Positions 1-64,000 of a stretch of DNA of 64,000 nt are shown here, in pieces (position 1 is the first letter of the stretch; each line of letters starts with the position of its first letter). Origin of the DNA: Prosthecobacter sp. (GTDB taxonomy: Bacteria > Verrucomicrobiota > Verrucomicrobiia > Verrucomicrobiales > Verrucomicrobiaceae); assembly GCF_034366625.1 (NCBI RefSeq), contig NZ_JAXMIH010000008.1, positions 186,001 to 250,000 on the forward strand. The letters are read 5' to 3'. Under the pieces are notes generated by a model that saw only the letters and a program-made list of their open reading frames with translations, did no database searches and had not been told where the DNA came from. Position numbers and translations under genes: made by a program.

Positions 1-702
1 TGGCTTCGTGGTGTCAGCAGGTGAATCGGGCGTCATGCCGTTCAGCGGCTGCGCCATCGTCAAAATCTCGCCGGAGGTCGGTTTGCCGACGTAACCGCCC
101 GCCTGTACCCAAACGTCCTTCACGCCGCGCAGAATGGGATGCGAGGCCTTGTCCGGCACGATAGCGATGCGCGTGCTCTGCTTGTGATTCGTGCCGTAGT
201 GCCCCACCCACGTCTGCCCAAGCACCTGATGGCCGAAGCCGGACTCGTAACCCGCGACCTTGGCGTTGTAGTCATACTTGGCGTAAGGCTCAGGCGTGCC
301 TTTGAAGGCATGTGTGGCCGTGCGCAGGCCAATGACGGGACCACCGCGATTCAGGTAAGCATCCAGATGCTTCATCTGCTCCGGCGGCAATCCTTGGAAA
401 CGCAGAAACACCACGGCGAGATCGGCGGAGTCGAGAGCCTCCATGCCGGGAATGTTCTGCGGCTCACCAGCGGCGATGTTGCCATCCGGGTCGATGTCAA
501 AGAGCACCGTGCATTTGAAGCCATGATGCTTCGCCAAAATGCGCGCGATAGCTGGCAGCGTTTCTTCAGAGCGATATTCATGATCTCCCGCCAAAAAGAC
601 GATGTGCTTGCCCTTGCCCGGCCCTTCCGTGCCTTCAAAGATGAGCGGTGCGGCGCTGGTGAGCGAAACGAGGGTGAACAGGACGAGGAGGATGTGTTTC
701 AT
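1..702 (-). CDS. ThuA-like domain protein, exported, 3' end cut by window edge
   Basis: Reading from an ATG at 702, the frame stays open for 234 codons to the window edge. It begins with a short signal peptide (MKHILLVLFTLVSLTSA) and continues with IVFLAGDHEYRSEE, LAVVFLRFQGLP and GPVIGLRTATHAF. These resemble the ThuA / class I glutamine amidotransferase-like fold (trehalose utilization family). Family members occur with sugar oxidoreductases and are thought to act on oxidised disaccharides, but the activity of this one is not known. It lies 48 bp downstream of the FecR-LamG gene on the same strand, so it is probably the last gene of the sigma/FecR operon. The family call is good; the substrate is unknown. 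The C-terminus lies outside the window. Confidence 0.85.
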   Translation of the reverse strand, partial: MKHILLVLFTLVSLTSAAPLIFEGTEGPGKGKHIVFLAGDHEYRSEETLPAIARILAKHHGFKCTVLFDIDPDGNIAAGEPQNIPGMEALDSADLAVVFLRFQGLPPEQMKHLDAYLNRGGPVIGLRTATHAFKGTPEPYAKYDYNAKVAGYESGFGHQVLGQTWVGHYGTNHKQSTRIAIVPDKASHPILRGVKDVWVQAGGYVGKPTSGEILTMAQPLNGMTPDSPADTTKP

Positions 703-750
703 GAGGTTGGGAGGCTTCTAAGTCGGAGAATGGACGCGTGATATTGCGGA

Positions 751-2253
751 TCACTTCGCGAGGGCAGTGATCTCGGCATCACCGAGAGCACGATCCCACA
801 GCGCGAACTCGTCCATCGCACCGCTGAGGTGACGGATGGCGACGCCACCGGTGCGGCGGTCGTTCCAGTTGCCGAGCTCGGCGATGCCGATTTTGAGCGG
901 TGAGGCGTCTTGGAGTGGCAGGCGGGCCAGCAGGCTGCCGTTGACGTAATGGCGGACTTCTTTGGCCGTGGGATCAAAGACGACGGCGAGGTGCATCCAG
1001 CGGCCAAATCGTTCCGGCGTGAAGAAAACCGGCGTGTCATAATCAGCGTGCCGCTTGCCATGCGAACCAGCCACGCCGAGGCGGATTTTACCTTCGCGGG
1101 TGATTTGCCAGTGGGTTTTACGGTCACCCCAGCCTTCAGACATGAAGATGGAGTTCAAGGAGCGGTCGAGTCCGTTCACACGCAGCCACACGCCCATCGT
1201 GAGTGCCTTGGTCTCGCCTGCGATGCTGATGCGCACACGGTCGCTGACGTTGCGAAATTCGAGCGCGCGCTTGCCGGGCCAGCGTCCCATCGTCCATGCG
1301 GCGCCGACGATGCTGCCGTCCTCGCCTGCTTTTGCGTGATTGCGCAGCGAGCGGGCGGTCTCGTCGTCTTGAAAGTCGAAATGGAGCTTCAAACTCGGAT
1401 CGGCGTTCAGTATGGCGCTTTGCGCCTGCCAGCGCTCAAACTGCGAGCGATCCGACAACGCGGTGCGGGCGTTGATTTCATTGAGCGAGGCAAAGCTCGA
1501 TGCATTTGCCGCGAGGAGTTGTGATTCGGCCGCGAAGGTCATCGCCTGGCCTTCTTTGAGCGATTTCATCGACTCGGCGGCCTTGTGCAGCTCGACCTCG
1601 CCTTTGAAGACATGGACCTCGGAGCCTGCGTCGCTGACATCAAGGCCGAACTCGGTGCCGAGATCGACGATGGTGCCTTTGGGCGTGTTGATGCGGAAGC
1701 CTTTGGCCTGCGGCGGCACGTTGGCGCTGAGTTTGCCGCGGGTGCAGGTGGCCTCGCCGCTGGAGATGAGTTGCAGTTCGGCGGGCCCTTCGATCAACAC
1801 GCGAGCGCCTTGGTAAAACTCGATCTGCGCGATGCCGGACTTCCATTTGAGCAGCCCCGGCGAAAGCGGCGTGCCCGGTGTGATGGCGGCGGATTCCCAT
1901 TCGAGATTCACGCCGCGTGTGAGCACGGCGACGGAGGCAGTGGTCTCTTCCACGTCCGATTTCAGCCACGGCAGCACGATCCACGTGCCCAGCAGTGTGA
2001 CGCAGGCCGCCAGCGCGGCCACACTGGTGACGGTGGCGAAGGTGAAACGGCGTTTCGGCAGCAAGGCGGGCCGGATGATGTTATTCGCGGCCAAAGGCTT
2101 CGTGGCGCGGAGCATCGCGTCCATCTCGAAGTGCTGGATCAACTTTTCGCCGAGTTCTGGCTGGGCTTTGAGCAATTCATGCAACTCCTCCGCCTCGGCA
2201 TCGCTGAGCGTGCCTTCGAGGTAATGCTGAATCAAGGTGTCTGAATCAAGCAT
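751..2253 (-). CDS. FecR-type anti-sigma regulator with C-terminal LamG domain
   Basis: 500 residues. The N-terminal ~65 residues are cytoplasmic and helical, without a zinc-binding His/Cys motif. One membrane segment lies near 70-94 (ATVTSVAALAACVTLLGTW). A FecR-like domain follows (about 105-235, including RINTPKGTIVDLGTEFGLDV), and a LamG/concanavalin-type jelly roll occupies about 285-500 and ends in MDEFALWDRAL. Its start overlaps the stop of the sigma gene by 8 nt (2246-2253), so the two are probably translationally coupled. The likely role is to hold the ECF sigma factor and respond to an extracellular ligand, perhaps a glycan bound by the LamG domain. The fold calls are from visible motifs; the ligand is inference. 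Confidence 0.88.
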   Translation of the reverse strand: MLDSDTLIQHYLEGTLSDAEAEELHELLKAQPELGEKLIQHFEMDAMLRATKPLAANNIIRPALLPKRRFTFATVTSVAALAACVTLLGTWIVLPWLKSDVEETTASVAVLTRGVNLEWESAAITPGTPLSPGLLKWKSGIAQIEFYQGARVLIEGPAELQLISSGEATCTRGKLSANVPPQAKGFRINTPKGTIVDLGTEFGLDVSDAGSEVHVFKGEVELHKAAESMKSLKEGQAMTFAAESQLLAANASSFASLNEINARTALSDRSQFERWQAQSAILNADPSLKLHFDFQDDETARSLRNHAKAGEDGSIVGAAWTMGRWPGKRALEFRNVSDRVRISIAGETKALTMGVWLRVNGLDRSLNSIFMSEGWGDRKTHWQITREGKIRLGVAGSHGKRHADYDTPVFFTPERFGRWMHLAVVFDPTAKEVRHYVNGSLLARLPLQDASPLKIGIAELGNWNDRRTGGVAIRHLSGAMDEFALWDRALGDAEITALAK

Positions 2254-2779
2254 GCGTGTGGCCTCCCTGGTTCATGGATTGCTGGATGCACTCGCGCAGC
2301 TTTTCGCGCACGCGTGAAAGCGCCCGGCAGACTGTGTCCGCCTTCATGTTGATCTGCTCCGCGATCTCCGGCGTGCCGACTTCGTTGTAATAATAGAGTT
2401 CCACCAGTTCGCGGCTTTTCTCCGGCAGCTTTTGCAGGCAGGAGCGCAGCACGCCGATCTCGTCCTCGTAGCGTGGTGGCTTCTCACGCTCATCCGCCAG
2501 CAATCGAATGTGATCCGCCAGCTTTTGCACCACCTCCGGCTGCTGCCGCGTGCGCTCACGCCACAGCCGCATGGCGATGTGGCGCGTCATCGTGGCCAGC
2601 AGCGGCCGTGCGTCGTTGCTGAGATCCCATTTCGACTCCTTCGCCATGAATTCGAGAAACACCTGCTGCGTGATGTCGTCCATGAGGCCCGGCCAGGGGG
2701 CATATTTCAGCGCCACGCCCTTCACAAAGTCGTGATGGGAGAGAAAAATCTGGGCTGCGTGAGTATCGGCAGTGTTCAT
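2246..2779 (-). CDS. ECF RNA polymerase sigma factor (Rhodopirellula/Verrucomicrobium type)
   Basis: 177 residues, normal for the family. Region 2 is visible around residues 15-60 (DDITQQVFLEFMAKES is the core-binding helix). Region 4 is near 115-165, with LPEKSRELVELYYYNEVGT followed by the helix-turn-helix EIAEQINMKADTVCRALSR. The gene overlaps the FecR-LamG regulator by 8 nt, the usual sigma/anti-sigma layout. It is divergent from the cytochrome c-WD40 gene across a gap of about 120 bp, which may hold a promoter recognised by this sigma factor. I could not identify that promoter. Sigma identity is firm; target genes are unknown. Confidence 0.92.
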   Translation of the reverse strand: MNTADTHAAQIFLSHHDFVKGVALKYAPWPGLMDDITQQVFLEFMAKESKWDLSNDARPLLATMTRHIAMRLWRERTRQQPEVVQKLADHIRLLADEREKPPRYEDEIGVLRSCLQKLPEKSRELVELYYYNEVGTPEIAEQINMKADTVCRALSRVREKLRECIQQSMNQGGHTHA

Positions 2780-2903
2780 GCGTTGCCATTAACCCAAGCG
2801 AGGAAGGAAAACCGGACAAGAAATCGTCCCGAAAAATCAAGAAGCCGGGTCTTTAACCACACCGCATGCGCAATTGGCTCCCTTGGCTGCGTACTTTGCC
2901 ATC

Positions 2904-5501
2904 ATGCTCCGCCGCTGCCTCTCCTCACTTGTCTTTGCTTCGCTTCGCTCACCCCTTCGGGGCAGCCCTTGGCTGGCTGTCTCGCTTTGCTCGGCTCTGC
3001 TTCCGTCATTCGCCAGTGCGGCGAACGCCGCGCCCCTCGATTACGACCGCGACATCCGTCCCTTCCTCAAAGAGAACTGCATCGCCTGCCATAACAAGAC
3101 CACGACCAAAGGCGGTCTCAACATGGAGACGCCGGAGCTGATGGCGAAGGGCGGTGAGACTGACAAGGGCATCATCCCAGGCAAGGGGGCTGACAGCATC
3201 ATGTTTCAGGCTGCCGCGCACACCTGGGACTCCGAAATGCCGCCAAAGGGCAACAAGGTCGGCGCGGTGAACCTCACCACCGAGCAGCTCGCGCTTTTCA
3301 AAGCATGGATCGACCAAGGTGCGAAGGCCTCGCCTAAAAGAGAAGTCATCATCTCATGGGAGCCGCTGCCGTCCGGCTTGCAGACCATCTACGCCATCGC
3401 CGCCACACCGCAGGGCGACTTCGCCGCCGCCGCACGCGCGAACCAGATCAGCATCTACCATCTGCCCACGCACAGCCTTGTCACCAAGCTCACCGACGAG
3501 ACCCTGCTCAAATCCGGCCTCTACAAGCAGCCCGGCGTCGCACATCGCGACATGGTGCAATCTCTCGCCTTCAGCCCGGATGGCACACGGCTCGCCACGG
3601 GCAGCTTTCGAGAGGTGAAGCTGTGGAAACGCGAAACGAAGACCGTTGCCGCCCCGGTGCCGACGCATCCGAAGTTCACCGCCGTCCAGGAGGCCGACAA
3701 CACGATCAAGCTCACCGAAACTGCTGGCGGCAAGCTCATCGCCCACATCAAGACTGACCTCACGGTCGAGCAGGCTCTCGCTCAGCGCAGCCTAGCAGCC
3801 ACGCGGGCCAGTTTGGAAGTCACCTATCAAAACGAGGCCATCAAGAAGGCCGAGACCGATGCCACCGAGCAGACGAATCGCTTGAAGAAAGCCAATGAAC
3901 TCGCTGATCTCGCCAAGAAAGCGCTCGAAGAGAAAAAGAAGGACATCAAGCCCAAGGAAGACGCCAAAGTAGCCGCCGAGAAGGCCGCGAAGGAAATCGG
4001 TGCTCAATTCGCCATGGCATCGTCAGGCAAGCCGGATGATGCGCTGGCCAAAAAGCACGCCGAAGCTCAAGCCCTGGCTGCCAAGGCCGCCCTCGACCTC
4101 AAACTCGCCCAGACAGCCCTCACACGCGCCGAGGCAGTCATCACCGCCGCTACCAACGAAGCCAAACTCATCACCGAAAGCCAGAAGCAGCCCCAGCCAG
4201 CTCCCGCTGAGCTCGCCGAACAGAATAATCGCTTGAAGGAGCAGGTGGATCGCTTGAGGAAGGCTAGCGATCTCGGCGAGCTCGTCATACTCGCGAAGCC
4301 GGCGCTCGAAGAGAGAAGGAAGGCCGTCAAGCCCAAGGAAGACGCCAAAGCTGCCGCTGACAAAGCCGCGAAGGAAGTCGCCGATCAAGTTGCCAAGGTA
4401 TCGACCGGCAAACCAGATGATGCTTTGATCAAACAGAACACCGAAGCTCAGGACAAAGCCACCAAGGCCGCCAGTGACTTCAAGCTCGCGCAAGAAGCCC
4501 TCACCCGCGCCGAAGCTGCCATCACCGACACGGCCAATGAAATCAAACTCGTCACTGAAAACGAGAAGAAGTCCAAGCAGAACGTCGTCGATGCCAAAGC
4601 ACGTCTCGAAGTCGTGAAGAAGGAACTCGAGAAGGCGAACGCGGATCGCGACCTCATTGCCAAAACGCTTACGACCGGCCTCAAGAAGGCCAAGGCACTC
4701 CAGTTCTCCGCCAACGGCTTCGAACTCATCGCCACCTTTGATGCTGGCCCCGCGCTTGCCTGGAGCACCGTGAACGGCAAGCCCATCGCGCCCGGCAGCA
4801 GCAGCACCACCTGGGTTCTTGAACGCAGCTTCGGCACTGGCGACGGCAAATCACTCATCACCGACCGCGCCAACAGCATCGCCTTCAGCCCTGATGGCAA
4901 AACGCTCGCCATCGGCAGCGGAGAGCCTTCCCGCAGCGGCGACATCACGCTGTGGGATGTTGCCACTGGCACGCTCACCAAGACTTATGCCGAGCGTCAT
5001 CTCGACAGCATCTTCGCGCTCGATTTTTCCCCCGATGGCAAGCTCCTCGCCTCCGGCGGAGCCGACAAGGCCGTGCGCATCACTGATTTGAGCACCGGCA
5101 AAGTGGTGAAGGTCTTTGAAGGCCACACGCATCATGTGCTGGGCGTTTCCTGGCGTGCGGATGGCCGCCTGCTCGCCAGCAGTGGTGCGGACAACGTCGT
5201 CAAAATCTGGGACTGGACCACCGGAGATCGCCGCAAAAACGTCGATGGCTGGGACAAAGAAGTCACCGGTATCCGTTACCTCGGCGCTGCCGACCAGATC
5301 GCCACCAGCGCCGGTGACACCAAACTGCGCCTCATCACCAGCGACGGCGGCGAAGTGAAACAACTCCCCGGCTCCACCGCTTTCCTCCAGGCCCTCGCCA
5401 CCAATCAAGCCGGCGATCTCATCCTCGGCGGCGATCAAGACGGCACCGTGAGAGCGTGGGATGTGACCTCCGCGAAAGTCGTGGCCGAGTTCAAGCCGTG
5501 A
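2904..5501 (+). CDS. Exported Planctomycete-type cytochrome c with WD40 repeats and duplicated coiled coil
   Basis: 865 residues from the ATG at 2904; a TTG at 2874 would only add a hydrophilic leader. The signal peptide is unusually long (about 42 residues) and ends near ASAANA. A heme motif C59-I-A-C62-H63 sits in a PSCyt1-like domain, with a possible distal Met in EMPPKGN. WD40-like blades come next (SLAFSPDGTRLATGS), then about 320 residues of Lys/Ala/Glu-rich coiled coil, then more blades (ALDFSPDGKLLASGGADKAV, RADGRLLASSGADNVVKIW). The coiled coil contains two tandem copies of a 117-residue unit. The protein should be periplasmic or outer-membrane associated and may couple electron transfer to a protein scaffold. 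The next gene starts on its stop codon (GTGA overlap). Its function has not been shown. Confidence 0.85.
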   Translation: MLRRCLSSLVFASLRSPLRGSPWLAVSLCSALLPSFASAANAAPLDYDRDIRPFLKENCIACHNKTTTKGGLNMETPELMAKGGETDKGIIPGKGADSIMFQAAAHTWDSEMPPKGNKVGAVNLTTEQLALFKAWIDQGAKASPKREVIISWEPLPSGLQTIYAIAATPQGDFAAAARANQISIYHLPTHSLVTKLTDETLLKSGLYKQPGVAHRDMVQSLAFSPDGTRLATGSFREVKLWKRETKTVAAPVPTHPKFTAVQEADNTIKLTETAGGKLIAHIKTDLTVEQALAQRSLAATRASLEVTYQNEAIKKAETDATEQTNRLKKANELADLAKKALEEKKKDIKPKEDAKVAAEKAAKEIGAQFAMASSGKPDDALAKKHAEAQALAAKAALDLKLAQTALTRAEAVITAATNEAKLITESQKQPQPAPAELAEQNNRLKEQVDRLRKASDLGELVILAKPALEERRKAVKPKEDAKAAADKAAKEVADQVAKVSTGKPDDALIKQNTEAQDKATKAASDFKLAQEALTRAEAAITDTANEIKLVTENEKKSKQNVVDAKARLEVVKKELEKANADRDLIAKTLTTGLKKAKALQFSANGFELIATFDAGPALAWSTVNGKPIAPGSSSTTWVLERSFGTGDGKSLITDRANSIAFSPDGKTLAIGSGEPSRSGDITLWDVATGTLTKTYAERHLDSIFALDFSPDGKLLASGGADKAVRITDLSTGKVVKVFEGHTHHVLGVSWRADGRLLASSGADNVVKIWDWTTGDRRKNVDGWDKEVTGIRYLGAADQIATSAGDTKLRLITSDGGEVKQLPGSTAFLQALATNQAGDLILGGDQDGTVRAWDVTSAKVVAEFKP

Positions 5502-6394
5502 GACAGTTTCTTTCACTTCTCCTCGTCACCTCGGTCTTCGCTGAGCTCACGCCCGCCGAGCGTGAGTTGATGCAGCAACTCGGCTCCGACACACCGGAGC
5601 CTATTTTGCTCTGGCCCGGCAAACCGCCACAGTTTCTCGAAAACGCCGCGCCTGAGGTCATCGCGGAAAATCAGCGCATCCGCAGCGTCTCGGTGCCGAC
5701 GATCACACCGTATCTGCCGCCGAAGGAAAAGCACAACGGCATGGCCATCGTCGTGTGCGCGGGCGGCGGTTATGGCGGGCATGATTGGAAGACACATGTC
5801 GTGTATGCCGCGCAGGTCTTCAATCCCATGGGCATCGCCGTTATCGGCCTCAAATATCGCACGCGTCCGCCGCATCTCCTGCCGAACGAAGGCATTCAGG
5901 CGCTCACCTTGCTCGATGCGAAACGCGCCATGCGCCTCGTGCGTCATCACGCTTCCGAGTGGGGCATCGATCCCGCCAAAGTCGGCGTCGTGGGTTACTC
6001 CGCTGGCGCGAACCTCGCGATGAATCTCGCCGCGAACTTCGATCTCGGTGATCCGCAGGCCACCGATCCCATCGAGTGCCTCAGCAGCCGTCCTGACTTC
6101 GCGGTAGGACTCGGGACGTGGCATTGGCGGAAGCCGGAGAACCCCTTCGTCTTCAAGGCGAACTCGCCGCCCGTCTATCTCGCCCACGCCACGACCGACA
6201 AGCCCGTCGAGATCGCCACGAACATCATCGCCGACTTGAAGAAGCTCGGCGTCCCCGCCCGCCTCGATCTCCACGAAGAAGGCGGCCACGGCGTCGGCAA
6301 CCTCATCCCCCAACGCGTGAAAAACGGCTTCCCCGGCGCACAATGGCCGAAGCTGCTCGTCGAGTGGCTGGAAAGCCTGGGGAAGAAGCCTTGA
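5498..6394 (+). CDS. Exported alpha/beta hydrolase, acetylxylan-esterase-like
   Basis: 298 residues from a GTG at 5498 that overlaps the upstream TGA. This start gives a signal peptide (RQFLSLLLVTSVFA), whereas more upstream starts lie deep in the previous gene. The nucleophile elbow is G-Y-S168-A-G, and a late catalytic His is probably H264 in HEEGGHGVG. The order LWPGKPP ... VVCAGGGYGGHDW ... KRAMRLVRHHASEWGIDP ... GYSAGANLA is typical of secreted esterases annotated as BD-FAE or acetylxylan esterase. The likely role is deacylation of plant or algal polysaccharide. Its 3' end is partly repeated 830 bp downstream, beyond the toxin-antitoxin pair. Confidence 0.87.
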   Translation: MRQFLSLLLVTSVFAELTPAERELMQQLGSDTPEPILLWPGKPPQFLENAAPEVIAENQRIRSVSVPTITPYLPPKEKHNGMAIVVCAGGGYGGHDWKTHVVYAAQVFNPMGIAVIGLKYRTRPPHLLPNEGIQALTLLDAKRAMRLVRHHASEWGIDPAKVGVVGYSAGANLAMNLAANFDLGDPQATDPIECLSSRPDFAVGLGTWHWRKPENPFVFKANSPPVYLAHATTDKPVEIATNIIADLKKLGVPARLDLHEEGGHGVGNLIPQRVKNGFPGAQWPKLLVEWLESLGKKP

Positions 6395-6427
6395 AGGCAG
6401 CGGCCTTGATCAGGCAAGCACGAGGTG
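6341..6427 (+). repeat. Direct repeat copy 1 (esterase 3' end)
   Basis: This stretch spans the last codons of the esterase and about 33 bp beyond its stop. It matches 7171-7257 at a constant offset of 830 bp. The best blocks are CTCGTCGAGTGGCTGGAA and GAAGGCAGCGGCCT followed by ATCAGGCAAGCACGAGGT. Divergence is concentrated between the blocks. The two copies bracket the toxin-antitoxin genes. Confidence 0.8.
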
Positions 6428-6477
6428 GGTACGGATTCCAGGCTCGACAGGTCGCGCCGTCAGCATAGACTGCCCGT

Positions 6478-6714
6478 ATGCCAGCCACACTTGATGCTAT
6501 CTCCAGTCAGGTCTTCATTCTCCCCGCCGAGCAGCGCATGCGTCTGGCACTCGCTTTGATGGAGAGTGTGGAGACTGACAACATGGCCTCTGCGAATGAG
6601 GCTTGGTCAGACGAAATTTCCCGCCGGATCGCAGCCTTCGACACTGGAGAGACCAGGACCGTTCCAGCCGTGGATGTTTTCCGCAAGCTCCGCGAGATTG
6701 CTCCAGATCGATGA
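6478..6714 (+). CDS. Antitoxin, putative addiction module component family
   Basis: 78 residues. The sequence starts MPATLDAISSQVF and continues ILPAEQRMRLALALMESVE, matching the short helical 'addiction module component' antitoxins (Unstab_antitox / TIGR02574). These normally precede a ParE/RelE toxin gene. Its stop overlaps the toxin ATG by 4 nt (ATGA at 6711-6714). The antitoxin should bind and neutralise the toxin and repress the shared promoter. The pair lies in a short accessory stretch bracketed by direct repeats. Confidence 0.88.
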   Translation: MPATLDAISSQVFILPAEQRMRLALALMESVETDNMASANEAWSDEISRRIAAFDTGETRTVPAVDVFRKLREIAPDR

Positions 6715-7010
6715 ACCTCGTTCTTGAGTTTCTTCCCGAGGCCGAGGCGGAAGCACAGTGCGTCACCGGCGATTACGAGGCCAAGGTTCCTGGACTCGGG
6801 GCGCGGTTCCGGCACGAACTGGAGGATGCTTGCTCGGCGATTGTTCAGCACCCGCTGCTTTGGCGGCTAAGGGAAGGCGGCTGGCGTCGAGTGAACCTGC
6901 CCGGCTTCCCCTACTACATCGCGTTCATTATTCGTGATGAGAGGGTGATTGTCGTGGCCGTTGCCCACCACGCCCGACAGCCTGACTACTGGAAGAACCG
7001 GTGGCCGTGA
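6711..7010 (+). CDS. ParE/RelE-family toxin
   Basis: 99 residues from the ATG at 6711, chosen because it overlaps the antitoxin stop (ATGA) and begins the conserved fold. Visible elements are the first strand and helix (LVLEFLPEAEAEAQCVTGDY), a central ARFRHELEDACSAIVQHPLLW, and the C-terminal strands RRVNLPGFPYYIAFIIRDE and VVAVAHHARQPDYW. ParE-like toxins poison gyrase and RelE-like toxins cleave ribosomal mRNA; sequence alone does not decide between them. Two strong hairpins follow the gene. Confidence 0.9.
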   Translation: MNLVLEFLPEAEAEAQCVTGDYEAKVPGLGARFRHELEDACSAIVQHPLLWRLREGGWRRVNLPGFPYYIAFIIRDERVIVVAVAHHARQPDYWKNRWP

Positions 7011-7023
7011 GGGGGGCAAGGAA

Positions 7024-7063
7024 AGGCGCTTTTGAAGCGCCTCCGGGCGGTTGCAAACCGCCC
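7024..7063 (+). terminator. Two tandem perfect hairpins after the toxin gene
   Basis: The first hairpin is AGGCGCTT-TTG-AAGCGCCT (7024-7042). The second is GGGCGGTT-GCA-AACCGCCC (7045-7063). Each has an 8-bp perfect stem and a 3-nt loop, and they begin 13 nt after the toxin stop. There is no strong T run, so they could be a weak terminator or a REP-type dispersed palindrome. Confidence 0.6.
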
Positions 7064-7170
7064 CTCCTTGAGGGAAAGCGCACCGCGAGAGTTCAACATG
7101 GCGCGAGAGGCTTCCCAGGGGAACTCTTGCCCGTCTGAATCTCTGGTGGTGTTCCTCATCCCCGCCCGCG

Positions 7171-7257
7171 AATGGGCCGCAGGGGCTCGTCGAGTGGCTG
7201 GAACGCCAAGGGAGGATACTCGGAAGGCAGCGGCCTCAATCAGGCAAGCACGAGGTC
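7171..7257 (+). repeat. Direct repeat copy 2 (degenerate esterase 3' end)
   Basis: Imperfect copy of 6341-6427, offset 830 bp. It preserves the block encoding the esterase end and the downstream block, but the reading frame and stop are not preserved. It is most simply a remnant left by duplication or insertion around the toxin-antitoxin genes. Confidence 0.75.
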
Positions 7258-7347
7258 ATGCGGTGGCAAAACCACAAAACATGTGAGTGAATCTGATCCT
7301 TTACAGGTTTAGAGGGGTCTTAAAGCAACAGACATACATTTCCGTCA

Positions 7348-8193
7348 ATGACCTCCGCAACGATCAAACTCTTCCTGCCTCGTGGGGATGCAAAGAGCCT
7401 CCGAACTGCCGAAATCTCTAACTGGACGGGAAAGGCAGTTGCAGCGCCACGAACCGAACTGGACGATCTCCTCGCCCGCGAGGAGTTGGGCAAAGCCGAG
7501 GTCTATATCCTCATCGGCACCGATCCGCTCGCTAACGCACCCAGAGCATACGTGGGCGAAGCTGAGGTGATTCGTGACCGGATCAAACAGCACAAAACCA
7601 AAGAGTTTTGGGTTTCGGCGATAGTCTTTGTGAGCAAGGACGAGAATCTGACCAAGGCTCATGTCCGTTATCTTGAGCAACGTCTTCTCGTCGAAGCTGC
7701 TGCGGTGAACAGATTTACGCTCGAACAGAATCAGGCAGGTGGATCCAAGCTTCCAGAATCAGACCGTGAGGATATGGAGGTATTCTTCTCCCGCATCCGC
7801 CAGCTCCTTCCCGTTCTTGGGTGTGACATCATCACGCCTATTGCCCAGCCTGCAGCAAAACCCCAACCCGGTGGTGTCCTCTACTGCCGAATGAAGGATG
7901 CTGAGGCGCGAGGACAGCGGACAGCGAATGGCTTTGTAGTCTTCCAAGGTTCGACTGCCAGTTTGGAAGACCGGCCATCGACTGAAAAGTATCCCAATGT
8001 CCTGGCTCACCGGAAACAACTCGTTGTGAATGGCACGCTAATCGAGAAAAGCGGCCTTTTCGTCTTCACGAAGGATGTCGAGTTTACCAGTCCGTCCGCA
8101 GCAGCAGTTGTAATTCACGGTGGAAGCGCGAACGGACTCACTGCCTGGAAAACCAAGGATGGCAGATCACTCAAGCAATTGGACGAGCAATGA
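7348..8193 (+). CDS. GIY-YIG nuclease-family protein with DUF4357 domain
   Basis: 281 residues, no signal peptide. The GIY-YIG signature appears as V-Y-I (52-54) and Y-V-G (68-70), with RDRIKQH downstream and the putative metal-binding Glu at 110 (RYLEQRLL). The last ~75 residues (RGQRTANGFVVFQGSTA ... WKTKDGRSLKQL) fit DUF4357, which is often found with GIY-YIG or restriction-related proteins. It stands alone, with no methyltransferase or helicase nearby. Base composition is lower in GC than the flanking catabolic genes, and it sits beside the repeat-bracketed toxin-antitoxin pair, so acquisition by transfer is plausible. The cellular role is unknown. Confidence 0.83.
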   Translation: MTSATIKLFLPRGDAKSLRTAEISNWTGKAVAAPRTELDDLLAREELGKAEVYILIGTDPLANAPRAYVGEAEVIRDRIKQHKTKEFWVSAIVFVSKDENLTKAHVRYLEQRLLVEAAAVNRFTLEQNQAGGSKLPESDREDMEVFFSRIRQLLPVLGCDIITPIAQPAAKPQPGGVLYCRMKDAEARGQRTANGFVVFQGSTASLEDRPSTEKYPNVLAHRKQLVVNGTLIEKSGLFVFTKDVEFTSPSAAAVVIHGGSANGLTAWKTKDGRSLKQLDEQ

Positions 8194-8332
8194 TGATCTC
8201 CAAAGCAGAGGTGGCTGCGAATCGCGGTAGAGCTTGGTATGGAACATACGGTGCATCTACTCACATAAAGACCAAACCTTCCTGAGCGCTGCGGGAGAAG
8301 ACCGCTCCACCAACCGCGTTCATGTCCCACCC

Positions 8333-10942
8333 ATGAAGCTCTTTCTTGCGCTCTTCCTCTCCCTCTCCGCTGCAACCGCTGCTGACCTCAAGTTGCTCGA
8401 TGCGGGCAAGTCGGACTACCAGATCGTCGTGCCGGACAAGCTGGAGACGCAGGCGCTGACGGATGGGCTCGCGCAGACGGCGCGGCTGCTGCAAACGGCG
8501 TTTCTGGCGAATGGCGCGGAGGTCGCGGTCGTGACGGAGAGTCAGCGAGATGCAGCGAAACCGGCGTTGATGCTCGGGAACACGCAGTTTGCGCAAAAGA
8601 ACGGCATCGATGTGACGAAGCTGCGGGATTGGAGCTTTGCGCATCGCGTGATCGGGCGGGACATCGTGATCGCGGGGCATGATCATCCGTCGAAGGCACC
8701 GACGGACAATAAGCGCCGTCCAAACTGGGATCGCGTGGGCACGGCGAAGGCGGTGGTGGATTTTGCGCGGCAGTTCATGGGCGTGCGTTTTTTGTATCCT
8801 GATCTGCCGGGCTACACGCCGGTGAGCGGCGCGGCGAAGATCGACCTGCTCGCATCGCCCGCGATCGAGTTTTTGCCGATGCAGACGATCACGGTGCCGG
8901 AGTCGCTGAATGTGACGACCACGCCGCTGCTGCGGGTGAACACGGCGCATCCGGCGGGCGCGTCGTTTTATGATCTCGCGCACAATCGCTTCCCGCGCGT
9001 GGACGAGCAGTTCGGCGGTCACACGTGGGAGCGGGCGGTGCCGGCGGAGTTGTTTGCGGAGCACCCGGAATACTTCGCGATGATCAGCGGCTCGCGATTG
9101 AAGCCGGAGGGCGGCAAGGCGCAGTATTGCCTGTCGAATCCCGACGTGCAGGAGCGCATCTACCGCGATCTCGCGGGCTTCTTCGACAAAGGCTACGACA
9201 GCGTCGATCTCGGCCAGCCAGACGGTTTTCGCGAGTGCCAGTGCGAGAAGTGCGACACGCTCCACGGCACCGGCAAAGACTGGTCGGAGAAGATCTGGAT
9301 CTTCCACCGCGATGTCGCGCGGCGTTTGGAGAAGTCGCATCCAGGCAAGCAGGTGACGATGATGAGCTACATCCTCACCGCCGCGCCGCCGAAGACCTTC
9401 AAAGCTTTCCCCGCGAACACCTGCATCATGCTCACCGGCACGAACGAGGAAGACATCGCCCCGTGGCGCGGCATCGACGTGCCACGCGGCTTCACCGGCT
9501 ACGTCTATAACTGGTGCCCGAACCTCGGCACGCGCTACACGCCGATGCGCACGCCGGGCTACATCGAGCTGCAGGTGCAAAGGCTCGCCGCGAACCGCAT
9601 CCAGTCGCTCTACCGCGACGGCCCCGGCCAGCTCTTCGGACTCGAAGGCCCCGTCTATTACACCATGGGCCGCATGTTTGATGATCCGGCGAACAACCAC
9701 GCCAAAGACCTCGTCCCCGAGTTCTGCGAGGCCGCGTTTCAAAACAAAAGCATCGCCTTCTACATGCGCGCCTTTTATGACGAACTCTACAATGCCATCG
9801 CGCTCTACTCCGACCACCTCGGCACGCGCAACGACGTGTGGACTTTCAAACCGCTGCCCACCGACGCCCGCGGACGCAAAACGGTGCAGGACCCGTTTCA
9901 GCTCATCGCCTTCCTCTACACGCCGCGCCTGCTCGCCGCGATGGAGGGTCACCTCGCGCAGTCCGAAAAGCTAGCCACCACACCGAAAGTGAAGACACGC
10001 CTCGCGCTCGTGCGCACGGAGTTCGATTACTTGAAGCACTTCGCGAAGGTCGTGCATCTGCATCAAGCCTATCAAATGCTGCCGGATACCGGCTCGCTGC
10101 ATCGCCTGCTCGATGCCATCGACGCCCGCAATGCCTTGATCGCCACGCTTTATATCAAAGGTCATCAAAAGGAGTGGAACCACATCCTCTTCCCCTTCCC
10201 CGGCCACGACGCGAAGCACCTGCAACTCGCCCACGACGGCTACCAGGAGCCGTATGCCAACACCTGCTTCAACTGGGACACTAAGGCCATGCGCAACGCC
10301 CCGCCCATCGGCCTCAAAAAGCTCACCATCGCCAAAAAGACCGCCAAACTCACGCTCGACAGCCCCGAGTGGCAAAACGTCCCCGCGCACGAACTCACGC
10401 TCCTCCCGCCGCTGCACACGCTGCCGCGTAAAACCACGCTGCGCCTCCTTTACGATGAAAACGCCCTCCATCTCCGCGCCGAAGCCGAACTCGGCGATGA
10501 AACGACCTTCACCGCCTTCAACCGCGACCGCGTCCTCACCAACCAAGAAGCGCTCGACGTGTATCTCGCCCCCAATCCCGCCCAACCGCTCTTTTATCGC
10601 CTCACCCAAGGCGCGAATGCCGCATCGAAATACGACGCCCTCAACGGCCGCATCACCGACGTGATGGACCCCCGCCACGGCAAAGACGACCCCACATGGA
10701 ACGGCAACTGGACCAGCGAAACCCGTGTCGATGCCAAAGCGAAACGCTGGCATGCATACATCGTGATTCCCTTCAAAACTCTCGGTGTCGAAGCCCCCAC
10801 GAAAGGCATCACCTGGAAAGCCAACTTCGGCCGCAACCACGCCCTGCCCCGCGAAGTCATCGACCGCGCGATTTGGTCCTCCTCCCTCACCAGCACCCGC
10901 ATGGAAGACGCGACCGTGATGGGCGAGATCGTGTTTGAGTAG
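8333..10942 (+). CDS. Exported DUF4838 protein with C-terminal CBM9-like domain
   Basis: 869 residues from the ATG at 8333. This start gives a clean signal peptide (MKLFLALFLSLSAATAA); an upstream TTG adds 33 unlikely residues. The N-terminal ~140 residues resemble the alpha-glucuronidase-type accessory domain (MLGNTQFAQKNGID). The DUF4838 core runs roughly 200-520, with LGQPDGFRECQCEKCDTLHG and YVYNWCPNLGTRYTPM. The last ~180 residues (TTLRLLYDENALHLRAEAE, NQEALDVYLAPNP) look like the carbohydrate-binding family 9 fold. It is probably a secreted glycan hydrolase or binding protein. Catalytic residues are not established for this family. Confidence 0.85.
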   Translation: MKLFLALFLSLSAATAADLKLLDAGKSDYQIVVPDKLETQALTDGLAQTARLLQTAFLANGAEVAVVTESQRDAAKPALMLGNTQFAQKNGIDVTKLRDWSFAHRVIGRDIVIAGHDHPSKAPTDNKRRPNWDRVGTAKAVVDFARQFMGVRFLYPDLPGYTPVSGAAKIDLLASPAIEFLPMQTITVPESLNVTTTPLLRVNTAHPAGASFYDLAHNRFPRVDEQFGGHTWERAVPAELFAEHPEYFAMISGSRLKPEGGKAQYCLSNPDVQERIYRDLAGFFDKGYDSVDLGQPDGFRECQCEKCDTLHGTGKDWSEKIWIFHRDVARRLEKSHPGKQVTMMSYILTAAPPKTFKAFPANTCIMLTGTNEEDIAPWRGIDVPRGFTGYVYNWCPNLGTRYTPMRTPGYIELQVQRLAANRIQSLYRDGPGQLFGLEGPVYYTMGRMFDDPANNHAKDLVPEFCEAAFQNKSIAFYMRAFYDELYNAIALYSDHLGTRNDVWTFKPLPTDARGRKTVQDPFQLIAFLYTPRLLAAMEGHLAQSEKLATTPKVKTRLALVRTEFDYLKHFAKVVHLHQAYQMLPDTGSLHRLLDAIDARNALIATLYIKGHQKEWNHILFPFPGHDAKHLQLAHDGYQEPYANTCFNWDTKAMRNAPPIGLKKLTIAKKTAKLTLDSPEWQNVPAHELTLLPPLHTLPRKTTLRLLYDENALHLRAEAELGDETTFTAFNRDRVLTNQEALDVYLAPNPAQPLFYRLTQGANAASKYDALNGRITDVMDPRHGKDDPTWNGNWTSETRVDAKAKRWHAYIVIPFKTLGVEAPTKGITWKANFGRNHALPREVIDRAIWSSSLTSTRMEDATVMGEIVFE

Positions 10943-11020
10943 GCATCGTGAAGCGAATCTGCTTTTGAGTCCTTGGTGACAGAAAGGAAGGTGATGGTTG
11001 CTCGTTTGCTTGCAGCCACC

Positions 11021-11872
11021 ATGAACATACACTCCCTCCGAATTCTCCCCGTCCTCGCCGCCACACTTGTCGCGCCAGTCTTGGCCAGCGCCGAAATCGC
11101 CGTGAAGAGCGGCGAGAAGATCGCCTTCCTCGGTGATTCGATCACCCATGGCGGTTGGAGCAATCCGGCGGGTTATGTGCGGCTCGTGATCGCGGGATTG
11201 GAAGCGAATGGGATCAAGGCGGAACCGGTTCCAGCGGGGATAAGCGGGCACAAGTCGGATCAAATGCTCGCCCGGCTCAACAAGGACGTGCTGAGCAAGA
11301 AGCCGCAGTGGATGACGCTGAGCTGCGGCGTGAATGATGTGTGGCACGGCCCTCGCGGCGTGCCGCTCGATGATGTGATGGCGAAAAGTGGCACCTACGA
11401 TGAGAAGGTCGCCACACGCGGCACTTACCAGAAGAACATCACCGCCATCATCGATCAGGCGACAGCCGCAGGCGTGAAGCCGGTGATGCTGACGGCGACA
11501 GTGATTCATGAGAATCTCGCGAGCAAAGAGAACGGCCTGCTTGCGCCCTACAACGATTTCCTCCGCAAGCTCGCCAAGGAGAAGAATGTGCCGATGGCCG
11601 ATCTGTACGCGATGTTTGAGGAGCGCATCAAGGCGGAGAACAAGCCGAACGTGAAAGTGCTCACCAGCGACGGCGTGCACATGAATGCCGAAGGCAACAA
11701 GCTCATGGCCGTCGGCGTGCTGAAGGCTTTCGGACTCAATGAAGCCGAACTCGACAAAGCCAAAGCCTCCTGGCCTGCGCTCGAAGTGGCTGCCGCGGAG
11801 TTTGCGAAAAAGCAGGCCGAAGCACGTGCCAAAGCGGCTGCGGAAAAGGCCAAATCGAACCCCAAGAAGTAA
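11021..11872 (+). CDS. Exported SGNH/GDSL hydrolase
   Basis: 283 residues from the ATG at 11021, giving a signal peptide ending near APVLASA. Block I is G-D-S40-I-T, block III is GVND in LSCGVNDVWHGPRG, and block V is D217-G-V-H220, so the catalytic set is complete. The C-terminal ~35 residues are a Lys/Ala-rich helical tail. Family members remove acyl groups from carbohydrates or lipids, and the context favours polysaccharide deacetylation. The next gene starts 5 nt after the stop, so they are probably co-transcribed. Confidence 0.9.
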   Translation: MNIHSLRILPVLAATLVAPVLASAEIAVKSGEKIAFLGDSITHGGWSNPAGYVRLVIAGLEANGIKAEPVPAGISGHKSDQMLARLNKDVLSKKPQWMTLSCGVNDVWHGPRGVPLDDVMAKSGTYDEKVATRGTYQKNITAIIDQATAAGVKPVMLTATVIHENLASKENGLLAPYNDFLRKLAKEKNVPMADLYAMFEERIKAENKPNVKVLTSDGVHMNAEGNKLMAVGVLKAFGLNEAELDKAKASWPALEVAAAEFAKKQAEARAKAAAEKAKSNPKK

Positions 11873-11877
11873 CGATC

Positions 11878-13491
11878 ATGATTTCCCCACGTGCCGGCCT
11901 GTTTGCGGCCTTTTTGGCTTCCATTGGCTCTTTGGCCGCAGCGGATGATATCAACTGGCTCGTGAACTACGACGCCAAATCGCTGCCCGCCGGGTCGTGG
12001 ACGACGACCGGCACACCGAAAGCCACAATCGAGGCTGATGGGCTGCATCTTGCCGATGATGACAAGGAGTTCGCGAACTTCCGCGCTGCGTGGAAGGCGG
12101 GCGCGGATGAGGAGATCATCGTCGAAGTCACGGTGAAGGTCGTTGGCACCACGGGCGCTGTGAAGGGCAAAACATCCGCCTCCGTCTGGCCGTGGCGCGA
12201 TGGCGCGCCGGTGTCCGTGCTCGTGAGCGATGGCAAGCATCAGGAAGGGCTCGTGCTGTTCGCGAATCAAGCCGCGAGTCATACAGACCGCTTCATCCCG
12301 ATGGATACAACGAATCGTTTTCACACCTATCGGCTCGTTATTCGCGGCACGGACATGGGCATGTGGGTGGACGGCGAGCGCAAAGTGGAGGGCCAGGGGG
12401 CCTTCTGGAAACTTGCGGAATCGCCGGAGGCCTTCATCCAGTTCGGGTCGAGCGCCAAAACGGCCACAGGCAGTGCGATCTGGCAGTCGGTGAAGCTGGG
12501 TGTGCGCAAAGCGGCAGCGCCTTTGCCATCATCACCGTTGAAGATCACCGTGAGCGAGCCGTGGGAGATCAAGCGCGACGACATCCGCCAGACGCGGCCT
12601 TATCTCTATGACATGGGCCAGGGCCTGCTGCTCATGAGTGTCGCCCAAGGCCCGGATGCCTTCTACGAGCCCTATGGCCTGCTCAAATCGACCGATGCGG
12701 GCAAAACATGGACGCCGATCCCCGGACTCGACAAGCTCGACACCACGCCGCTGCCATGCCTGCGTCGGCCGGATGGCAGCATCCTCGCCGTGTCCCGCTG
12801 GACACGCACACAACCGGATGGACGTGTGGTTGGTAAAACCGTGCATCTCAACGCGGATGCGACGAGCTTTGAGATGATCGACAACGAGCTCAAACTGCCG
12901 AAAGAGTTCACCAATGAGGCCAAGAGCGACCAAATCATCTGCGAGCGCCACATCTGGAACGATGACGACGGTGGTGTGACGATGGTGCTGTGGAGCCGCA
13001 AGGGCGTGAAGCTGCCCGATGGCCGCAACAACACCGTGCGCATGTCCCACCTCATGCGCAGCACCGACGAAGGCAAAACGTGGACCCACTTCAGCACCAT
13101 CGGTCCCGGCGGTGAACCCGCCGTCTGCCGCCTCAGCGCCACGGAGCAAACCGCCGTCATCCGCGGCGACCGCAACTCGCGCATGAAGCAGATGTTTTCC
13201 CACGATGGCGGCAAAACGTGGACGCCGCCTGTCGAACTCGAAGTCGGCAAGGTGCTGCCCGATCTCGTGCTCATGAGCAACGGCGTGCTCGCCTGTGCCT
13301 ACGGCCGTCCGGCGAGCTGCCTCATGTTCAGCCTCGACGGTGGCAAGACGTGGCCTTCCCATCATGTCATCTCCGAACGCGTTGGCTTCAACTACACCAG
13401 CATCCGCGAAATCAGCCCCGGCAAGCTGCTCTACATCCACGATGCTCCAAAGGTGAACGGCGTGATGGTGGAGGTGGAGCGGGTGAAGTGA
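11878..13491 (+). CDS. Exported sialidase-like protein with N-terminal jelly roll and Asp boxes
   Basis: 537 residues with a signal peptide (AAFLASIGSLAAA). Residues ~25-210 form a jelly roll of the DUF1080/LamG type (WKAGADEEIIVEVTVKVVG, MGMWVDGERKVEG). From ~220 there is a six-bladed sialidase-like propeller with four Asp boxes: STDAGKTW (~270), STDEGKTW (~395), SHDGGKTW (~440) and SLDGGKTW (~484). Such proteins are usually called exo-alpha-sialidases, but many in this phylum are probably other exo-glycosidases. It is convergent with the next gene, whose stop begins at the very next base. Confidence 0.85.
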   Translation: MISPRAGLFAAFLASIGSLAAADDINWLVNYDAKSLPAGSWTTTGTPKATIEADGLHLADDDKEFANFRAAWKAGADEEIIVEVTVKVVGTTGAVKGKTSASVWPWRDGAPVSVLVSDGKHQEGLVLFANQAASHTDRFIPMDTTNRFHTYRLVIRGTDMGMWVDGERKVEGQGAFWKLAESPEAFIQFGSSAKTATGSAIWQSVKLGVRKAAAPLPSSPLKITVSEPWEIKRDDIRQTRPYLYDMGQGLLLMSVAQGPDAFYEPYGLLKSTDAGKTWTPIPGLDKLDTTPLPCLRRPDGSILAVSRWTRTQPDGRVVGKTVHLNADATSFEMIDNELKLPKEFTNEAKSDQIICERHIWNDDDGGVTMVLWSRKGVKLPDGRNNTVRMSHLMRSTDEGKTWTHFSTIGPGGEPAVCRLSATEQTAVIRGDRNSRMKQMFSHDGGKTWTPPVELEVGKVLPDLVLMSNGVLACAYGRPASCLMFSLDGGKTWPSHHVISERVGFNYTSIREISPGKLLYIHDAPKVNGVMVEVERVK

Positions 13492-15015
13492 CTACTTCGT
13501 TGGAGGTGGAGGATCACCCGGCAGCCAGATGTGGCGTTTGCGCAGGCCGGGGGATTCTTCGTCGCGGTGGAGGAACTGTTTCACATCGGGCACCTGCCAG
13601 AAGGATTGATGCTCGGCAGGTGATCCGGGAACTTTGACGAACGAAAGGTCATCAATGCGTGTGATGACGGGCGCATCGCGTTGTCCCTGACGACACCACG
13701 GATTTAACCAAGCGACGGCGATGACTTCGCTGCTGCGTAGTGGCTCGTGACGGGTGAAGCGGTCTCGCATCGCGCCTTGGCCGTAGATGCAGGTGAAATC
13801 GGCGGTGGGGAGCACCTGGTTCGACCACTCGCCGGGCTTGAGGTAGCGCCGCGTCTGGTAGATGGCGAAGTCGAGATCGGTACGCGTGGCGATGCTACGG
13901 TGGGTGAGGTTGTAGTCGAAGCCAGGGCCGCCTTTGGCCCGCAATTCGGCGGAGGTCGCGAGGGACTGCCATGGGAAGGGTTTGCCGGTGGGTGCGACGA
14001 ACACTAGGAAGTCGAGAGGCACGATCTCACCAGCGCCGACAAGTGTGTTGCGCTGCTCCGGCGCATCCACGTTGAGCGTTACCGTGATGGCATTGGCATC
14101 AGCGGCACTGCTCGTGCGCACGCCGGTGCAATGCACCTCCTCGGCGGTGCGGCCACGGCTTTCGAGTGACTTGCGGCCATCGAGACCCGTGTCGATCACG
14201 GTGAGCTGCATAGGCTCAAAGCGCAGCGGCTTGGTGCGCTTCCAGGATTCGTCGAACCACTCCGCCTCAGCGGCGGCCATGTAGAGATTGAAGGCTTGAT
14301 CGTGCTTGCCGTTCTCGAAGTCGGTGATGGTCTTCACAGGCTTGATCTGATCGGGCGAAAAGGTGGCAAAGGGTTTCCCTTCGCCGAGCGCCACCACTTC
14401 GATGTGGTCGATGAGACATTCGCCGAGCGAGTCTGGTGCGAGAAACACGCCCACATGCTCCTGCGCCCAGCGGTTGTAGTAATTGCGCGGCGCATCGGTG
14501 CTGAAGCCGGAGCGGCGGTAATTGCGCCAGGTGGGATGATTGAACTGGCAGACGACCTCGATCCACTCGGGCTTTGCCATCGCACGGATGGTTTGCGGCT
14601 CGGTGAAGACGTCACTGTTGCCGTAATAGGCCGTCGGACCGCCGATGTAGATCGAGACCTGACCAGTCAGCACCTTCACGCGGATACGCAGGGCATCGGC
14701 CTCGGGCGGAAAGTAGGGTGCGAGGCGGAGAAACGATCCGGCACCACTCGCAAATGCCTGCGGATCGCTGACACGAACGCGCAATGCTTTGCCACCTCCT
14801 TCAGAAACGACCTCGATGCTGCTCCATGCACGTGCTCGCTGTCGAAAGTCTTCACTCCAGCGATGCGATTCGAGAAAGCCTTTCTGAAATGGCCCCGGTG
14901 GCGCGCTGGCGAAATCCTCGATCACTCCGACAACCACTGTTTCTGCCGCAGGCAGCATCGACGGTCCACATGCGAGCCATGCGGCAAAGAGAAGGTGTCG
15001 TGTCATCGAAGTCAT
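13492..15015 (-). CDS. Exported protein of unknown function
   Basis: 507 residues with a signal peptide ([19 protein letters not shown]). Two tandem beta-sandwich-like halves are suggested by [19 protein letters not shown] followed by [16 protein letters not shown], then by [20 protein letters not shown] followed by [16 protein letters not shown] see no catalytic motif. The IDDLSFVKV ending resembles a carbohydrate-binding module end. It is antisense to its neighbours, and its start faces the esterase at 15123 across about 110 bp. The function is unknown; glycan binding is a guess from context. Confidence 0.72.
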
Positions 15016-15122
15016 GGGGTGGTTTTAATCGCTGGGCATGTCTGATGTCGATCATTCTCTGTGGCAGAAAGCGGGTTGGCGAGCGTTGGTTGAGGAGCCT
15101 CACAACCGAAGGCATTCAAGCC

Positions 15123-15980
15123 ATGAAGCATCTCCTCCTCGCCAGTCTTGCACTCGTCACGATTACATTCGCCCAGGACATGAAGTCCAACATCCCCTAC
15201 GTCGAGAACGGCCACGCACGTCATGTGCTCGACATCTACGCGCCAGCGAACGCCAAGAACCTGCCCGTCGTGTTTTGGATTCACGGCGGCGGATGGCAGC
15301 AGGGTGATAAAAGCGATGTGGAGCTCAAACCGCAGTGGTTCATGGACAAAGGCTTCGTTTTTGTCTCCACGAATTACCGCCTTCTGCCGGAGGTGGACAT
15401 GGGCACGCTCATCCGCGACTGCGCGAAGTCGTTCGCCTGGGTACAGAAAAACATCGCGCAGCACGGCGGCGATCCAAAACGCGTGCTCGTGGGCGGACAT
15501 TCGGCGGGCGCGCAACTCGCGGCGATTCTATGCACGGATGACCGCTACTTGAAGGAGGCCGGCGCTGATTTCAACGCGCTCATCGGCAGTGTGCCGGTCG
15601 ATGGCGACACCTATGACATCCCGGCGATGATCGAGACAGCGGAGACGCGCCTGCGTGTGCATGGCATGCCGATGCCGAAATATGGCCACCGCCTGAAATT
15701 CGGCGGCGACCCGGAGAAGCACAGAGATTTCTCCGCCGTGACGCATGTGGCGAAGGGCAAGGGCATCCCTCCTTTCCTGATCTTGCACGTCTCGAATCAC
15801 CCTGACACGTCCATTCAGGCGCGACGCTTTGGCGCGGTCCTCACCGAGGCCGGCGTGCCGACGACCGTCTTCGGCGCGAAGGACACCGATCACAGCAAAC
15901 TCAATGACAACCTCGGCAAGCCGGGCGATCCGGCGACGGTGGCGCTGAGTGACTTTGTCGCGAGGGTGTTGAAGAAGTGA
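15123..15980 (+). CDS. Exported alpha/beta hydrolase (esterase/lipase family)
   Basis: 285 residues from the ATG at 15123, which begins the signal peptide ([17 protein letters not shown]); the frame is open upstream but without a better start. HGGGW forms the oxyanion hole, and the nucleophile is S127 in [15 protein letters not shown] near the end supplies the likely His. The fold matches the hormone-sensitive lipase / BD-FAE-like esterases. The role is probably removal of acyl or feruloyl groups from polysaccharides. Confidence 0.88.
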
Positions 15981-15983
15981 GGC

Positions 15984-16961
15984 TCACACGCCTGCGATGA
16001 TCTTGTTCAGCCTGTCCGTGAACTCGGGCAGAGGCAGGCCGTTGTCTTCGACGGTGATCCAGCCGTTGTAGCCGACGTCGTCGAGCGCCTGGCGCATTTT
16101 CGGCCAGTCGATGCTGCCATCGCGCGGATGCACGAATTTGCCGCTCTTGTTATCCGGCGCGAGCGCATAGTCCTTGATGTGGATCTTCTTGATGAGGCCG
16201 CCCAGCGTATGAATCCAGTCATGCACGGGCACGAGATACTTCACATGATTGCCCACGTCGTAGTAGGCCTGTACAAACGGGTGATTGAAGGATGCGACGA
16301 AGTTCTTGTAGAGGTCCGGGCGCACCCAGAGGTTGTTCCAGACGTTCTCGAGGCCGATGATGACATTGAGCTTCTCTGCCAGCGGAATGAGTTTCGTCAC
16401 CTGCTCCTTCGACCCGTCGGTCGATTTGTTCTGCAACGCGATGTAGCGGGCAAACGGCGTGTTGTCGCCCTTCACCACGCGGCTGACGTGGCCGGTCTTC
16501 TCGTCGAACTCGATGTCAAACTCCCACGGCTCCGGCATCTTCACTGTCGGGCCACCGACGCGACATGGCACCAGCAGGATCGTCTCCGCGCCGAGCCAGT
16601 TCGCTGTGCGCAGCGCCTTTTCAGTCACTGCATAACTCGCTGCCACCTGCCCCGGATCATCGCTGTTGAACTCCGCCCAGCCACGCAACACCGAGTGTAC
16701 CTTCAAACCGATGCCTTCGACGAGTTCACGCGCCTTTTTGGCCTCTGTCTCGTCATCGAAGAGGAACGAAACCTCCACGCCGTCGAATCCGGCATCCTTG
16801 AGATCACGCAGCGCCTTCTCCTCCGGCTTGCCGATGATCTTGGCCTTCTTGATCACCGTCTTGAAGGTCGCCGCGTTCGACGAAGACAGCAGCGACAGTG
16901 AGGCAGCACCAGCGGTGGCGAGGAATTGACGGCGGGACGGGGAGAAGGCGGTTGGTTTCAT
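15984..16961 (-). CDS. Tat-exported sugar phosphate isomerase/epimerase-like TIM barrel
   Basis: 325 residues from the ATG whose complement ends at 16961. This start exposes a twin-arginine signal (SRRQFLATAGAASLSLLSSS). The body is the xylose-isomerase-like TIM barrel: DLKDAGFDGVEVSF, ETILLVPCRVGG, IIGLENVWNNLW, VQAYYDVGNHVKYL, KKIHIKDYALAP and GYNGWITVEDNG. The metal-binding Glu, Asp, His and Glu at strand ends are visible. Exported members in this phylum act on sugars or keto-sugars rather than sugar phosphates. It is divergent from the DUF1080-dehydrogenase gene across 76 bp, which suggests a joint role in sugar oxidation or cleavage. Confidence 0.87.
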   Translation of the reverse strand: MKPTAFSPSRRQFLATAGAASLSLLSSSNAATFKTVIKKAKIIGKPEEKALRDLKDAGFDGVEVSFLFDDETEAKKARELVEGIGLKVHSVLRGWAEFNSDDPGQVAASYAVTEKALRTANWLGAETILLVPCRVGGPTVKMPEPWEFDIEFDEKTGHVSRVVKGDNTPFARYIALQNKSTDGSKEQVTKLIPLAEKLNVIIGLENVWNNLWVRPDLYKNFVASFNHPFVQAYYDVGNHVKYLVPVHDWIHTLGGLIKKIHIKDYALAPDNKSGKFVHPRDGSIDWPKMRQALDDVGYNGWITVEDNGLPLPEFTDRLNKIIAGV

Positions 16962-17037
16962 CGGAGAAGCCAAACGTGCCTGAATCACGACATGTTGCCG
17001 TGCATGGACCAAAGGATTCGCCACGTTCCATCCCACC

Positions 17038-20000
17038 ATGAAATCCTTCTGCGCCCTCTTCCTCACCGCAGCACCTCTCCTTGCCGCCGATTCGATCTTC
17101 GACGGCAAGACGCTCGACCACTGGAGCGGCAAGGCAGAGCACTGGCGTGTCGAAGACGGTACCATCACGGGCGAGATCCCCGCCGACAAGCCGCTCAAGG
17201 GCAACGAATGGATCTTCTGGGATGGCGAGGTGCATGACTTCGATCTGAGCGTCGAGTTTCGGATCAGCGGCGGCCCCAGTGCGAACAGCGGCATTCAGTA
17301 TCGCTGCCAACGCGACGAAAACGGCCACGCCAGCGGCTACCAGGCCGATCTCGATCAGGGCGCGGTATGGCTTGGGCGCATCTACGACGAGCATGGACGC
17401 GCGTTGCTCGTGGAGCGTGGATCAAGGGTGAGCATCGCGCCGGATGGCCGACGCTGGGCGGATGTGTTCGCGGAGCCGAAGAGCCTCGCGAGCGTCATCA
17501 AGGCGGGCGATTGGAACACCTACCGCATCACCGCCACCGCATCGCACGTCGAGGTGCGTGTGAATGACGTGCTCATGAGCGTGCTCGACGATCATGAGGC
17601 CAAAGCAGCCGAATGGAGCGGCAAGATCGCCTTCCAGCTCCACAGCGGCCCCGGACCGGCCAAGGTGCAATTTCGGAACATCCAGCTCACGCATCTCGGC
17701 AAGACGGCGATGCCGAGACGTGATGCGGGCACTCCTGCCCGCAATGATTTGAATCAGCAGACAGGAGTGTCTGCATCACCACCACCTGCGGAGCTGAATC
17801 TTGGCTTTGAAAAAGGCACGCTCGAAGGCTGGAAGGCCGAGGGCGATGCCTGGACCGGCCAACCCGTTGAAGGCGACACAGTCGCGACCCGCAAGCGCGG
17901 CAACTCTCAGCATGCGGGCAAATTCTGGCTCGGCGGCTACGAGCGCATCGGCGACAAAGGCACCGGCACGCTCACGTCATCGAGTTTTGTCGCCACGCAT
18001 CCGTGGGCGAGTTTTCTCTTCGGCGGGGGGCGAGAAATGAAAACGGAGATCGTCGAAGAAGCAGGCGGCAAGGTCATCTTCAAAGCCAGCGGTGAGGATC
18101 GCGAGGACATGAAGCGGGTGGCGGTGAATCTCGAAAGCGTGGTCGAGAAGAAGATTTTCATCCGCATCACCGATTCGAGCCAGACCGGCTGGGGCCATGT
18201 GAACTTCGACGACTTCGTCTTCCACGATCAAAAGCCGTCTTTTGCCGCCAGCACTCTCACCATCAGCGGCGACCGCACCAAGCGCGGCGATGAAAGCCCC
18301 GTGCTCTGGCATCTGCTGCCAAATTCGTCGAAGGATCTGCCGGAGATGCGCGTGCAGGATGGCTTTCAAATCGAATTGATCGCCAAGGAGCCGGACGTGA
18401 AGCAGCCGATCGCGTTTTGTTTCGATGAACGCGGCCGCATGTGGGTGGCGGAGGCATTCAGCTATCCGAATCGCCAGCCCGAGGGCCAAGGGAAGGATCG
18501 TATCACGATTCTCGAAGACGCAGATGGTGACGGTTCCTTTGAGACGAAGAAAATCTTCATCGAAGGCCTGAATCTCGTCAGCGGCATCGAGGTCGGCTTT
18601 GGCGGCGTGTGGGTGGGCGCGGCACCGTATTTGATGTTCATTCCGAAGGACGCGAACGACAAAGCCAGCGAACCGAAGATCCTCCTCGATGGCTTCGGCT
18701 ATCAAGACACGCACGAAACGCTGAACAGCTTCATCTGGGGCCCGGACGGCTGGCTGTATGGCAATCAAGGCGTCTTCAACACCGCCGCCATCGGCAAACC
18801 GGGCTGTGATGCGAAGGATCGGGTCACGCTGCGCGCGGGGGTGTGGCGCTATCATCCGGTGCGGCATGAGTTTGAAGTCTTCTGCCACGGCGGCAGCAAC
18901 CAGTGGGGGCTCGACTACAACAGCAAAGGCCATTTCTTCATGACACACTGCCGCAGCTTCTTCGGCAAAGGCGGCACCACGCACGCCATCCGCAACGGCC
19001 ACTTCTGGAATCAGGCGAACGCGAATTATCCGTCCTTCGTGTCCGCCACCGCGCCGGACTTCGCGCCCGAGCTGCAAAACTACCTGCCTGCCTCCGCGCG
19101 CTACGACAGCGGCGAGGGAGGCGCGGGCAAACCGGGCACCACCGCCGTGTATGGCGGCCACTCGCATGTCGGCACGATGATCTACAACGGCGACAACTGG
19201 CCCGCGATCTACCGCGACCATCTTTTCACGCACAACCTGCACGGTCATCAGCTCAATCATCAGCACATGGTCCGCACCGGCAGCGGCTACGAGACGTTGC
19301 ATGCTGGCTACGACCTCCTCAACAGCTCCGCGCCCGACTACATCCCCGTCGATCTCCAAACCGGCCCCGACGGCGCCGTCTATGTCATCGACTGGACCGA
19401 CACCCAGCACTGCCACAACCCCGACGACGAAAAATGGGACCGCACGAATGGCCGCATCTACCGCATCTCGTGGAAGGAGACGTACAAGCCGGTGAAGGTG
19501 GATTTGGGTAGGATGACTGATGCTGAATTAGTTTATCTGGCGGTGTCTGGAACTGAGTGGGAGTCGAGGATGTCTCGTCGGCTTCTCCAAGAACGCCCGA
19601 ACTGGCCTCTCGGAACCTACGGCAAACTTGTTGGGCCATTAGCCTTGAGGACGGCTGATCGTAAACAGGCTTTGCGAATCATGTGGACTGCCATCAATGC
19701 GGGCGATCAGATAGACTTCAGCGGGTTCTTCGAGAGCCTTTTATCAGACGAAGATGACATCGTCCGCTCATGGGCCATCCAGCTCGCCACGGAGGAAGCG
19801 GGGAAACCCAAACTCAGCGCCGCAACGTTGCTCAAACTCGCCAAGACCGATCCCTCAGCCACCGTGCGCCTCGCGCTGGCGTCAGCCTTGCCGAAGTTGG
19901 ATGAGGAGACAGCTTTGGCTGTTGGCAGCGCGCTCGCAATGCGCGCTGAGGACAAAGACGACCGCTTCCTGCCGAAGATGATCTGGTTTGGACTTGCGCG

Positions 20001-21171
20001 GGTGATTGGGGACGATTGGGCGCGAGGCTTGGCGCTCGCGGAGAAGACGCCGATGCCCTCGCTGGCTGATTCGATCCGCTGGTTTGCCGGAAAGAGCGCT
20101 GAAGGCCGCGAGGCGCTGGTGAAGACGCTGAAAACGACGCGGGGTCTGCAAATCCTGGCCTTCGCTTTGAAGGATGAGGCTGCTGTGAAAATGCCGAAAG
20201 CGTGGCCGCAGGTTCAGTCGGACTTGTCGGACAAGTCGGATCTCGTCCGACAGGTTTCTGCGCTCTTTGGAGACAAAACGGAGCTCGCTGAAATGCGTGC
20301 CGTGCTAGGGGACACCGCAAAGCCGCTACCCCAACGCCGCAGCGCCTTCGATTTGCTCAAACGCGTCGGCGATGCCGAATCGACGCCAATCTTCGCGAAG
20401 CTGCTCGATGAAGCGGCATTCGCGTCGGCGGTCATTCCGCTGCTTTCACGCTCGAATGATCCGGCCACCGCCTTGACACTCCTTGACCGTTTTGACCAAC
20501 TTGACCCTGCTGACCGCAGCGCCGCTCTGGGCGCTTTGACGAGCCGCGCGGAGCTTGCCAGACCAATGCTCGAAGCCGTCAAAGCCGGCACGTTCGACAA
20601 GAAACACCTCAGCAGTCTGCAAATCCGCCAGATGCGCAATTTGAACCATGGGGAGATCAACACGCTGCTCGACGCGACCTGGGGCAAAGTGAACGATTCC
20701 AGCGAGGCAGCGAAGGCGAGTATCGCCAAATTCAAGAAGGCGTATGAATCCGCGCCGCTTTGGGCCTTCAACGCGAAATCGGGCGAGCAGACCTTCCAGC
20801 AGCTTTGCGCCGTGTGCCATGCGATGGGAGGTGTGGGCGGCAAGCTCGGCCCCGATCTCGCCGGATCGTGGCGCAATGGTCTCGATTACTTCCTGGAGAA
20901 CATCATCGATCCAAACGCGGTCGTCGGAGACAACTTCCAGCTCCACGTTTTGACCAAAAAGGACGGCAGCGTCGTCTCCGGCGTCATCGAGCAGGAAACC
21001 GACACGGCGATCACGGCACGGACGGTGACGGAGTCCGTGATCATTTCAAAAGCTGACCTCAAAGATCGTCAGAAGCTGCCTGTCTCGATCATGCCACCCG
21101 GTTTGCTCGAAGCTCTGCCGGAGAGGAAGGCGCTGGAGTTGCTGAAGTTTCTTCTCAGCAAGCGGGAATAG
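17038..21171 (+). CDS. Exported DUF1080 / membrane-bound dehydrogenase propeller / HEAT / cytochrome c fusion
   Basis: 1377 residues. A signal peptide (CALFLTAAPLLAA) is followed by a DUF1080 (3-keto-disaccharide hydrolase-like) domain at ~17-220 (FDGKTLDHWSG, SANSGIQYRCQ). A linker of about 30 residues is encoded by a palindromic repeat. A second jelly roll spans ~255-405. A Planctomycete/Verrucomicrobia dehydrogenase-type propeller spans ~430-835 (MRVQDGFQIELIAKEP, SFIWGPDGWLYGNQGVFN). Next come HEAT-like helices to ~1230 and a C-terminal heme domain with C1257-A-V-C-H1261 and GPDLAGSW. The plan suggests oxidation of a sugar and cleavage of the product in one periplasmic protein. That is inference: the dehydrogenase domain has no proven reaction. 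Two 9-nt microrepeats also lie in the HEAT region. Confidence 0.88.
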   Translation: MKSFCALFLTAAPLLAADSIFDGKTLDHWSGKAEHWRVEDGTITGEIPADKPLKGNEWIFWDGEVHDFDLSVEFRISGGPSANSGIQYRCQRDENGHASGYQADLDQGAVWLGRIYDEHGRALLVERGSRVSIAPDGRRWADVFAEPKSLASVIKAGDWNTYRITATASHVEVRVNDVLMSVLDDHEAKAAEWSGKIAFQLHSGPGPAKVQFRNIQLTHLGKTAMPRRDAGTPARNDLNQQTGVSASPPPAELNLGFEKGTLEGWKAEGDAWTGQPVEGDTVATRKRGNSQHAGKFWLGGYERIGDKGTGTLTSSSFVATHPWASFLFGGGREMKTEIVEEAGGKVIFKASGEDREDMKRVAVNLESVVEKKIFIRITDSSQTGWGHVNFDDFVFHDQKPSFAASTLTISGDRTKRGDESPVLWHLLPNSSKDLPEMRVQDGFQIELIAKEPDVKQPIAFCFDERGRMWVAEAFSYPNRQPEGQGKDRITILEDADGDGSFETKKIFIEGLNLVSGIEVGFGGVWVGAAPYLMFIPKDANDKASEPKILLDGFGYQDTHETLNSFIWGPDGWLYGNQGVFNTAAIGKPGCDAKDRVTLRAGVWRYHPVRHEFEVFCHGGSNQWGLDYNSKGHFFMTHCRSFFGKGGTTHAIRNGHFWNQANANYPSFVSATAPDFAPELQNYLPASARYDSGEGGAGKPGTTAVYGGHSHVGTMIYNGDNWPAIYRDHLFTHNLHGHQLNHQHMVRTGSGYETLHAGYDLLNSSAPDYIPVDLQTGPDGAVYVIDWTDTQHCHNPDDEKWDRTNGRIYRISWKETYKPVKVDLGRMTDAELVYLAVSGTEWESRMSRRLLQERPNWPLGTYGKLVGPLALRTADRKQALRIMWTAINAGDQIDFSGFFESLLSDEDDIVRSWAIQLATEEAGKPKLSAATLLKLAKTDPSATVRLALASALPKLDEETALAVGSALAMRAEDKDDRFLPKMIWFGLARVIGDDWARGLALAEKTPMPSLADSIRWFAGKSAEGREALVKTLKTTRGLQILAFALKDEAAVKMPKAWPQVQSDLSDKSDLVRQVSALFGDKTELAEMRAVLGDTAKPLPQRRSAFDLLKRVGDAESTPIFAKLLDEAAFASAVIPLLSRSNDPATALTLLDRFDQLDPADRSAALGALTSRAELARPMLEAVKAGTFDKKHLSSLQIRQMRNLNHGEINTLLDATWGKVNDSSEAAKASIAKFKKAYESAPLWAFNAKSGEQTFQQLCAVCHAMGGVGGKLGPDLAGSWRNGLDYFLENIIDPNAVVGDNFQLHVLTKKDGSVVSGVIEQETDTAITARTVTESVIISKADLKDRQKLPVSIMPPGLLEALPERKALELLKFLLSKRE
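17720..17779. repeat. REP-like double palindrome inside a coding sequence
   Basis: Two perfect 7-bp hairpins, GCGGGCA-CTCC-TGCCCGC (17725-17742) and GCAGACA-GGAG-TGTCTGC (17757-17774), are also near-complementary to each other. They form a 23-bp outer stem bounded by GTGATGC and GCATCAC with four mismatches. The element is 60 bp, a multiple of 3, and is translated as part of a linker between the DUF1080 and second jelly-roll domains. Confidence 0.85.
20217..20252 (+). repeat. 9-nt coding microrepeat
   Basis: GTCGGA recurs at 9-nt spacing (20218, 20227, 20236), followed by its complement GTCCGAC. An 8-bp palindrome GACTTGTC/GACAAGTC is embedded. It encodes SDLSDKSDL in the HEAT-like region of the large fusion protein. 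Confidence 0.75.
20473..20516 (+). repeat. Second 9-nt coding microrepeat
   Basis: TTGAC recurs at 20473, 20483, 20492 and 20501, then CTGAC near 20509, almost exactly every 9 nt. It encodes LLDRFDQLDPADRS in the HEAT-like region of the same protein. Confidence 0.7.
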
Positions 21172-21190
21172 TTCGCGAGGATGGCCGCGT

Positions 21191-22756
21191 ATGTGTTCGC
21201 TCATGCGTGCTTTCATCACATTGATCCCTTTCATTCTGGGTGCGACGTCGGCTCTTGCGGCAGAGCCGGTTCGCATCGGCCATGAGCACCAATTGCTGCT
21301 CGACGATCATCTCATCGAGCACCGCGAGCATCTCACGCGCCGAGTGCAGCCGGCGCAGAAGCACGAGGCCAATCCGCTCATCGTGAAGGAGCACGACTGG
21401 GAGCCGGACGGCTACTTCCTGCCTTCGGTGATCTATGATGATGAAGAGAAGATCTTCAAAGCCTGGCTGGATGGCGGCGGACCTGGCGTCTTTTATTTCA
21501 CGAGCAAGGACGGTGTGAAGTGGGAGCGGCCAAAGCTGCATCTGTTCCCCGAGTTCGATCAAACGCCGACGAATCGTGTGATCCTCAGCGGCTTCGAGTT
21601 TGATCAGAAAGAGGCACCACCGGATAAGCTGGCATATCTCCGCTCACGCGAGCGCGGATGGACTTACTTCTGCTACGCGAGCGGGGTGATCAAAGACCAG
21701 CGCGAGTCCGATCCGCAGAAACGCTACAAGATGGCCTACCTGTGGATCGACCGGAAGTTTCAGCGCACGCCCTCATCCAAGACCGGCAAACTCACCGCGC
21801 TAGGCGTGGCTTTTAGCCCGGATGGCATTCATTGGACGCCACACAACGAACCCGCGAGCTACGCCACGCTGGATGCACCGATTCACATCAACTTCGACGA
21901 GGCCCGGAAGCGTTGGGTGATGTATGGCCGGTCGTTTGGAGTCGTGTCGCCTGAGAAGAAGGCCGCACAAGCTGCTGACCCAAATCTCGCCTACAACATG
22001 GGCCGCGCGGTGGTGCGCTGTGAGAGCGCCGACTTCATCCACTGGACGCCCGAGAAGGGAGAACTCGTGATGGCGAGCGATGCGCAGGATAGTGCGACGA
22101 CTGAGATCTACGACATGCGCAGCGTGCCTTACGCGGGTCTGCACGTCGGCCTCGTTCACATGTTTTTGAACAATCCCGACAGCGTGACGCTACCGATCCA
22201 GCTCGGCATCAGTCGCGACAACCAAAGCTGGCAGCGGCTCAGCGACAGATCGCCCTTTCTCGCGCAGGGCGTGCTCGGCGAGTGGGATCGCAGCGTGATC
22301 TCGCCGCCGACGAGTGATCCCGTGGTCGTGGGTGATGAACTGCGCTTCTACTACACCGGACGCAATCAACTCCACAGCACGCGCTGGAAGTTTGACGATG
22401 AGCCGAAGCTGCTGCCCGCAAAGTCATCGTTCCGCGGCTCCTTTGGCCTCGCCAGCATCCAGCGTGATCGCTTTGTCGCGATGGAGGGCAGCTATCGTCC
22501 TGGCATTCTGCGCACGAAACCCTTCATCCATGACGGCGGCACGCTGCATGTGAATGCAGCGGTGAAGTTCGGCGCGCTGACCGTGAGCTTGCTCGATGAC
22601 AACGGCACGGCGTTGCAAAAAGTGGTGGTCCAGGACCGCGACGAAATCGACATCGCCATTCCAGGACTGAGCAAGATCACAGGCCGCAAAGGTCAGCCCA
22701 TGCGGCTGGAGTTCGCCGTGCAAAACGGGCGGCTGTTCTCGTTTTGGATCGAATGA
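21191..22756 (+). CDS. Exported five-bladed propeller protein, glycoside hydrolase 32/43-like
   Basis: 521 residues. The start at 21191 has a GAGG ten bases upstream; the ATG at 21203 is an alternative, and both give the signal peptide ending SALAAE. Repeated blade motifs with Trp (FTSKDGVKWERP, SPDGIHWTP, SADFIHWTP, DNQSWQRL) and LLDDHLIEHREHL near the start resemble glycosyl hydrolase clan propellers. The C-terminal ~80 residues are a beta sandwich (LHVNAAVKFGALTVSLLDDN), as in GH32-like enzymes. I cannot assign a catalytic triad, so the substrate is unknown. It begins 20 bp after the DUF1080 fusion and overlaps or abuts the ceramidase-like gene. Confidence 0.78.
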   Translation: MCSLMRAFITLIPFILGATSALAAEPVRIGHEHQLLLDDHLIEHREHLTRRVQPAQKHEANPLIVKEHDWEPDGYFLPSVIYDDEEKIFKAWLDGGGPGVFYFTSKDGVKWERPKLHLFPEFDQTPTNRVILSGFEFDQKEAPPDKLAYLRSRERGWTYFCYASGVIKDQRESDPQKRYKMAYLWIDRKFQRTPSSKTGKLTALGVAFSPDGIHWTPHNEPASYATLDAPIHINFDEARKRWVMYGRSFGVVSPEKKAAQAADPNLAYNMGRAVVRCESADFIHWTPEKGELVMASDAQDSATTEIYDMRSVPYAGLHVGLVHMFLNNPDSVTLPIQLGISRDNQSWQRLSDRSPFLAQGVLGEWDRSVISPPTSDPVVVGDELRFYYTGRNQLHSTRWKFDDEPKLLPAKSSFRGSFGLASIQRDRFVAMEGSYRPGILRTKPFIHDGGTLHVNAAVKFGALTVSLLDDNGTALQKVVVQDRDEIDIAIPGLSKITGRKGQPMRLEFAVQNGRLFSFWIE

Positions 22757-22764
22757 CATGCTTT

Positions 22765-24153
22765 ATGAAACGACTTCTACTTCAGATCTGTCTCGCCTGG
22801 ACCGTCAGTGGCCTCTTGTCGGCCGCTGAACTTGCGGAATGGAAAGCAGCAGCAGCCAAAGCAGTCATCACACCGACGGAGCCGATGTATCTCGCGGGCT
22901 TCGCGAATCGTGAGGTGCCGGCGGAAGGCACGGCGATGGAGTTGCATGCGAAGTCCCTCGCCATTGAGGACAAACAAGGCGCGCGCTTCGTCATGGTGAC
23001 GCTCGATCTCGTGGAGGTGACGTATCAGCTCCGCGATGCGGTGGCAGCTGCGGTGAAGACAAAGTTTGGGCTGCCGGAGAAGGCGCTGCTGCTCAACTGC
23101 TCGCACACGCACTGCGGGCCGGAGCTGCGCTACACCGAGTTGGAGTTCATGAGCTTCACCGATCCGCTGCGGAAAGAGCGCTGCCTGCGCTACAACGCGT
23201 TTTTGACGGACAAGATCATCGGCATCATTGGCGAGTCCTTGCAGCATCTGGAACCGGCGACGGTGAGCTATGGACATGCGCGCTGCGGCTTCGCGATGAA
23301 CCGCCGACTGAAGAGCGACAGGCCGACGGGCGATCCTTACTTAAACAGTCCGAATCCCGAGGGCGTGGTGGATCACGATGTGCCGGTGCTGACGGTGAAC
23401 TCGGCAGCAGGCAAGCTAAGCGCGATTGTCTTCGGCTACGCCTGTCACAATACATCGATGAGCCTCAAGCAGTGGCATGGCGATTACGCGGGCCATGCGC
23501 AGCAGATGATCGAGGAAGCGCATCCGGGCACGGTGGCGTTGTTCATGATGGGCTGCGGCGGCGATCAGAATGCGTATCCGAGATTCAGCCCGATCTTCAG
23601 CTTGCGCCACGGCCAAAGTCTCGCCACGGCGGTGGAGGCAGCCATTGATGCGAAGCCAAAGCCGATCCGAGGGCCACTGCGCATCGACTGGCAGACGACG
23701 CGGCTTGATTACCAGTCGATTCCGACGGCGGAGCTGATCGAGAAGCGTCTCAGCACCGGCGAAGGCTATGACAAGGGCTACGAGGTCTATCAGCGCAAGT
23801 GGGACGAGAAACGGCTGTATGCGATCAAGAATGGTGGATTGCGCGATCACTACGATTACCCGATTCAAACCGTGCGCTTTGGCAGCGATCTGACTTTCGT
23901 GGCGCTGAGTGGCGAGACGTGTGTGGATTACTCTCTGCGGTTGAAGCGCGAGTTCACCGGCCCAGGCCGCTTGTGGGTCGCGGGTTACAGCAACGACATC
24001 CTCGCCTACATCCCGAGCAAGCGCGTGCTGCAAGAAGGTGGCTACGAAGCATTTCGTTCGCTCATGTATTGGTCCAATCCACTGCACCCTGACAAGTTCG
24101 CCGACACGCTGGAGGAGCGCATCATCGGGAAGGTGGGAGAGATGCTGAAGTAG
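22765..24153 (+). CDS. Exported neutral/alkaline ceramidase-like protein
   Basis: 462 residues from the ATG at 22765; an ATG at 22753 overlaps the previous stop (ATGA) and is a possible start. The signal peptide ends near GLLSAA. AKAVITPTEPMYLAGFANR and NCSHTHCGPEL (from residue 111) are hallmarks of the neutral ceramidase N-terminal domain, where the two His bind zinc. MGCGGDQNAYPR and LSGETCVDYSLRLK are also typical. True ceramidases hydrolyse N-acyl sphingosine; the bacterial group is broader and may act on other amides or esters. The adjacent sulfatase, esterase and sialidase-like genes suggest glycoconjugate breakdown. Confidence 0.85.
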   Translation: MKRLLLQICLAWTVSGLLSAAELAEWKAAAAKAVITPTEPMYLAGFANREVPAEGTAMELHAKSLAIEDKQGARFVMVTLDLVEVTYQLRDAVAAAVKTKFGLPEKALLLNCSHTHCGPELRYTELEFMSFTDPLRKERCLRYNAFLTDKIIGIIGESLQHLEPATVSYGHARCGFAMNRRLKSDRPTGDPYLNSPNPEGVVDHDVPVLTVNSAAGKLSAIVFGYACHNTSMSLKQWHGDYAGHAQQMIEEAHPGTVALFMMGCGGDQNAYPRFSPIFSLRHGQSLATAVEAAIDAKPKPIRGPLRIDWQTTRLDYQSIPTAELIEKRLSTGEGYDKGYEVYQRKWDEKRLYAIKNGGLRDHYDYPIQTVRFGSDLTFVALSGETCVDYSLRLKREFTGPGRLWVAGYSNDILAYIPSKRVLQEGGYEAFRSLMYWSNPLHPDKFADTLEERIIGKVGEMLK

Positions 24154-24166
24154 GCCGGCCAAAACC

Positions 24167-25519
24167 ATGAAACAACTCTGCTTCATCTGCTGCGCACTGA
24201 GCGCCACCATCAGCGCCGTTGATCTTCAAATCACCGTCGCGCCACGAGTGAGTGTGGTGGAGCGGGATGGCATCACGGGCGCGGGACAGATCGTTTCGGC
24301 GGGAGATCGGCTGCTGATGTTTTACCCGAATCATCCCGATGACTTCGGCGGCTCAGGTGGCATGGGCGCGAGTGTTTCAGAAGATGGCGGTGCGACATGG
24401 AAGGCGCAGCCGGATGACTGGCCGATGCCGAAGATGGTGGATCTGTGGGCTGACAAGCTGCGCAATGGCGATCTGCTGGCCTTTGGCATTCGCTGGGTGC
24501 CTGATCCGAAGAAGCATGGCGAGATCACCGCGCAGGATGTGCCGGCGGACGCTTATCAAATCGCGATCTCGAAGGATCAAGGGCGGACCTGGCAGTCTGA
24601 GACAGCCGTTATCGATTGCCCGTCCGAGTTTGGCGTCATCGCACGACCGCTGCCTCACACGTTCGAGGATGAAAAGGGAGTGCTTTTCATGCCCGCGTAT
24701 GCATGGGGCAAGCATGGCAATCACGCGCTGCTTTTGACCTCCGCAGATCGTGGGAGGCATTGGACGGTGCTTTCGAGCATCACGACCGCAGCGGCGATGG
24801 TGAAAGCGGGTGCGCCGGTGACGACGCCGTGGCTCGAAACAACGGTTTCGCCGACAAAAGGCGGCGACTGGCTCGCCATCGTGCGCACGGGCAGCAGCGC
24901 GAAGGCATCGCTCGTGAGCGTGCGGTCTGCGGATCGCTGCAAGACGTGGTCAGCACCGGAAAAGCTGTCCGCAGCAGGCAAGTTGCCGACGTTGCAGCTC
25001 TTGCCAAATGGAGCGCTCGCGCTACTCACGGCGCACAGCAAGAATCACTGCCGCCTTTACCTCTCCGCCGATGGAACGGGACGTGAGTGGAGTCCGGCGC
25101 ACATTCTCACCAGCCTATGCGGCGGAAATGCGGGCATGACGGCCACGGAAGAAGATTCGCTTGTCGTCATCACGCCTGCGAATCGCCGTATCGACGCATG
25201 GAGGGTGAAGCTTCATGCTCCAAGTGTGATGACGAAGGACTTGGCCGCGCCAACGGGGATCACGTTTACAAAAGGCCTGCTGTCCTGGTCGGGATCGGCA
25301 GCGCGGTATCAAGTGACGCCGGTTTTGATCAAGCCTGCTGCGAGCTACACCGACACGGAAATTTATCCTCATGCCGTTATCCAAACTGCGGCGACGCAGC
25401 TCGATCTCAGCCGACAGCTTCTCTTGGGTGGTAGCTACCGGTTTGAAATCGCGGCGGTGGATCGTGAGGGCCGCGTTTCGGCGGCGGCGAGCAGTGCGGA
25501 TGTCGTGGTGAGTCCATGA
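24167..25519 (+). CDS. Exported sialidase-like propeller protein
   Basis: 450 residues with a signal peptide (LCFICCALSATISAV). Asp boxes are visible: SEDGGATW, SKDQGRTW, SADRGRHW and a degenerate SADRCKTW. The core is therefore a six-bladed sialidase-like propeller of about 330 residues. The C-terminal ~110 residues (APTGITFTKGLLSWSGSAARY, GSYRFEIAAVDREGRVS) look like a fibronectin type III domain. It is preceded by the ceramidase-like gene 13 bp upstream and followed by an esterase 25 bp downstream, so it probably belongs to one transcription unit. The sugar specificity is unknown. Confidence 0.84.
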   Translation: MKQLCFICCALSATISAVDLQITVAPRVSVVERDGITGAGQIVSAGDRLLMFYPNHPDDFGGSGGMGASVSEDGGATWKAQPDDWPMPKMVDLWADKLRNGDLLAFGIRWVPDPKKHGEITAQDVPADAYQIAISKDQGRTWQSETAVIDCPSEFGVIARPLPHTFEDEKGVLFMPAYAWGKHGNHALLLTSADRGRHWTVLSSITTAAAMVKAGAPVTTPWLETTVSPTKGGDWLAIVRTGSSAKASLVSVRSADRCKTWSAPEKLSAAGKLPTLQLLPNGALALLTAHSKNHCRLYLSADGTGREWSPAHILTSLCGGNAGMTATEEDSLVVITPANRRIDAWRVKLHAPSVMTKDLAAPTGITFTKGLLSWSGSAARYQVTPVLIKPAASYTDTEIYPHAVIQTAATQLDLSRQLLLGGSYRFEIAAVDREGRVSAAASSADVVVSP

Positions 25520-25544
25520 CGAAGGTCTTGGCTCGAAGCGGCGT

Positions 25545-27662
25545 ATGGATGTCATGCGATGCCTCATTGCCCTTCTCTGTCTGTCGTCTGCGCTTGCCGC
25601 TGAAGACCTCACCGTTCTCAAAGCAACCCCCGATGGCACCACGCCGGATCAGCATCTCGAAGTCTGGCTGAAGAAGGAGTTTTATTCGATGGTGGATCGT
25701 CGCAGTGCCGCGTTTGAAACGATGATCAAGAGCGAGGCGTCGATGCGCGCGTGGCAGGCGGAGCGGAAGGCGTTTTTCCTCAAGCAGATCGGTGGATTGC
25801 CGGAGCGCACGTCGCTGAAGGCGCAGGTGGTCGGCACGTTGCAGGGAAAGGGCTATCGCGTGGAGAAGATCATGTTCGAGAGCCGCCCAGGATTTCATGT
25901 GACGGGGAATCTGTATCTGCCCGAGACGCCGCCGCCATGGCCAGCAGTGCTGGTGCCTTGCGGGCACAGTCATGAGGGTAAGGCGGTCGGACAGTATCAG
26001 CGTGCGTCGATCCTGCTGGCGAAGCATGGCATGGCGGCGATGTGCTACGATCCCGTCGGCCAAGGCGAGCGCTATCAGATGCTCGATCCCACACACCAGC
26101 GGAAAGCGTTCGATGATGCGGCGCATGTGCCCACGCCGCATCCCAATGTGCGGCTGATGTGTACGACGGAGCACACGATGATGGGCATCAGCAGTGCCTT
26201 GATCGGCGCGAACGTGGCGCAGTTCCGCATCTGGGACGGCATGCGCGTGATCGACTACCTGCAAAGCCGCAAGGACATCATCGCGGACAAAATCGGCTGC
26301 ACGGGCAACTCCGGTGGTGGCACGGAAACGGCGTATCTCATGGCGCTGGATGACCGCATCGTCGCCGCAGCGCCGGGTTGCTTCCTGACGACGTTTCGGA
26401 AGCTCATCGACACCAAAGGTCCGCAGGATGGCGAGCAGAACATCTTCGGCCAGATCGCATTTGGCATGGACGAGGCGGACTACTGCATCATGCGCGCGCC
26501 GAAGCCCACGCTCATCTGTGCCGGCACACGGGACGTCACCTTCGACTTCTCGGGCACAATGGATGTGTTTCGCGATGCGAAGCGCTTCTACTCGCGGCTC
26601 GGTTACTCCGAGTGCATGGATATCGCCGCACCTGATGCGCCGCATGGTTTCACCATCCAACTGCGTGAAGCGGTGGCGCGTTTCATGAGCCGTTGGCTGC
26701 TCGGCAAAGAGGTGGTCATCCGCGAAGTAGAATCGCTGCCGGATTCACTGACCGACGAGCAACTGCGTGAGTACAGCCAGCCCGACTGGACGCCCGAGCA
26801 ACTGCATTGCACACCAAAGGGACAGGTGCTGCTCATGCCCGGCGAGCGATCTGTCTTCCAGATCAATGCGGACATCGCCAATTCCCTGCAAACCACGCGC
26901 AGCAAAGCCTGGAGCGAACTGTACGACGATGCCAAGCGTCAGCTCATCCGCGAAACCATCGGTGCACAAGCTGCGGAGGCTTTGCCTGAATCGAAGGTTG
27001 AAGTCACGGGCAAGATCGAGCGCGATGCAGCCACGATTCAGAAGCTCGTGTTCGCTGCTGAAGCAGGTCTGCAACTGCCCGCGCTCTTGTTTGAACCCAA
27101 GAAGCCAAGCGGCAAAGCCACGCTCTATCTCCACGGCACCAGCCTGAAACAGGACGCCGCGCCCGGCGGCCCCATCGACACCCTGGTGAAGCAAGGTCAT
27201 ATCGTGCTCGCCGCCGAACTGCGCGGCATCGGCGAAACGGAAACGGGCCTGCGGAAGAAGGGCTTCGGCGCGGGGAAGTTCGGCCGCGACAATCTCGAAA
27301 CTCTCACCGCCTATCTCATGGGGAAAAGCTATGTCGGCATGAGAACGGGTGACGTGCAAAGCTGGACACGTTTCTTGAAAACGAAGGCTGCCGACGTGCA
27401 ACTCATCGCCATTGGCGAAGCGGCGATCCCGGCGCTGCATGCGGCGGCGTTGGATCGTGAGGCGTTCTCGTCGATCACGCTGAGGCAGATGATTCTTTCA
27501 TGGCAATCTCTCATGATGGCCGACGAAACCTTCGACCAGCTTGTGAACACCGTGCATGGCGTGCTGCGGCACTATGACCTGCCGGAACTCATCGAGATGG
27601 CTGGAAAGGACCGCGTGACGATCATCGAATCGGTGAATGGCATGGGCAGGGCGGTGAAGTAA
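25545..27662 (+). CDS. Exported acetylxylan esterase-like alpha/beta hydrolase with duplicated fold
   Basis: 705 residues with a signal peptide (CLIALLCLSSALAAE). The first half carries a full alpha/beta hydrolase: VLVPCGHSHEGKA, MCYDPVGQGERYQ, G-N-S256-G-G-G, a PKPTLICAGTRDVTFDF acid region and APDAPHGF for the His. The second half (from about 470) repeats the start of such a fold (ATLYLHGTSLKQD, IVLAAELRGIGETETG), but I see no convincing nucleophile there. This length and plan are common for Verrucomicrobia/Planctomycete 'acetylxylan esterase family' proteins. The likely role is deacetylation of polysaccharides. Confidence 0.83.
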   Translation: MDVMRCLIALLCLSSALAAEDLTVLKATPDGTTPDQHLEVWLKKEFYSMVDRRSAAFETMIKSEASMRAWQAERKAFFLKQIGGLPERTSLKAQVVGTLQGKGYRVEKIMFESRPGFHVTGNLYLPETPPPWPAVLVPCGHSHEGKAVGQYQRASILLAKHGMAAMCYDPVGQGERYQMLDPTHQRKAFDDAAHVPTPHPNVRLMCTTEHTMMGISSALIGANVAQFRIWDGMRVIDYLQSRKDIIADKIGCTGNSGGGTETAYLMALDDRIVAAAPGCFLTTFRKLIDTKGPQDGEQNIFGQIAFGMDEADYCIMRAPKPTLICAGTRDVTFDFSGTMDVFRDAKRFYSRLGYSECMDIAAPDAPHGFTIQLREAVARFMSRWLLGKEVVIREVESLPDSLTDEQLREYSQPDWTPEQLHCTPKGQVLLMPGERSVFQINADIANSLQTTRSKAWSELYDDAKRQLIRETIGAQAAEALPESKVEVTGKIERDAATIQKLVFAAEAGLQLPALLFEPKKPSGKATLYLHGTSLKQDAAPGGPIDTLVKQGHIVLAAELRGIGETETGLRKKGFGAGKFGRDNLETLTAYLMGKSYVGMRTGDVQSWTRFLKTKAADVQLIAIGEAAIPALHAAALDREAFSSITLRQMILSWQSLMMADETFDQLVNTVHGVLRHYDLPELIEMAGKDRVTIIESVNGMGRAVK

Positions 27663-27743
27663 ATGTTTGGAAAGCCGGTGAATCGTCGGTTCTGCATAAA
27701 TCCGTTCTTGCATCGTTGCGGCGTTTTTGATCATGCTACGGGC

Positions 27744-29168
27744 ATGATTCGATTTGTTGCGTTCTTCAGTTTGGTTTTATCCGTCACGATTCAGGCGCAG
27801 GAAAAACGTCCGAACATTCTCTGGCTGATCGCGGAGGATTTCGGGCCGCATTTGGGGTGTTATGGCACGAAGGAAGTCAATACCCCTGTGTTGGACGGGC
27901 TGGCGGCGAAGGGGATGCGGTTCACGCGGTATTACACGACGGCACCGGTTTGCTCGGCGAGCCGGTCGGCTTTCAATACCGGAATGTACCAGACGACCAT
28001 CGGCGCGCACCATCATCGGTCGCATCGGGATGATGGTTACACGTTGCCTGCAGGGGTGAAGTTGATCAGCGAGCGGATGCGGGAAGCGCGGTATTTTACG
28101 GCGAATGTGAAGGAACTGCCGGCGGAGGCGGGATTCAAGGGGTCGGGGAAGACGGACTGGAATTTCGCGCCGCCGATGAAGCCGTTTGATTCGGCAAACT
28201 GGGATGATTTGAAGACGCACCAGCCGTTTTATGCGCAGGTGAACTTTCAGGAGACGCACCGGACGTTTCATGCACCGGTGCATGCCGATCCGGCGAAGGT
28301 GGAGATTCCACCGTATTATCCCGACCATGAGGTGACGCGGAAGGACTGGGCGCAGTATCTGGATGCGGCGACGGAGCTGGACCGGAAGATCGGCAAGATC
28401 ATGGAGCTGATGAAGCGTGACGGCTTGCTGGAGAACACGGTGATCTGCTTCGTGGGTGACAACGGCCAGGCGCATGTGCGCGGGAAGCAGTTCTGCTATG
28501 AGGAGGGGCTGAATGTTCCGTTCCTTTTGAGCTGGCCGTCCGGTCTGCCGACTCCGGCGGGTTATGAAGGAGGCAAGACGAGTGATCGCTTGCTGATGTC
28601 GATTGATCTGACGGCGACATCACTGGCTTGGGCGGGCATTGCGAAGCCAAAGGGGATGCAGGGGCAGGTGTTCATGGGCGCGAAGGCGGAACCGGCGCGG
28701 GAATATGTCTTTGGCGCGCGAGACCGCTGTGACATGACGGTGTTCCGGCTGCGGACGGTGCGGGATGCGCGCTACCGCTACATCCGCAACTTCACGCCAG
28801 ACCGGCCGTTCCTGCAATTCAACCGCTACAAGGAGGCGCAGTATCCGGTGTGGAATCTGATCAAGGAACTGGCCGCGCAGGACAAGCTGACACCCGGGCA
28901 GGCTGTCCTGGCGGCGCCGACGATGCCGGAGGAAGAGCTTTACGACATGCAGGCCGATCCGCATCAGATCCAGAACCTCGCAAAGTCGAACCAACCGGAG
29001 CATCGCGCGGCGCTGGAGCGCTTGAGCGGGGTTCTGACGACATGGATCGAGCAGACGAAGGATCAGGGGCGGATTCCAGAGCCGGAGGAAGTGGCGAAGA
29101 ATGAAGGCAGCACGAAGGGGCCGCCGCAGGAGAAGAAAGGGAAGGGGAAAAAGAAAAAGGAGGAGTGA
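27744..29168 (+). CDS. Exported Cys-type sulfatase (S1 family)
   Basis: 474 residues from the ATG at 27744, the start of the signal peptide (MIRFVAFFSLVLSVTIQAQ). The formylglycine site is C70-S-A-S-R74, which needs a maturase encoded elsewhere. The first metal pair is E31-D32 (IAEDFG) rather than the usual Asp-Asp, and the second is in VGDNGQAH. ANILW-type opening and LYDMQADPHQIQNL at the C-terminus complete the family picture. The last ~20 residues are an extreme Lys/Glu tail. It lies 6 bp before a CBM9-like gene. It should remove sulfate esters from a glycan; the substrate is not predictable here. Confidence 0.92.
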   Translation: MIRFVAFFSLVLSVTIQAQEKRPNILWLIAEDFGPHLGCYGTKEVNTPVLDGLAAKGMRFTRYYTTAPVCSASRSAFNTGMYQTTIGAHHHRSHRDDGYTLPAGVKLISERMREARYFTANVKELPAEAGFKGSGKTDWNFAPPMKPFDSANWDDLKTHQPFYAQVNFQETHRTFHAPVHADPAKVEIPPYYPDHEVTRKDWAQYLDAATELDRKIGKIMELMKRDGLLENTVICFVGDNGQAHVRGKQFCYEEGLNVPFLLSWPSGLPTPAGYEGGKTSDRLLMSIDLTATSLAWAGIAKPKGMQGQVFMGAKAEPAREYVFGARDRCDMTVFRLRTVRDARYRYIRNFTPDRPFLQFNRYKEAQYPVWNLIKELAAQDKLTPGQAVLAAPTMPEEELYDMQADPHQIQNLAKSNQPEHRAALERLSGVLTTWIEQTKDQGRIPEPEEVAKNEGSTKGPPQEKKGKGKKKKEE

Positions 29169-29174
29169 TGAGTT

Positions 29175-30035
29175 ATGAAGTTAGGAGTGATGATCTGGCT
29201 GATGTTGACTGGAATGACCTTGGCGGGCGAGTGGCCGCGGGAGTTGCAGGCATATCGTGGCACGACGCCGAAGGTGGATGGCGTGATCGAGGCGGGGGAG
29301 TGGGAGGATGCGGTGCGATTCGAGGGTGTGCAGGGATGGACGCCACAGTTCTCGCCGACGACGAAGGCGGAGGATTTGTCGCTCGTCGGATGGGTGAAGT
29401 TTGATGCGAAGCGGCTGTACTTCGCGTTCCGGGTGACGGATGACGTGCTTTACGGCATCGACACGCCGCGCTGGTTGTCGGAGAAAAATCCGAAGGCACA
29501 CGAACTGACGCGCGAGGGCTGGCCGTGGTTTGGCGATGAGATGGAACTGCTTATCAACGCATCCAATCAGTGGCAGGGCGATGCGAACGCGGCGGGAGAC
29601 GGCGCATCTTGGCAGATGGTGTGCAATTTGACGAAATCGCGGTTGGGTGGCGTTGGCACGGGTGGTTTGCTGGAAGGTGAACCGCGATCTGATGCGAAGG
29701 CGTGGGCAAATTATCAACGCTGGATCGAAATGGGTGCGATGCAGGCTGCCGCGAAGGTTTTGCCGGAAGGGAAAGGTTATATCATCGAGTGGGCGGTGAG
29801 TTTCGATCCGTGCCTGGAGATCGCGCCCGGCCAATTTTTTACACCCGACGACAAGGAGGCGAAAATGGGCCTGAACATCGCCGTGGGTGATCTGGATGAG
29901 AAGGAGAAGGGCGCAGGAAACTTTGGGAATTTTCATCACGAGGACTGGTTCGCGGGTGAAAAAAACAAGCGGACGAACTTGCGGCAGTGGGGGACGTTGC
30001 GACTGATGCCAGGGAAGAATCCGGCAGTGAAATGA
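29175..30035 (+). CDS. Exported carbohydrate-binding family 9-like protein
   Basis: 286 residues with a signal peptide (MIWLMLTGMTLAG). The fold signature is PKVDGVIEAGEWEDAVRFEG, then GWVKFDAKRLYFAFRVTDD, FGDEMELLINASNQ, GKGYIIEWAVSFDP and RTNLRQWGTLRL. This is the CBM9 / DOMON-like sugar-binding sandwich standing as a single-domain protein. It starts 6 bp after the sulfatase, suggesting co-expression and possibly shared substrate binding. No catalytic residues are expected. Confidence 0.85.
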   Translation: MKLGVMIWLMLTGMTLAGEWPRELQAYRGTTPKVDGVIEAGEWEDAVRFEGVQGWTPQFSPTTKAEDLSLVGWVKFDAKRLYFAFRVTDDVLYGIDTPRWLSEKNPKAHELTREGWPWFGDEMELLINASNQWQGDANAAGDGASWQMVCNLTKSRLGGVGTGGLLEGEPRSDAKAWANYQRWIEMGAMQAAAKVLPEGKGYIIEWAVSFDPCLEIAPGQFFTPDDKEAKMGLNIAVGDLDEKEKGAGNFGNFHHEDWFAGEKNKRTNLRQWGTLRLMPGKNPAVK

Positions 30036-30043
30036 CGTGGTAA

Positions 30044-30838
30044 TTGCATGAGCCTGCCAAACTCGCCATTCTCCGCCGCGTGAAGCTGCTCCCCAACCAC
30101 CGCGCCCATGACGCGCAGCACCTCATCCAGCGCTGGCGCGTGCTAGCGCGAGAGGCGGAGTGCCGTGTGAAGGTGTTGTGTGTGGCGGATGAACTGCCAG
30201 TGATCACGGTTGAATCGACGGCGGCGCATGAAGGCGTGCCCGCAGTTTATCTTTCCGCCGGTGTGCATGGCGATGAACCGGGCGCGGCCTGGGGGCTTTT
30301 GACGTGGGCGGAGAAGCACGTGCATGACTTGAAACGCGGCTCGTTCCTGATCGCTCCATGCCTCAATCCAGTCGGCCTTACGTTGAACACGCGGGCGGAT
30401 CATCGTGGGATCGACATCAACCGCCGGTTTCATGATGCGGAGGATCTGATCTGCGGTCCGTGGCAGCGCTGGATCACCGGACGTGCGATGCGCTTTGGCC
30501 TGTGTTTGCATGAGGATTACGACGGGCAGGGGATTTATCTCTACGAACTCAATCATGCGCGACAAACAGCGGGTCATGGCATCATTGAGCGATGTTCGCG
30601 TGTGATTGCGCCTGATCCGCGCAAAAACATCGACGGCCAGCGTGCGAAGAGTGGTGTGATCCGCCGCCGCACACTGCCGACACATCTGCCGGGCATGCCG
30701 GAGGCGATCGAACTGCATCTGCGCGGCTGCCCGCTGACGCTGACGTTTGAGACACCGTCCGAATTTGATCTCGACACGCGAGTGCGGGCGCAGGTGGCGT
30801 TCCTTGAGGCGGCGACGGCGTTCTTGAAAGAATCATGA
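30044..30838 (+). CDS. M14-family metallocarboxypeptidase / succinylglutamate desuccinylase-like protein
   Basis: 264 residues from a TTG at 30044; an in-frame GTG at 30080 is the main alternative, and no ATG fits. Zinc ligands are H75 and E78 in SAGVHGDEPG and H156 in LCLHEDYD. The substrate-binding pair N126-R127 is in DINRRF, and the catalytic Glu is probably E236 in LTFETPSEFD. There is no signal peptide, so it should act in the cytoplasm. Similar enzymes trim gamma-D-Glu peptides from cell wall or deacylate amino acids. The next gene overlaps its stop (ATGA). Confidence 0.85.
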   Translation: MHEPAKLAILRRVKLLPNHRAHDAQHLIQRWRVLAREAECRVKVLCVADELPVITVESTAAHEGVPAVYLSAGVHGDEPGAAWGLLTWAEKHVHDLKRGSFLIAPCLNPVGLTLNTRADHRGIDINRRFHDAEDLICGPWQRWITGRAMRFGLCLHEDYDGQGIYLYELNHARQTAGHGIIERCSRVIAPDPRKNIDGQRAKSGVIRRRTLPTHLPGMPEAIELHLRGCPLTLTFETPSEFDLDTRVRAQVAFLEAATAFLKES

Positions 30839-31815
30839 AGACGTTTTCCATCCTCCGCATGGCATGGCTCGTCTTTGTGGCGGGCCTGTGCGGTTGTGCG
30901 GCGATACCGAAAATCGGTGGCGGCCATGGCATGCTGCGGGCGGACGACTGGGTGAGTTTTGATGACAAGACGATGCCGTGGAAGTCCTGGCAGGTGCCCG
31001 CAGGAGTGACGCAGCGCGGCGTGGTGATCGCGGTGCATGGTCTGAGCGGCGCGAAGTCAGACTTCTGGTATCTGGGCGAGATGCTGCCGAAGCGCGGCTA
31101 CGCCGTGTATGCGTACGATTTGAGAGGGCAGGGGAATGATCCAGTGCTGACGGATCGTGGCGACATCTCTAGCGAAAAAGCGTGGAAGCGTGATCTGGCC
31201 ACATTTCACAGTCTGGTGAAGCGCAGGCACTCGAAAACGCCGGTGTTCTGGTATGGCGAGAGTTTGGGCAGTCTCATCGCCCTGCACACGGCCGCAGACT
31301 TGCTGGGGAATCGTGACGACCCGGATGGCATCATCCTCGCCTCGCCTGTGGCCGGGCTGCGCATGGCGGTGAACGGCTTTCAGCGGTTTCTGCTCGAAAT
31401 GGCGGCCAAGCTTTCACCTCGGACGCGCTATTCACTTGGAGAACTGGCTGGTGTGGATGAATCCAAGATCCAGGTCACTTCAAACAGCACCCACGGCGGT
31501 CAGATGGCGGTAACGCCGCATCATGTCAGCGCTTTTTCACTGCGGCTGCTCACAACCATCGGCGGCATGCTGGATGGAAACGCCGACTCGGCGCATCGTT
31601 TGAAAATGCCGGTTCTGTTTGTGGCATCGCCGAACGATGTGCTTTCCTCGGCGGATCAGATCCAGACGCTTTTTGCCGAAGTGCGCAGCCGTGACAAGAA
31701 ACTGCTGTGGTACACCCGCTCATACCATCTGCTGCTGCATGACGTGCAGCGCGAGGAGGTGGTGAAAGATGTCGCCCGCTGGCTGGACCGCCAGATCAAA
31801 TCCACCCGCCGCTGA
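30835..31815 (+). CDS. Lipoprotein alpha/beta hydrolase (monoacylglycerol lipase-like, S33 type)
   Basis: 326 residues. Signal plus lipobox: L18-C19-G20-C21, so it is probably lipid-anchored. Key motifs are VIAVHGLSGAKSDFWYLGE, VYAYDLRGQGND, the nucleophile S143 in G-E-S-L-G, the acid in PVLFVASPNDVLSS, and HLLLHD for the His. This pattern matches the Hydrolase_4 / serine aminopeptidase S33 group. It overlaps the M14-like gene by 4 nt and is followed 6 bp later by the winged-helix-like protein gene. The substrate could be a lipid or acyl ester. Confidence 0.86.
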   Translation: MKTFSILRMAWLVFVAGLCGCAAIPKIGGGHGMLRADDWVSFDDKTMPWKSWQVPAGVTQRGVVIAVHGLSGAKSDFWYLGEMLPKRGYAVYAYDLRGQGNDPVLTDRGDISSEKAWKRDLATFHSLVKRRHSKTPVFWYGESLGSLIALHTAADLLGNRDDPDGIILASPVAGLRMAVNGFQRFLLEMAAKLSPRTRYSLGELAGVDESKIQVTSNSTHGGQMAVTPHHVSAFSLRLLTTIGGMLDGNADSAHRLKMPVLFVASPNDVLSSADQIQTLFAEVRSRDKKLLWYTRSYHLLLHDVQREEVVKDVARWLDRQIKSTRR

Positions 31816-31821
31816 ACCGCC

Positions 31822-32688
31822 ATGACCCTCGAACACGCCATCCATGAGGCTTTGAATCAGGCCGTGCTGCCGCTGAAAGCGTCCGACATCACGAAGCTCG
31901 TCAAACCGCTTGTTGGCCGCGCCGCCACACCGAAGGCGGTGGTGGCCGCGTTGGAGTCGCTGGTGGCAACAGGTGCGCTGAATCGCATCGCGGCAGGAAC
32001 CAGCGGCAAGCCGCAGCCGCTTTTCACCCCCCGGAGCAGCGAATCAGCGACTGCCGCGCTCCTGAAGCAATACGTGCATCTGGCCAAGAAGGAACAGCCT
32101 GCGGCCAAGCTGAGAACAAAGCTGCCTGAGGCGCTGTTGCCGCACTTTGAGGGAGCTTTGGCGCAACTCGTCGCAGCAGGCGATGCGTTTGTGCTGCCGG
32201 GAGCCAAAAGACTTGTTTTCGCACGCAAGCCGAAGCCCTCGGAACTGCTCGATGCCGCGAAACGCCGTGCGTTGCAGAAAATGCTCGATGCCGCGAACAG
32301 CGTTCGTTCACAAGCCGCCACGCTCGCCGATTTCATCACTTGGTTGGACGGAGATTGTCACGCTGGCCTGGATTCGCCGCCAATCAAAGCCGTCATCCTT
32401 CCTGATGAGGCCATCCTGCGTTCCTGGTATGATCTCGACCGGCTGCGCTCGTCCACGATGATGATTCCGATCCCCCAGACCTTTGCCCGTTATGAGGCTT
32501 GGGCGGCCGAACTCGGAGGGGCGGCTGATAGTCAGGTTTTACGAAGTTTGATTGAGACGCTTTACAACAATGGGCACCTCCTGCTAGAACCTTGTGAACG
32601 GCCGCAAGACCTCCCCGAGCAGGAAAGTGCCCTGCTTGTCCCGATGTCTCTCGGCCCGCCCGGTTACTCTTGGTGCTGGCTCTCCTGA
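31822..32688 (+). CDS. Unrecognised protein with winged-helix-like N-terminus, partner of the NTPase
   Basis: 288 residues, no signal peptide or membrane segment. Residues ~3-65 (IHEALNQAVLPLKASDITKL, TPKAVVAALESLVATGAL) look like a winged-helix domain. A second possible copy is at ~70-130 (EALLPHFEGALAQLVAAGDA). The C-terminal half has ALQKMLDAANSVRSQAATLA and a long helical stretch ending in WCWLS. I do not recognise a named family. It precedes the P-loop NTPase gene by 48 bp in the same direction, so the two probably form a unit in which this protein binds DNA or adapts the NTPase. That is inference. Confidence 0.7.
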   Translation: MTLEHAIHEALNQAVLPLKASDITKLVKPLVGRAATPKAVVAALESLVATGALNRIAAGTSGKPQPLFTPRSSESATAALLKQYVHLAKKEQPAAKLRTKLPEALLPHFEGALAQLVAAGDAFVLPGAKRLVFARKPKPSELLDAAKRRALQKMLDAANSVRSQAATLADFITWLDGDCHAGLDSPPIKAVILPDEAILRSWYDLDRLRSSTMMIPIPQTFARYEAWAAELGGAADSQVLRSLIETLYNNGHLLLEPCERPQDLPEQESALLVPMSLGPPGYSWCWLS

Positions 32689-32736
32689 TGCCAGTTCCGC
32701 CTCCTCTCGAATATTGAACAGACTCCTCCCAAGACC

Positions 32737-34983
32737 ATGTCCTCCTATGCCGGCCTGAACCCCTTCATGTCCACGAGCGTGGGCGAGAATGATCTGTGGA
32801 ATTCCGCCTCCTTTCTGGATGTGCCCTACATTCATTCGGTGCCGTTTGGTGCGCTGCGCATCGCCGTGGATCAGGTGCGGGCGCAGCACCGCAGCCAGGT
32901 GCGTTTTGTGCGTGGAGCGGGCGGTTCCGGCAAATCGCATCTCTTTGCGCGGCTGCGGCGCGAGTGTGCTGACCGCATTTTTTACGCGTATGCGCCGAAC
33001 CCGCCGCTGCAGCCGGAGGCGCTGGAGAACTTCATCCTTTCGCGGTTCGTCAGCAGTCTGCGGCATCCGGCGCGCAATGCCGAGGGCAAAGAAGCACCTT
33101 ACAGCCAGCTTCGTCTGCTCGCTTATGCGCTGCTAAAGCCGGTGGTCGAGCAGGATCTCACACTGCCGGAGTTGCACGAGGCCTGGGCGGACATCGAGCT
33201 GGAGACGCGCAAAGAGATGATCCACCAGGCGGTGCAGCTTTTGGAGGCCGATCATCCCATGGTGCCCCGCAGCGTGCTGCGCTGCCTGCTCAATGTGCTG
33301 CGTGAGGACAAGGAGCATCTCGCCGCGCAATGGCTCTCCGGCGCCGCCTACCTCACGGAGAATGAGTTGAAATACCTCAACGTGCCCGAGCCTCTGGCAC
33401 GCTCTGAAATGGGTCTCGTGATCCAGCTTTTCGGCAAACTGGCCTCGCAGGCGGGTTCTCCCGCTGTGCTGGTGCTTGACCAGCTCGATCTCGTGGCCAC
33501 GCAGCCGCAGTTTGATGAAATGCAGCGTCTGCTGTTCTCGCTGATCGATCAAAGCGAAAACTGGGTCGTTTTGATTGGCCTCGTGGCCGAACGCTTCGCC
33601 GCTTGGGACGCCGCGCTCACCCAGGCATTGCGCGGCCGCATCGGCGTGCCGGACTCGAACGCGCCGCTGGGTTTCCGCCTGCCGGTGATCGACATGCTGC
33701 CCGTGGCCAACGAGCAGAAACGCCTGCTGCTCAACTGCCGCCTCGAAACACCGGAACTCGTGGAGCAGCGCAAGAAGGATGGCATCACCTCCGCGATTCA
33801 TCCGCTGCTGGAGGAGGACGTGGCCCGCCTCACCGCCGGTGGGGCGATCTTCCCGCGTCATCTGCTCGCCGCAGCCGCAGAAGTGTATGCCATGCGCACC
33901 ACGCCGGCTGAACAAGCTCCACAACCACAGGTGGTGCTTCCCGCCGTTGTCGTGCTCGCTGCTGCAGCTCCGGTTGTCCCCGCTGTTGTCGAGGCTGCGC
34001 CAGTGCCGGTGCGTGTTGTTGAAGAAGCCAAGGCTGTTGAACCCTCTGCCGCCGTTGCCGTGGCGCCTGTTGCGGTTCCGCAGGCCGCGCCGCCTCCGCC
34101 AGTCGTCACCAAAACACCGCTCGCGGAAAAAATCGACGCATTGCTCCAGCAGGCCATTGATGCAGCGAAGGCGGAAATCGCCCCTGCCAGTGCCATCGAC
34201 CTCGGTGAGCGTGTGCGGGATCTCATCGAACTCATGGTCGCGCCGCCTGTCACGATCAGCGAAGGCGACATCCGCAAGAGCTACGACAATTTCGATGGAG
34301 CCGACCGCTGGTTCGAATGGGGCGGCAGCAAGGTTCGCATTTCCACCAGCGATGCGATGCGTGGCAGCTTCATCGCCGTGCTGGAGCGGCTCAAGGAGGC
34401 CGGCGGAGACACGCTTCTTCTGCGTCATGACGCCGCGCCTGTCTCCGGCCAGCTCACCCTGGAACTGCTCAACGTCTTCAAGGCGAAGAACACGTTTCAT
34501 CACATGCCGGCCGCTGAATCCGCCATCTTGGCCGCGCTCGGCCGCATGCTGGCCGCACAGCGTGAAGGGTCCTACGACCAGCTCGCCACCGAGCCGCCCG
34601 CCATCAAGGACAACGTGCTCGCCGCCCTGCGCAACCATCCCCTGCTGCGTGGACTGCGCCTGTGGGAAATGATTCAAAAAGCGCACGCGCCCAAACAGGC
34701 GCAGGCCGCGCCACCACCGCAATCTGTGCTCTCAACGATTGCCCGGGCACAGGAGGCAGCACCCGTCAAGCCACCGCCTGTTCCTGGAGCCAAGCCACCA
34801 CCTCCACCGTCACAACCACCCGCTTCTGGCACGGTGGCAAAACCGGTCGGCAGACCGCCTTCCGCTCCGGTGTCGAAACCCCTCGCCAGACCACCGGGTG
34901 CTCCCCTTGCGAAACCGCCGCAGGGTGTGCTGCGACCGCCCATGGCAAAGTTGCCGCCGCCTTCGCAGGGAAACGCCGCCTGA
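32737..34983 (+). CDS. P-loop NTPase of unknown family with Pro-rich linker and tail
   Basis: 748 residues, cytoplasmic. The Walker A motif is G60-AGGSGK-S67 and Walker B is VLVLDQLD with D248, the AAA/STAND arrangement. Sensor-like helices follow (ENWVVLIGLVAERFAAWDAA, LGFRLPVIDMLPVANEQKR). About 70 residues (383-456) are Pro/Val/Ala-rich. A compact domain spans 457-665, including DRWFEWGGSKVRISTSDAMR, GDTLLLRHDAAPVSG and KNTFHHMPAAESAILAAL. The last ~80 residues are almost only Pro, Ala, Lys and Gly. I cannot place it in a named family. The winged-helix-like gene upstream suggests a two-component molecular machine. Confidence 0.72.
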   Translation: MSSYAGLNPFMSTSVGENDLWNSASFLDVPYIHSVPFGALRIAVDQVRAQHRSQVRFVRGAGGSGKSHLFARLRRECADRIFYAYAPNPPLQPEALENFILSRFVSSLRHPARNAEGKEAPYSQLRLLAYALLKPVVEQDLTLPELHEAWADIELETRKEMIHQAVQLLEADHPMVPRSVLRCLLNVLREDKEHLAAQWLSGAAYLTENELKYLNVPEPLARSEMGLVIQLFGKLASQAGSPAVLVLDQLDLVATQPQFDEMQRLLFSLIDQSENWVVLIGLVAERFAAWDAALTQALRGRIGVPDSNAPLGFRLPVIDMLPVANEQKRLLLNCRLETPELVEQRKKDGITSAIHPLLEEDVARLTAGGAIFPRHLLAAAAEVYAMRTTPAEQAPQPQVVLPAVVVLAAAAPVVPAVVEAAPVPVRVVEEAKAVEPSAAVAVAPVAVPQAAPPPPVVTKTPLAEKIDALLQQAIDAAKAEIAPASAIDLGERVRDLIELMVAPPVTISEGDIRKSYDNFDGADRWFEWGGSKVRISTSDAMRGSFIAVLERLKEAGGDTLLLRHDAAPVSGQLTLELLNVFKAKNTFHHMPAAESAILAALGRMLAAQREGSYDQLATEPPAIKDNVLAALRNHPLLRGLRLWEMIQKAHAPKQAQAAPPPQSVLSTIARAQEAAPVKPPPVPGAKPPPPPSQPPASGTVAKPVGRPPSAPVSKPLARPPGAPLAKPPQGVLRPPMAKLPPPSQGNAA

Positions 34984-34995
34984 GTGATTCCAGGC

Positions 34996-35013
34996 GCTTT
35001 GCGGCTACAAAGC
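34996..35013 (+). terminator. Weak hairpin after the NTPase gene
   Basis: GCTTTG-CGGCTA-CAAAGC, a 6-bp stem 12 nt after the stop codon. It has no T run and could be incidental. Confidence 0.3.
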
Positions 35014-35041
35014 CGTCGTGCGTGGCGTTTACCGCGCCACC

Positions 35042-36553
35042 ATGAAAGCACTCGTCATCCTCCTGCTCGGCACCTTCGCATTTCAAGCCTCGGCGGCGGA
35101 GGCAAAACGTCCGAACATCCTGTTCATCTACGCCGACGACCAATCGACCAAAACCGTTGGCTGTTACCCCGATTCCTGGCCCTGGGTGAAGACACCGAAC
35201 ATTGATGCGCTGGCGAAAAATGGCGTGCGCTTCCACGCCGCTTATCTTGGCTCCTGGTGCATGCCCTCGCGCGCCACGCTGCTCACCGGACGCCATCCGC
35301 ATGGCATTGAGTCGATGTCGATGGCGGGCAAGTATCCCGGCAGCACTTACGATCCAAAGCAGTGCCCGTTCATTCCCGCCGAAATGCGCAAGCAAGGCTG
35401 GCACACCGCGCACATCGGCAAGTGGCACACCGGCACTGACAACGGCTGGGGACGCGACTGGGATCATCAGATTGTCTGGAACCGTCCGCTGCATCCTGAA
35501 AACGCCGGCGCGTATTACGAGACGCAGATTCTCTCCATCGACGGCAAGGAGCAGACCGTGGAAGGCTATCCCGCTGACAACTACACGAAGTGGTCGCTCG
35601 ACTACATCCGAGGCAAAAATCGCGACGCCTCGAAGCCCTGGTATCTCTGGCTCTGCTACGGCAGCGTGCATGGCCCCTCCAAACCCGCAAAACGCCACCT
35701 CGGCAGCTACAAGGACGCTGAAGTGCCCGTGCCTGCCGACATCTTCCCGCCACGCGAAGGCAAGCCCGATTACCTCAACAAGATGCAGGCCTGGGCCAAG
35801 GGCGAGGACGGTCATCCCATTGCCAAAAAGGGCGGCGAAGCCTTCGGTGAAACGAAAAAAGCGAAGCGCTTCGACGACTGGGTCCGCCAGGTGAACGAAT
35901 GCGTCCCCGCCATCGACGAAGGCGTCGGTCAATTGATCGCCGCGCTCAAGGAATCCGGTCAATATGACAACACACTCATCATCTACACCGCCGACCAGGG
36001 TTTCAGCATGGGCGAGCACGGTTTCCGCACCAAACTGGCCCCGTATGATGCCAACTACCGCTCCCCGCTCATCGTCAGCATGCCAGCGCGCTTTCCCACC
36101 GGCAAAGTCTGCGCTGCTTCCGTGAACGCGCCCGACCTTGCCGCCACCTTCCTTGCCATCAGTGGCGTGAAAGTGCCGTGGCAGGTTCATGGTCGTGATC
36201 TCACGCCACTGCTCGAAAAGCCTGACACAGCCTGGCCGCACGCCTGCTACTACGAGCACATGGGCAACGAGTACGGCTCCAAAGTCAGCCAGACCATTCT
36301 CACTGGCGCCAAGCAGGACAATCACCAGGGCGTACCGCTTTACTCCGCCGTCATCCAGGACCGCTTCAAGCTCATTCATTACCTCGACGGCCAGTCCGGC
36401 GAGGAACTCTACGATTTAAAGTCCGATCCCGAAGAACTGAAAAATCTCATTGGTGACGCCACACACGCTGATCGCATCACCAAGCTCCGCGAAGCTATGA
36501 AAGCCGAGCTCAAGCGCACCGAGGCTGGCTTTGTCGATTCCGTGATGAAGTGA
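35042..36553 (+). CDS. Exported Cys-type sulfatase (S1 family)
   Basis: 503 residues from the ATG at 35042, which begins the signal peptide (MKALVILLLGTFAFQASA). The metal-binding pair is D32-D33 (YADDQS), and the formylglycine site is C73-M-P-S-R77, followed by TLLTGRHPHGIE. HIGKWHTGTDNGWGRDWDHQ and YTADQGFSMGEHGFR supply further active-site residues, and LYDLKSDPEELKNL ends the family pattern. It differs from the sulfatase at 27744, which has E-D in the first metal pair, so the two probably act on different sulfated sugars. It is convergent with the next gene (6 bp between stops). Confidence 0.93.
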   Translation: MKALVILLLGTFAFQASAAEAKRPNILFIYADDQSTKTVGCYPDSWPWVKTPNIDALAKNGVRFHAAYLGSWCMPSRATLLTGRHPHGIESMSMAGKYPGSTYDPKQCPFIPAEMRKQGWHTAHIGKWHTGTDNGWGRDWDHQIVWNRPLHPENAGAYYETQILSIDGKEQTVEGYPADNYTKWSLDYIRGKNRDASKPWYLWLCYGSVHGPSKPAKRHLGSYKDAEVPVPADIFPPREGKPDYLNKMQAWAKGEDGHPIAKKGGEAFGETKKAKRFDDWVRQVNECVPAIDEGVGQLIAALKESGQYDNTLIIYTADQGFSMGEHGFRTKLAPYDANYRSPLIVSMPARFPTGKVCAASVNAPDLAATFLAISGVKVPWQVHGRDLTPLLEKPDTAWPHACYYEHMGNEYGSKVSQTILTGAKQDNHQGVPLYSAVIQDRFKLIHYLDGQSGEELYDLKSDPEELKNLIGDATHADRITKLREAMKAELKRTEAGFVDSVMK

Positions 36554-36559
36554 CCGCGA

Positions 36560-37672
36560 TCATTTCCGCAGCCGTTCCACCTCATCCAGCGGCACCTTCA
36601 GCACCTCGGTGACGTTCTTCTTGTTCGAGAACGCGATGAACAGACTCCCGTCGTGCTCGATGACGTGCGGATACTGAAACGTCGTCGCTTTCGGCGACGG
36701 AATGTCGAGTCTCGCCATGCGAGTGAACTGTTTTCCATCCTCCGAGATCGCGAGGTGCATCTCACGCCGACCTATCGCGGGGTTCGCGTTTGAAACCAGC
36801 ACCCGGAAGCCACGACTCGTCTTCAACGTGAACAGCTTGCTCGTCGAATTCGGGTAGTTCGTGACCTCCGGGTTGCTCCAGGTGCGCCCATGGTCATTCG
36901 AGACGGAGCGGAACAGCCGCTGCGATCCGCCATTGTCGCGAATGGCCGACATGATCGTGCCATCAGCCAGTTCCCACCAGACCGGCTCGTCCGGGCTGAA
37001 CTTGCTCACCTTCAGCGCCGCCAGCCGTTCCACCACCGGCACAACCTCCCACTCCGTCAGCGATTTCACGCCGCCGATGAGCATCGAGACATTGAAGCGC
37101 GCATCCCGCCGCGTCATCATCCATTCGCCGGTGGAGAGCTTTTGCGGTGAGAAATTGTTGATCGCGTTCTCAAACACCATTGCCGTCTCTTTCCAAGTGT
37201 CGCCCTTTTTGTCCCACGCGAAGGCCACCAACTTTAAATCTTTGTTCACACCAAACGCGCCTTTGCCCTGATAGCTCGCCGCCAGCGCCAGCATCTCGCC
37301 ATCACGCAGCCAGAAGCCGCGGGCGATGTAGGCGCGGCCTTCCAGCGGCATGCCCGTGAGGTTTTTCGGCGTGCTCCACTTCAATCCGTCCTCACTCGTC
37401 GCATAACGCACATGCTGCGTCGGCACATCCTCCACCACCGGTCCCGCGCTCCACATGCACCAGAACTTGCCCTCATGATGCAGCAGGTAGTTGTGAAGCT
37501 GAAACTTCCACGCCTCCTCATACGGACACACCACCGCATGCGTGCCCTTCAGCACTGGCAGCTTGGCGAAGTCGATCTTCGCGGGGTCGCCGTCGGTGCC
37601 TGGAAGGTTCAGCAGTGGCTCCGCAGCGAACAGCGTGGAAGAGAGCAGTAGAAGAATGAGGAATCGTTTCAT
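36560..37672 (-). CDS. Exported sialidase-like / glycosidase propeller protein
   Basis: 370 residues from an ATG ending at 37672. This start gives the signal peptide (MKRFLILLLLSSTLFAAE) and overlaps the stop of the upstream VCBS gene by 4 nt. Blade motifs include YATSEDGLKWSTPKN and SVSNDHGRTWSNPE, two Asp boxes, with AISEDGKQFTRMA as a third possible. The closing TFQYPHVIEHDGSLFIAFSNKK is typical of sialidase-like exo-glycosidases in this phylum. It is translationally coupled to a VCBS-repeat lipoprotein. The substrate is unknown. Confidence 0.84.
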   Translation of the reverse strand: MKRFLILLLLSSTLFAAEPLLNLPGTDGDPAKIDFAKLPVLKGTHAVVCPYEEAWKFQLHNYLLHHEGKFWCMWSAGPVVEDVPTQHVRYATSEDGLKWSTPKNLTGMPLEGRAYIARGFWLRDGEMLALAASYQGKGAFGVNKDLKLVAFAWDKKGDTWKETAMVFENAINNFSPQKLSTGEWMMTRRDARFNVSMLIGGVKSLTEWEVVPVVERLAALKVSKFSPDEPVWWELADGTIMSAIRDNGGSQRLFRSVSNDHGRTWSNPEVTNYPNSTSKLFTLKTSRGFRVLVSNANPAIGRREMHLAISEDGKQFTRMARLDIPSPKATTFQYPHVIEHDGSLFIAFSNKKNVTEVLKVPLDEVERLRK

Positions 37673-39660
37673 GGCGTGGTTTGCAGTTTCTTGCCCGGCA
37701 GCAGGAACAAACGCCCCGCCTCGTTGCAAATGAGCAAATTCGGCCCGTCTTTGCCGAGCATCGTGCCCACCGCGCCCGTTTCATGCGCACCGCCGGGCTG
37801 GATGACGGTTCTAGCCTCGTCACGGAAGACGAGCGGCCTCGCGAACTTCATTTTGTCATTCGTGCCCGTGTTGAGCATCACCAGCGGTGTGCCGAGGGTC
37901 TTCTTCAGCTTCGTCGGCAATGCGGAATCGATCAGACCGCCGATCACGCCACCCACGACCGGGTTTTTGCCGAGCGCGGCCATCGGATAGCCCGTCTCAC
38001 GATCCGGGATCGAAACGACACGCCCCGTGCCAATGACGAAATCAAGATGGCCGTCTTGATTCCAGTCGAAGAAGTCGAGTTTGCACCGCCCGCTCATCCC
38101 TCCGATGCCGCCGCTCGTGCCGATGAGCTTGCCATCGTCGAGCTTCAGCTTGCCGCCGTCTTCGACGTTGTAGTCGTCGATGCGCCAGTAGAGGTGAAAA
38201 TGATCGTCGCCATCCACGATCGCCAGCGCGATGCGGTTGCCGATCTTCGCCACTGCGGGCCTGCAGCGCCACATGCCATGCAAATCGATGCCATCGCAGT
38301 AAAGCGGATGCGCCGCGTCAAGCTTCGGCTCCGTCTTGGTGCCACGGTTGAGATAGATCAGGTAATCACCCGTGATGTCGCCGGTGATGATGTCCGGCAG
38401 CGCATCGCCATTCCAGTCGATCACGTTCGGCGAGAGATAGCCCCAGCGTGCTTCTTGAAGGCCCTGCAAACTGCCGGAATAACCCGCCTGCACCTGGATC
38501 TCGCGTCCACCGGCTTTCACCCGTGTCGCAGGCAAAAACTTCGGCTTGTCGTTGTTGCCGATGTTTTCAAAGAAGAGCACAAAGCCCTCCGAGTTGCCCG
38601 CCAGGATGTCCAGCACACCATCGCCATTCCAATCCACCGTCGTCGGTGATGGCAGCGTGCCCGCGTAGAGATCTGCGTTCTCCTGCAACACCGAAACCGG
38701 CTCAGCAAACACCGGCGCACCCGTTTTCGCCCAGTTCCCTGTGAAGCGGTAGAAATACAGCGAGCCCTCGCCACATGCGATCAAGCCGCCCGGATACGCC
38801 GACACGCTCGGATTGATGCTCGGATGTCGCAGCGCGTTGCCATCCTCGCCTGCGACGAGACGCTTCGCTTCAAGATCAAACCCGCTCGCCGCCTTGTTGC
38901 GATAAAACACCAGATTGCCCTGCCTCGAGCCAGTGATGAGGTCGCGCTCATGCCCGGCACCGAGACCAATGCCCGTGATGCCATGCATCGAGAAATACAC
39001 CTCGTTCTTCGTCGCCGTGATCTGCTTCACCTCGCCCTTTGTCGGCCAGCCGACGAGATAACGATACCGCATCTCGCCCACCGCGATGCCGGACGAGTTG
39101 AAGGGTCGCCACTCCTCCTTGTTCGGGCTACCCTCTACTCCTTTGGCTCCGTTCGACACCTCAAACGCCAGGTCATAGCCCTGCTCATTCAACAGCACCC
39201 CGAGACTCGAAGGCGACTTCACCTCCTTCGGCAGCTTCACGCGCTTCGTTTCGCGAAACTCCATCGCCTCGCGATCCAGCTTCGTCGTCACCAGTTCCTC
39301 CTTGCTGATCCAAAGCCCCGTGATCGTGCCATCCTTCGTCTGAAACACGCTGCCCTTGTCCTTGAACGCGCATTTCACCACCACCGGCTCAGCAAACACC
39401 GGCGCGCCATTCTCCGCCGTCTCCACCCAGCGAAACAAATGCACCGCCTGAGGCCCGCCATACCCCGCCACAAACAAATCCGGCTCCTTGCCGCCAAAGA
39501 CGTTCGCATGCCCCAGCACATGATGATTCAAATTCACCAACGCCAGCGGCCCACGTCCTTTGGGGGCCGCTGATGGCAAAGCCTTCGTGCCGGGAGGAAA
39601 ATGCGGCTCAGCCTTGCAGGCGGTGACGAGAAGAAAGAGAAGGAGGAGCGGCTTTGTCAT
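37669..39660 (-). CDS. VCBS/FG-GAP repeat lipoprotein
   Basis: 663 residues. The signal sequence ends in a lipobox V12-T-A-C15 (LLLFLLVTACKAE), so it is probably anchored to a membrane. Calcium-binding FG-GAP motifs recur: DWNGDGVLDILAGN, DWNGDALPDIITGD and DWNQDGHLDFVIGTG. Between them are propeller blades (DLITGSRQGNLVFYRN). Such proteins form seven-bladed integrin-like propellers and are common exported scaffolds in Verrucomicrobia. It is coupled to the sialidase-like gene by a 4-nt overlap. No enzymatic motif is visible, and its role is likely structural or substrate binding. Confidence 0.85.
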   Translation of the reverse strand: MTKPLLLLFLLVTACKAEPHFPPGTKALPSAAPKGRGPLALVNLNHHVLGHANVFGGKEPDLFVAGYGGPQAVHLFRWVETAENGAPVFAEPVVVKCAFKDKGSVFQTKDGTITGLWISKEELVTTKLDREAMEFRETKRVKLPKEVKSPSSLGVLLNEQGYDLAFEVSNGAKGVEGSPNKEEWRPFNSSGIAVGEMRYRYLVGWPTKGEVKQITATKNEVYFSMHGITGIGLGAGHERDLITGSRQGNLVFYRNKAASGFDLEAKRLVAGEDGNALRHPSINPSVSAYPGGLIACGEGSLYFYRFTGNWAKTGAPVFAEPVSVLQENADLYAGTLPSPTTVDWNGDGVLDILAGNSEGFVLFFENIGNNDKPKFLPATRVKAGGREIQVQAGYSGSLQGLQEARWGYLSPNVIDWNGDALPDIITGDITGDYLIYLNRGTKTEPKLDAAHPLYCDGIDLHGMWRCRPAVAKIGNRIALAIVDGDDHFHLYWRIDDYNVEDGGKLKLDDGKLIGTSGGIGGMSGRCKLDFFDWNQDGHLDFVIGTGRVVSIPDRETGYPMAALGKNPVVGGVIGGLIDSALPTKLKKTLGTPLVMLNTGTNDKMKFARPLVFRDEARTVIQPGGAHETGAVGTMLGKDGPNLLICNEAGRLFLLPGKKLQTTP

Positions 39661-39666
39661 GACATC

Positions 39667-40164
39667 TCAATATAGAATGGTTGATGAATGATCATCTAGC
39701 CACTTGCTGCATCGCTTGAGAACAATCGTCTCGATGTTACAGCGATCCGCCCCATCCCAATACCACTGCACTTCAGCCTGTTGCAGGTCGTCGAATGCCC
39801 ATCTCAGCAAATAGAAATCGTAGATAGAGCGGAGATAGTCGTTCTCCATGCATAGCTGGCAGAGTAAACGCAGATTGTTGCGAATGAGCGTGGGATCGTT
39901 CGCAATCTCTTGAATCAAGTCCCTTGCATAAGCAATGACGGCCTGATCTCCCGTTGGAATGCTTATGTTCAGTTCCTTCAGAGTCTTGATCGCATAATCC
40001 CTGACTTCAAACGACGAAACCGGCTCAGTGAGACCTGCCAATATTCGCAGGTGAGGTGTGTCCTCACCGTGGCATAGCGCATGGACAGCCCATTCGATGC
40101 AATCCTTCGCACTTCCAAGGTTTGTTCCACAGAACATGACTACTTTGCCTGTGAGTGGAATCAT
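39667..40164 (-). CDS. Small cytoplasmic protein of unknown function
   Basis: 165 residues, no signal peptide, rich in Leu, Asp and Cys (LLCQLCMENDYLRSIYDFYL, YARDLIQEIANDPTLI). It looks mostly helical, which could fit an immunity or ankyrin-like small protein. I do not recognise a family. Base composition is visibly lower in GC than its neighbours, which suggests recent acquisition. It sits between exported genes to which it has no obvious link. Confidence 0.62.
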   Translation of the reverse strand: MIPLTGKVVMFCGTNLGSAKDCIEWAVHALCHGEDTPHLRILAGLTEPVSSFEVRDYAIKTLKELNISIPTGDQAVIAYARDLIQEIANDPTLIRNNLRLLCQLCMENDYLRSIYDFYLLRWAFDDLQQAEVQWYWDGADRCNIETIVLKRCSKWLDDHSSTILY

Positions 40165-40202
40165 GGGTGAAGGAGATTCGCTGATGACTTTATTATGCTA
40201 CT

Positions 40203-40646
40203 TCACTTCGCCACCGCTGGCAGCTTGCACGACTGCCACGCCAGGAAGCGCCACTTTCCATTTTCCTCACGCCACACGGCGAGAAAGCTCAGCACGCTGT
40301 CCATTTCGCCTGTCGCGGTCACGGCTTTGACATGAGCGCGTCCGCTCATGAGGGCGACGCCCGGGGCTGGGAAGGTGAAGTTCTGTTCCTCGTAGTCGTA
40401 GCCGACGTATTTGGTTTTTCCAGTGGTCAGGATGTCGATGAACGAGGCTTTGGTATCCACGACGCCGTTGGAGTGCGCATAGCGCAGTTCATCGGAGAAG
40501 ATGGCGCTCAGCTTGTCGCGATCCGGTGACTGCATCGCGGCGATACGGTCTTTGTCAGCGGCTTGGACGGCAGCGAGCTTGGGGTTTTCCTCCGCGAAGA
40601 CTTGGAAGGTGAAGACGACGGCGATGCAGGCGAGCAGTGTTTTCAT
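40203..40646 (-). CDS. Exported nuclear transport factor 2-like (SnoaL/DUF4440) protein
   Basis: 147 residues from the ATG ending at 40646, giving a signal peptide (LLACIAVVFTFQVFAEE). The body matches the NTF2-like cone fold: AADKDRIAAMQSPDRDKLSAI, LRYAHSNGVVDTKASFIDIL, YEEQNFTFPAPGVALMSGRA, LSFLAVWREENGKWRFLAWQ. Members bind small ligands or act as isomerases. It shares a palindromic leader with the upstream deacetylase gene. Its function is not predictable. Confidence 0.82.
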   Translation of the reverse strand: MKTLLACIAVVFTFQVFAEENPKLAAVQAADKDRIAAMQSPDRDKLSAIFSDELRYAHSNGVVDTKASFIDILTTGKTKYVGYDYEEQNFTFPAPGVALMSGRAHVKAVTATGEMDSVLSFLAVWREENGKWRFLAWQSCKLPAVAK

Positions 40647-40650
40647 GGTA

Positions 40651-40704
40651 GATTCGAATGGTAATCGAATCATGGCGCGGAAGGCTTCGATTGCCAATCG
40701 AAGC
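40651..40704 (-). repeat. Palindromic leader repeat copy 1
   Basis: Two hairpins: GATTCGA ... TCGAATC (40651-40671) and GCTTCGATT-GCC-AATCGAAGC (40684-40704). The second overlaps the stop of the deacetylase gene, and the first ends 5 nt before the NTF2-like start codon. A diverged copy lies at 41466-41515. Confidence 0.7.
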
Positions 40705-41456
40705 TACTTCGACGGTGTCTTCTTCAAATACTCGCTCGGCGTCATGAACGCGACGTTCTTCGATTTCAAAAACGCGATGATCTCGACGAAGCCCGCCCAG
40801 CGCTTGTCATCCCACTGCTCGGGATGACCCTGGAGCACGAGCACGTCCTTGGTGGCGGCGATCTTCTCGTAGAAGACGATGAACTTGGCCGAATCGGGCA
40901 CGAAGGTCGGGTTCTCCAGCGCCATGACACGCGGGATGCTCAGTCGCGTGAAGAACTTCGGCTTCTTCGGGCCGTAGAGCCAGATTTTAACCTCGGGCAC
41001 GCCTTCCATCGCCTCGTCGGTGGCGTCTGTGGTGCCGCTCCAGTGGGGGCCGAAGGCGGGGAGGTCAAAGCCGAGCTTCTCCTTCGCCAGCTTCTCGCCC
41101 TTCGCCAAAATCGCGCGCTGTTCCGCCGCCGTGCCGGTTTCAAACTCACCCGTGTCGCTAGCGCCGCGCATCTTGTAGCCGTGCATCCACAGCTCGATCT
41201 GTCCCGCCGCCTGCACGTCTTTCAGCCATTGGAAATACATCGCGTTGTCCTTCTCCAGCGACTCCGTGATGACACCGAAGGAGCCTTTGATGCCCTGCGC
41301 GATCAGGTAATCATGCACCTTCTGCCACCTGTCCGACACCGGCTTCGTGCCGACTCGCCGCGCGATCACGTCGTCGAGCTTGAGGAGGATGATTTGCTGG
41401 TCGGCGGCTTGGAGTGTGGTGCCGAGGAATAAGGTGAAGAGGAGTGCGCGCAGCAT
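40704..41456 (-). CDS. Exported polysaccharide deacetylase-like protein
   Basis: 250 residues from the ATG ending at 41456, the first start that gives a signal peptide (LLFTLFLGTTLQAA). D28-D29 in LLKLDDV and H92 in IELWMHGYKM match the NodB-type metal and general-base residues, and HPEQW supplies another His. The rest (GIKGSFGVITESLEK, KFIVFYEKIAATKDVLVL) fits the barrel. The likely action is removal of acetyl groups from a polysaccharide. It is followed by an NTF2-like gene in the same orientation. Confidence 0.83.
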   Translation of the reverse strand: MLRALLFTLFLGTTLQAADQQIILLKLDDVIARRVGTKPVSDRWQKVHDYLIAQGIKGSFGVITESLEKDNAMYFQWLKDVQAAGQIELWMHGYKMRGASDTGEFETGTAAEQRAILAKGEKLAKEKLGFDLPAFGPHWSGTTDATDEAMEGVPEVKIWLYGPKKPKFFTRLSIPRVMALENPTFVPDSAKFIVFYEKIAATKDVLVLQGHPEQWDDKRWAGFVEIIAFLKSKNVAFMTPSEYLKKTPSK

Positions 41457-41465
41457 GGTTGAGTG

Positions 41466-41515
41466 GATTGGATGGTGAATTGAATCATCGGCTGGAAGGC
41501 TTTGATTCACAATCC
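41466..41515 (-). repeat. Palindromic leader repeat copy 2
   Basis: Diverged copy of 40651-40700, about 75 percent alike. It lies 10 nt upstream of the deacetylase start codon. Its hairpins are less perfect than those of copy 1. Confidence 0.6.
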
Positions 41516-41518
41516 TGT

Positions 41519-42154
41519 TCACTCCAGCCGCACTAGCCCTCGGCGCAACGCGGTCACCGTCGCAGATGTCCGGTCCTGCACGCCGAGTTTGGCGAAGATG
41601 TGGCTGAGGTGGTTTTTGATGGTTTGCTCGGTGCAGCCGAGGGCGTCGGCGATGTTTTTGTTCGGGGTGCCGGCGATGACGTGTTGGAGGACTTCGGTTT
41701 CGCGGGTGGTCAGTTCGGGGCGGGCGCGGCGGGCGTTGAGGCGGGCGGCGAGTTCGGGCGGGAAGTAGCGTTTGCCTCGGGCGGCCTCACGAATGGCGTG
41801 GAGCATTTCTTTGCGGCCGGAGGATTTGGTGAGGTAGCCGACGGCTCCGGCGGCGACTGCCTGATACACGTCTTCCTCGGTCTCATTGATGGAGAGCATG
41901 ATGATGCGGGCCTGGGGGAACTCGGCGCGGATTTCTGACAGGGCTTCGATGCCATGACGGTCGGGCAGATTGCCGTCCATGAGGGTGACATCGGGCTGGT
42001 GCTGGCGGTATTGCTCGATGGCGGCGGTGGCGCTGTCGGCCTCGGCGACGACTTGCAGGTCGCCCTCGGCTTCGAGCGATACTTTGACGCCGGAGCGGAC
42101 GAAGAAATGATCGTCCACGAGGAGGACACGAATGATGGCGGGTGTCTTGCTCAT
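41519..42154 (-). CDS. NarL-type response regulator
   Basis: 211 residues. Receiver domain 8-125 with D14-D15, phosphoacceptor D60 in VTLMDGNLPD, and the conserved Lys in GYLTKSSG. The C-terminal LuxR-type helix-turn-helix is complete (ELTTRETEVLQHVIAGTPN, TIKNHLSHIFAKLGVQDRT). Its start overlaps the kinase stop by 4 nt (ATGA at 42151-42154), so the pair is translationally coupled. It probably binds a palindromic operator of the 7-2-7 type, and candidate sites occur upstream of surface-protein genes in this window. Confidence 0.93.
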   Translation of the reverse strand: MSKTPAIIRVLLVDDHFFVRSGVKVSLEAEGDLQVVAEADSATAAIEQYRQHQPDVTLMDGNLPDRHGIEALSEIRAEFPQARIIMLSINETEEDVYQAVAAGAVGYLTKSSGRKEMLHAIREAARGKRYFPPELAARLNARRARPELTTRETEVLQHVIAGTPNKNIADALGCTEQTIKNHLSHIFAKLGVQDRTSATVTALRRGLVRLE

Positions 42155-44292
42155 GGGGTGTGCGTGGGGTGGATGGGTGCGGTGACGGATACGGTGCTGC
42201 CGGTGCCGGGCGTGCTCTGGATGTCGATGGAGGCGCGGATTTTCGCCGCACGCTCTCTCATGCCGAGCAGGCCAAAGCGGGTGCTGTGGACGGCGGGTGG
42301 CTGCGTGGCATCAAAGCCGGTGCCGTCGTCGGTGATGGTGACGGTCAGCTCGTCTTGTGTGAAGTGGAAACGCACGGTGATGGTTTCGGCCTGGGCGTGC
42401 TTCAGGGCGTTGGTGATGGATTCCTGAACGATGCGCAGCAGTTGAAACTCGACGCGCTGTGAGAGCCGCTGCTCCCGGCCCTCGACCTCAGTGGTGATGC
42501 GTGGTGTGATGACCTGAAGGGCTTCGATGGACTCCCGCACGGCACCGATGAGACCAGTCTGCTCGATGGTGCGGGAGCGGAGTTCCAAAATGGAGCGGTG
42601 GGCCTCGGTGCGGCTGTGGGTGAGCATGGCGCGGGCGTTGTCGAGGGCTCGGGAGACGGGCGCAGGCATCTCCGGCGCACATTCGGCGACGGTGTCGAGG
42701 TGGATGTTCACGCCGGCGAGTTGTTGTTCCAGCGTGTCGTGGAGTTCGCGTGCGATGCGGCGGCGCTCATCACTCAGCGTCTTTTGTTCGATCTGATGCG
42801 CGATGACTTGGGTTTGGCGGGTCACCTGGCGTTGCAACAGGAGCACCCAGGCGCTGACCAGCACCGTCAGCACGAGCACGCCGCCCAATATCCAGCGCAG
42901 CCGCTGGGTATTGAACCAGGGCGGCCTGCTGATGAGTGCGATGTCCGCATTCTCGCGCAGCAGCAGTGAGAAGGACTCGCGTGCGGCGGTGCCGTTGGGC
43001 TTTTCACACACGCCGGTGAGGCGCAGCCAACTGCCGTTTTCCAAGGCGAGCGGAGGCGTGGTGTCCGCGCTTTCGGCGAGCCGTGCGTAGAAGGTGTGCC
43101 CTTCCGCACCGAGGTAGAGCAGGCGATGGCTCGGACGGTCGAACTGGTCGATCAACTGTCCCTCCACCTGGATCAGACTCCCGAAGTCGCCACCCTTGGC
43201 GATTTCATCTGCGGTGCTCACGCGAGGTGCGAAGGGCACCGCCCGTCGTGCGATGCGATGAATGCCATCCTCCAGCCAGACGCCTTCATCGGCACCACCG
43301 GCGATGAAGCCGATGACATCGACATCATCACCGTTCAGCAGGGACGAGTGCTGCGGTGTCCGCACCCAAAGACCGCCCTGCTCGCTGCCCAAATAGAAAC
43401 CGCCACGCGAGGGATGCACCAGTGTCACGATGCCCGTGACGTGCAGCCGCTCTTCCGTGGCACCGGCAATGGGAGGACGGTATTGCAGTAGCTCACGAAA
43501 GCCGCGCACTGGCTGATTAAAGCTCGCCTGCATGGCAGCAGTGTTTGGCTTGATCTGCGAGACGGAGGCGACGAGCAGGGTCACCCGGCGGAGCTGGCTG
43601 CGGTCATTGGCTTCGCCGGAAACCACGCCGCTGATCTCCGCCTCCACATTCTCCCATTCTTTGACGGTCGCTTGATCGCTCTTCGGACAGTCGAGGATGA
43701 TGTTGAGCGCGCCGGAGCGGCTGCTGGCATCCATGTTCAATTGCTCCACGGAAGGGTCCAGGTGTTCTGCCACGCGCCGGAGGGTCGCACGCACTCGCAC
43801 AAACTGGTCGTGGAAATCGCCCGTGTTGATCCGCTCCACACCCACGAGCGGAACCGTGGGGAGCGGGCCTGCGTCAAGGCGAACGATGCGCATCACCACG
43901 GGAGAACCCGTGGATGCAACTGTGCTGTCGAGGTCGCCAGGAAGGATGGAGATGCTCGGTGAAAAACGCCCGCGGCGGGTGATGCCGATGATCTCCACGC
44001 GGTCACCGGCGGCGAGCATCGGCGAATCGGGAGCGCCCGCCGGAGGAGGTGTGAAGAAGATGCCGCCGGTTTCATCCTGCACGAAGCCGAGACTGTAAAT
44101 GGGATTGCAGTAGGTGATGATGCCGCGCACCTGGACGGGATGATGTCGCGCCGCTTCATCAAGCGTGAGCGCCCGAACGTCGGCGATGGTCGTGAGCGTC
44201 GTGAGCGTCGTCTCACTCCCGGCGGGTGCGCCAAAGGTGAGCGCAGCGTGAGCCAGGAGCACTGCGATGACGGGCTGGAAGCGGGAATGCAT
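42151..44292 (-). CDS. Sensor histidine kinase with tandem OB-like periplasmic domains
   Basis: 713 residues. A signal peptide (VIAVLLAHAALTFG) leads into a long periplasmic part with repeated OB-like strands (HPVQVRGIITYCNPIYSLGF, GDRVEIIGITRRGRF, LHVTGIVTLVHPSRGGFYLG). One membrane segment lies near 468-490 (LRWILGGVLVLTVLVSAWVL). The HisKA_3 phosphoacceptor is H518 in ARELHDTLEQQLAG. The HATPase domain has an N box (NALKHAQAE), DDGTGF and GLLGMRERA. Together with the coupled response regulator it makes a NarX/NarL-like two-component system. The ligand is unknown; the periplasmic domains suggest a sugar or ion. Confidence 0.92.
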   Translation of the reverse strand: MHSRFQPVIAVLLAHAALTFGAPAGSETTLTTLTTIADVRALTLDEAARHHPVQVRGIITYCNPIYSLGFVQDETGGIFFTPPPAGAPDSPMLAAGDRVEIIGITRRGRFSPSISILPGDLDSTVASTGSPVVMRIVRLDAGPLPTVPLVGVERINTGDFHDQFVRVRATLRRVAEHLDPSVEQLNMDASSRSGALNIILDCPKSDQATVKEWENVEAEISGVVSGEANDRSQLRRVTLLVASVSQIKPNTAAMQASFNQPVRGFRELLQYRPPIAGATEERLHVTGIVTLVHPSRGGFYLGSEQGGLWVRTPQHSSLLNGDDVDVIGFIAGGADEGVWLEDGIHRIARRAVPFAPRVSTADEIAKGGDFGSLIQVEGQLIDQFDRPSHRLLYLGAEGHTFYARLAESADTTPPLALENGSWLRLTGVCEKPNGTAARESFSLLLRENADIALISRPPWFNTQRLRWILGGVLVLTVLVSAWVLLLQRQVTRQTQVIAHQIEQKTLSDERRRIARELHDTLEQQLAGVNIHLDTVAECAPEMPAPVSRALDNARAMLTHSRTEAHRSILELRSRTIEQTGLIGAVRESIEALQVITPRITTEVEGREQRLSQRVEFQLLRIVQESITNALKHAQAETITVRFHFTQDELTVTITDDGTGFDATQPPAVHSTRFGLLGMRERAAKIRASIDIQSTPGTGSTVSVTAPIHPTHTP

Positions 44293-44310
44293 GGGAGCTG
44301 GAATGGGATT

Positions 44311-44600
44311 CTAGCGGCATTGAACGCACGCGGAAAGCCCCAACCATCCGGCACCTACCCATGCAGGACTAAAGTGCCATGCCTCGAACCTCGACGTGAG
44401 AAGCCGTGCGCCGACGTGGAACGTGGGAATGGACTCACCGCCCTCGATGCGGCCAATCATGTCGCGCGACACACCGGTCTTCTGCCACGCGCATACTTGC
44501 TCAGGCCGCAAGCCTCCCGCAGCTCTTGGAGCTTGCGCGGCAACCGCTCGCGCACACGCTCGGCGTAGTTGAATGCCTCATGATTGGGTGTCTTGGGCAT
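44311..44600 (-). pseudogene. Frameshifted XRE-type helix-turn-helix gene
   Basis: From the ATG ending at 44600 the frame reads MPKTPNHEAFNYAERVRERL and PRKLQELREACGLSKYA, the start of an XRE-type HTH domain. It then runs to a stop at 44457. The other frame continues with QKTGVSRDMIGRIEGGESIP and TFHVGARL. Joining them at KYA needs a one-base shift. The 3' end runs into a dispersed 52-bp repeat (44348-44399). The gene is probably inactive. It starts 12 nt after the ECF-like sigma gene stop. Confidence 0.7.
44348..44399 (+). repeat. Dispersed 52-bp repeat, copy 1
   Basis: Matches 59388-59439 at 48 of 52 positions by eye, without gaps. The core is CCATGCAGGACTAAAGTGCC, then GAACCTCGACGTGA, with a short palindrome near CCTGC/GCAGG in the second copy. 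It lies at the truncated end of the HTH gene. Confidence 0.75.
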
Positions 44601-44612
44601 GGTGCGAATCCA

Positions 44613-45209
44613 CTAGCTGCCAGGCTTCTGTTCCTGAAGATTCAGCAGCTCTCGCAGGCGGCGGCGGGCGCGGTGCAGGGCCACGCGAGTCGCGCCATTT
44701 TGCCGCTTTCTCAACGGGGCTTCGGCTTCCTCAACGTCAAGCCACGGGCTGACACGCCGCCAGGCGGGTGGGGTGAGTTCGCTGCGCAGCAGGCGCAGGG
44801 CTGATTGCAGGTGAAGCTCGCATAAGCGCGGCTCGCTGCCGGGGACATCGGCACGCTCATCAATGATCTCAAACGGTGCGCCGTCAGCCTGATGGAGCGG
44901 AACATGAATGAGCCGGCCGCCCCGCCGCGGGCGACGTGCATCCCGTGTGCGGTTCACCAGATGACAACGCAGCCGCAGGTGCAGATGGGCTTGCTGGTGA
45001 GGTGGCGGCAGCTCAGCCAGCAGTTGAAGCCGGCCCGTGCGCAGCAGGCGCAGGAACATGTCCTGAACGTTGTCCTCTGCTGTGTGGGCATCGCAGCCGA
45101 GACGCTGGGCTTGCATGCATAGTCGTGAGTAGTGGCTGCGGTAAAATGCCGCTAGTCCGCATCCTCCGGTCGTTCGGTCTGCATCGCTGGTCTCGGAGGA
45201 TGGATGCAT
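44613..45209 (-). CDS. Divergent ECF sigma factor-like protein
   Basis: 198 residues. Region 2 is recognisable (AAFYRSHYSRLCMQAQRLGC, AEDNVQDMFLRLLRTGR). Region 4 is degenerate: the last 40 residues (VALHRARRRLRELLNLQEQ) keep the final helix, but the recognition helix is hard to see. The linker has a run of Arg (ARRPRRGGRLIHV). It may be a divergent or decaying sigma factor. It lies downstream of the first PEP-CTERM protein and just upstream of the frameshifted HTH gene. No FecR partner is present. Confidence 0.6.
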   Translation of the reverse strand: MHPSSETSDADRTTGGCGLAAFYRSHYSRLCMQAQRLGCDAHTAEDNVQDMFLRLLRTGRLQLLAELPPPHQQAHLHLRLRCHLVNRTRDARRPRRGGRLIHVPLHQADGAPFEIIDERADVPGSEPRLCELHLQSALRLLRSELTPPAWRRVSPWLDVEEAEAPLRKRQNGATRVALHRARRRLRELLNLQEQKPGS

Positions 45210-45251
45210 GGTTGAGAGGAGTCGGTTTTATCTTGTCCGGCACCACGCATC

Positions 45252-45372
45252 GTGTCGGTGGAGGTTCCCCACTTGTTCAGATGGCTGCGGTCACACGTTT
45301 CCTGCGCAACGTGCCGGTGGAGGTTCCCCACCAGTTCAGATGGCTGCGGTCACACGTTTCCTGCGCAACGTG
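45252..45372 (-). repeat. Tandem duplication of a gene 3' end with its terminator (59-bp period)
   Basis: Two copies with period 59 bp. Each contains the codons for TLRRKRVTAAI and the stop TGA, followed by the hairpin GGTGGAGGTTCCCCACC (45316-45332, with one change in the other copy at 45257-45273). Only the upstream copy belongs to the PEP-CTERM gene. Confidence 0.85.
45316..45332 (-). terminator. Terminator-like hairpin of the PEP-CTERM protein gene
   Basis: GGTGGAG-GTT-CCCCACC on the plus strand forms a 7-bp stem (one G-U pair) starting 3 nt past the stop codon. There is no strong T run on the minus strand, so termination strength is uncertain. Confidence 0.5.
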
Positions 45373-47621
45373 ATTCCGATACATCCGAGCATCACCAGCA
45401 TCACCCGCGAAGGTTCCGGCACCGCGCCCATGATGCTGATGCTGCCCTGCGTGTAGAGATTGCTCGTGTCCACATACGCGCCCGAGGAGACGGTGATGGC
45501 CGAGGTGTCGAGGGTCCATGATCCGGTGCGGGTGCTCAGGCCCGTCCAGTCAAACACTCTGAACACATCACCAATGGTAAACGTGAGCGCGTTGGGGTTG
45601 CTGAACAACAGGGTGGACCCTGCCGTGATGTCCAACGTGCCAAAGAGCCGGAGCATGTCTGCGGCGGCAAGCGTGCCGGTCATGTCCGTGCCCGAGGTGG
45701 ACCATAGATCCATGGCGAGCAGACTGCTGGAGCCAAGGATCGTGCTGCCCGTGCCTGAAGTCGTCACGGAGAAATCCGAACCTGCCGTGGCTCCGATGGC
45801 TCCGACCTGCAGGGTGCCATTGATATAAACATAGTTGTTGGAGCCAGTGGTGATGAAGCCATCACCGGCGAGTTTGGCACCTGCATCCACCGTGACCGTG
45901 CCGCTGCCCGTGGCGGACCCGGTGGTGTTGGTGGCATTCAGCGTGCCTGCGCTCACCGTGGTGCCTGCGGTGCAGGTGTTGGCGCTGGCGAGCGTCAGGG
46001 TGCCGGTGCTGGTCTTGATGACGGCAGAGGCTCCATCATTGCTGTCGGTGATGGTGCCGGTGAAGTTGAGGTTCTTTCCGCTGGCGACCTCGATGGTGGC
46101 TCCGTTGTGGAAGCCCACTTCGAGGGCCGAGACGGTGGAGTTGTCGGTGACGAGCAGCTTCTTGTCGGTGGCGCGGCCAAAGTTCCAGGAACCCCAGTCG
46201 CCGATGGCACCGGAGCTGGCGAGCGTGCCGCCATTGAGGGTGACGAGGCCCACGTTCTGGTCTTCGCTTTCAGCGATGGCGGTGCCGCCGGCATTGATGG
46301 TGATGGGCTTGGCCTGTGAGCCGTCCCAACCGAAGAGGCTGTTGACGCTGGCGCGCAGGGTGCCGCCGTTGTTCACCGTGATGCCGCTGGTGTAGCTGAA
46401 GCTGCGATCCGTTGGGCCGTTTCCCGCGTTCGCGTAGAGTGTGCCTGCATTGACGGTGACGGCTCCGGTGAAGGTGTGCTGTGCGGACAGGGTGAGCGTT
46501 CCTGCGCCGTTTTTGGTCAAGCCGCCGTCAGTGGCGTTGTCGCCGCCGATGTTGGAATGCAGCAGCGCCTGGGCGATGGTGACATCGAAGCCGTTCGTGT
46601 CCACGACGGCACCGCCGTTGCGCACATTCGCGCGGGTGAGTCCTTCCATGAAATTGCCTCTGGAGTCCTGCGCCTGGAGCGTGCCGCCGTTGAAGTTGAA
46701 GGTCGAGGAGCCTTTGACGCCGGTGCCGCCCGTCTCACTGAATACCCGCAGGGTGGACAAGGTGCCGCCGTTGAGATTGAAGGTCGCCACACCTCCGGTG
46801 GCGGTGTCATAGCCCGAAGCCATGTTCAAGCCCGCGTGCCAGTCCTCGTTATGCGCGGCATCCGTGATCAGCGTGCCGCCGCTCATCGTCACCGTGGCCA
46901 CATTGCCGCCAGCAGAGGTGTTCGTGCCCACCGCGAGTGCCAGCCTGTTGTTGAAGCTGATCGAGCCGCCGCTGATGTTGAGGTTGCCAGTCGCCGCCGA
47001 GCCGCCGTGACCAAACTGGCCGCTGTTCGCGTAATCCCCGCCCACCGTGACCGTGCCTGCATCAATGTTGACCGTGCCCACGTCGCCAATGTTGGAGCCA
47101 GCAACCAGACTGCCATTGATCTGCACCGTGCCCGAGGTGTTGACGTTCAAAACGCCGGTCGCGTGATCCCACCACGCCCCCGCCCCGACGCGCATTTCAC
47201 CGTTCACCGTCAGGCTTCCAGAGCCGGTGCCAAAGCCGGTGAAAGTGCCGCCCGATGCCGCCGTGTTGGCGAGATTGTAGGTGCCGCTGCCGTTAGTGCC
47301 TCCTCCAAGGAGCAGCCATCCGTAAGGCCAGTTTGTGTTGGTTATTGAAAGAGAACCGGCCGTGTGGTCCAGCCGTCCTGCGTTACCCCATGTGCCCACC
47401 TGCAGCTCCGTGATCGTAGATGCGTTTGCGGAAATGGTGGCGATATTCCCGGTGTTCGAAGTAATGTAAGCCGCTTCACCGTTGGGCACCACACCGCCCG
47501 ACCAGTTCGTGCCGGTGTTCCAATCGGTGGTGCCTGTGTTGATCCAGTCTGCCGCGTGGAGACGTGCGCAGGCGAGAAGCGATGCGGTGAATAGAAGACA
47601 CGAGATGGTTGGGCGAGTCAT
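45336..47621 (-). CDS. PEP-CTERM protein with autotransporter-type beta repeats (paralog A)
   Basis: 761 residues. The signal peptide is SCLLFTASLLACARLHAAD. Next come Gly/Asn/Thr-rich beta-helix repeats such as GGLTKNGAGTLTLSAQHTFT, GAVTVNAGTLYANAG and TVDAGAKLAGDGFI. The C-terminus has a short PEP-CTERM sorting signal: VPEPS, a hydrophobic stretch (RVMLVMLGCIGI), then LRRKR. It should be exported, processed by an exosortase and displayed or released. It is a paralog of the protein at 59509-61881, with nearly the same N- and C-termini but a different middle (~385-560). A 7-2-7 palindrome lies 54 bp before its start codon. Confidence 0.86.
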   Translation of the reverse strand: MTRPTISCLLFTASLLACARLHAADWINTGTTDWNTGTNWSGGVVPNGEAAYITSNTGNIATISANASTITELQVGTWGNAGRLDHTAGSLSITNTNWPYGWLLLGGGTNGSGTYNLANTAASGGTFTGFGTGSGSLTVNGEMRVGAGAWWDHATGVLNVNTSGTVQINGSLVAGSNIGDVGTVNIDAGTVTVGGDYANSGQFGHGGSAATGNLNISGGSISFNNRLALAVGTNTSAGGNVATVTMSGGTLITDAAHNEDWHAGLNMASGYDTATGGVATFNLNGGTLSTLRVFSETGGTGVKGSSTFNFNGGTLQAQDSRGNFMEGLTRANVRNGGAVVDTNGFDVTIAQALLHSNIGGDNATDGGLTKNGAGTLTLSAQHTFTGAVTVNAGTLYANAGNGPTDRSFSYTSGITVNNGGTLRASVNSLFGWDGSQAKPITINAGGTAIAESEDQNVGLVTLNGGTLASSGAIGDWGSWNFGRATDKKLLVTDNSTVSALEVGFHNGATIEVASGKNLNFTGTITDSNDGASAVIKTSTGTLTLASANTCTAGTTVSAGTLNATNTTGSATGSGTVTVDAGAKLAGDGFITTGSNNYVYINGTLQVGAIGATAGSDFSVTTSGTGSTILGSSSLLAMDLWSTSGTDMTGTLAAADMLRLFGTLDITAGSTLLFSNPNALTFTIGDVFRVFDWTGLSTRTGSWTLDTSAITVSSGAYVDTSNLYTQGSISIMGAVPEPSRVMLVMLGCIGITLRRKRVTAAI

Positions 47622-47674
47622 GGCGGTTGGGTTGATTGGCTGCCATTCTGCCAGATCGAGGGGAGTGATCGCAA

Positions 47675-47690
47675 TATGCCGTTCGGCATA
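47675..47690. promoter_or_regulatory. Candidate 7-2-7 operator A
   Basis: TATGCCG-TT-CGGCATA, a perfect 7-bp inverted repeat with a 2-bp spacer, 54 bp upstream of the paralog A start codon. The spacing and heptamer layout match the 7-2-7 sites of NarL-type regulators. It partly overlaps the arm of the 20-bp palindrome at 47687. Confidence 0.6.
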
Positions 47691-47750
47691 GGCTTTCTAG
47701 CCTGTGATCAGAAGACCCAGCGCCCAGAAACACAGGCTAGAAAGCCTATG
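47687..47750. repeat. 20-bp perfect inverted repeat
   Basis: CATAGGCTTTCTAGCCTGTG at 47687-47706 and its exact complement at 47731-47750, separated by 24 nt. It would form a long stem in RNA or DNA. Confidence 0.85.
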
Positions 47751-47752
47751 CT

Positions 47753-47875
47753 GACGCGGGCGCAAAAAGGCATTCGGAACGGCGGTGTAGGACGAACTTC
47801 CGAGTTCGTTCCCTGGATGTGGGGCTCAACTTGAGACCGAACTTGGAAGTTCGCTCTACTTTTTGCGCCCGCGTC
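47753..47875. repeat. Compound palindromic element with 17-bp terminal inverted repeats
   Basis: GACGCGGGCGCAAAAAG (47753-47769) is the exact complement of 47859-47875. Inside are two further hairpins: ACGAACT-TCCG-AGTTCGT (47792-47809) and CGAACTT-GG-AAGTTCG (47838-47853). These two also nearly pair with each other (GTAGGACGAACTTCC with GTAGAGCGAACTTCC). It looks like a REP/MITE-type non-coding element. It ends 5 bp from the GH39 stop codon. Confidence 0.8.
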
Positions 47876-47879
47876 TATG

Positions 47880-49547
47880 CTACGGCTCCATCGTCACCAC
47901 CAGCAGCGACACCGCCTGACGTGGGAGCTGCACGCGAATGGGCGCAGCGCTATCCTTCACCGCGATCTCCTCCGCTGGGCCGAAAACTGCGAGCTGTCCG
48001 GCCTTCTCCAGCGTCGTCTGCTGCTCGGGCGTGGGATTCGGCGGGGAGCCGAGTTTCTTCCACACTTCGTAGGCGTTGCTGTGATCGGCGTCGATGCGGT
48101 AGTGCTCCACGCGGGCTTTGCCGCTGTTTTTCGGCAAACCAGCGAGCGTGAGGTCAATCGCTGCATCAGGGCCGGGCACGTCGTCCTCGTGATAATGCCA
48201 CGCGAGCACGCAAAGCCTGCCGCCATCCATGCTGGCGAGCGCGGAGACATCGGGCTTGTCACGCACACCCTTTTTCATCATGTCATCGAGCGCGATGGCG
48301 GCGCTGCTTTGCACGTCGAGACGCTGGCCGCTCATCTTCGAAAACATGCGGAAGGTATTGAGCACCGGGTGGTCGATGCCGCCGCTGGCCAACTGGCGGA
48401 AGCCGCCAAAGATCGGCTGATCCACAAAGGTGAAGGCCCAGGTGAGAGCGCCTTCGAGGTTCACGCCATGCCGCGCGGCGAGGTCGTGCTTCCGCGCAAA
48501 ACTGGCGGCGGTGTAGCTGGAATACATGGTGCCGTTCCGGTAGCCGAGCTGCGGCCCCTGGCAGGCGGCGCAGCCCTCGGGATCGGATTCGCCGATGACG
48601 ATGGGCTTGTCTTTGAACTCAGGAAATCCGGCGATGACCTTGAAGGCGCGATCAATGTCATTGAGATGATGCGAGATGCCCATGCGCACATGCCCGCCGA
48701 CAACTTCAGGTTTGCCCTTGGCATGGAAGGAGATGAAATCCACCGGCGTGCCCGCCTTCTGGCAATGAGTGAGGAACTCGGCCAAAAACGTGCCGCCCGG
48801 TCCGCCCGCGACATCCGGCCCGCCGACCTTCGCCTCTGGCAGCGCCCGCCGCACCGCACGGATGGCGTGGTCGTGCAGCTTAAAGAACTCCTCCCGCGTG
48901 CCGCGCCAGTAGGGGATGTTGGCCTCGTTCCAGGTCTCCCAATACCACTTCAGCACCTCGTCCTTGCCGTATTTCTCCACGCAATGCTTCGCCCATTGGA
49001 AAACGAGTTCCTCCCACTTCGCATAGTCCTTCGGCGGGTAGGCCCAGCCGGTGAAAATCTCCTTGTAGCCCCCTTTTGGCGTCCACTGGTGCTGATACGG
49101 CTCTGGTTTGATGGAGAGCGCTTTCGGCATGAAACCGATCTGCACAAACGGCCGCACGCCGCGCTGGAGTCCGGCATCGAAAATCATGTCCACGATGGTC
49201 CAATCGTAAATCGGGCGACCCTCGGCATCCTCGGTGTAGGCGTTCGTGCTGCCCCATTTCAGCGCAGGCGTGCCATCGCCCGTGGTGAGCAGATTGTGCG
49301 TGCGGAAGAAGACTTCCTTGGGCTTCATCTCACCGAGCGCGCCGAGCAGTTTCGCGCCGTCCGGCATGTAGGTGTAATTGGGCTCGTCCGCACCAAAGAA
49401 GCGCCAGATGGGTTTGAGCACGCCGAGGGGCTTGGCGGCATCCACGGTGATGTGGACGGGGAAGGCGGCATCTTTTGCTGACGCGGAAATCAGAGACGGT
49501 AGGAATAAGAAGGTCGATACGAAGGCTCGTTTGGTGTGACTCATCAT
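47880..49547 (-). CDS. Exported GH39 glycoside hydrolase (beta-xylosidase-like)
   Basis: 555 residues with a signal peptide (FVSTFLFLPSLISASA). The TIM-barrel acid/base is E208 in WYWETWNEAN, and the nucleophile is E320 in VIGESDPEG. IWRFFGADEPNYTY and FISFHAKGKPEVVGGHV are further GH39 hallmarks. The C-terminal ~170 residues form a beta sandwich. The family includes beta-xylosidases and alpha-L-iduronidases; the bacterial context favours xylosidase or related activity. It starts 12 bp after the stop of the 2037-residue protein and is probably co-transcribed with it. Confidence 0.9.
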   Translation of the reverse strand: MMSHTKRAFVSTFLFLPSLISASAKDAAFPVHITVDAAKPLGVLKPIWRFFGADEPNYTYMPDGAKLLGALGEMKPKEVFFRTHNLLTTGDGTPALKWGSTNAYTEDAEGRPIYDWTIVDMIFDAGLQRGVRPFVQIGFMPKALSIKPEPYQHQWTPKGGYKEIFTGWAYPPKDYAKWEELVFQWAKHCVEKYGKDEVLKWYWETWNEANIPYWRGTREEFFKLHDHAIRAVRRALPEAKVGGPDVAGGPGGTFLAEFLTHCQKAGTPVDFISFHAKGKPEVVGGHVRMGISHHLNDIDRAFKVIAGFPEFKDKPIVIGESDPEGCAACQGPQLGYRNGTMYSSYTAASFARKHDLAARHGVNLEGALTWAFTFVDQPIFGGFRQLASGGIDHPVLNTFRMFSKMSGQRLDVQSSAAIALDDMMKKGVRDKPDVSALASMDGGRLCVLAWHYHEDDVPGPDAAIDLTLAGLPKNSGKARVEHYRIDADHSNAYEVWKKLGSPPNPTPEQQTTLEKAGQLAVFGPAEEIAVKDSAAPIRVQLPRQAVSLLVVTMEP

Positions 49548-49559
49548 AAAGTAAAGGGA

Positions 49560-52500
49560 TCAGTTTTCACTCAACCGCAGCCGGAAGAACTGCCGCACGC
49601 CGTTGCTCGGCCCGGAGATGGTTACGCTGCCGCCGGGCTGCGCCTGGCCGTTGTTTCCTGGCGTGTCCCATTGGACCCAGTTCACTAAATCAGCGGTGGT
49701 TTCGATGATGAAGCTACGATTGGCAGGCACATCGAAAGTGAGCGTGGCAGTGGTGCCAGCAGCACCGAGCTGCGGTTTGAGATAACTCACGCCACTGAGC
49801 GGATTTGTGAGAGCGAGGAACTCGGCCATGTTCGTCGCGCCATCGGCGTCAGCATCGACGTTGGAGGCACCCTCGGGACTGGTGCTGCTGCCGAACTGGG
49901 CGAGCCGCCAGTCGCTGTAGGTTTGACGGCTGGGCAGGGAGGTGTTGATCCAGTCGGTGAGGAGCTGGATGCCGGTTTGATCCACTTCGGAGGTGGCGAG
50001 CGGCGGCATGCGTGCGTAGCCATTTGTGGCTCCGGTGCGGCTGAGGATGATGGAATGCAGCGTGTCGCCGGGGACGATGAGTTTATCGCCAGCGTGCAGC
50101 GCTACACCGAAGCCGTTGATCATGCCAGTCTGCGTGAGAGTGAGGTGCGCGCGGCCATCCCAGGCGGGGCCGGAGCCGCCGGGCTGATGGCAATAGGAGC
50201 AGTTCACGTCGAGATACGAGCGCACGCGGGCCTCGATGGGGAAGGCGGTTTCATCCGGGCGCACATGACGCGGCAGGAGGTTCGTAGAGGGCACGGTGTT
50301 GTGGAAATAACCGGCGGCTTGCAGCAGTTCGAGCTGATTGCCGGTGAAACCATTCAGCGTGCCGTTGCGATTAAGCTGACGCGTGTTGAAGGACAACATG
50401 CCGCCTGCGTTGCTCGTGTGGCATGCCAGGCACTGGGAGCGGCTGGGGATGCCCCAATGCTGGACGCGTGGTGTGCCATTCTCGATGATGTTCAAATCGA
50501 ACTCCTCGCCTGCATCGGCCACGAGCGTGGCCTCGGTCTGCGCTTCGTTCCAGCGGTAGCTCACGCCATAGACGCCGCTGGTGTTTTTCACGAGCAAGCG
50601 AGTTTCGAGGCGCTTCTTGGTCGCGGGATTGCCGCGGGTCATTTCCATGTCGAAGTGCTTCACCCACACGCCGCCATTCGGGAAGGTCCACACGCCATCT
50701 TTGCTCCACGTCATCTTGCTGCCGGCATCCGGCAGCGTGAACCAGCGGCTCTTCACGGCGAAGTCACTCCAGAAGGTCAAATTGGGCGTGTAAGGCAGCA
50801 CACCGGGCGCGGGTGCGAGATCGGTGAGATCGGCGAAAACGCCAGTGGCGCTCAAAGTCGCCGGGTAGCTGTCATCCGGCAATGCGGAGGAGGCGAGACG
50901 TTTGATTCTGCCTTCATAAATGGAGAGCAGCAGCACATCGCCATTCGAGGGATCGCGGGCAAAACCAACCGTGCCAGGGGAACCCGCGATGCGCTGCACG
51001 CTGGCGGTTCCACCAGGCCGCGTGAGCGCCCAGACGTGGCCGCTGACATGATCGCCAAAAATGTAGGCACCGGTCAGGCTCGAGATGCCGGTGCCGCGAT
51101 AGACCACGCCGCCGATGACGGAGTTGCCTTTGAAATTGCCGTCACCGCCCGCGACACCGGTGTGCAGGTATTCATAGAGCGGATCGCTGGAGGTGAAGCC
51201 GCCCGGTGCCTGCGCCGCCTTCGGGCCGGGGTGCAGACCATCGCGGAAGGCCCAGCCCGCGTTCGTGCCGCTGGCGAGCAGATGCACCTCCTCATACACA
51301 TCCTGGCCGACATCGCCGCACCACAGCTCTCCCGTGGGTGCATCAATGGAGAAACGCCACGGACTGCGCAGGCCCACGGCCCAAAACTCGGTGCGCACAT
51401 TGGCCGGAGTGAGCGTGACGCCATTGAACGTGGTGACGCCGACATACGGATTGTTTGCGGGCACTTTGTAGCGAGCCACGCCGGAGTCCGTGGGGACGGA
51501 GGCGTGCGGATTTGGCTCCAGATTGCCCGGCAGACGATCCACGTCGATGCGCAACATGGCGCCGAAGAAGTTCAAATCGATGCGCTGGCTGTTGTTGCGG
51601 AAGTCGTTGGCATTCTCCTCGTCGCCGTAGGCTGTGTAGAGATAACCATCCGCGCCGAAGTGAATATCGCCGCCGTGATGATTCGCGCCACGGGTGCGTC
51701 GCTCGATGAAGATCAACTCGGACGCAGGATCAGCCGCAGGTGTCGGCGAGCTGATCTGCCCCGCAGGAATGGTGAAGCGTGAGAGGCGATTATACCAAAC
51801 CGTCGGATCACTGGCTTTCTGCACGGTGTAGGTGACGAAGAAATAGCCGTTGGTGGCGAACTGCGGATGGAAGGCCATGCCGAGCAATCCGTTCTCATTG
51901 AAGGGCCCAGGATCGATCACCTCGCCGATGCGTGTGGCGAGCAGAGCTGGTAAATCCAGCACCACAGCGCTCGTGGGCGTGGCGGCGGTGACATCGGGGA
52001 TGACTTTGAGTTTGCCATCAAGCTCGCAGACAAAAAGCCGTTGCGTATCGCCCGGCGGACTCGTCGCGGCGACAGGCTTGACGAACTGCACACCGCTGAA
52101 CGCATCCGCCACCTGCACGGAATTCATCGGCGGTGCATCAGGCACATTCAGGCCCACAGTGGCGATGCGCAGCGCAGTGGAGACATTCACCGTCACCGTG
52201 GCCGGAGCCGACCAACCGCCCTGCCCGAGCAGACGATACGCAAACGTCACCGGCGCGGTGTTCACACCCGCATGAGCATACAAAATGGTGCCGTCGTTTT
52301 GCACCGTGGCGGTGCCGACAGCAGGCGCAGTCGTGACTTCGAGGTAAAGCGGATCCGCGATGCCGCCGGTGTCGTTTTGCACCACATCCACGCGCACTTT
52401 TTGGCCTGCGTGGATCGTCACACTGTCCGCCACGGCCGCCACGGGGCCGTATTGCGCCTCCGCGCCTGCATAGTAACTCGCCACGATCTCCGCAGGCGTG

Positions 52501-55500
52501 AGCGCCCGGTCGTAGATGCGCATCTCATTCAGTGCGAAGTGCGCGTTCATGTCCCCGCTGTATTGCGAGCGGCCGACCCAGTTGTTCACGTCGGCGAGCT
52601 GGTTCATGTGAAAGGGATACGGCAGCACATCCTGGAGCACGCCGTTGCGATACCACTTCGACACGCAGCCGCCGGTGCCGTAGAGGCCCGCATTGTCCTC
52701 CACGACGAGCACATAGTGATACTCGCGGCCAGGGACCGTCACGGCCGTCAGGTTCGTCTCGAACAAAATGGGCGCTGCGCCGTTGTATTGGCCCTCCAGG
52801 CGGTTTTGACCAAAGGCAGCACCGGAGTTCAGCGTGAGGCACAGATTGTCGAAGCCGCCGAAGCCGCCAATCGTGCCGTCATCAATGATTTCGCCCAAAA
52901 GCGCCCCTGGACCGCGTGTGGCCGTGGTGCGGCCAAAATCGAAGAGCCGCTGGTCCGTCTGCGAAGAAAGCGGCGCACACCAGGCCTCGGCGGTGAAGTT
53001 CGGTTTCGAGCTGAGGATGCCATTCGGCAGATCGAGATACGCGGAGATATTCGCGGCGGTTTGATTGCCATTGGTGCCGCCAGGGAGCGTGATTTTGGCC
53101 CCGTTCAGCGTCGCACCATGACCACGCACGATGGCCGGAGTGCCGCTGATCACGTCAGTGAAGACGGTGCCGCTCGGCGCGGTGCCAGCGGCGGAGTTGA
53201 AGGTCCAACGGTTCACCGGCGTGGGTGCCACCGTCCAGCTCGGAGCCTGCACCGGCGGCGCATCCGGTCCGGCATCGCGATTGGCGATCACCACGTCCGC
53301 AGGCATGGCGTAATCATAAACACGGAACTCATTGAAGGAGACATGCGCGTTCGAGTCCGCCGTCCACTGCGAGCGTCCGAGCCAGGCATTCACATCTTGA
53401 TACGTCGCCAGCCGAAACGGCACGGAGTAGCTCGCTGCCAGCGCACCATCGCGATACCACTTCACCACGCCACCCTCCGCACCGAAGTCACCGAGGCCGT
53501 CCTCAAACGTCATCACATAATGATACTGCTGGCCCGCCGTCGTCGCCAAAGCCGCGTCCTGCCATGCCCCTCCACCGGGGGTGAGCATTTCGATGAGCTG
53601 CGCATTGAGGTCTGTGCCGACGGCGAAAGACAACATCAGATTTCGCCGAGCGCGGGTGAATCCCGAGGCCGTCGTGGCATTTTCCAAAACCTCACCCACC
53701 GCGCCACCGCCCACACCCGCCCCATTCACACGCCCAAAATCAAACACTCGCATCCACGCCTGCGCCGAGATCGGCGTGGCCCAGATTTCCACGGTGAGAT
53801 TCGTTTTGGATGAAATGATGCCATTCGGCAGATCGACATAGCCGGAGATGTTTGCAGCCGTTTGATCACCATTCGTCGTGCCGGGCAGCGTGAGCTGTGC
53901 ACCGTCGAAGGTGGAGCCATTCCCCTTCACCACCGCCACCGCGCCACCCACGCTGTCCGTCAGCGCCGTGCCCGCTGCGGCCGCGCCTGCAGCTTCATTG
54001 AAGGACCAGCGGTTCGCGATGCTCGTCGGCGTGCCAGCAGGGCCAGCGGTGGTGTTTGCAGCAATTTCCGCCGGAGCCATCGTGCGCGAGTAGAGCCGCA
54101 GTTCATTCAGCGCCATGTGCGCCATCATATCGCCGCTCCACTGCGACCGACCGATCCAGTTGTTCACGTCCTCCAGCGTGGAAAGGCGTCCCTGCACCGA
54201 AATGGACGCGATCTGCGCTCCATCGCGATACCATTTCAAAATGCCGCCATCGGTGCCGAAGTCACCCACGCCATCTTCAAAGGTGATCACATAATGATAC
54301 TGCTGGTTCAGCGTGGTCGGCGCTGTGGAATCAAATGCAGCCCTGCCGCCGGAGTTTTGTCCCGACTCTTGCCGTTGCAGGCCGAGGTCCGCTTCACGGG
54401 CGATGATCCACGTCATCGCATCCTGCGAAAAGGTGAAGCCCGGCGCGGTCGTCGTCGTGTTCGTGATCTCGCCTGTGGCGCCACCGCCCGTGCCGGGGCC
54501 GCGCACGCGACCAAAATCAAACAACCGCATCCACGGCTTCATCGACAGCGGAGTGGCCCAGGTCTCCAGCGTGAGGTTTGTCTTGGACGAAAGCAGCCCG
54601 TTTGGCAGATCGACATAACCCGCGATGTCTGACGCGGTTTGCAGCCCGTTCGTCGTGCCTGGCAGTGTCAGTGCCGTGCCTGTGAAGGTCGAACCCGTGC
54701 CCACCACCTGCGCCACCGCGCCGCTGACTTCATCCACCATCGTCGTGCCGCCCGCAGCCGTGCCCGCTGTGGCATTGAACGACCAGCGATTCACGAGACT
54801 CGCCGTCAGCGCATTCGGCCCCGCCAGTCGATTCGCGGTGATGTCTTCCTGCGTCAGCGCATGATCGTAAATGCGCAGCTCATTCAGCGACATGTGCGCA
54901 TTCGAGTCCCAGGTCCAGTTTGAGCGTCCAATCCAGTTGTTCACGTCCTGCAAGTCAGCGAGCTTAAAAGCCACCGGCATCGTCGCGATCACCACGCCAT
55001 CGCGATACCACGTCAGTTGTCCGCCTGCGGCTCCGTAGGCGCTCGCGCTGCCTTCGAACACCATCGCATAATGATACTGCTGCCCCGCCGTCGTCGGCCA
55101 GTTCGTGTCGCGATTCCCCATGAAAGCACCGTTGCGCATGACCTCGAAGCGTTGCAGGCCAAGATCAGCGCCACGGCAGAACGTCAGCATCAAATTGTCC
55201 GAAGGCGCCCCGCCAGCCGGAGCCACCGTCGTATTCGCCGTGATCTCTCCCGCCGCACCACCGCCGACTCCCGCATCCGCCGATCTTCCGAAGTCAAACA
55301 ACCGCATCCATCCCTTCACTGAAAGCGGTGTGGCCCATGCCTCCAGGGTCACGCTAATTTTTGAGGAAAGGATGCCATTCGGCAGATCGAGATACCCCGC
55401 GATGTTCGCCGCCGTCTGGACGCCGCCCGTATTGCCCGGCAGAGTGAGCTGACTGCCTGAAAAAGTCGCGCCCGTCCCCACCACCAGCGCCGTCGTGCCA

Positions 55501-55673
55501 CTCACACTATCCATCAGCGCCGTGCCAGGAGTCACCGCGCCCGAGGTGTTGTTGAACGACCAGCGGTTCACCAGATCAGCGTGCAAACAAACCGGCGCGA
55601 GCGCTACGATTGCCGAGATGGCGAAGAAAACACTCCGCAGATAAAAACGTGCGAGAAAGAGATGGACGGTCAT
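49560..55673 (-). CDS. Giant exported protein: four LamG, Ig-like, sugar dehydrogenase propeller and di-heme domain
   Basis: 2037 residues with a signal peptide (VFFAISAIVALAPVCLHADL). Four tandem LamG domains begin near 34, 292, 552 and 820, each opening with an NRWSFN-like motif. A cadherin/Ig-like domain is at ~1095-1185. A glucose/sorbosone dehydrogenase propeller is at ~1196-1590 (NGLLGMAFHPQF, GDVGQDVYEEVHLL). A cytochrome-like domain follows with C1748-L-A-C-H1752 and C1825-S-Y-C-H1829. The end (SFIIETTADLVNWVQWD) is a common Verrucomicrobia extracellular tail. It may bind glycans and oxidise sugars at the cell surface. A 7-2-7 palindrome lies 50 bp before the start. Confidence 0.87.
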   Translation of the reverse strand: MTVHLFLARFYLRSVFFAISAIVALAPVCLHADLVNRWSFNNTSGAVTPGTALMDSVSGTTALVVGTGATFSGSQLTLPGNTGGVQTAANIAGYLDLPNGILSSKISVTLEAWATPLSVKGWMRLFDFGRSADAGVGGGAAGEITANTTVAPAGGAPSDNLMLTFCRGADLGLQRFEVMRNGAFMGNRDTNWPTTAGQQYHYAMVFEGSASAYGAAGGQLTWYRDGVVIATMPVAFKLADLQDVNNWIGRSNWTWDSNAHMSLNELRIYDHALTQEDITANRLAGPNALTASLVNRWSFNATAGTAAGGTTMVDEVSGAVAQVVGTGSTFTGTALTLPGTTNGLQTASDIAGYVDLPNGLLSSKTNLTLETWATPLSMKPWMRLFDFGRVRGPGTGGGATGEITNTTTTAPGFTFSQDAMTWIIAREADLGLQRQESGQNSGGRAAFDSTAPTTLNQQYHYVITFEDGVGDFGTDGGILKWYRDGAQIASISVQGRLSTLEDVNNWIGRSQWSGDMMAHMALNELRLYSRTMAPAEIAANTTAGPAGTPTSIANRWSFNEAAGAAAAGTALTDSVGGAVAVVKGNGSTFDGAQLTLPGTTNGDQTAANISGYVDLPNGIISSKTNLTVEIWATPISAQAWMRVFDFGRVNGAGVGGGAVGEVLENATTASGFTRARRNLMLSFAVGTDLNAQLIEMLTPGGGAWQDAALATTAGQQYHYVMTFEDGLGDFGAEGGVVKWYRDGALAASYSVPFRLATYQDVNAWLGRSQWTADSNAHVSFNEFRVYDYAMPADVVIANRDAGPDAPPVQAPSWTVAPTPVNRWTFNSAAGTAPSGTVFTDVISGTPAIVRGHGATLNGAKITLPGGTNGNQTAANISAYLDLPNGILSSKPNFTAEAWCAPLSSQTDQRLFDFGRTTATRGPGALLGEIIDDGTIGGFGGFDNLCLTLNSGAAFGQNRLEGQYNGAAPILFETNLTAVTVPGREYHYVLVVEDNAGLYGTGGCVSKWYRNGVLQDVLPYPFHMNQLADVNNWVGRSQYSGDMNAHFALNEMRIYDRALTPAEIVASYYAGAEAQYGPVAAVADSVTIHAGQKVRVDVVQNDTGGIADPLYLEVTTAPAVGTATVQNDGTILYAHAGVNTAPVTFAYRLLGQGGWSAPATVTVNVSTALRIATVGLNVPDAPPMNSVQVADAFSGVQFVKPVAATSPPGDTQRLFVCELDGKLKVIPDVTAATPTSAVVLDLPALLATRIGEVIDPGPFNENGLLGMAFHPQFATNGYFFVTYTVQKASDPTVWYNRLSRFTIPAGQISSPTPAADPASELIFIERRTRGANHHGGDIHFGADGYLYTAYGDEENANDFRNNSQRIDLNFFGAMLRIDVDRLPGNLEPNPHASVPTDSGVARYKVPANNPYVGVTTFNGVTLTPANVRTEFWAVGLRSPWRFSIDAPTGELWCGDVGQDVYEEVHLLASGTNAGWAFRDGLHPGPKAAQAPGGFTSSDPLYEYLHTGVAGGDGNFKGNSVIGGVVYRGTGISSLTGAYIFGDHVSGHVWALTRPGGTASVQRIAGSPGTVGFARDPSNGDVLLLSIYEGRIKRLASSALPDDSYPATLSATGVFADLTDLAPAPGVLPYTPNLTFWSDFAVKSRWFTLPDAGSKMTWSKDGVWTFPNGGVWVKHFDMEMTRGNPATKKRLETRLLVKNTSGVYGVSYRWNEAQTEATLVADAGEEFDLNIIENGTPRVQHWGIPSRSQCLACHTSNAGGMLSFNTRQLNRNGTLNGFTGNQLELLQAAGYFHNTVPSTNLLPRHVRPDETAFPIEARVRSYLDVNCSYCHQPGGSGPAWDGRAHLTLTQTGMINGFGVALHAGDKLIVPGDTLHSIILSRTGATNGYARMPPLATSEVDQTGIQLLTDWINTSLPSRQTYSDWRLAQFGSSTSPEGASNVDADADGATNMAEFLALTNPLSGVSYLKPQLGAAGTTATLTFDVPANRSFIIETTADLVNWVQWDTPGNNGQAQPGGSVTISGPSNGVRQFFRLRLSEN

Positions 55674-55722
55674 GAGGTTGGATATTCGACCTCATCGTAT
55701 GGGAAACGGCCTCCATCCGCTA

Positions 55723-55738
55723 TATGCCGTCCGGCATA
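55723..55738. promoter_or_regulatory. Candidate 7-2-7 operator B
   Basis: TATGCCG-TC-CGGCATA, with the same heptamers as operator A, 50 bp upstream of the start codon of the 2037-residue protein. It lies just beyond the response-regulator stop codon and has no T run, so it is more likely an operator than a terminator. Confidence 0.62.
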
Positions 55739-55739
55739 C

Positions 55740-56363
55740 TCATTTCCCCAGCCTTACAATTCCACGCTCCACGGCTAGAATGGCCGCTCGCGTGCGATCC
55801 AGGGCACCGAGCTTCGCCAGCACCTTCGCCACATGCAGTTTTGCCGTGCCATCGGCGATGCCGAGGCGGGTCCCCATCTCCTTGTTGCTGAGTCCTTCGA
55901 CCATGAGATGCACGATCTCCAGCTCACGCGGCGTCAGCGGCTCGCGTTTCATCCGCGCTGCGATTTTAGCGCGGGCGGACTCCGGGAAAAACGTGCCGCC
56001 ATCCGCCACCTCTCGAATCGCGGCGATGAGCGTCTTCGCATCCGCCGACTTCGTCAGATAGCCCGCCGCTCCGGCGTCACTGGCGCGGAAGACATCTTCT
56101 TCACCATCGAGCACGGTGAGCATGAGGATTTGAGCGTCATCATGCTTTTCGCGGATGCGCTTCACGGCCTCCACCCCCGTTCCGTCGGGTAAAGAGAAGT
56201 CCATCAGCGTCACATCGGGCTTCAACTTCTCATAGAGCGCCACCGCCTCCGCCACACTGCCGCCCTGGCCGGCGATGCGGAGGTCTTTTTCGTTGTTGAT
56301 GGCCACCGTCAACCCCAGGCGCTGCACGAAATGGTCGTCGATGATGAGTATGCGGATGGGCAT
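55740..56363 (-). CDS. NarL-type response regulator
   Basis: 207 residues. The receiver domain has D9-D10, phosphoacceptor D55 in VTLMDFSLPDG and the conserved Lys in GYLTKSAD. The LuxR helix-turn-helix is complete (PLTPRELEIVHLMVEGLSN, GTAKLHVAKVLAKLGALDRT). It is clearly homologous to the regulator at 41519. Its kinase is at 57067-59136, with a toxin-antitoxin module between them. The first downstream gene is the 2037-residue protein, with operator B in the intervening 66 bp, so autoregulation or direct control is plausible. Confidence 0.92.
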   Translation of the reverse strand: MPIRILIIDDHFVQRLGLTVAINNEKDLRIAGQGGSVAEAVALYEKLKPDVTLMDFSLPDGTGVEAVKRIREKHDDAQILMLTVLDGEEDVFRASDAGAAGYLTKSADAKTLIAAIREVADGGTFFPESARAKIAARMKREPLTPRELEIVHLMVEGLSNKEMGTRLGIADGTAKLHVAKVLAKLGALDRTRAAILAVERGIVRLGK

Positions 56364-56381
56364 GGTCGTAGCAAAGGCTTT

Positions 56382-56732
56382 CTACTCATCCTCGTTCTCA
56401 TGCATCCAGAGGCGATGCTCATGGCGGACTTGAAGGATTGTCACGAGATTCGTGTCCTCATCCACCGCAAAGAGCACGCGCCAACCCACTCCCGACTTCC
56501 ACGGGCGAAAGAGCATCTGGCGGATTCGGAGGTCTGGAAGCCATTCCCCGTTTTCCGGTGCGAAGCCATGTGCCTGTGGATGTTTGCTGAGTTTTGCCAA
56601 GGCGACATGGAGGGCATCAAACCAACGTCTTGCCAAAGCATCGCCGCCACGGTTTTCATCTGCGCGATACCAACTCAGTTGAGCGTCGATGCACGCCTCA
56701 CATGCTTCCGTTGCTTGAACGCGAAAGCTCAT
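56382..56732 (-). CDS. ParE/RelE-family toxin
   Basis: 116 residues. The fold is visible in RVQATEACEACIDAQLSWYR, LARRWFDALHVALAKLSKHP, LRIRQMLFRPWKSGVGWRVL and FAVDEDTNLVTILQVRHEHR. These correspond to the ParE/RelE strand order with the closing His/Arg. It overlaps the antitoxin stop by 4 nt (56729-56732). It should be held inactive by the Phd-like antitoxin. Its position inside a two-component locus is unusual. Confidence 0.85.
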   Translation of the reverse strand: MSFRVQATEACEACIDAQLSWYRADENRGGDALARRWFDALHVALAKLSKHPQAHGFAPENGEWLPDLRIRQMLFRPWKSGVGWRVLFAVDEDTNLVTILQVRHEHRLWMHENEDE

Positions 56733-57034
56733 TTTGCCTGATGCTTGCTGAAGTGTTTCCTCTCCAGATCACCAAAAACCTCATCCAACGGACGTCCCCG
56801 CTCACCCCGCGCATACGCCTCCAGAGTCATCTTCAACTCCATGTCCATCTTCCGCTCGTAGGCATCGTGAGACATCTCGTCATACATCTCCACAGACATG
56901 ACCACAGCAGCGGCCTTGCCGTTTTGCGTCAGCACACGAGGACGATTCGTCACCGCCATCTCCGCAAGGTGTTCCTTGGTGCCGCGAGCGAAATCCGTCA
57001 CGCTCACGATGTCTTTGGCCAATAGCATATTCAT
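56729..57034 (-). CDS. Phd/YefM-family antitoxin
   Basis: 101 residues (a start two codons later is possible). The N-terminal DNA-binding part is typical: MLLAKDIVSVTDFARGTKEH, then LAEMAVTNRPRVLTQNGKA and AAVVMSVEMYDEM. The C-terminal half is the disordered toxin-binding region (EAYARGERGRPLDEVFGDLE). Gene order antitoxin then toxin and the 4-nt overlap are as expected. The start is 32 bp after the histidine kinase stop, leaving little room for a separate promoter. Confidence 0.9.
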   Translation of the reverse strand: MNMLLAKDIVSVTDFARGTKEHLAEMAVTNRPRVLTQNGKAAAVVMSVEMYDEMSHDAYERKMDMELKMTLEAYARGERGRPLDEVFGDLERKHFSKHQAK

Positions 57035-57066
57035 GCTTCCAGCCTAGCACGGAATAATGTGTTTCG

Positions 57067-59136
57067 TCAACATTCGAGGTGGGATTCACGCGTCTCCAGC
57101 CGCGAGTGGCTCCAAACGAGGGAAACACAGGTCCCGCGCCCATTCTGGCCGTCCACACGCAAATCCGCGCCGATCCGCACCGCGCGCTCCCTCATGCCGC
57201 TGAGTCCGAAATGACCGGTGGAGTCATCCGCAGCCGTTTCGGGTCTGAAACCTGTGCCATCATCACTCACGGCGAGTTTCACCGCATCAGCAGAAAAGCT
57301 CATGCGCACCTCCACACGGCTGCCGCGCGAGTGTTTCGCCGCATTGGCCACCGCTTCGTGTGCCACACGCAGGAATGCAGACTCCACATCGCCCCGGAGC
57401 CTTCTCTCGTTGCCCTCTGCCGAAAAAACAAACGTCAAACCCGCGCTCTCCGCCAGGGGACGCAGCATCGTCTCCATCGCGCCGAGCAGGCCGAGCTGCT
57501 CGATCGCCATGCTGCGTAGATCGCGGATGGTGGAGCGCGACTCCTCACGACTGCGCCGCAGAAGCTGCCGGGCGAGGCCCAGCGTCTTGTCGGGCGTGCC
57601 ATCACCGGTTTCAAACTGCCGCGAGGTCGTATCCAGCAAGATCGCCAGCCCGCTGAGTTCCTGCTCCAGCGTGTCATGCAGATCACGGGAGATGCGCTGA
57701 CGCTCCTCCAGCGTCGCTTTCGTCGTCGTCTGCCGCTCGATCACCGCTGCCTGCCGAGCCACCTGCCTGCGCAGCATCCAGGCCCAAGCAGCCACCAGCA
57801 ACGCCGCACCACCGACAGCGGAGAGCAGCAGCAGGAGCCGCGCCGCATTCCAATACGGAGGCCTTTGCAAAATGACCACATCACGGGCCGAGCGTAGCTT
57901 CAGCGTGAACTCCTTTGTCCATTGGGCGATACCAAACGGATTGTTCATCTTCAGCTCGCAGATGCCAGTCAATCCCAGCCGCATCCCCGGCTCCAGCGCC
58001 AATGGCGCAGCCACGCCAGGCGGCAGATTGGCCTCAAACACCACCTCGCCCGCACGGCAGAGCAGGATCGTCTCACGCGGAGTCGGCAGCGCCTCCACAA
58101 AGTCCGCATCCAGCGTCACCAGCTCATACTGCTCCGCGCTGCGGCGTTCGGATGTCAGATCGAGCCGCAGCGGCAGCGGCGATGGACCATCCTCCAGCTT
58201 TTGCAGCGCCGCCGCATTCAATCCAGGCCGCAGCGGCATGAACGTCGCGTGACCTTCCGCCTCGATCATCGTCCCCGGTTTCAAATCCGGTGTCAGCGCC
58301 GAATCAACCCTCATGCTGCCGCCATCACCGCGTAGAAAAAGCATTTGCTCCGGCACCGCGTGAGTCACCACAGCGCGCAATCGCACCCGCTCATCGAGAG
58401 GCGAGCCAACTCGCAGCAGCTCATCCACCCGCCGCAGCGGCGCTGGCGGCAACTCCTGCGCCGGATCGAGCAGCGTCAGGAAACTCATGCCTGGCAGATA
58501 CAAATGCCGCCCGCTCATCTGTCGCTGCTGATTGAACTGCGTCGCCGCCACCGCACGCACCCGCACACGCCGCTCCAGCAGATGTAGCGGCAGCGTGCCC
58601 ACCGCCGCCAGCGTCTCTGTGCGCGGCAAAGCGGCAGGCAGCTCCAGCGGGCCTGATTGCAGGTAAAGCGTGAGGCCGGCATATTCGTCTGCTAGGCGCT
58701 TCACCACGCCCTCCACCTCCACCCACTGGGCATCCATCGCCGGTGTCTGAATCTCTTCCGGCGACTTCGGCACCATGGGCGCAGGCATCACGCCCTCGCC
58801 CAGATCAACGAGTTCCGCCGCCACGATCACTGGCAAAAAGCCGTCTCCCGTCACGCCTTTCACTCCCACTTTCTGCCCCACGGCGATCCATGACGCCTGC
58901 TTCACCTGCTCACTCGCCTTCACATACACACCCGCCGTGCCGTCATGCACAAACAAATTTCCCCAACTCCTGTCCACAAACGTCACCACCGCCTCCAGCT
59001 CCACTGGCAGTCCTTTCTTCGCCTCATCAGGAGCCATCGCCCGCAGCACCGCCGCGCTGCGCACCACCTCCGCCGCGCCTGCCAACTGCATGGCAGCGAG
59101 CAGGACGAGAAAAAGAACGATGTGGGTGGACTTCAT
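57067..59136 (-). CDS. Sensor histidine kinase with OB-like periplasmic domains
   Basis: 689 residues. The signal peptide is HIVLFLVLLAAMQLAGAAE. The periplasmic part has repeated OB-like strands (LPVELEAVVTFVDRSWGNLF, WIAVGQKVGVKGVTGDGF, VRVRAVAATQFNQQRQMSG). One membrane segment lies just before the kinase core (RLLLLLSAVGGAALLVAAWA). HisKA_3 phosphoacceptor H487 is in SRDLHDTLEQELSG. HATPase motifs are ANAAKHSRG, DDGTGF and GLSGMRERA. It is a paralog of the kinase at 42151. Its response regulator is 704 bp downstream because a toxin-antitoxin pair intervenes. Confidence 0.92.
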   Translation of the reverse strand: MKSTHIVLFLVLLAAMQLAGAAEVVRSAAVLRAMAPDEAKKGLPVELEAVVTFVDRSWGNLFVHDGTAGVYVKASEQVKQASWIAVGQKVGVKGVTGDGFLPVIVAAELVDLGEGVMPAPMVPKSPEEIQTPAMDAQWVEVEGVVKRLADEYAGLTLYLQSGPLELPAALPRTETLAAVGTLPLHLLERRVRVRAVAATQFNQQRQMSGRHLYLPGMSFLTLLDPAQELPPAPLRRVDELLRVGSPLDERVRLRAVVTHAVPEQMLFLRGDGGSMRVDSALTPDLKPGTMIEAEGHATFMPLRPGLNAAALQKLEDGPSPLPLRLDLTSERRSAEQYELVTLDADFVEALPTPRETILLCRAGEVVFEANLPPGVAAPLALEPGMRLGLTGICELKMNNPFGIAQWTKEFTLKLRSARDVVILQRPPYWNAARLLLLLSAVGGAALLVAAWAWMLRRQVARQAAVIERQTTTKATLEERQRISRDLHDTLEQELSGLAILLDTTSRQFETGDGTPDKTLGLARQLLRRSREESRSTIRDLRSMAIEQLGLLGAMETMLRPLAESAGLTFVFSAEGNERRLRGDVESAFLRVAHEAVANAAKHSRGSRVEVRMSFSADAVKLAVSDDGTGFRPETAADDSTGHFGLSGMRERAVRIGADLRVDGQNGRGTCVSLVWSHSRLETRESHLEC

Positions 59137-59508
59137 CGGTCACGATGCAATACCCTGTTGCAGCCATCAAGCGAGCGGAGCTGTAGTTTTCGACGGATTC
59201 AGAGGGCATTAAAATGACTGAAGGTGAGATGGCAGGCCAATTGTTCGAGGTCATCGTCGCGGACTATGCTGTCACAGTTCCATGACGTTTTGGAGGGGAA
59301 AGGTGACAGTGATTTCGTCGAAGCTACCGAAGATCACGAATAACGTCGCAATCAACAGCTTCACGGACACCGCGTTGACCACCCGCACCGGCACCTGCCC
59401 ATGCAGGACTAAAGTGCCATGGGTGGAACCTCGACGTGAAGGGCTTGTGTTGGTTAGATCGTGGCCTCAACCATGAAGCCGAGTCCAACCACTCTGTCCC
59501 AAAGTCCA
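59137..59508. other. Intergenic region before the second PEP-CTERM gene
   Basis: No convincing gene in about 370 bp. It contains the second copy of the 52-bp repeat (59388-59439), ending about 70 bp before the assigned start. A few short open frames occur but have no recognisable domain or codon bias. It should hold the promoter of paralog B. The TATGCCG palindrome seen upstream of the first paralog is absent. Confidence 0.7.
59388..59439 (+). repeat. Dispersed 52-bp repeat, copy 2
   Basis: Matches 44348-44399 with four differences. The perfect palindrome CCTGC-CCAT-GCAGG is at its start. It lies in the leader of paralog B on the same strand as that gene. Confidence 0.75.
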
Positions 59509-61881
59509 ATGCGCCTGCCCATTCTTCTCGTGGCGGGCTTCGCCGTCTTATTTGCGGCGCTCTCAGGTGCCACGCAGGCGGCGGACTGGCTGCCGGGCGG
59601 CACGAGCACGGATTGGAATACCGGCACGAACTGGAATGGCGGCGTGGTGCCGAATAATGCGGGGGCTTTCATCACCTCGAACACCGGCAACATCGCCACG
59701 ATCTCAGCGAACCCAGTCGGACCCGTCACGGAGTTGCAGGTGGGGACATGGTCTAACAACGGTCGCCTGGATCACACGGCAGGTTCCCTTACCGTGACGA
59801 ATACCGGCTGGCCTTATGGCTGGCTGCTGCTTGGCGGTGGCACTAACGGCACTGGCACCTACAACATCGCCAACACAGCGGCCACAGGCGGTGCTTTGAC
59901 CGGATTCGGAACGGGATCTGGAAGCCTGAGCGTCAATGGCGAGATTCGTGTCGGGGCGGGGTCATGGTGGGATCATGCGACCGGCGTTTTGAACGTCAAC
60001 ACCTCCGGCACGGTGCATTCCAATGGCAGCCTGATCGCTGGCACCAACGTGGGCGACGTGGGAACCGTGAACCTTGATGCGGGCGCATTCACGGTCTTCG
60101 GCGATTACACAAACAGTGCTCAGTTCGGCTCTGGCGGCTCCAGCGCCACGGGCAACCTCAACATCAGCGGCGGTTCGTTCACCTTGAACAATCGGCTGAC
60201 TCTCGGCGTGGGAACGGGCACCTCCGCTGGTGGCAATGTGGCAACGGTGACGATGACCGGCGGCACTCTGACGACCGATGTCGGACATAATGAAGACTGG
60301 CATGCGGGCGTGAACATGGCCTCGGGCTATGACACCGCCACCGGGGGCACCGCCACCTTCAACCTCAACGGCGGCACCTTGTCCACCCTCCGGGTTTTCA
60401 GTGAAACCGGAGGCACCGGAATCAAGGGCACCTCGACCTTCAATTTCAACGGCGGTACGCTCCAGGCGCAGGATTCGAGAACCAATTTCATGGACAGCCT
60501 CACCCGCGCGAATGTGCGCAACGGGGGTGCCATCGTGGACACAAACGGCTTCGACGTAACTATTTCCCAAGCCCTCCTGCACTCCAACATCGGCGGTGAC
60601 AACGCCACGGACGGTGGTTTGACCAAGAACGGAACCGGCGTGCTGGTCCTCAGCAACGTGGACAACAGCTTCAACGGCAACATCGTCGTCAACGGCGGCA
60701 CCTTGCGTGCGAACGCCTTCCGCAACGGCTATCCCGCCACAGGCAATCTCGGTGCCAACGACGGCAGCCGCACCATCACCGTGAATACTGGCGCGACCCT
60801 CGACTTCACCAACAACAACATCTTTGCCGGCGGTGGAGCCACTGCAGCCGGACTGCCACAACTCGTCCTCAACGGCGGCACGATGCAAAGCAGCCGCTTC
60901 AACGTCCTCGGCCACGTCACCCTCAATGGCGGCACGTTGAATCAATCCACCACCGACACCGGCGGCTACGAAGGCTACGAGTTCCTTGGCAACATCACCG
61001 TCGGCGGCACCGCAGCCTCGACGATCAGCTCCAGCAATGACAGGGCCAACCACATCAGCGGCGGTCACAACATGCTCGTCACCGTAGCCGATGCCACCTC
61101 CAGCAGCGCTGCCGATTTGATCATCAGCAACCCGCTGCGCGACGGCTCCGGCGACTATTCTGGCAACGGAGCCATCACCAAAGCAGGCGCGGGCACGCTG
61201 CAACTCACCGCCGCTAACACCTACAGCGGCGGCTCCACGGTCAGCGCGGGCACGCTGGAGGTGAACAACACCAGCGGTTCCGGCACCGGTGACGGCACGG
61301 TCACGGTGGATGCAGGAGCTAAACTTACCGGTGACGGCATGATCACCACTGGCTCAAACAATTATGTTTATGTCAATGGCACACTCCAAGTCGGAGCCAT
61401 CGGAGCTTCGGCGGGTTCGGACTTCTCCCTGACGACTTCGGGCACCGGCAGCACGATCCTTGGCTCCAGCAGTCTGCTAGCCATGGACCTATGGTCCACC
61501 ACGGGCACGGACATGACCGGCACGCTAGCCGCCGCAGACATGCTCAGGCTCTTTGGCACGCTGGACATCATGGCAGGTTCCACCCTGTTGTTGAACAATC
61601 CCAACGCGCTCACCTTTCAGGCAGGTGACATGTTCCGTCTGTTCGACTGGACCGGCATCACCACTCGCACTGGCACCTTCACCACCGATTTCAGCGACAT
61701 CAATCTCGGGTCCGGTCTCAGCATCGACACGAGTAACCTCTACACGCAGGGCACCATCAGCATCCTGGGCGCGGTGCCAGAGCCTTCGCGGGCGCTGCTG
61801 GTGATGTTCGGCGCAGCAGGCCTCATGCTGCGCCGCCGCCGTCAACTTGGCTCGACATGGCCGTTGGTTGTCCCCGCCTGA
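59509..61881 (+). CDS. PEP-CTERM protein with autotransporter-type beta repeats (paralog B)
   Basis: 790 residues from the ATG at 59509, which aligns with the paralog A start and begins a signal peptide (MRLPILLVAGFAVLFAALSG). ATG 59473 and GTG 59461 are alternatives. Beta-helix repeats are as in paralog A. The N-terminal ~370 residues and the C-terminal ~190 are close matches to A, but the middle carries a different set of repeats (NSFNGNIVVNGGTLRANA, GGYEGYEFLGNITVGGTAAS). VPEPS, a hydrophobic stretch and LRRRR form the sorting signal, with a 12-residue extension after it that paralog A lacks. Confidence 0.87.
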   Translation: MRLPILLVAGFAVLFAALSGATQAADWLPGGTSTDWNTGTNWNGGVVPNNAGAFITSNTGNIATISANPVGPVTELQVGTWSNNGRLDHTAGSLTVTNTGWPYGWLLLGGGTNGTGTYNIANTAATGGALTGFGTGSGSLSVNGEIRVGAGSWWDHATGVLNVNTSGTVHSNGSLIAGTNVGDVGTVNLDAGAFTVFGDYTNSAQFGSGGSSATGNLNISGGSFTLNNRLTLGVGTGTSAGGNVATVTMTGGTLTTDVGHNEDWHAGVNMASGYDTATGGTATFNLNGGTLSTLRVFSETGGTGIKGTSTFNFNGGTLQAQDSRTNFMDSLTRANVRNGGAIVDTNGFDVTISQALLHSNIGGDNATDGGLTKNGTGVLVLSNVDNSFNGNIVVNGGTLRANAFRNGYPATGNLGANDGSRTITVNTGATLDFTNNNIFAGGGATAAGLPQLVLNGGTMQSSRFNVLGHVTLNGGTLNQSTTDTGGYEGYEFLGNITVGGTAASTISSSNDRANHISGGHNMLVTVADATSSSAADLIISNPLRDGSGDYSGNGAITKAGAGTLQLTAANTYSGGSTVSAGTLEVNNTSGSGTGDGTVTVDAGAKLTGDGMITTGSNNYVYVNGTLQVGAIGASAGSDFSLTTSGTGSTILGSSSLLAMDLWSTTGTDMTGTLAAADMLRLFGTLDIMAGSTLLLNNPNALTFQAGDMFRLFDWTGITTRTGTFTTDFSDINLGSGLSIDTSNLYTQGTISILGAVPEPSRALLVMFGAAGLMLRRRRQLGSTWPLVVPA

Positions 61882-61917
61882 TCGGAACCGGACCACACAA
61901 CCTCCAACGCCAATTTC

Positions 61918-64000
61918 ATGACTGCTCCGCGCTTTCTGTTTCCTCTCATCTCCTCCTGTATTTTGGCTGCTTTCACGGCTCATGCCCAATCCCACGGCAT
62001 CGCATCGAAGCCGACAGTCGGCGCTTATTTCGACGGCGCGTTTCCTCCGACGCCTCCGGTGGTCGGCTCGTTCACGGCGGTCGATGCGTATCCGAACCTC
62101 ACCTTCGTCAATCCCACGGGCATCCTCCAGGTGCCGGGGCAGAGCAAGATGATGGTGTGGCAGCGGGAGGGTGGCGTTTACATCTTCGACAAGGCGGATA
62201 CCACGGCGACGAAGACCCTCGTGCTCGATATTTCCAACCAGTGCCAGGGCTGGGACGACGCGGGCTTGATGAACCTCGTGTTTCATCCGCAGTTCGACCT
62301 CGGCGGCGCACCGGGCACGAACCGCTACATCTTCGTGTATTATGAATGGGTGCCGCCCGGCACGGTCGTGGGCAGTCCGACGACACGGCCAAACAACACG
62401 ATCCCCGACATGCGCGACCGCATCTCGCGCTTCGAGCTGGATGCCAATGGTGTCGCGCTGCCGGACTCGGAGGTCATCATCATGGATCAGGCCGCCACGA
62501 ACACCTGGCACAACGGCAGCGGCATGTTCTTCCATCCCGTGGACGGCTACCTTTACTGGAGCAACGGCGATGACACCAACTCCGCGAACGCCCAGTCCAT
62601 CACGGGGCCGCTGCTGGGCGGTGTCTTCCGTGTGGATGTGGACAAGCGCGGTGGAAACTTCAGCCATGCGCCCGTGCGCGTGCCCACGGGCGTGACGACG
62701 CAGAACTACTTCATCCCGAACAACAACCCGTTCGTCGGGCAGTCGGGCGTGAATGAAGAAACCTTCGCCATCGGCCTGCGCAGCCCGCACCGCATGACGC
62801 ACGATGCCGTGACCGGACGCACCTTCATCGCGGATGTGGGCGCGGGTGATCGCGAGGAGGTGGACATCATCGAACCCACCGAGACCAGCGGCATGAACTT
62901 CCAGTGGCCGCAAAAAGAAGGCTACAACGGCGACATGACGCCGCCCTACCTCGGCGTGAACAAGCGCCCGGTGCTCGACTACAATCACAGCGAGGGCAGC
63001 GCCATCATCGGTGGTTATGTCTATCGCGGCGCGGCCTTTCCTGAGCTTCAGGGGAAATACCTCTTCGCCGACAATGTGGTGAACAAAGTGTGGGCGATGA
63101 ATGAAGGCACCACGCCAGCCACGAAGACACTGCTCACCACCGTGCCCACCGGTCCCGGTCCAGACAGCGGACGCAGCTACATCGGCATATCGAGCTGGGG
63201 CGTGGACAGCGATGGCGAAGTCTATATCTGCCGCTTGAGCAGCACCGGTGGCACGATCTTGAAACTGCAACGCGGTTCCGCCCCCAGCACGCCGTTGCCC
63301 GCCACGCTCAGCGCCACGGGTTTGTTCAGCGACATCGCTGGCTTCGTGCCTTCGGACAAACTCATCCCCTACACGATCAACGCGCCGTTTTGGTCGGACA
63401 AAGCCATCAAGTCGCGCTGGCTCACGGTGCCCACGGGCACGACCATCGGCTTCACTCCCACGGGAGACTGGAGCTTCCCTGCGGGCAGCGTCGCGATGAA
63501 ACATTTCGATCTGGCAACGGACGAAACCAACAGCGCCGTGCGCAAGCGATTGGAAACACGCGTGCTATTAAAAATGGCCAGCGGCGGCTCCTATGGCGCG
63601 ACTTACAAATGGCGTGCCGACAACAGCGATGCCGATCTCATCAACGAAGGCGTCACGGAGATCGTGCCCATCACCATCCCGTCCGTCGGCACCTTCACGC
63701 CGACGGACATCGGCAGTCCTAGCGTCGCGGGCAGCACCACGGTGAATGGAAACACGCTCACCGTTTCCGGTGGCGGCTCTGACATCTGGGGCACGAGCGA
63801 TCAGTTCCATTTCGCGCATCAGCAGCGCACGGGCGACTTCGACATTTCCATGAAGGCCACCTCCTTCACTCCGGCGGTGCTGTATTCCAAGTTCGGCCTC
63901 ATGGCGCGCGAGTCACTGGCCGCGAACTCACCGCATTATTTTATTTTCGCCTGGGGCAGCAACGCCGGGCGCGGTGCGAACTCCAGCGGCTATGAGGACC
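61918..64000 (+). CDS. Exported sugar dehydrogenase-like protein, 3' end cut by window edge
   Basis: Open for 694 codons to the window end. The signal peptide is FLFPLISSCILAAFTAHAQS. A glucose/sorbosone dehydrogenase propeller follows (GLMNLVFHPQFDLGG, EETFAIGLRSPHRMTHD, ADVGAGDREEVDIIEP). Then comes the same pre-heme region as in the 2037-residue protein (FWSDKAIKSRWLTVPTG, MKHFDLATDETNSAVRKRLE). Before the heme part would appear, a new beta-sandwich begins (DFDISMKATSFTPAVLYSKF, GLMARESLAANSPHYFIFAW), resembling the DUF1349/enolase-regulation-like fold. The heme motifs should lie beyond the window. It starts 36 bp after paralog B. Confidence 0.84.
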   Translation, partial: MTAPRFLFPLISSCILAAFTAHAQSHGIASKPTVGAYFDGAFPPTPPVVGSFTAVDAYPNLTFVNPTGILQVPGQSKMMVWQREGGVYIFDKADTTATKTLVLDISNQCQGWDDAGLMNLVFHPQFDLGGAPGTNRYIFVYYEWVPPGTVVGSPTTRPNNTIPDMRDRISRFELDANGVALPDSEVIIMDQAATNTWHNGSGMFFHPVDGYLYWSNGDDTNSANAQSITGPLLGGVFRVDVDKRGGNFSHAPVRVPTGVTTQNYFIPNNNPFVGQSGVNEETFAIGLRSPHRMTHDAVTGRTFIADVGAGDREEVDIIEPTETSGMNFQWPQKEGYNGDMTPPYLGVNKRPVLDYNHSEGSAIIGGYVYRGAAFPELQGKYLFADNVVNKVWAMNEGTTPATKTLLTTVPTGPGPDSGRSYIGISSWGVDSDGEVYICRLSSTGGTILKLQRGSAPSTPLPATLSATGLFSDIAGFVPSDKLIPYTINAPFWSDKAIKSRWLTVPTGTTIGFTPTGDWSFPAGSVAMKHFDLATDETNSAVRKRLETRVLLKMASGGSYGATYKWRADNSDADLINEGVTEIVPITIPSVGTFTPTDIGSPSVAGSTTVNGNTLTVSGGGSDIWGTSDQFHFAHQQRTGDFDISMKATSFTPAVLYSKFGLMARESLAANSPHYFIFAWGSNAGRGANSSGYED

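Follow-up and report, generated by a model that had tools for sequence, protein, structure and literature searches.

A REPIN translated in frame within a protein linker of Prosthecobacter, a probable passenger from a mobile REP family

How does a palindromic DNA element come to be translated between two domains of a fused enzyme, and does the enzyme depend on it? This question is raised by positions 17720-17779 of the window, the 64-kb stretch of Prosthecobacter DNA that we analysed. An earlier note had described there a palindromic REP-like element with two 7-bp hairpins, its arms pairing with four mismatches in 23, and had taken it for a mobile element domesticated as a linker. Sequence and folding bear out the description. 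The 60 bases read GTGAT GCGGGCACTCCTGCCCGC AATGATTTGAATCA GCAGACAGGAGTGTCTGC ATCAC, two 18-nt hairpins separated by a 14-nt spacer, with a GTGAT tag before the first and ATCAC after the second. Both hairpins have perfect 7-bp stems (GCGGGCA/TGCCCGC and GCAGACA/TGTCTGC) and 4-nt loops, and the left 23-nt arm differs from the reverse complement of the right one (GTGATGCGGGCACTCCTGCCCGC, GTGATGCAGACACTCCTGTCTGC) at four positions, two per stem half. The element is a REPIN, i.e. two inverted REPs. It forms codons 228-247 (RDAGTPARNDLNQQTGVSAS) of the ORF at 17038-21171, whose frame is open throughout, and its in-frame placement between the PF06439 domain and the next domain is as previously claimed. 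The features are as follows.

17038..21171, forward strand: host gene, 1377 aa, with a signal peptide-like start, 3-keto-disaccharide hydrolase domain, beta-rich domain, DUF7133, HEAT repeats and cytochrome c.
17089..17688, forward strand: PF06439 3keto-disac_hyd domain, residues 18-217 (E 4e-38).
17707..17818, forward strand: inter-domain linker, residues 224-260, predicted low-confidence coil (structure model, pLDDT <50 for 224-260).
17720..17779, forward strand: REPIN made of two inverted REPs, bounded by GTGAT and ATCAC and translated in the host frame; genomes G015, G043 and G044 have the full REPIN at this site.
17720..17724, forward strand: left tag GTGAT; up to 56 hits with the same tag in congeners, and a RAYT in G033 flanked by it.
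17725..17742, forward strand: left REP hairpin GCGGGCA-CTCC-TGCCCGC, read A-G-T-P-A-R.
17743..17756, forward strand: 14-nt spacer AATGATTTGAATCA.
17757..17774, reverse strand: right REP hairpin GCAGACA-GGAG-TGTCTGC, read Q-T-G-V-S-A.
17775..17779, reverse strand: right tag ATCAC (inverted GTGAT).
17830..18225, forward strand: predicted second beta-rich domain, residues 265-396, without a Pfam name (model; conserved in orthologues).
18331..19476, forward strand: DUF7133 domain, residues 432-813 (E 2e-69).

The 1377-aa ORF contains a cytochrome c motif. In the model of the host protein, which is modest (mean pLDDT 60) and was used solely to call the linker a low-confidence coil, the approximately 20 aa encoded by the element, residues 228-247, are predicted to lie within a coil between two beta domains.

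The element belongs to a dispersed family. Its core, GCRGRCACTCYTGYCYGC, has 21 exact matches in the 6.6-Mb genome that contains the window (G000), with none for a reversed control, and is present in 70 of 143 relatives. The G000 core copies mostly carry a GGGAGC tag and a few a GTACGAC tag; the GTGAT-tagged type is represented in G000 by the window copy only. The expectation of further copies in the genome was therefore borne out for the core and not for the GTGAT-tagged type itself. Pattern searches of DNA, through which all copies beyond the window were sampled, located the GTGAT type in 47 of the 143 genomes searched; at ≤1 mismatch, hits numbered 47 in G015 and 56 in G040. Inverted REP pairs number five in G000 and 11-19 in several relatives. 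The sister families are tagged GGGAGC, GTAC or GTAAC, and the window family has a conserved GTGAT, not the classical GTAG.

Transposase genes accompany these repeats. In G000, a Y1_Tnp/RAYT ORF (L067, C8:454433-454714) has GGAGC-type REPINs on both sides that share the hairpin core; it carries PNHxH and YIxxNPxxAGL signatures and matches the solved TnpA-REP structure 4er8 (E 2e-7). GTGAT REPINs stand on both sides of RAYTs in G033 (L145) and G040 (L336), whose proteins are 64% identical, and the GGAGC-type and GTGAT-type RAYTs form separate groups. In G000 (assembly 96.7% complete), neither a RAYT flanked by GTGAT REPINs nor a close relative of the GTGAT RAYT was found, the best match being 40% identical to the G033 protein. 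Because, in addition, the GTGAT type is absent elsewhere in G000, the window REPIN is an orphan of its type there. Other Y1_Tnp ORFs of G000 (L068 at C11:134093-134371 ± 1.5 kb, L062, L063 and L064) have other hairpin pairs nearby, e.g. CGCACAGTCCCCTGTGCG at L068, which suggests additional REP families with their own RAYTs in this genome.

To what extent the host protein depends on the element can be judged from its orthologues. We compared the linker in 25 of them, the named relatives being Prosthecobacter, Brevifollis and Verrucomicrobiaceae MAGs, and both the presence and the type of REP were found to differ. The flanking protein is 72-85% identical across most of the aligned orthologues; the linker alone is variable. 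A full GTGAT REPIN occupies it in four genomes (G000, G015, G043, G044), a single REP in four (G011, G012, G022, G029), a decayed REP in two or three (G002, G020, perhaps G047), a GTAAC-ended REPIN in one (G057) and a heptad repeat in three (G010, G014, G035), and the remainder have neither REP, REPIN nor heptad repeat. The linker measures 30-33 residues with a REPIN, 26-29 with one REP, 26-31 without and 37 with the GTAAC type. These lengths argue against a simple 60-bp addition to an empty linker, which we rejected. In the gene tree, REPIN, single-REP and REP-less forms fall in different parts, with at least ten changes of state; support is weak (5/22 branches starred), and a single insertion date was rejected since the tree cannot resolve one. 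No clean empty site that would show the exact insertion borders and target site was found, the REP-less orthologues having linkers of the same length and unrelated sequence. On these alignments, the REPIN is optional and mobile at genus scale, with linker residues replaced rather than 20 added. The mobile-element reading of the earlier note is supported by this variation among orthologues together with the dispersed core copies and the REPIN-flanked RAYT genes.

Two side observations concern the same orthologues. The heptad repeat (TTGAAAC-type units; L087, L088, L089) is itself dispersed, in 26 of 56 relatives, and occupies the same protein linker. A MAG record titled Akkermansia muciniphila (L169) encodes a host-gene orthologue 84% identical to that of the window; its label is probably wrong.

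Because the orthologous linkers vary in content at approximately constant length, we regard the element as a tolerated passenger in a permissive loop and not a required linker. Our preferred reading, which we hold with considerable confidence, is that a GTGAT REPIN or REP entered this loop, moved by a RAYT, and has been carried since without a needed role in the linker. REPINs are non-autonomous and consist of a pair of inverted REP hairpins; a RAYT (a Y1 HUH transposase, TnpA-REP) would recognise the single-stranded hairpin of each REP together with its tag, then copy or move that REP. A GTGAT-tagged REPIN or REP would thus have entered the inter-domain loop in some lineages of the Prosthecobacter group, in a frame giving a small polar peptide (SDAGTPARN...AGVPAS), so that the fused enzyme would have survived. 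It presumably replaced other linker residues, is decaying in certain species and missing from others, and the encoded peptide may well have no function. In G000 the window REPIN is probably immobile now, as the genome has no close relative of the GTGAT RAYT.

The manner of entry could have been different: an old REP may have been overwritten in place by the genome's active REP family, through gene conversion or RAYT-mediated exchange, with the linker a hot spot and no insertion into a naive site. Several loops hold different REP types in different species. In addition to the host linker (GTGAT and GTAAC), a loop of a HEAT protein contains a GGGAGC REP in G000 and G032 and a GTGAT REPIN in G015, and is empty in G002, G004 and G011; the linker of an aldolase-SDR fusion contains GGAGC and GTGAT types, the GTGAT REP being that of G015; and a loop of a BatA-like protein contains GGGAGC and GTAC types, the GTAC-type REP being that of G032. 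Moreover, REP-less orthologues have segments of about the same length, and the aldolase-SDR site measures 24 nt with the REP and exactly 24 nt without it. An ABC ATPase site is less clear, nearly all orthologues having a segment of similar length with varying REP likeness. However, few loops are permissive, and the same one could have been hit independently more than once; insertion borders are obscured where linkers evolve fast, and the weakly supported gene tree gives no order of events. On balance we consider overwriting possible though doubtful. In the HEAT-protein loop of G012, we also observed a collapsed GTGAT-like element (L294) consisting of left tag, one hairpin and right tag, which looks like a REPIN with one arm deleted between the hairpins.

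What the earlier note missed is that such elements recur in many genes of the lineage and that one reading frame is strongly favoured among them. For this survey 120 extra REP regions were taken from relatives, and both flanks, with the element itself excluded, were scored for codon usage by a caller that recovers 126/160 known positions. Among the elements retrieved by DNA pattern alone, 43/88 REPINs and 20/103 single REPs lie in frame inside genes. Since 49% of random nearby positions were called coding, REPINs are not depleted from genes by the flank codon measure, and the mostly extragenic location typical of REPs does not hold here. The first REP is read A-(G/D)-T-P-(A/V)-R (SDAGTPAR/GSADTPVR) in 62/73 elements and 33/40 independent gene families, in genomes chosen as REP-rich and with orthologous sites merged by flank similarity only. 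For REPINs, this frame was used in 20 of 23 gene families (p 2e-4 against 1/2, because a TGA from the GTGAT tag closes the third frame and leaves two open), and for single REPs in 13 of 17 (p 9e-7 against 1/5). The second REP is read AGKSARIT or RAGVPAS at 27/28 sites. Of the REPINs whose first arm is in frame 0, none (0/44) has the spacer length class leading into the cysteine-bearing GQECP frame, compared with 19/46 of the other REPINs. A length divisible by three, pointed out previously, is true of the window copy and is not a rule, as in-frame REPINs elsewhere have spacers of several lengths. The simplest reading of these sequence counts is that insertions coding for hydrophobic or cysteine-rich peptides would be lost and short polar linkers survive, i.e. 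that purifying selection at the protein level underlies the bias; a target-site preference tied to codon phase could also produce it.

This bias to a polar, linker-like peptide also counts in favour of a domesticated REPIN, with its hairpin or peptide doing a job such as a translation pause between domains, mRNA stabilisation or provision of a needed flexible spacer. The fold is indeed very stable: the RNA is computed to fold at -37.5 kcal/mol, whereas shuffled sequences gave -17.4 ± 2.9 (z -6.9) and none of 200 came as low, and the hairpins are intact or nearly so in four orthologues. On the other hand, close orthologues in which the element is decaying (G002, G020) or absent have linkers of nearly equal length (26-31 residues without it, 26-33 with it), and the same peptide is read in unrelated genes. 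Arm differences that preserve the stems had been taken as selection on structure. Across 142 arms of 71 REPINs, partly from related genomes and hence incompletely independent, covariation at both variable base pairs of the stem is nearly complete (p 2e-16 and 1e-25). Selection on structure is thus supported for the REP family, and a need for structure in the window linker does not follow from it: stem-preserving differences are a property of the whole dispersed family and not evidence on this linker, for which we rejected specific selection on RNA structure. The covariation fits recognition of a folded single strand by the HUH transposase, or hairpin-templated repair. A preference for unlike arms within a REPIN was rejected as weak overall (p 0.17 and 0.04), only the loop difference in the GTGAT-rich genomes standing out (p 7e-4). 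Domestication as a linker, as the earlier note proposed, is not borne out by the linkers of the orthologues, and we consider it unlikely. A chance inverted repeat in coding DNA of a GC-rich genome, with which the count in the window alone would agree (3 cores at ≤3 mismatches found versus 1.5 expected, no clear excess), is rejected as extremely improbable given the genome-wide exact matches, the RAYT linkage and the orthologues.

Parts of this picture have precedents. REPIN/RAYT (REPtron) systems are known from Pseudomonas and other bacteria, where the elements described are mostly extragenic (Bertels & Rainey 2011, PMC3116915; PMC8266576). Like them, the present families pair two REPs in inverted order, form short and perfect hairpins, occur in dispersed copies and have a Y1 HUH transposase gene with the same REPs on either side. 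Unlike those systems, they have GTGAT, GGGAGC, GTAC or GTAAC in place of GTAG, which is the tag 'most often' found (PMC8266576), and about half of the sampled REPINs are intragenic and translated. Degenerate tags, such as GTGG in Opitutus, are mentioned in the tag descriptions of PMC3733652, and the GTGAT tag makes this family a REP variant and does not exclude it from REPs. Intragenic GTAG and CGTC repeats, accepted as REPs, are described in the same report as most abundant in Opitutus terrae, also a verrucomicrobium (Di Nocera et al. 2013, PMC3733652); according to its account of them, they are often dimers coding for 20-30 aa, in DNA repair genes and others, for which flexible linkers or loops were suggested, and that account states no preferred frame. 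Our elements likewise lie within ORFs, but belong to other tag and hairpin families, and orthologues and RAYT clades were compared here. By analogy only, they also resemble the RPE/WPE of Rickettsia and Wolbachia, described as palindromic repeats that are translated in frame within conserved genes and fall on the protein surface (Ogata et al. 2000, cited in PMC2229807; PMC3767692), where different RPE groups share one orthologous site in Rickettsia (PMC3767692). RPEs are 100-150 bp by the description cited (PMC2229807; PMC3767692), whereas the present elements are about 60 bp, RAYT-linked and from another phylum. REPIN/RAYT systems, intragenic REPs and protein-coding palindromes with different groups per site are thus already described; new relative to the literature cited, as far as these papers show, are the non-GTAG-tagged families of the Prosthecobacter group, their high translated share and the strong frame bias.

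We tentatively propose that the RAYT/REPIN families of this group are largely translated, that protein selection may keep one harmless polar frame, and that the resident family may keep replacing older REPs of the same loops, inter-domain linkers being rewritten repeatedly by mobile DNA at constant length. Such a route, by which mobile DNA supplies and replaces protein linkers, would seem to be frequent in the phylum Verrucomicrobia. The many natural replicates, in which the same loop contains different REP families, a decayed one or none, allow two questions to be addressed: whether a translated palindrome is a neutral passenger or serves as a useful spacer, and whether hot spots or overwriting in place account for unlike palindromes at a single orthologous site, which are also reported in Rickettsia.

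The elements are in-frame palindromic repeats in conserved protein genes. Pfam recognises 19 of the 20 REP-bearing ORFs tested, including Mfd, RecD2, a Clp ATPase, a Cas4-Cas1 fusion, N6-methylases, a sulfatase and a TIR-NACHT protein, and in G000 further in-frame REPs lie in the ABC ATPase, the BatA-like protein, a squalene-cyclase-like protein, a DUF7133/HEAT paralogue and the aldolase-SDR fusion. Two protein kinases of G000 also contain REPs. One ORF (L046, C23:248735) ends shortly after a REP pair with its kinase domain incomplete, and is likely a case of a REPIN that broke its host gene. The other (L036, C4:4981) has GTAC-type REPs in a linker, together with repeated PARNASRSDAGGSA stretches that resemble a REP-derived peptide.
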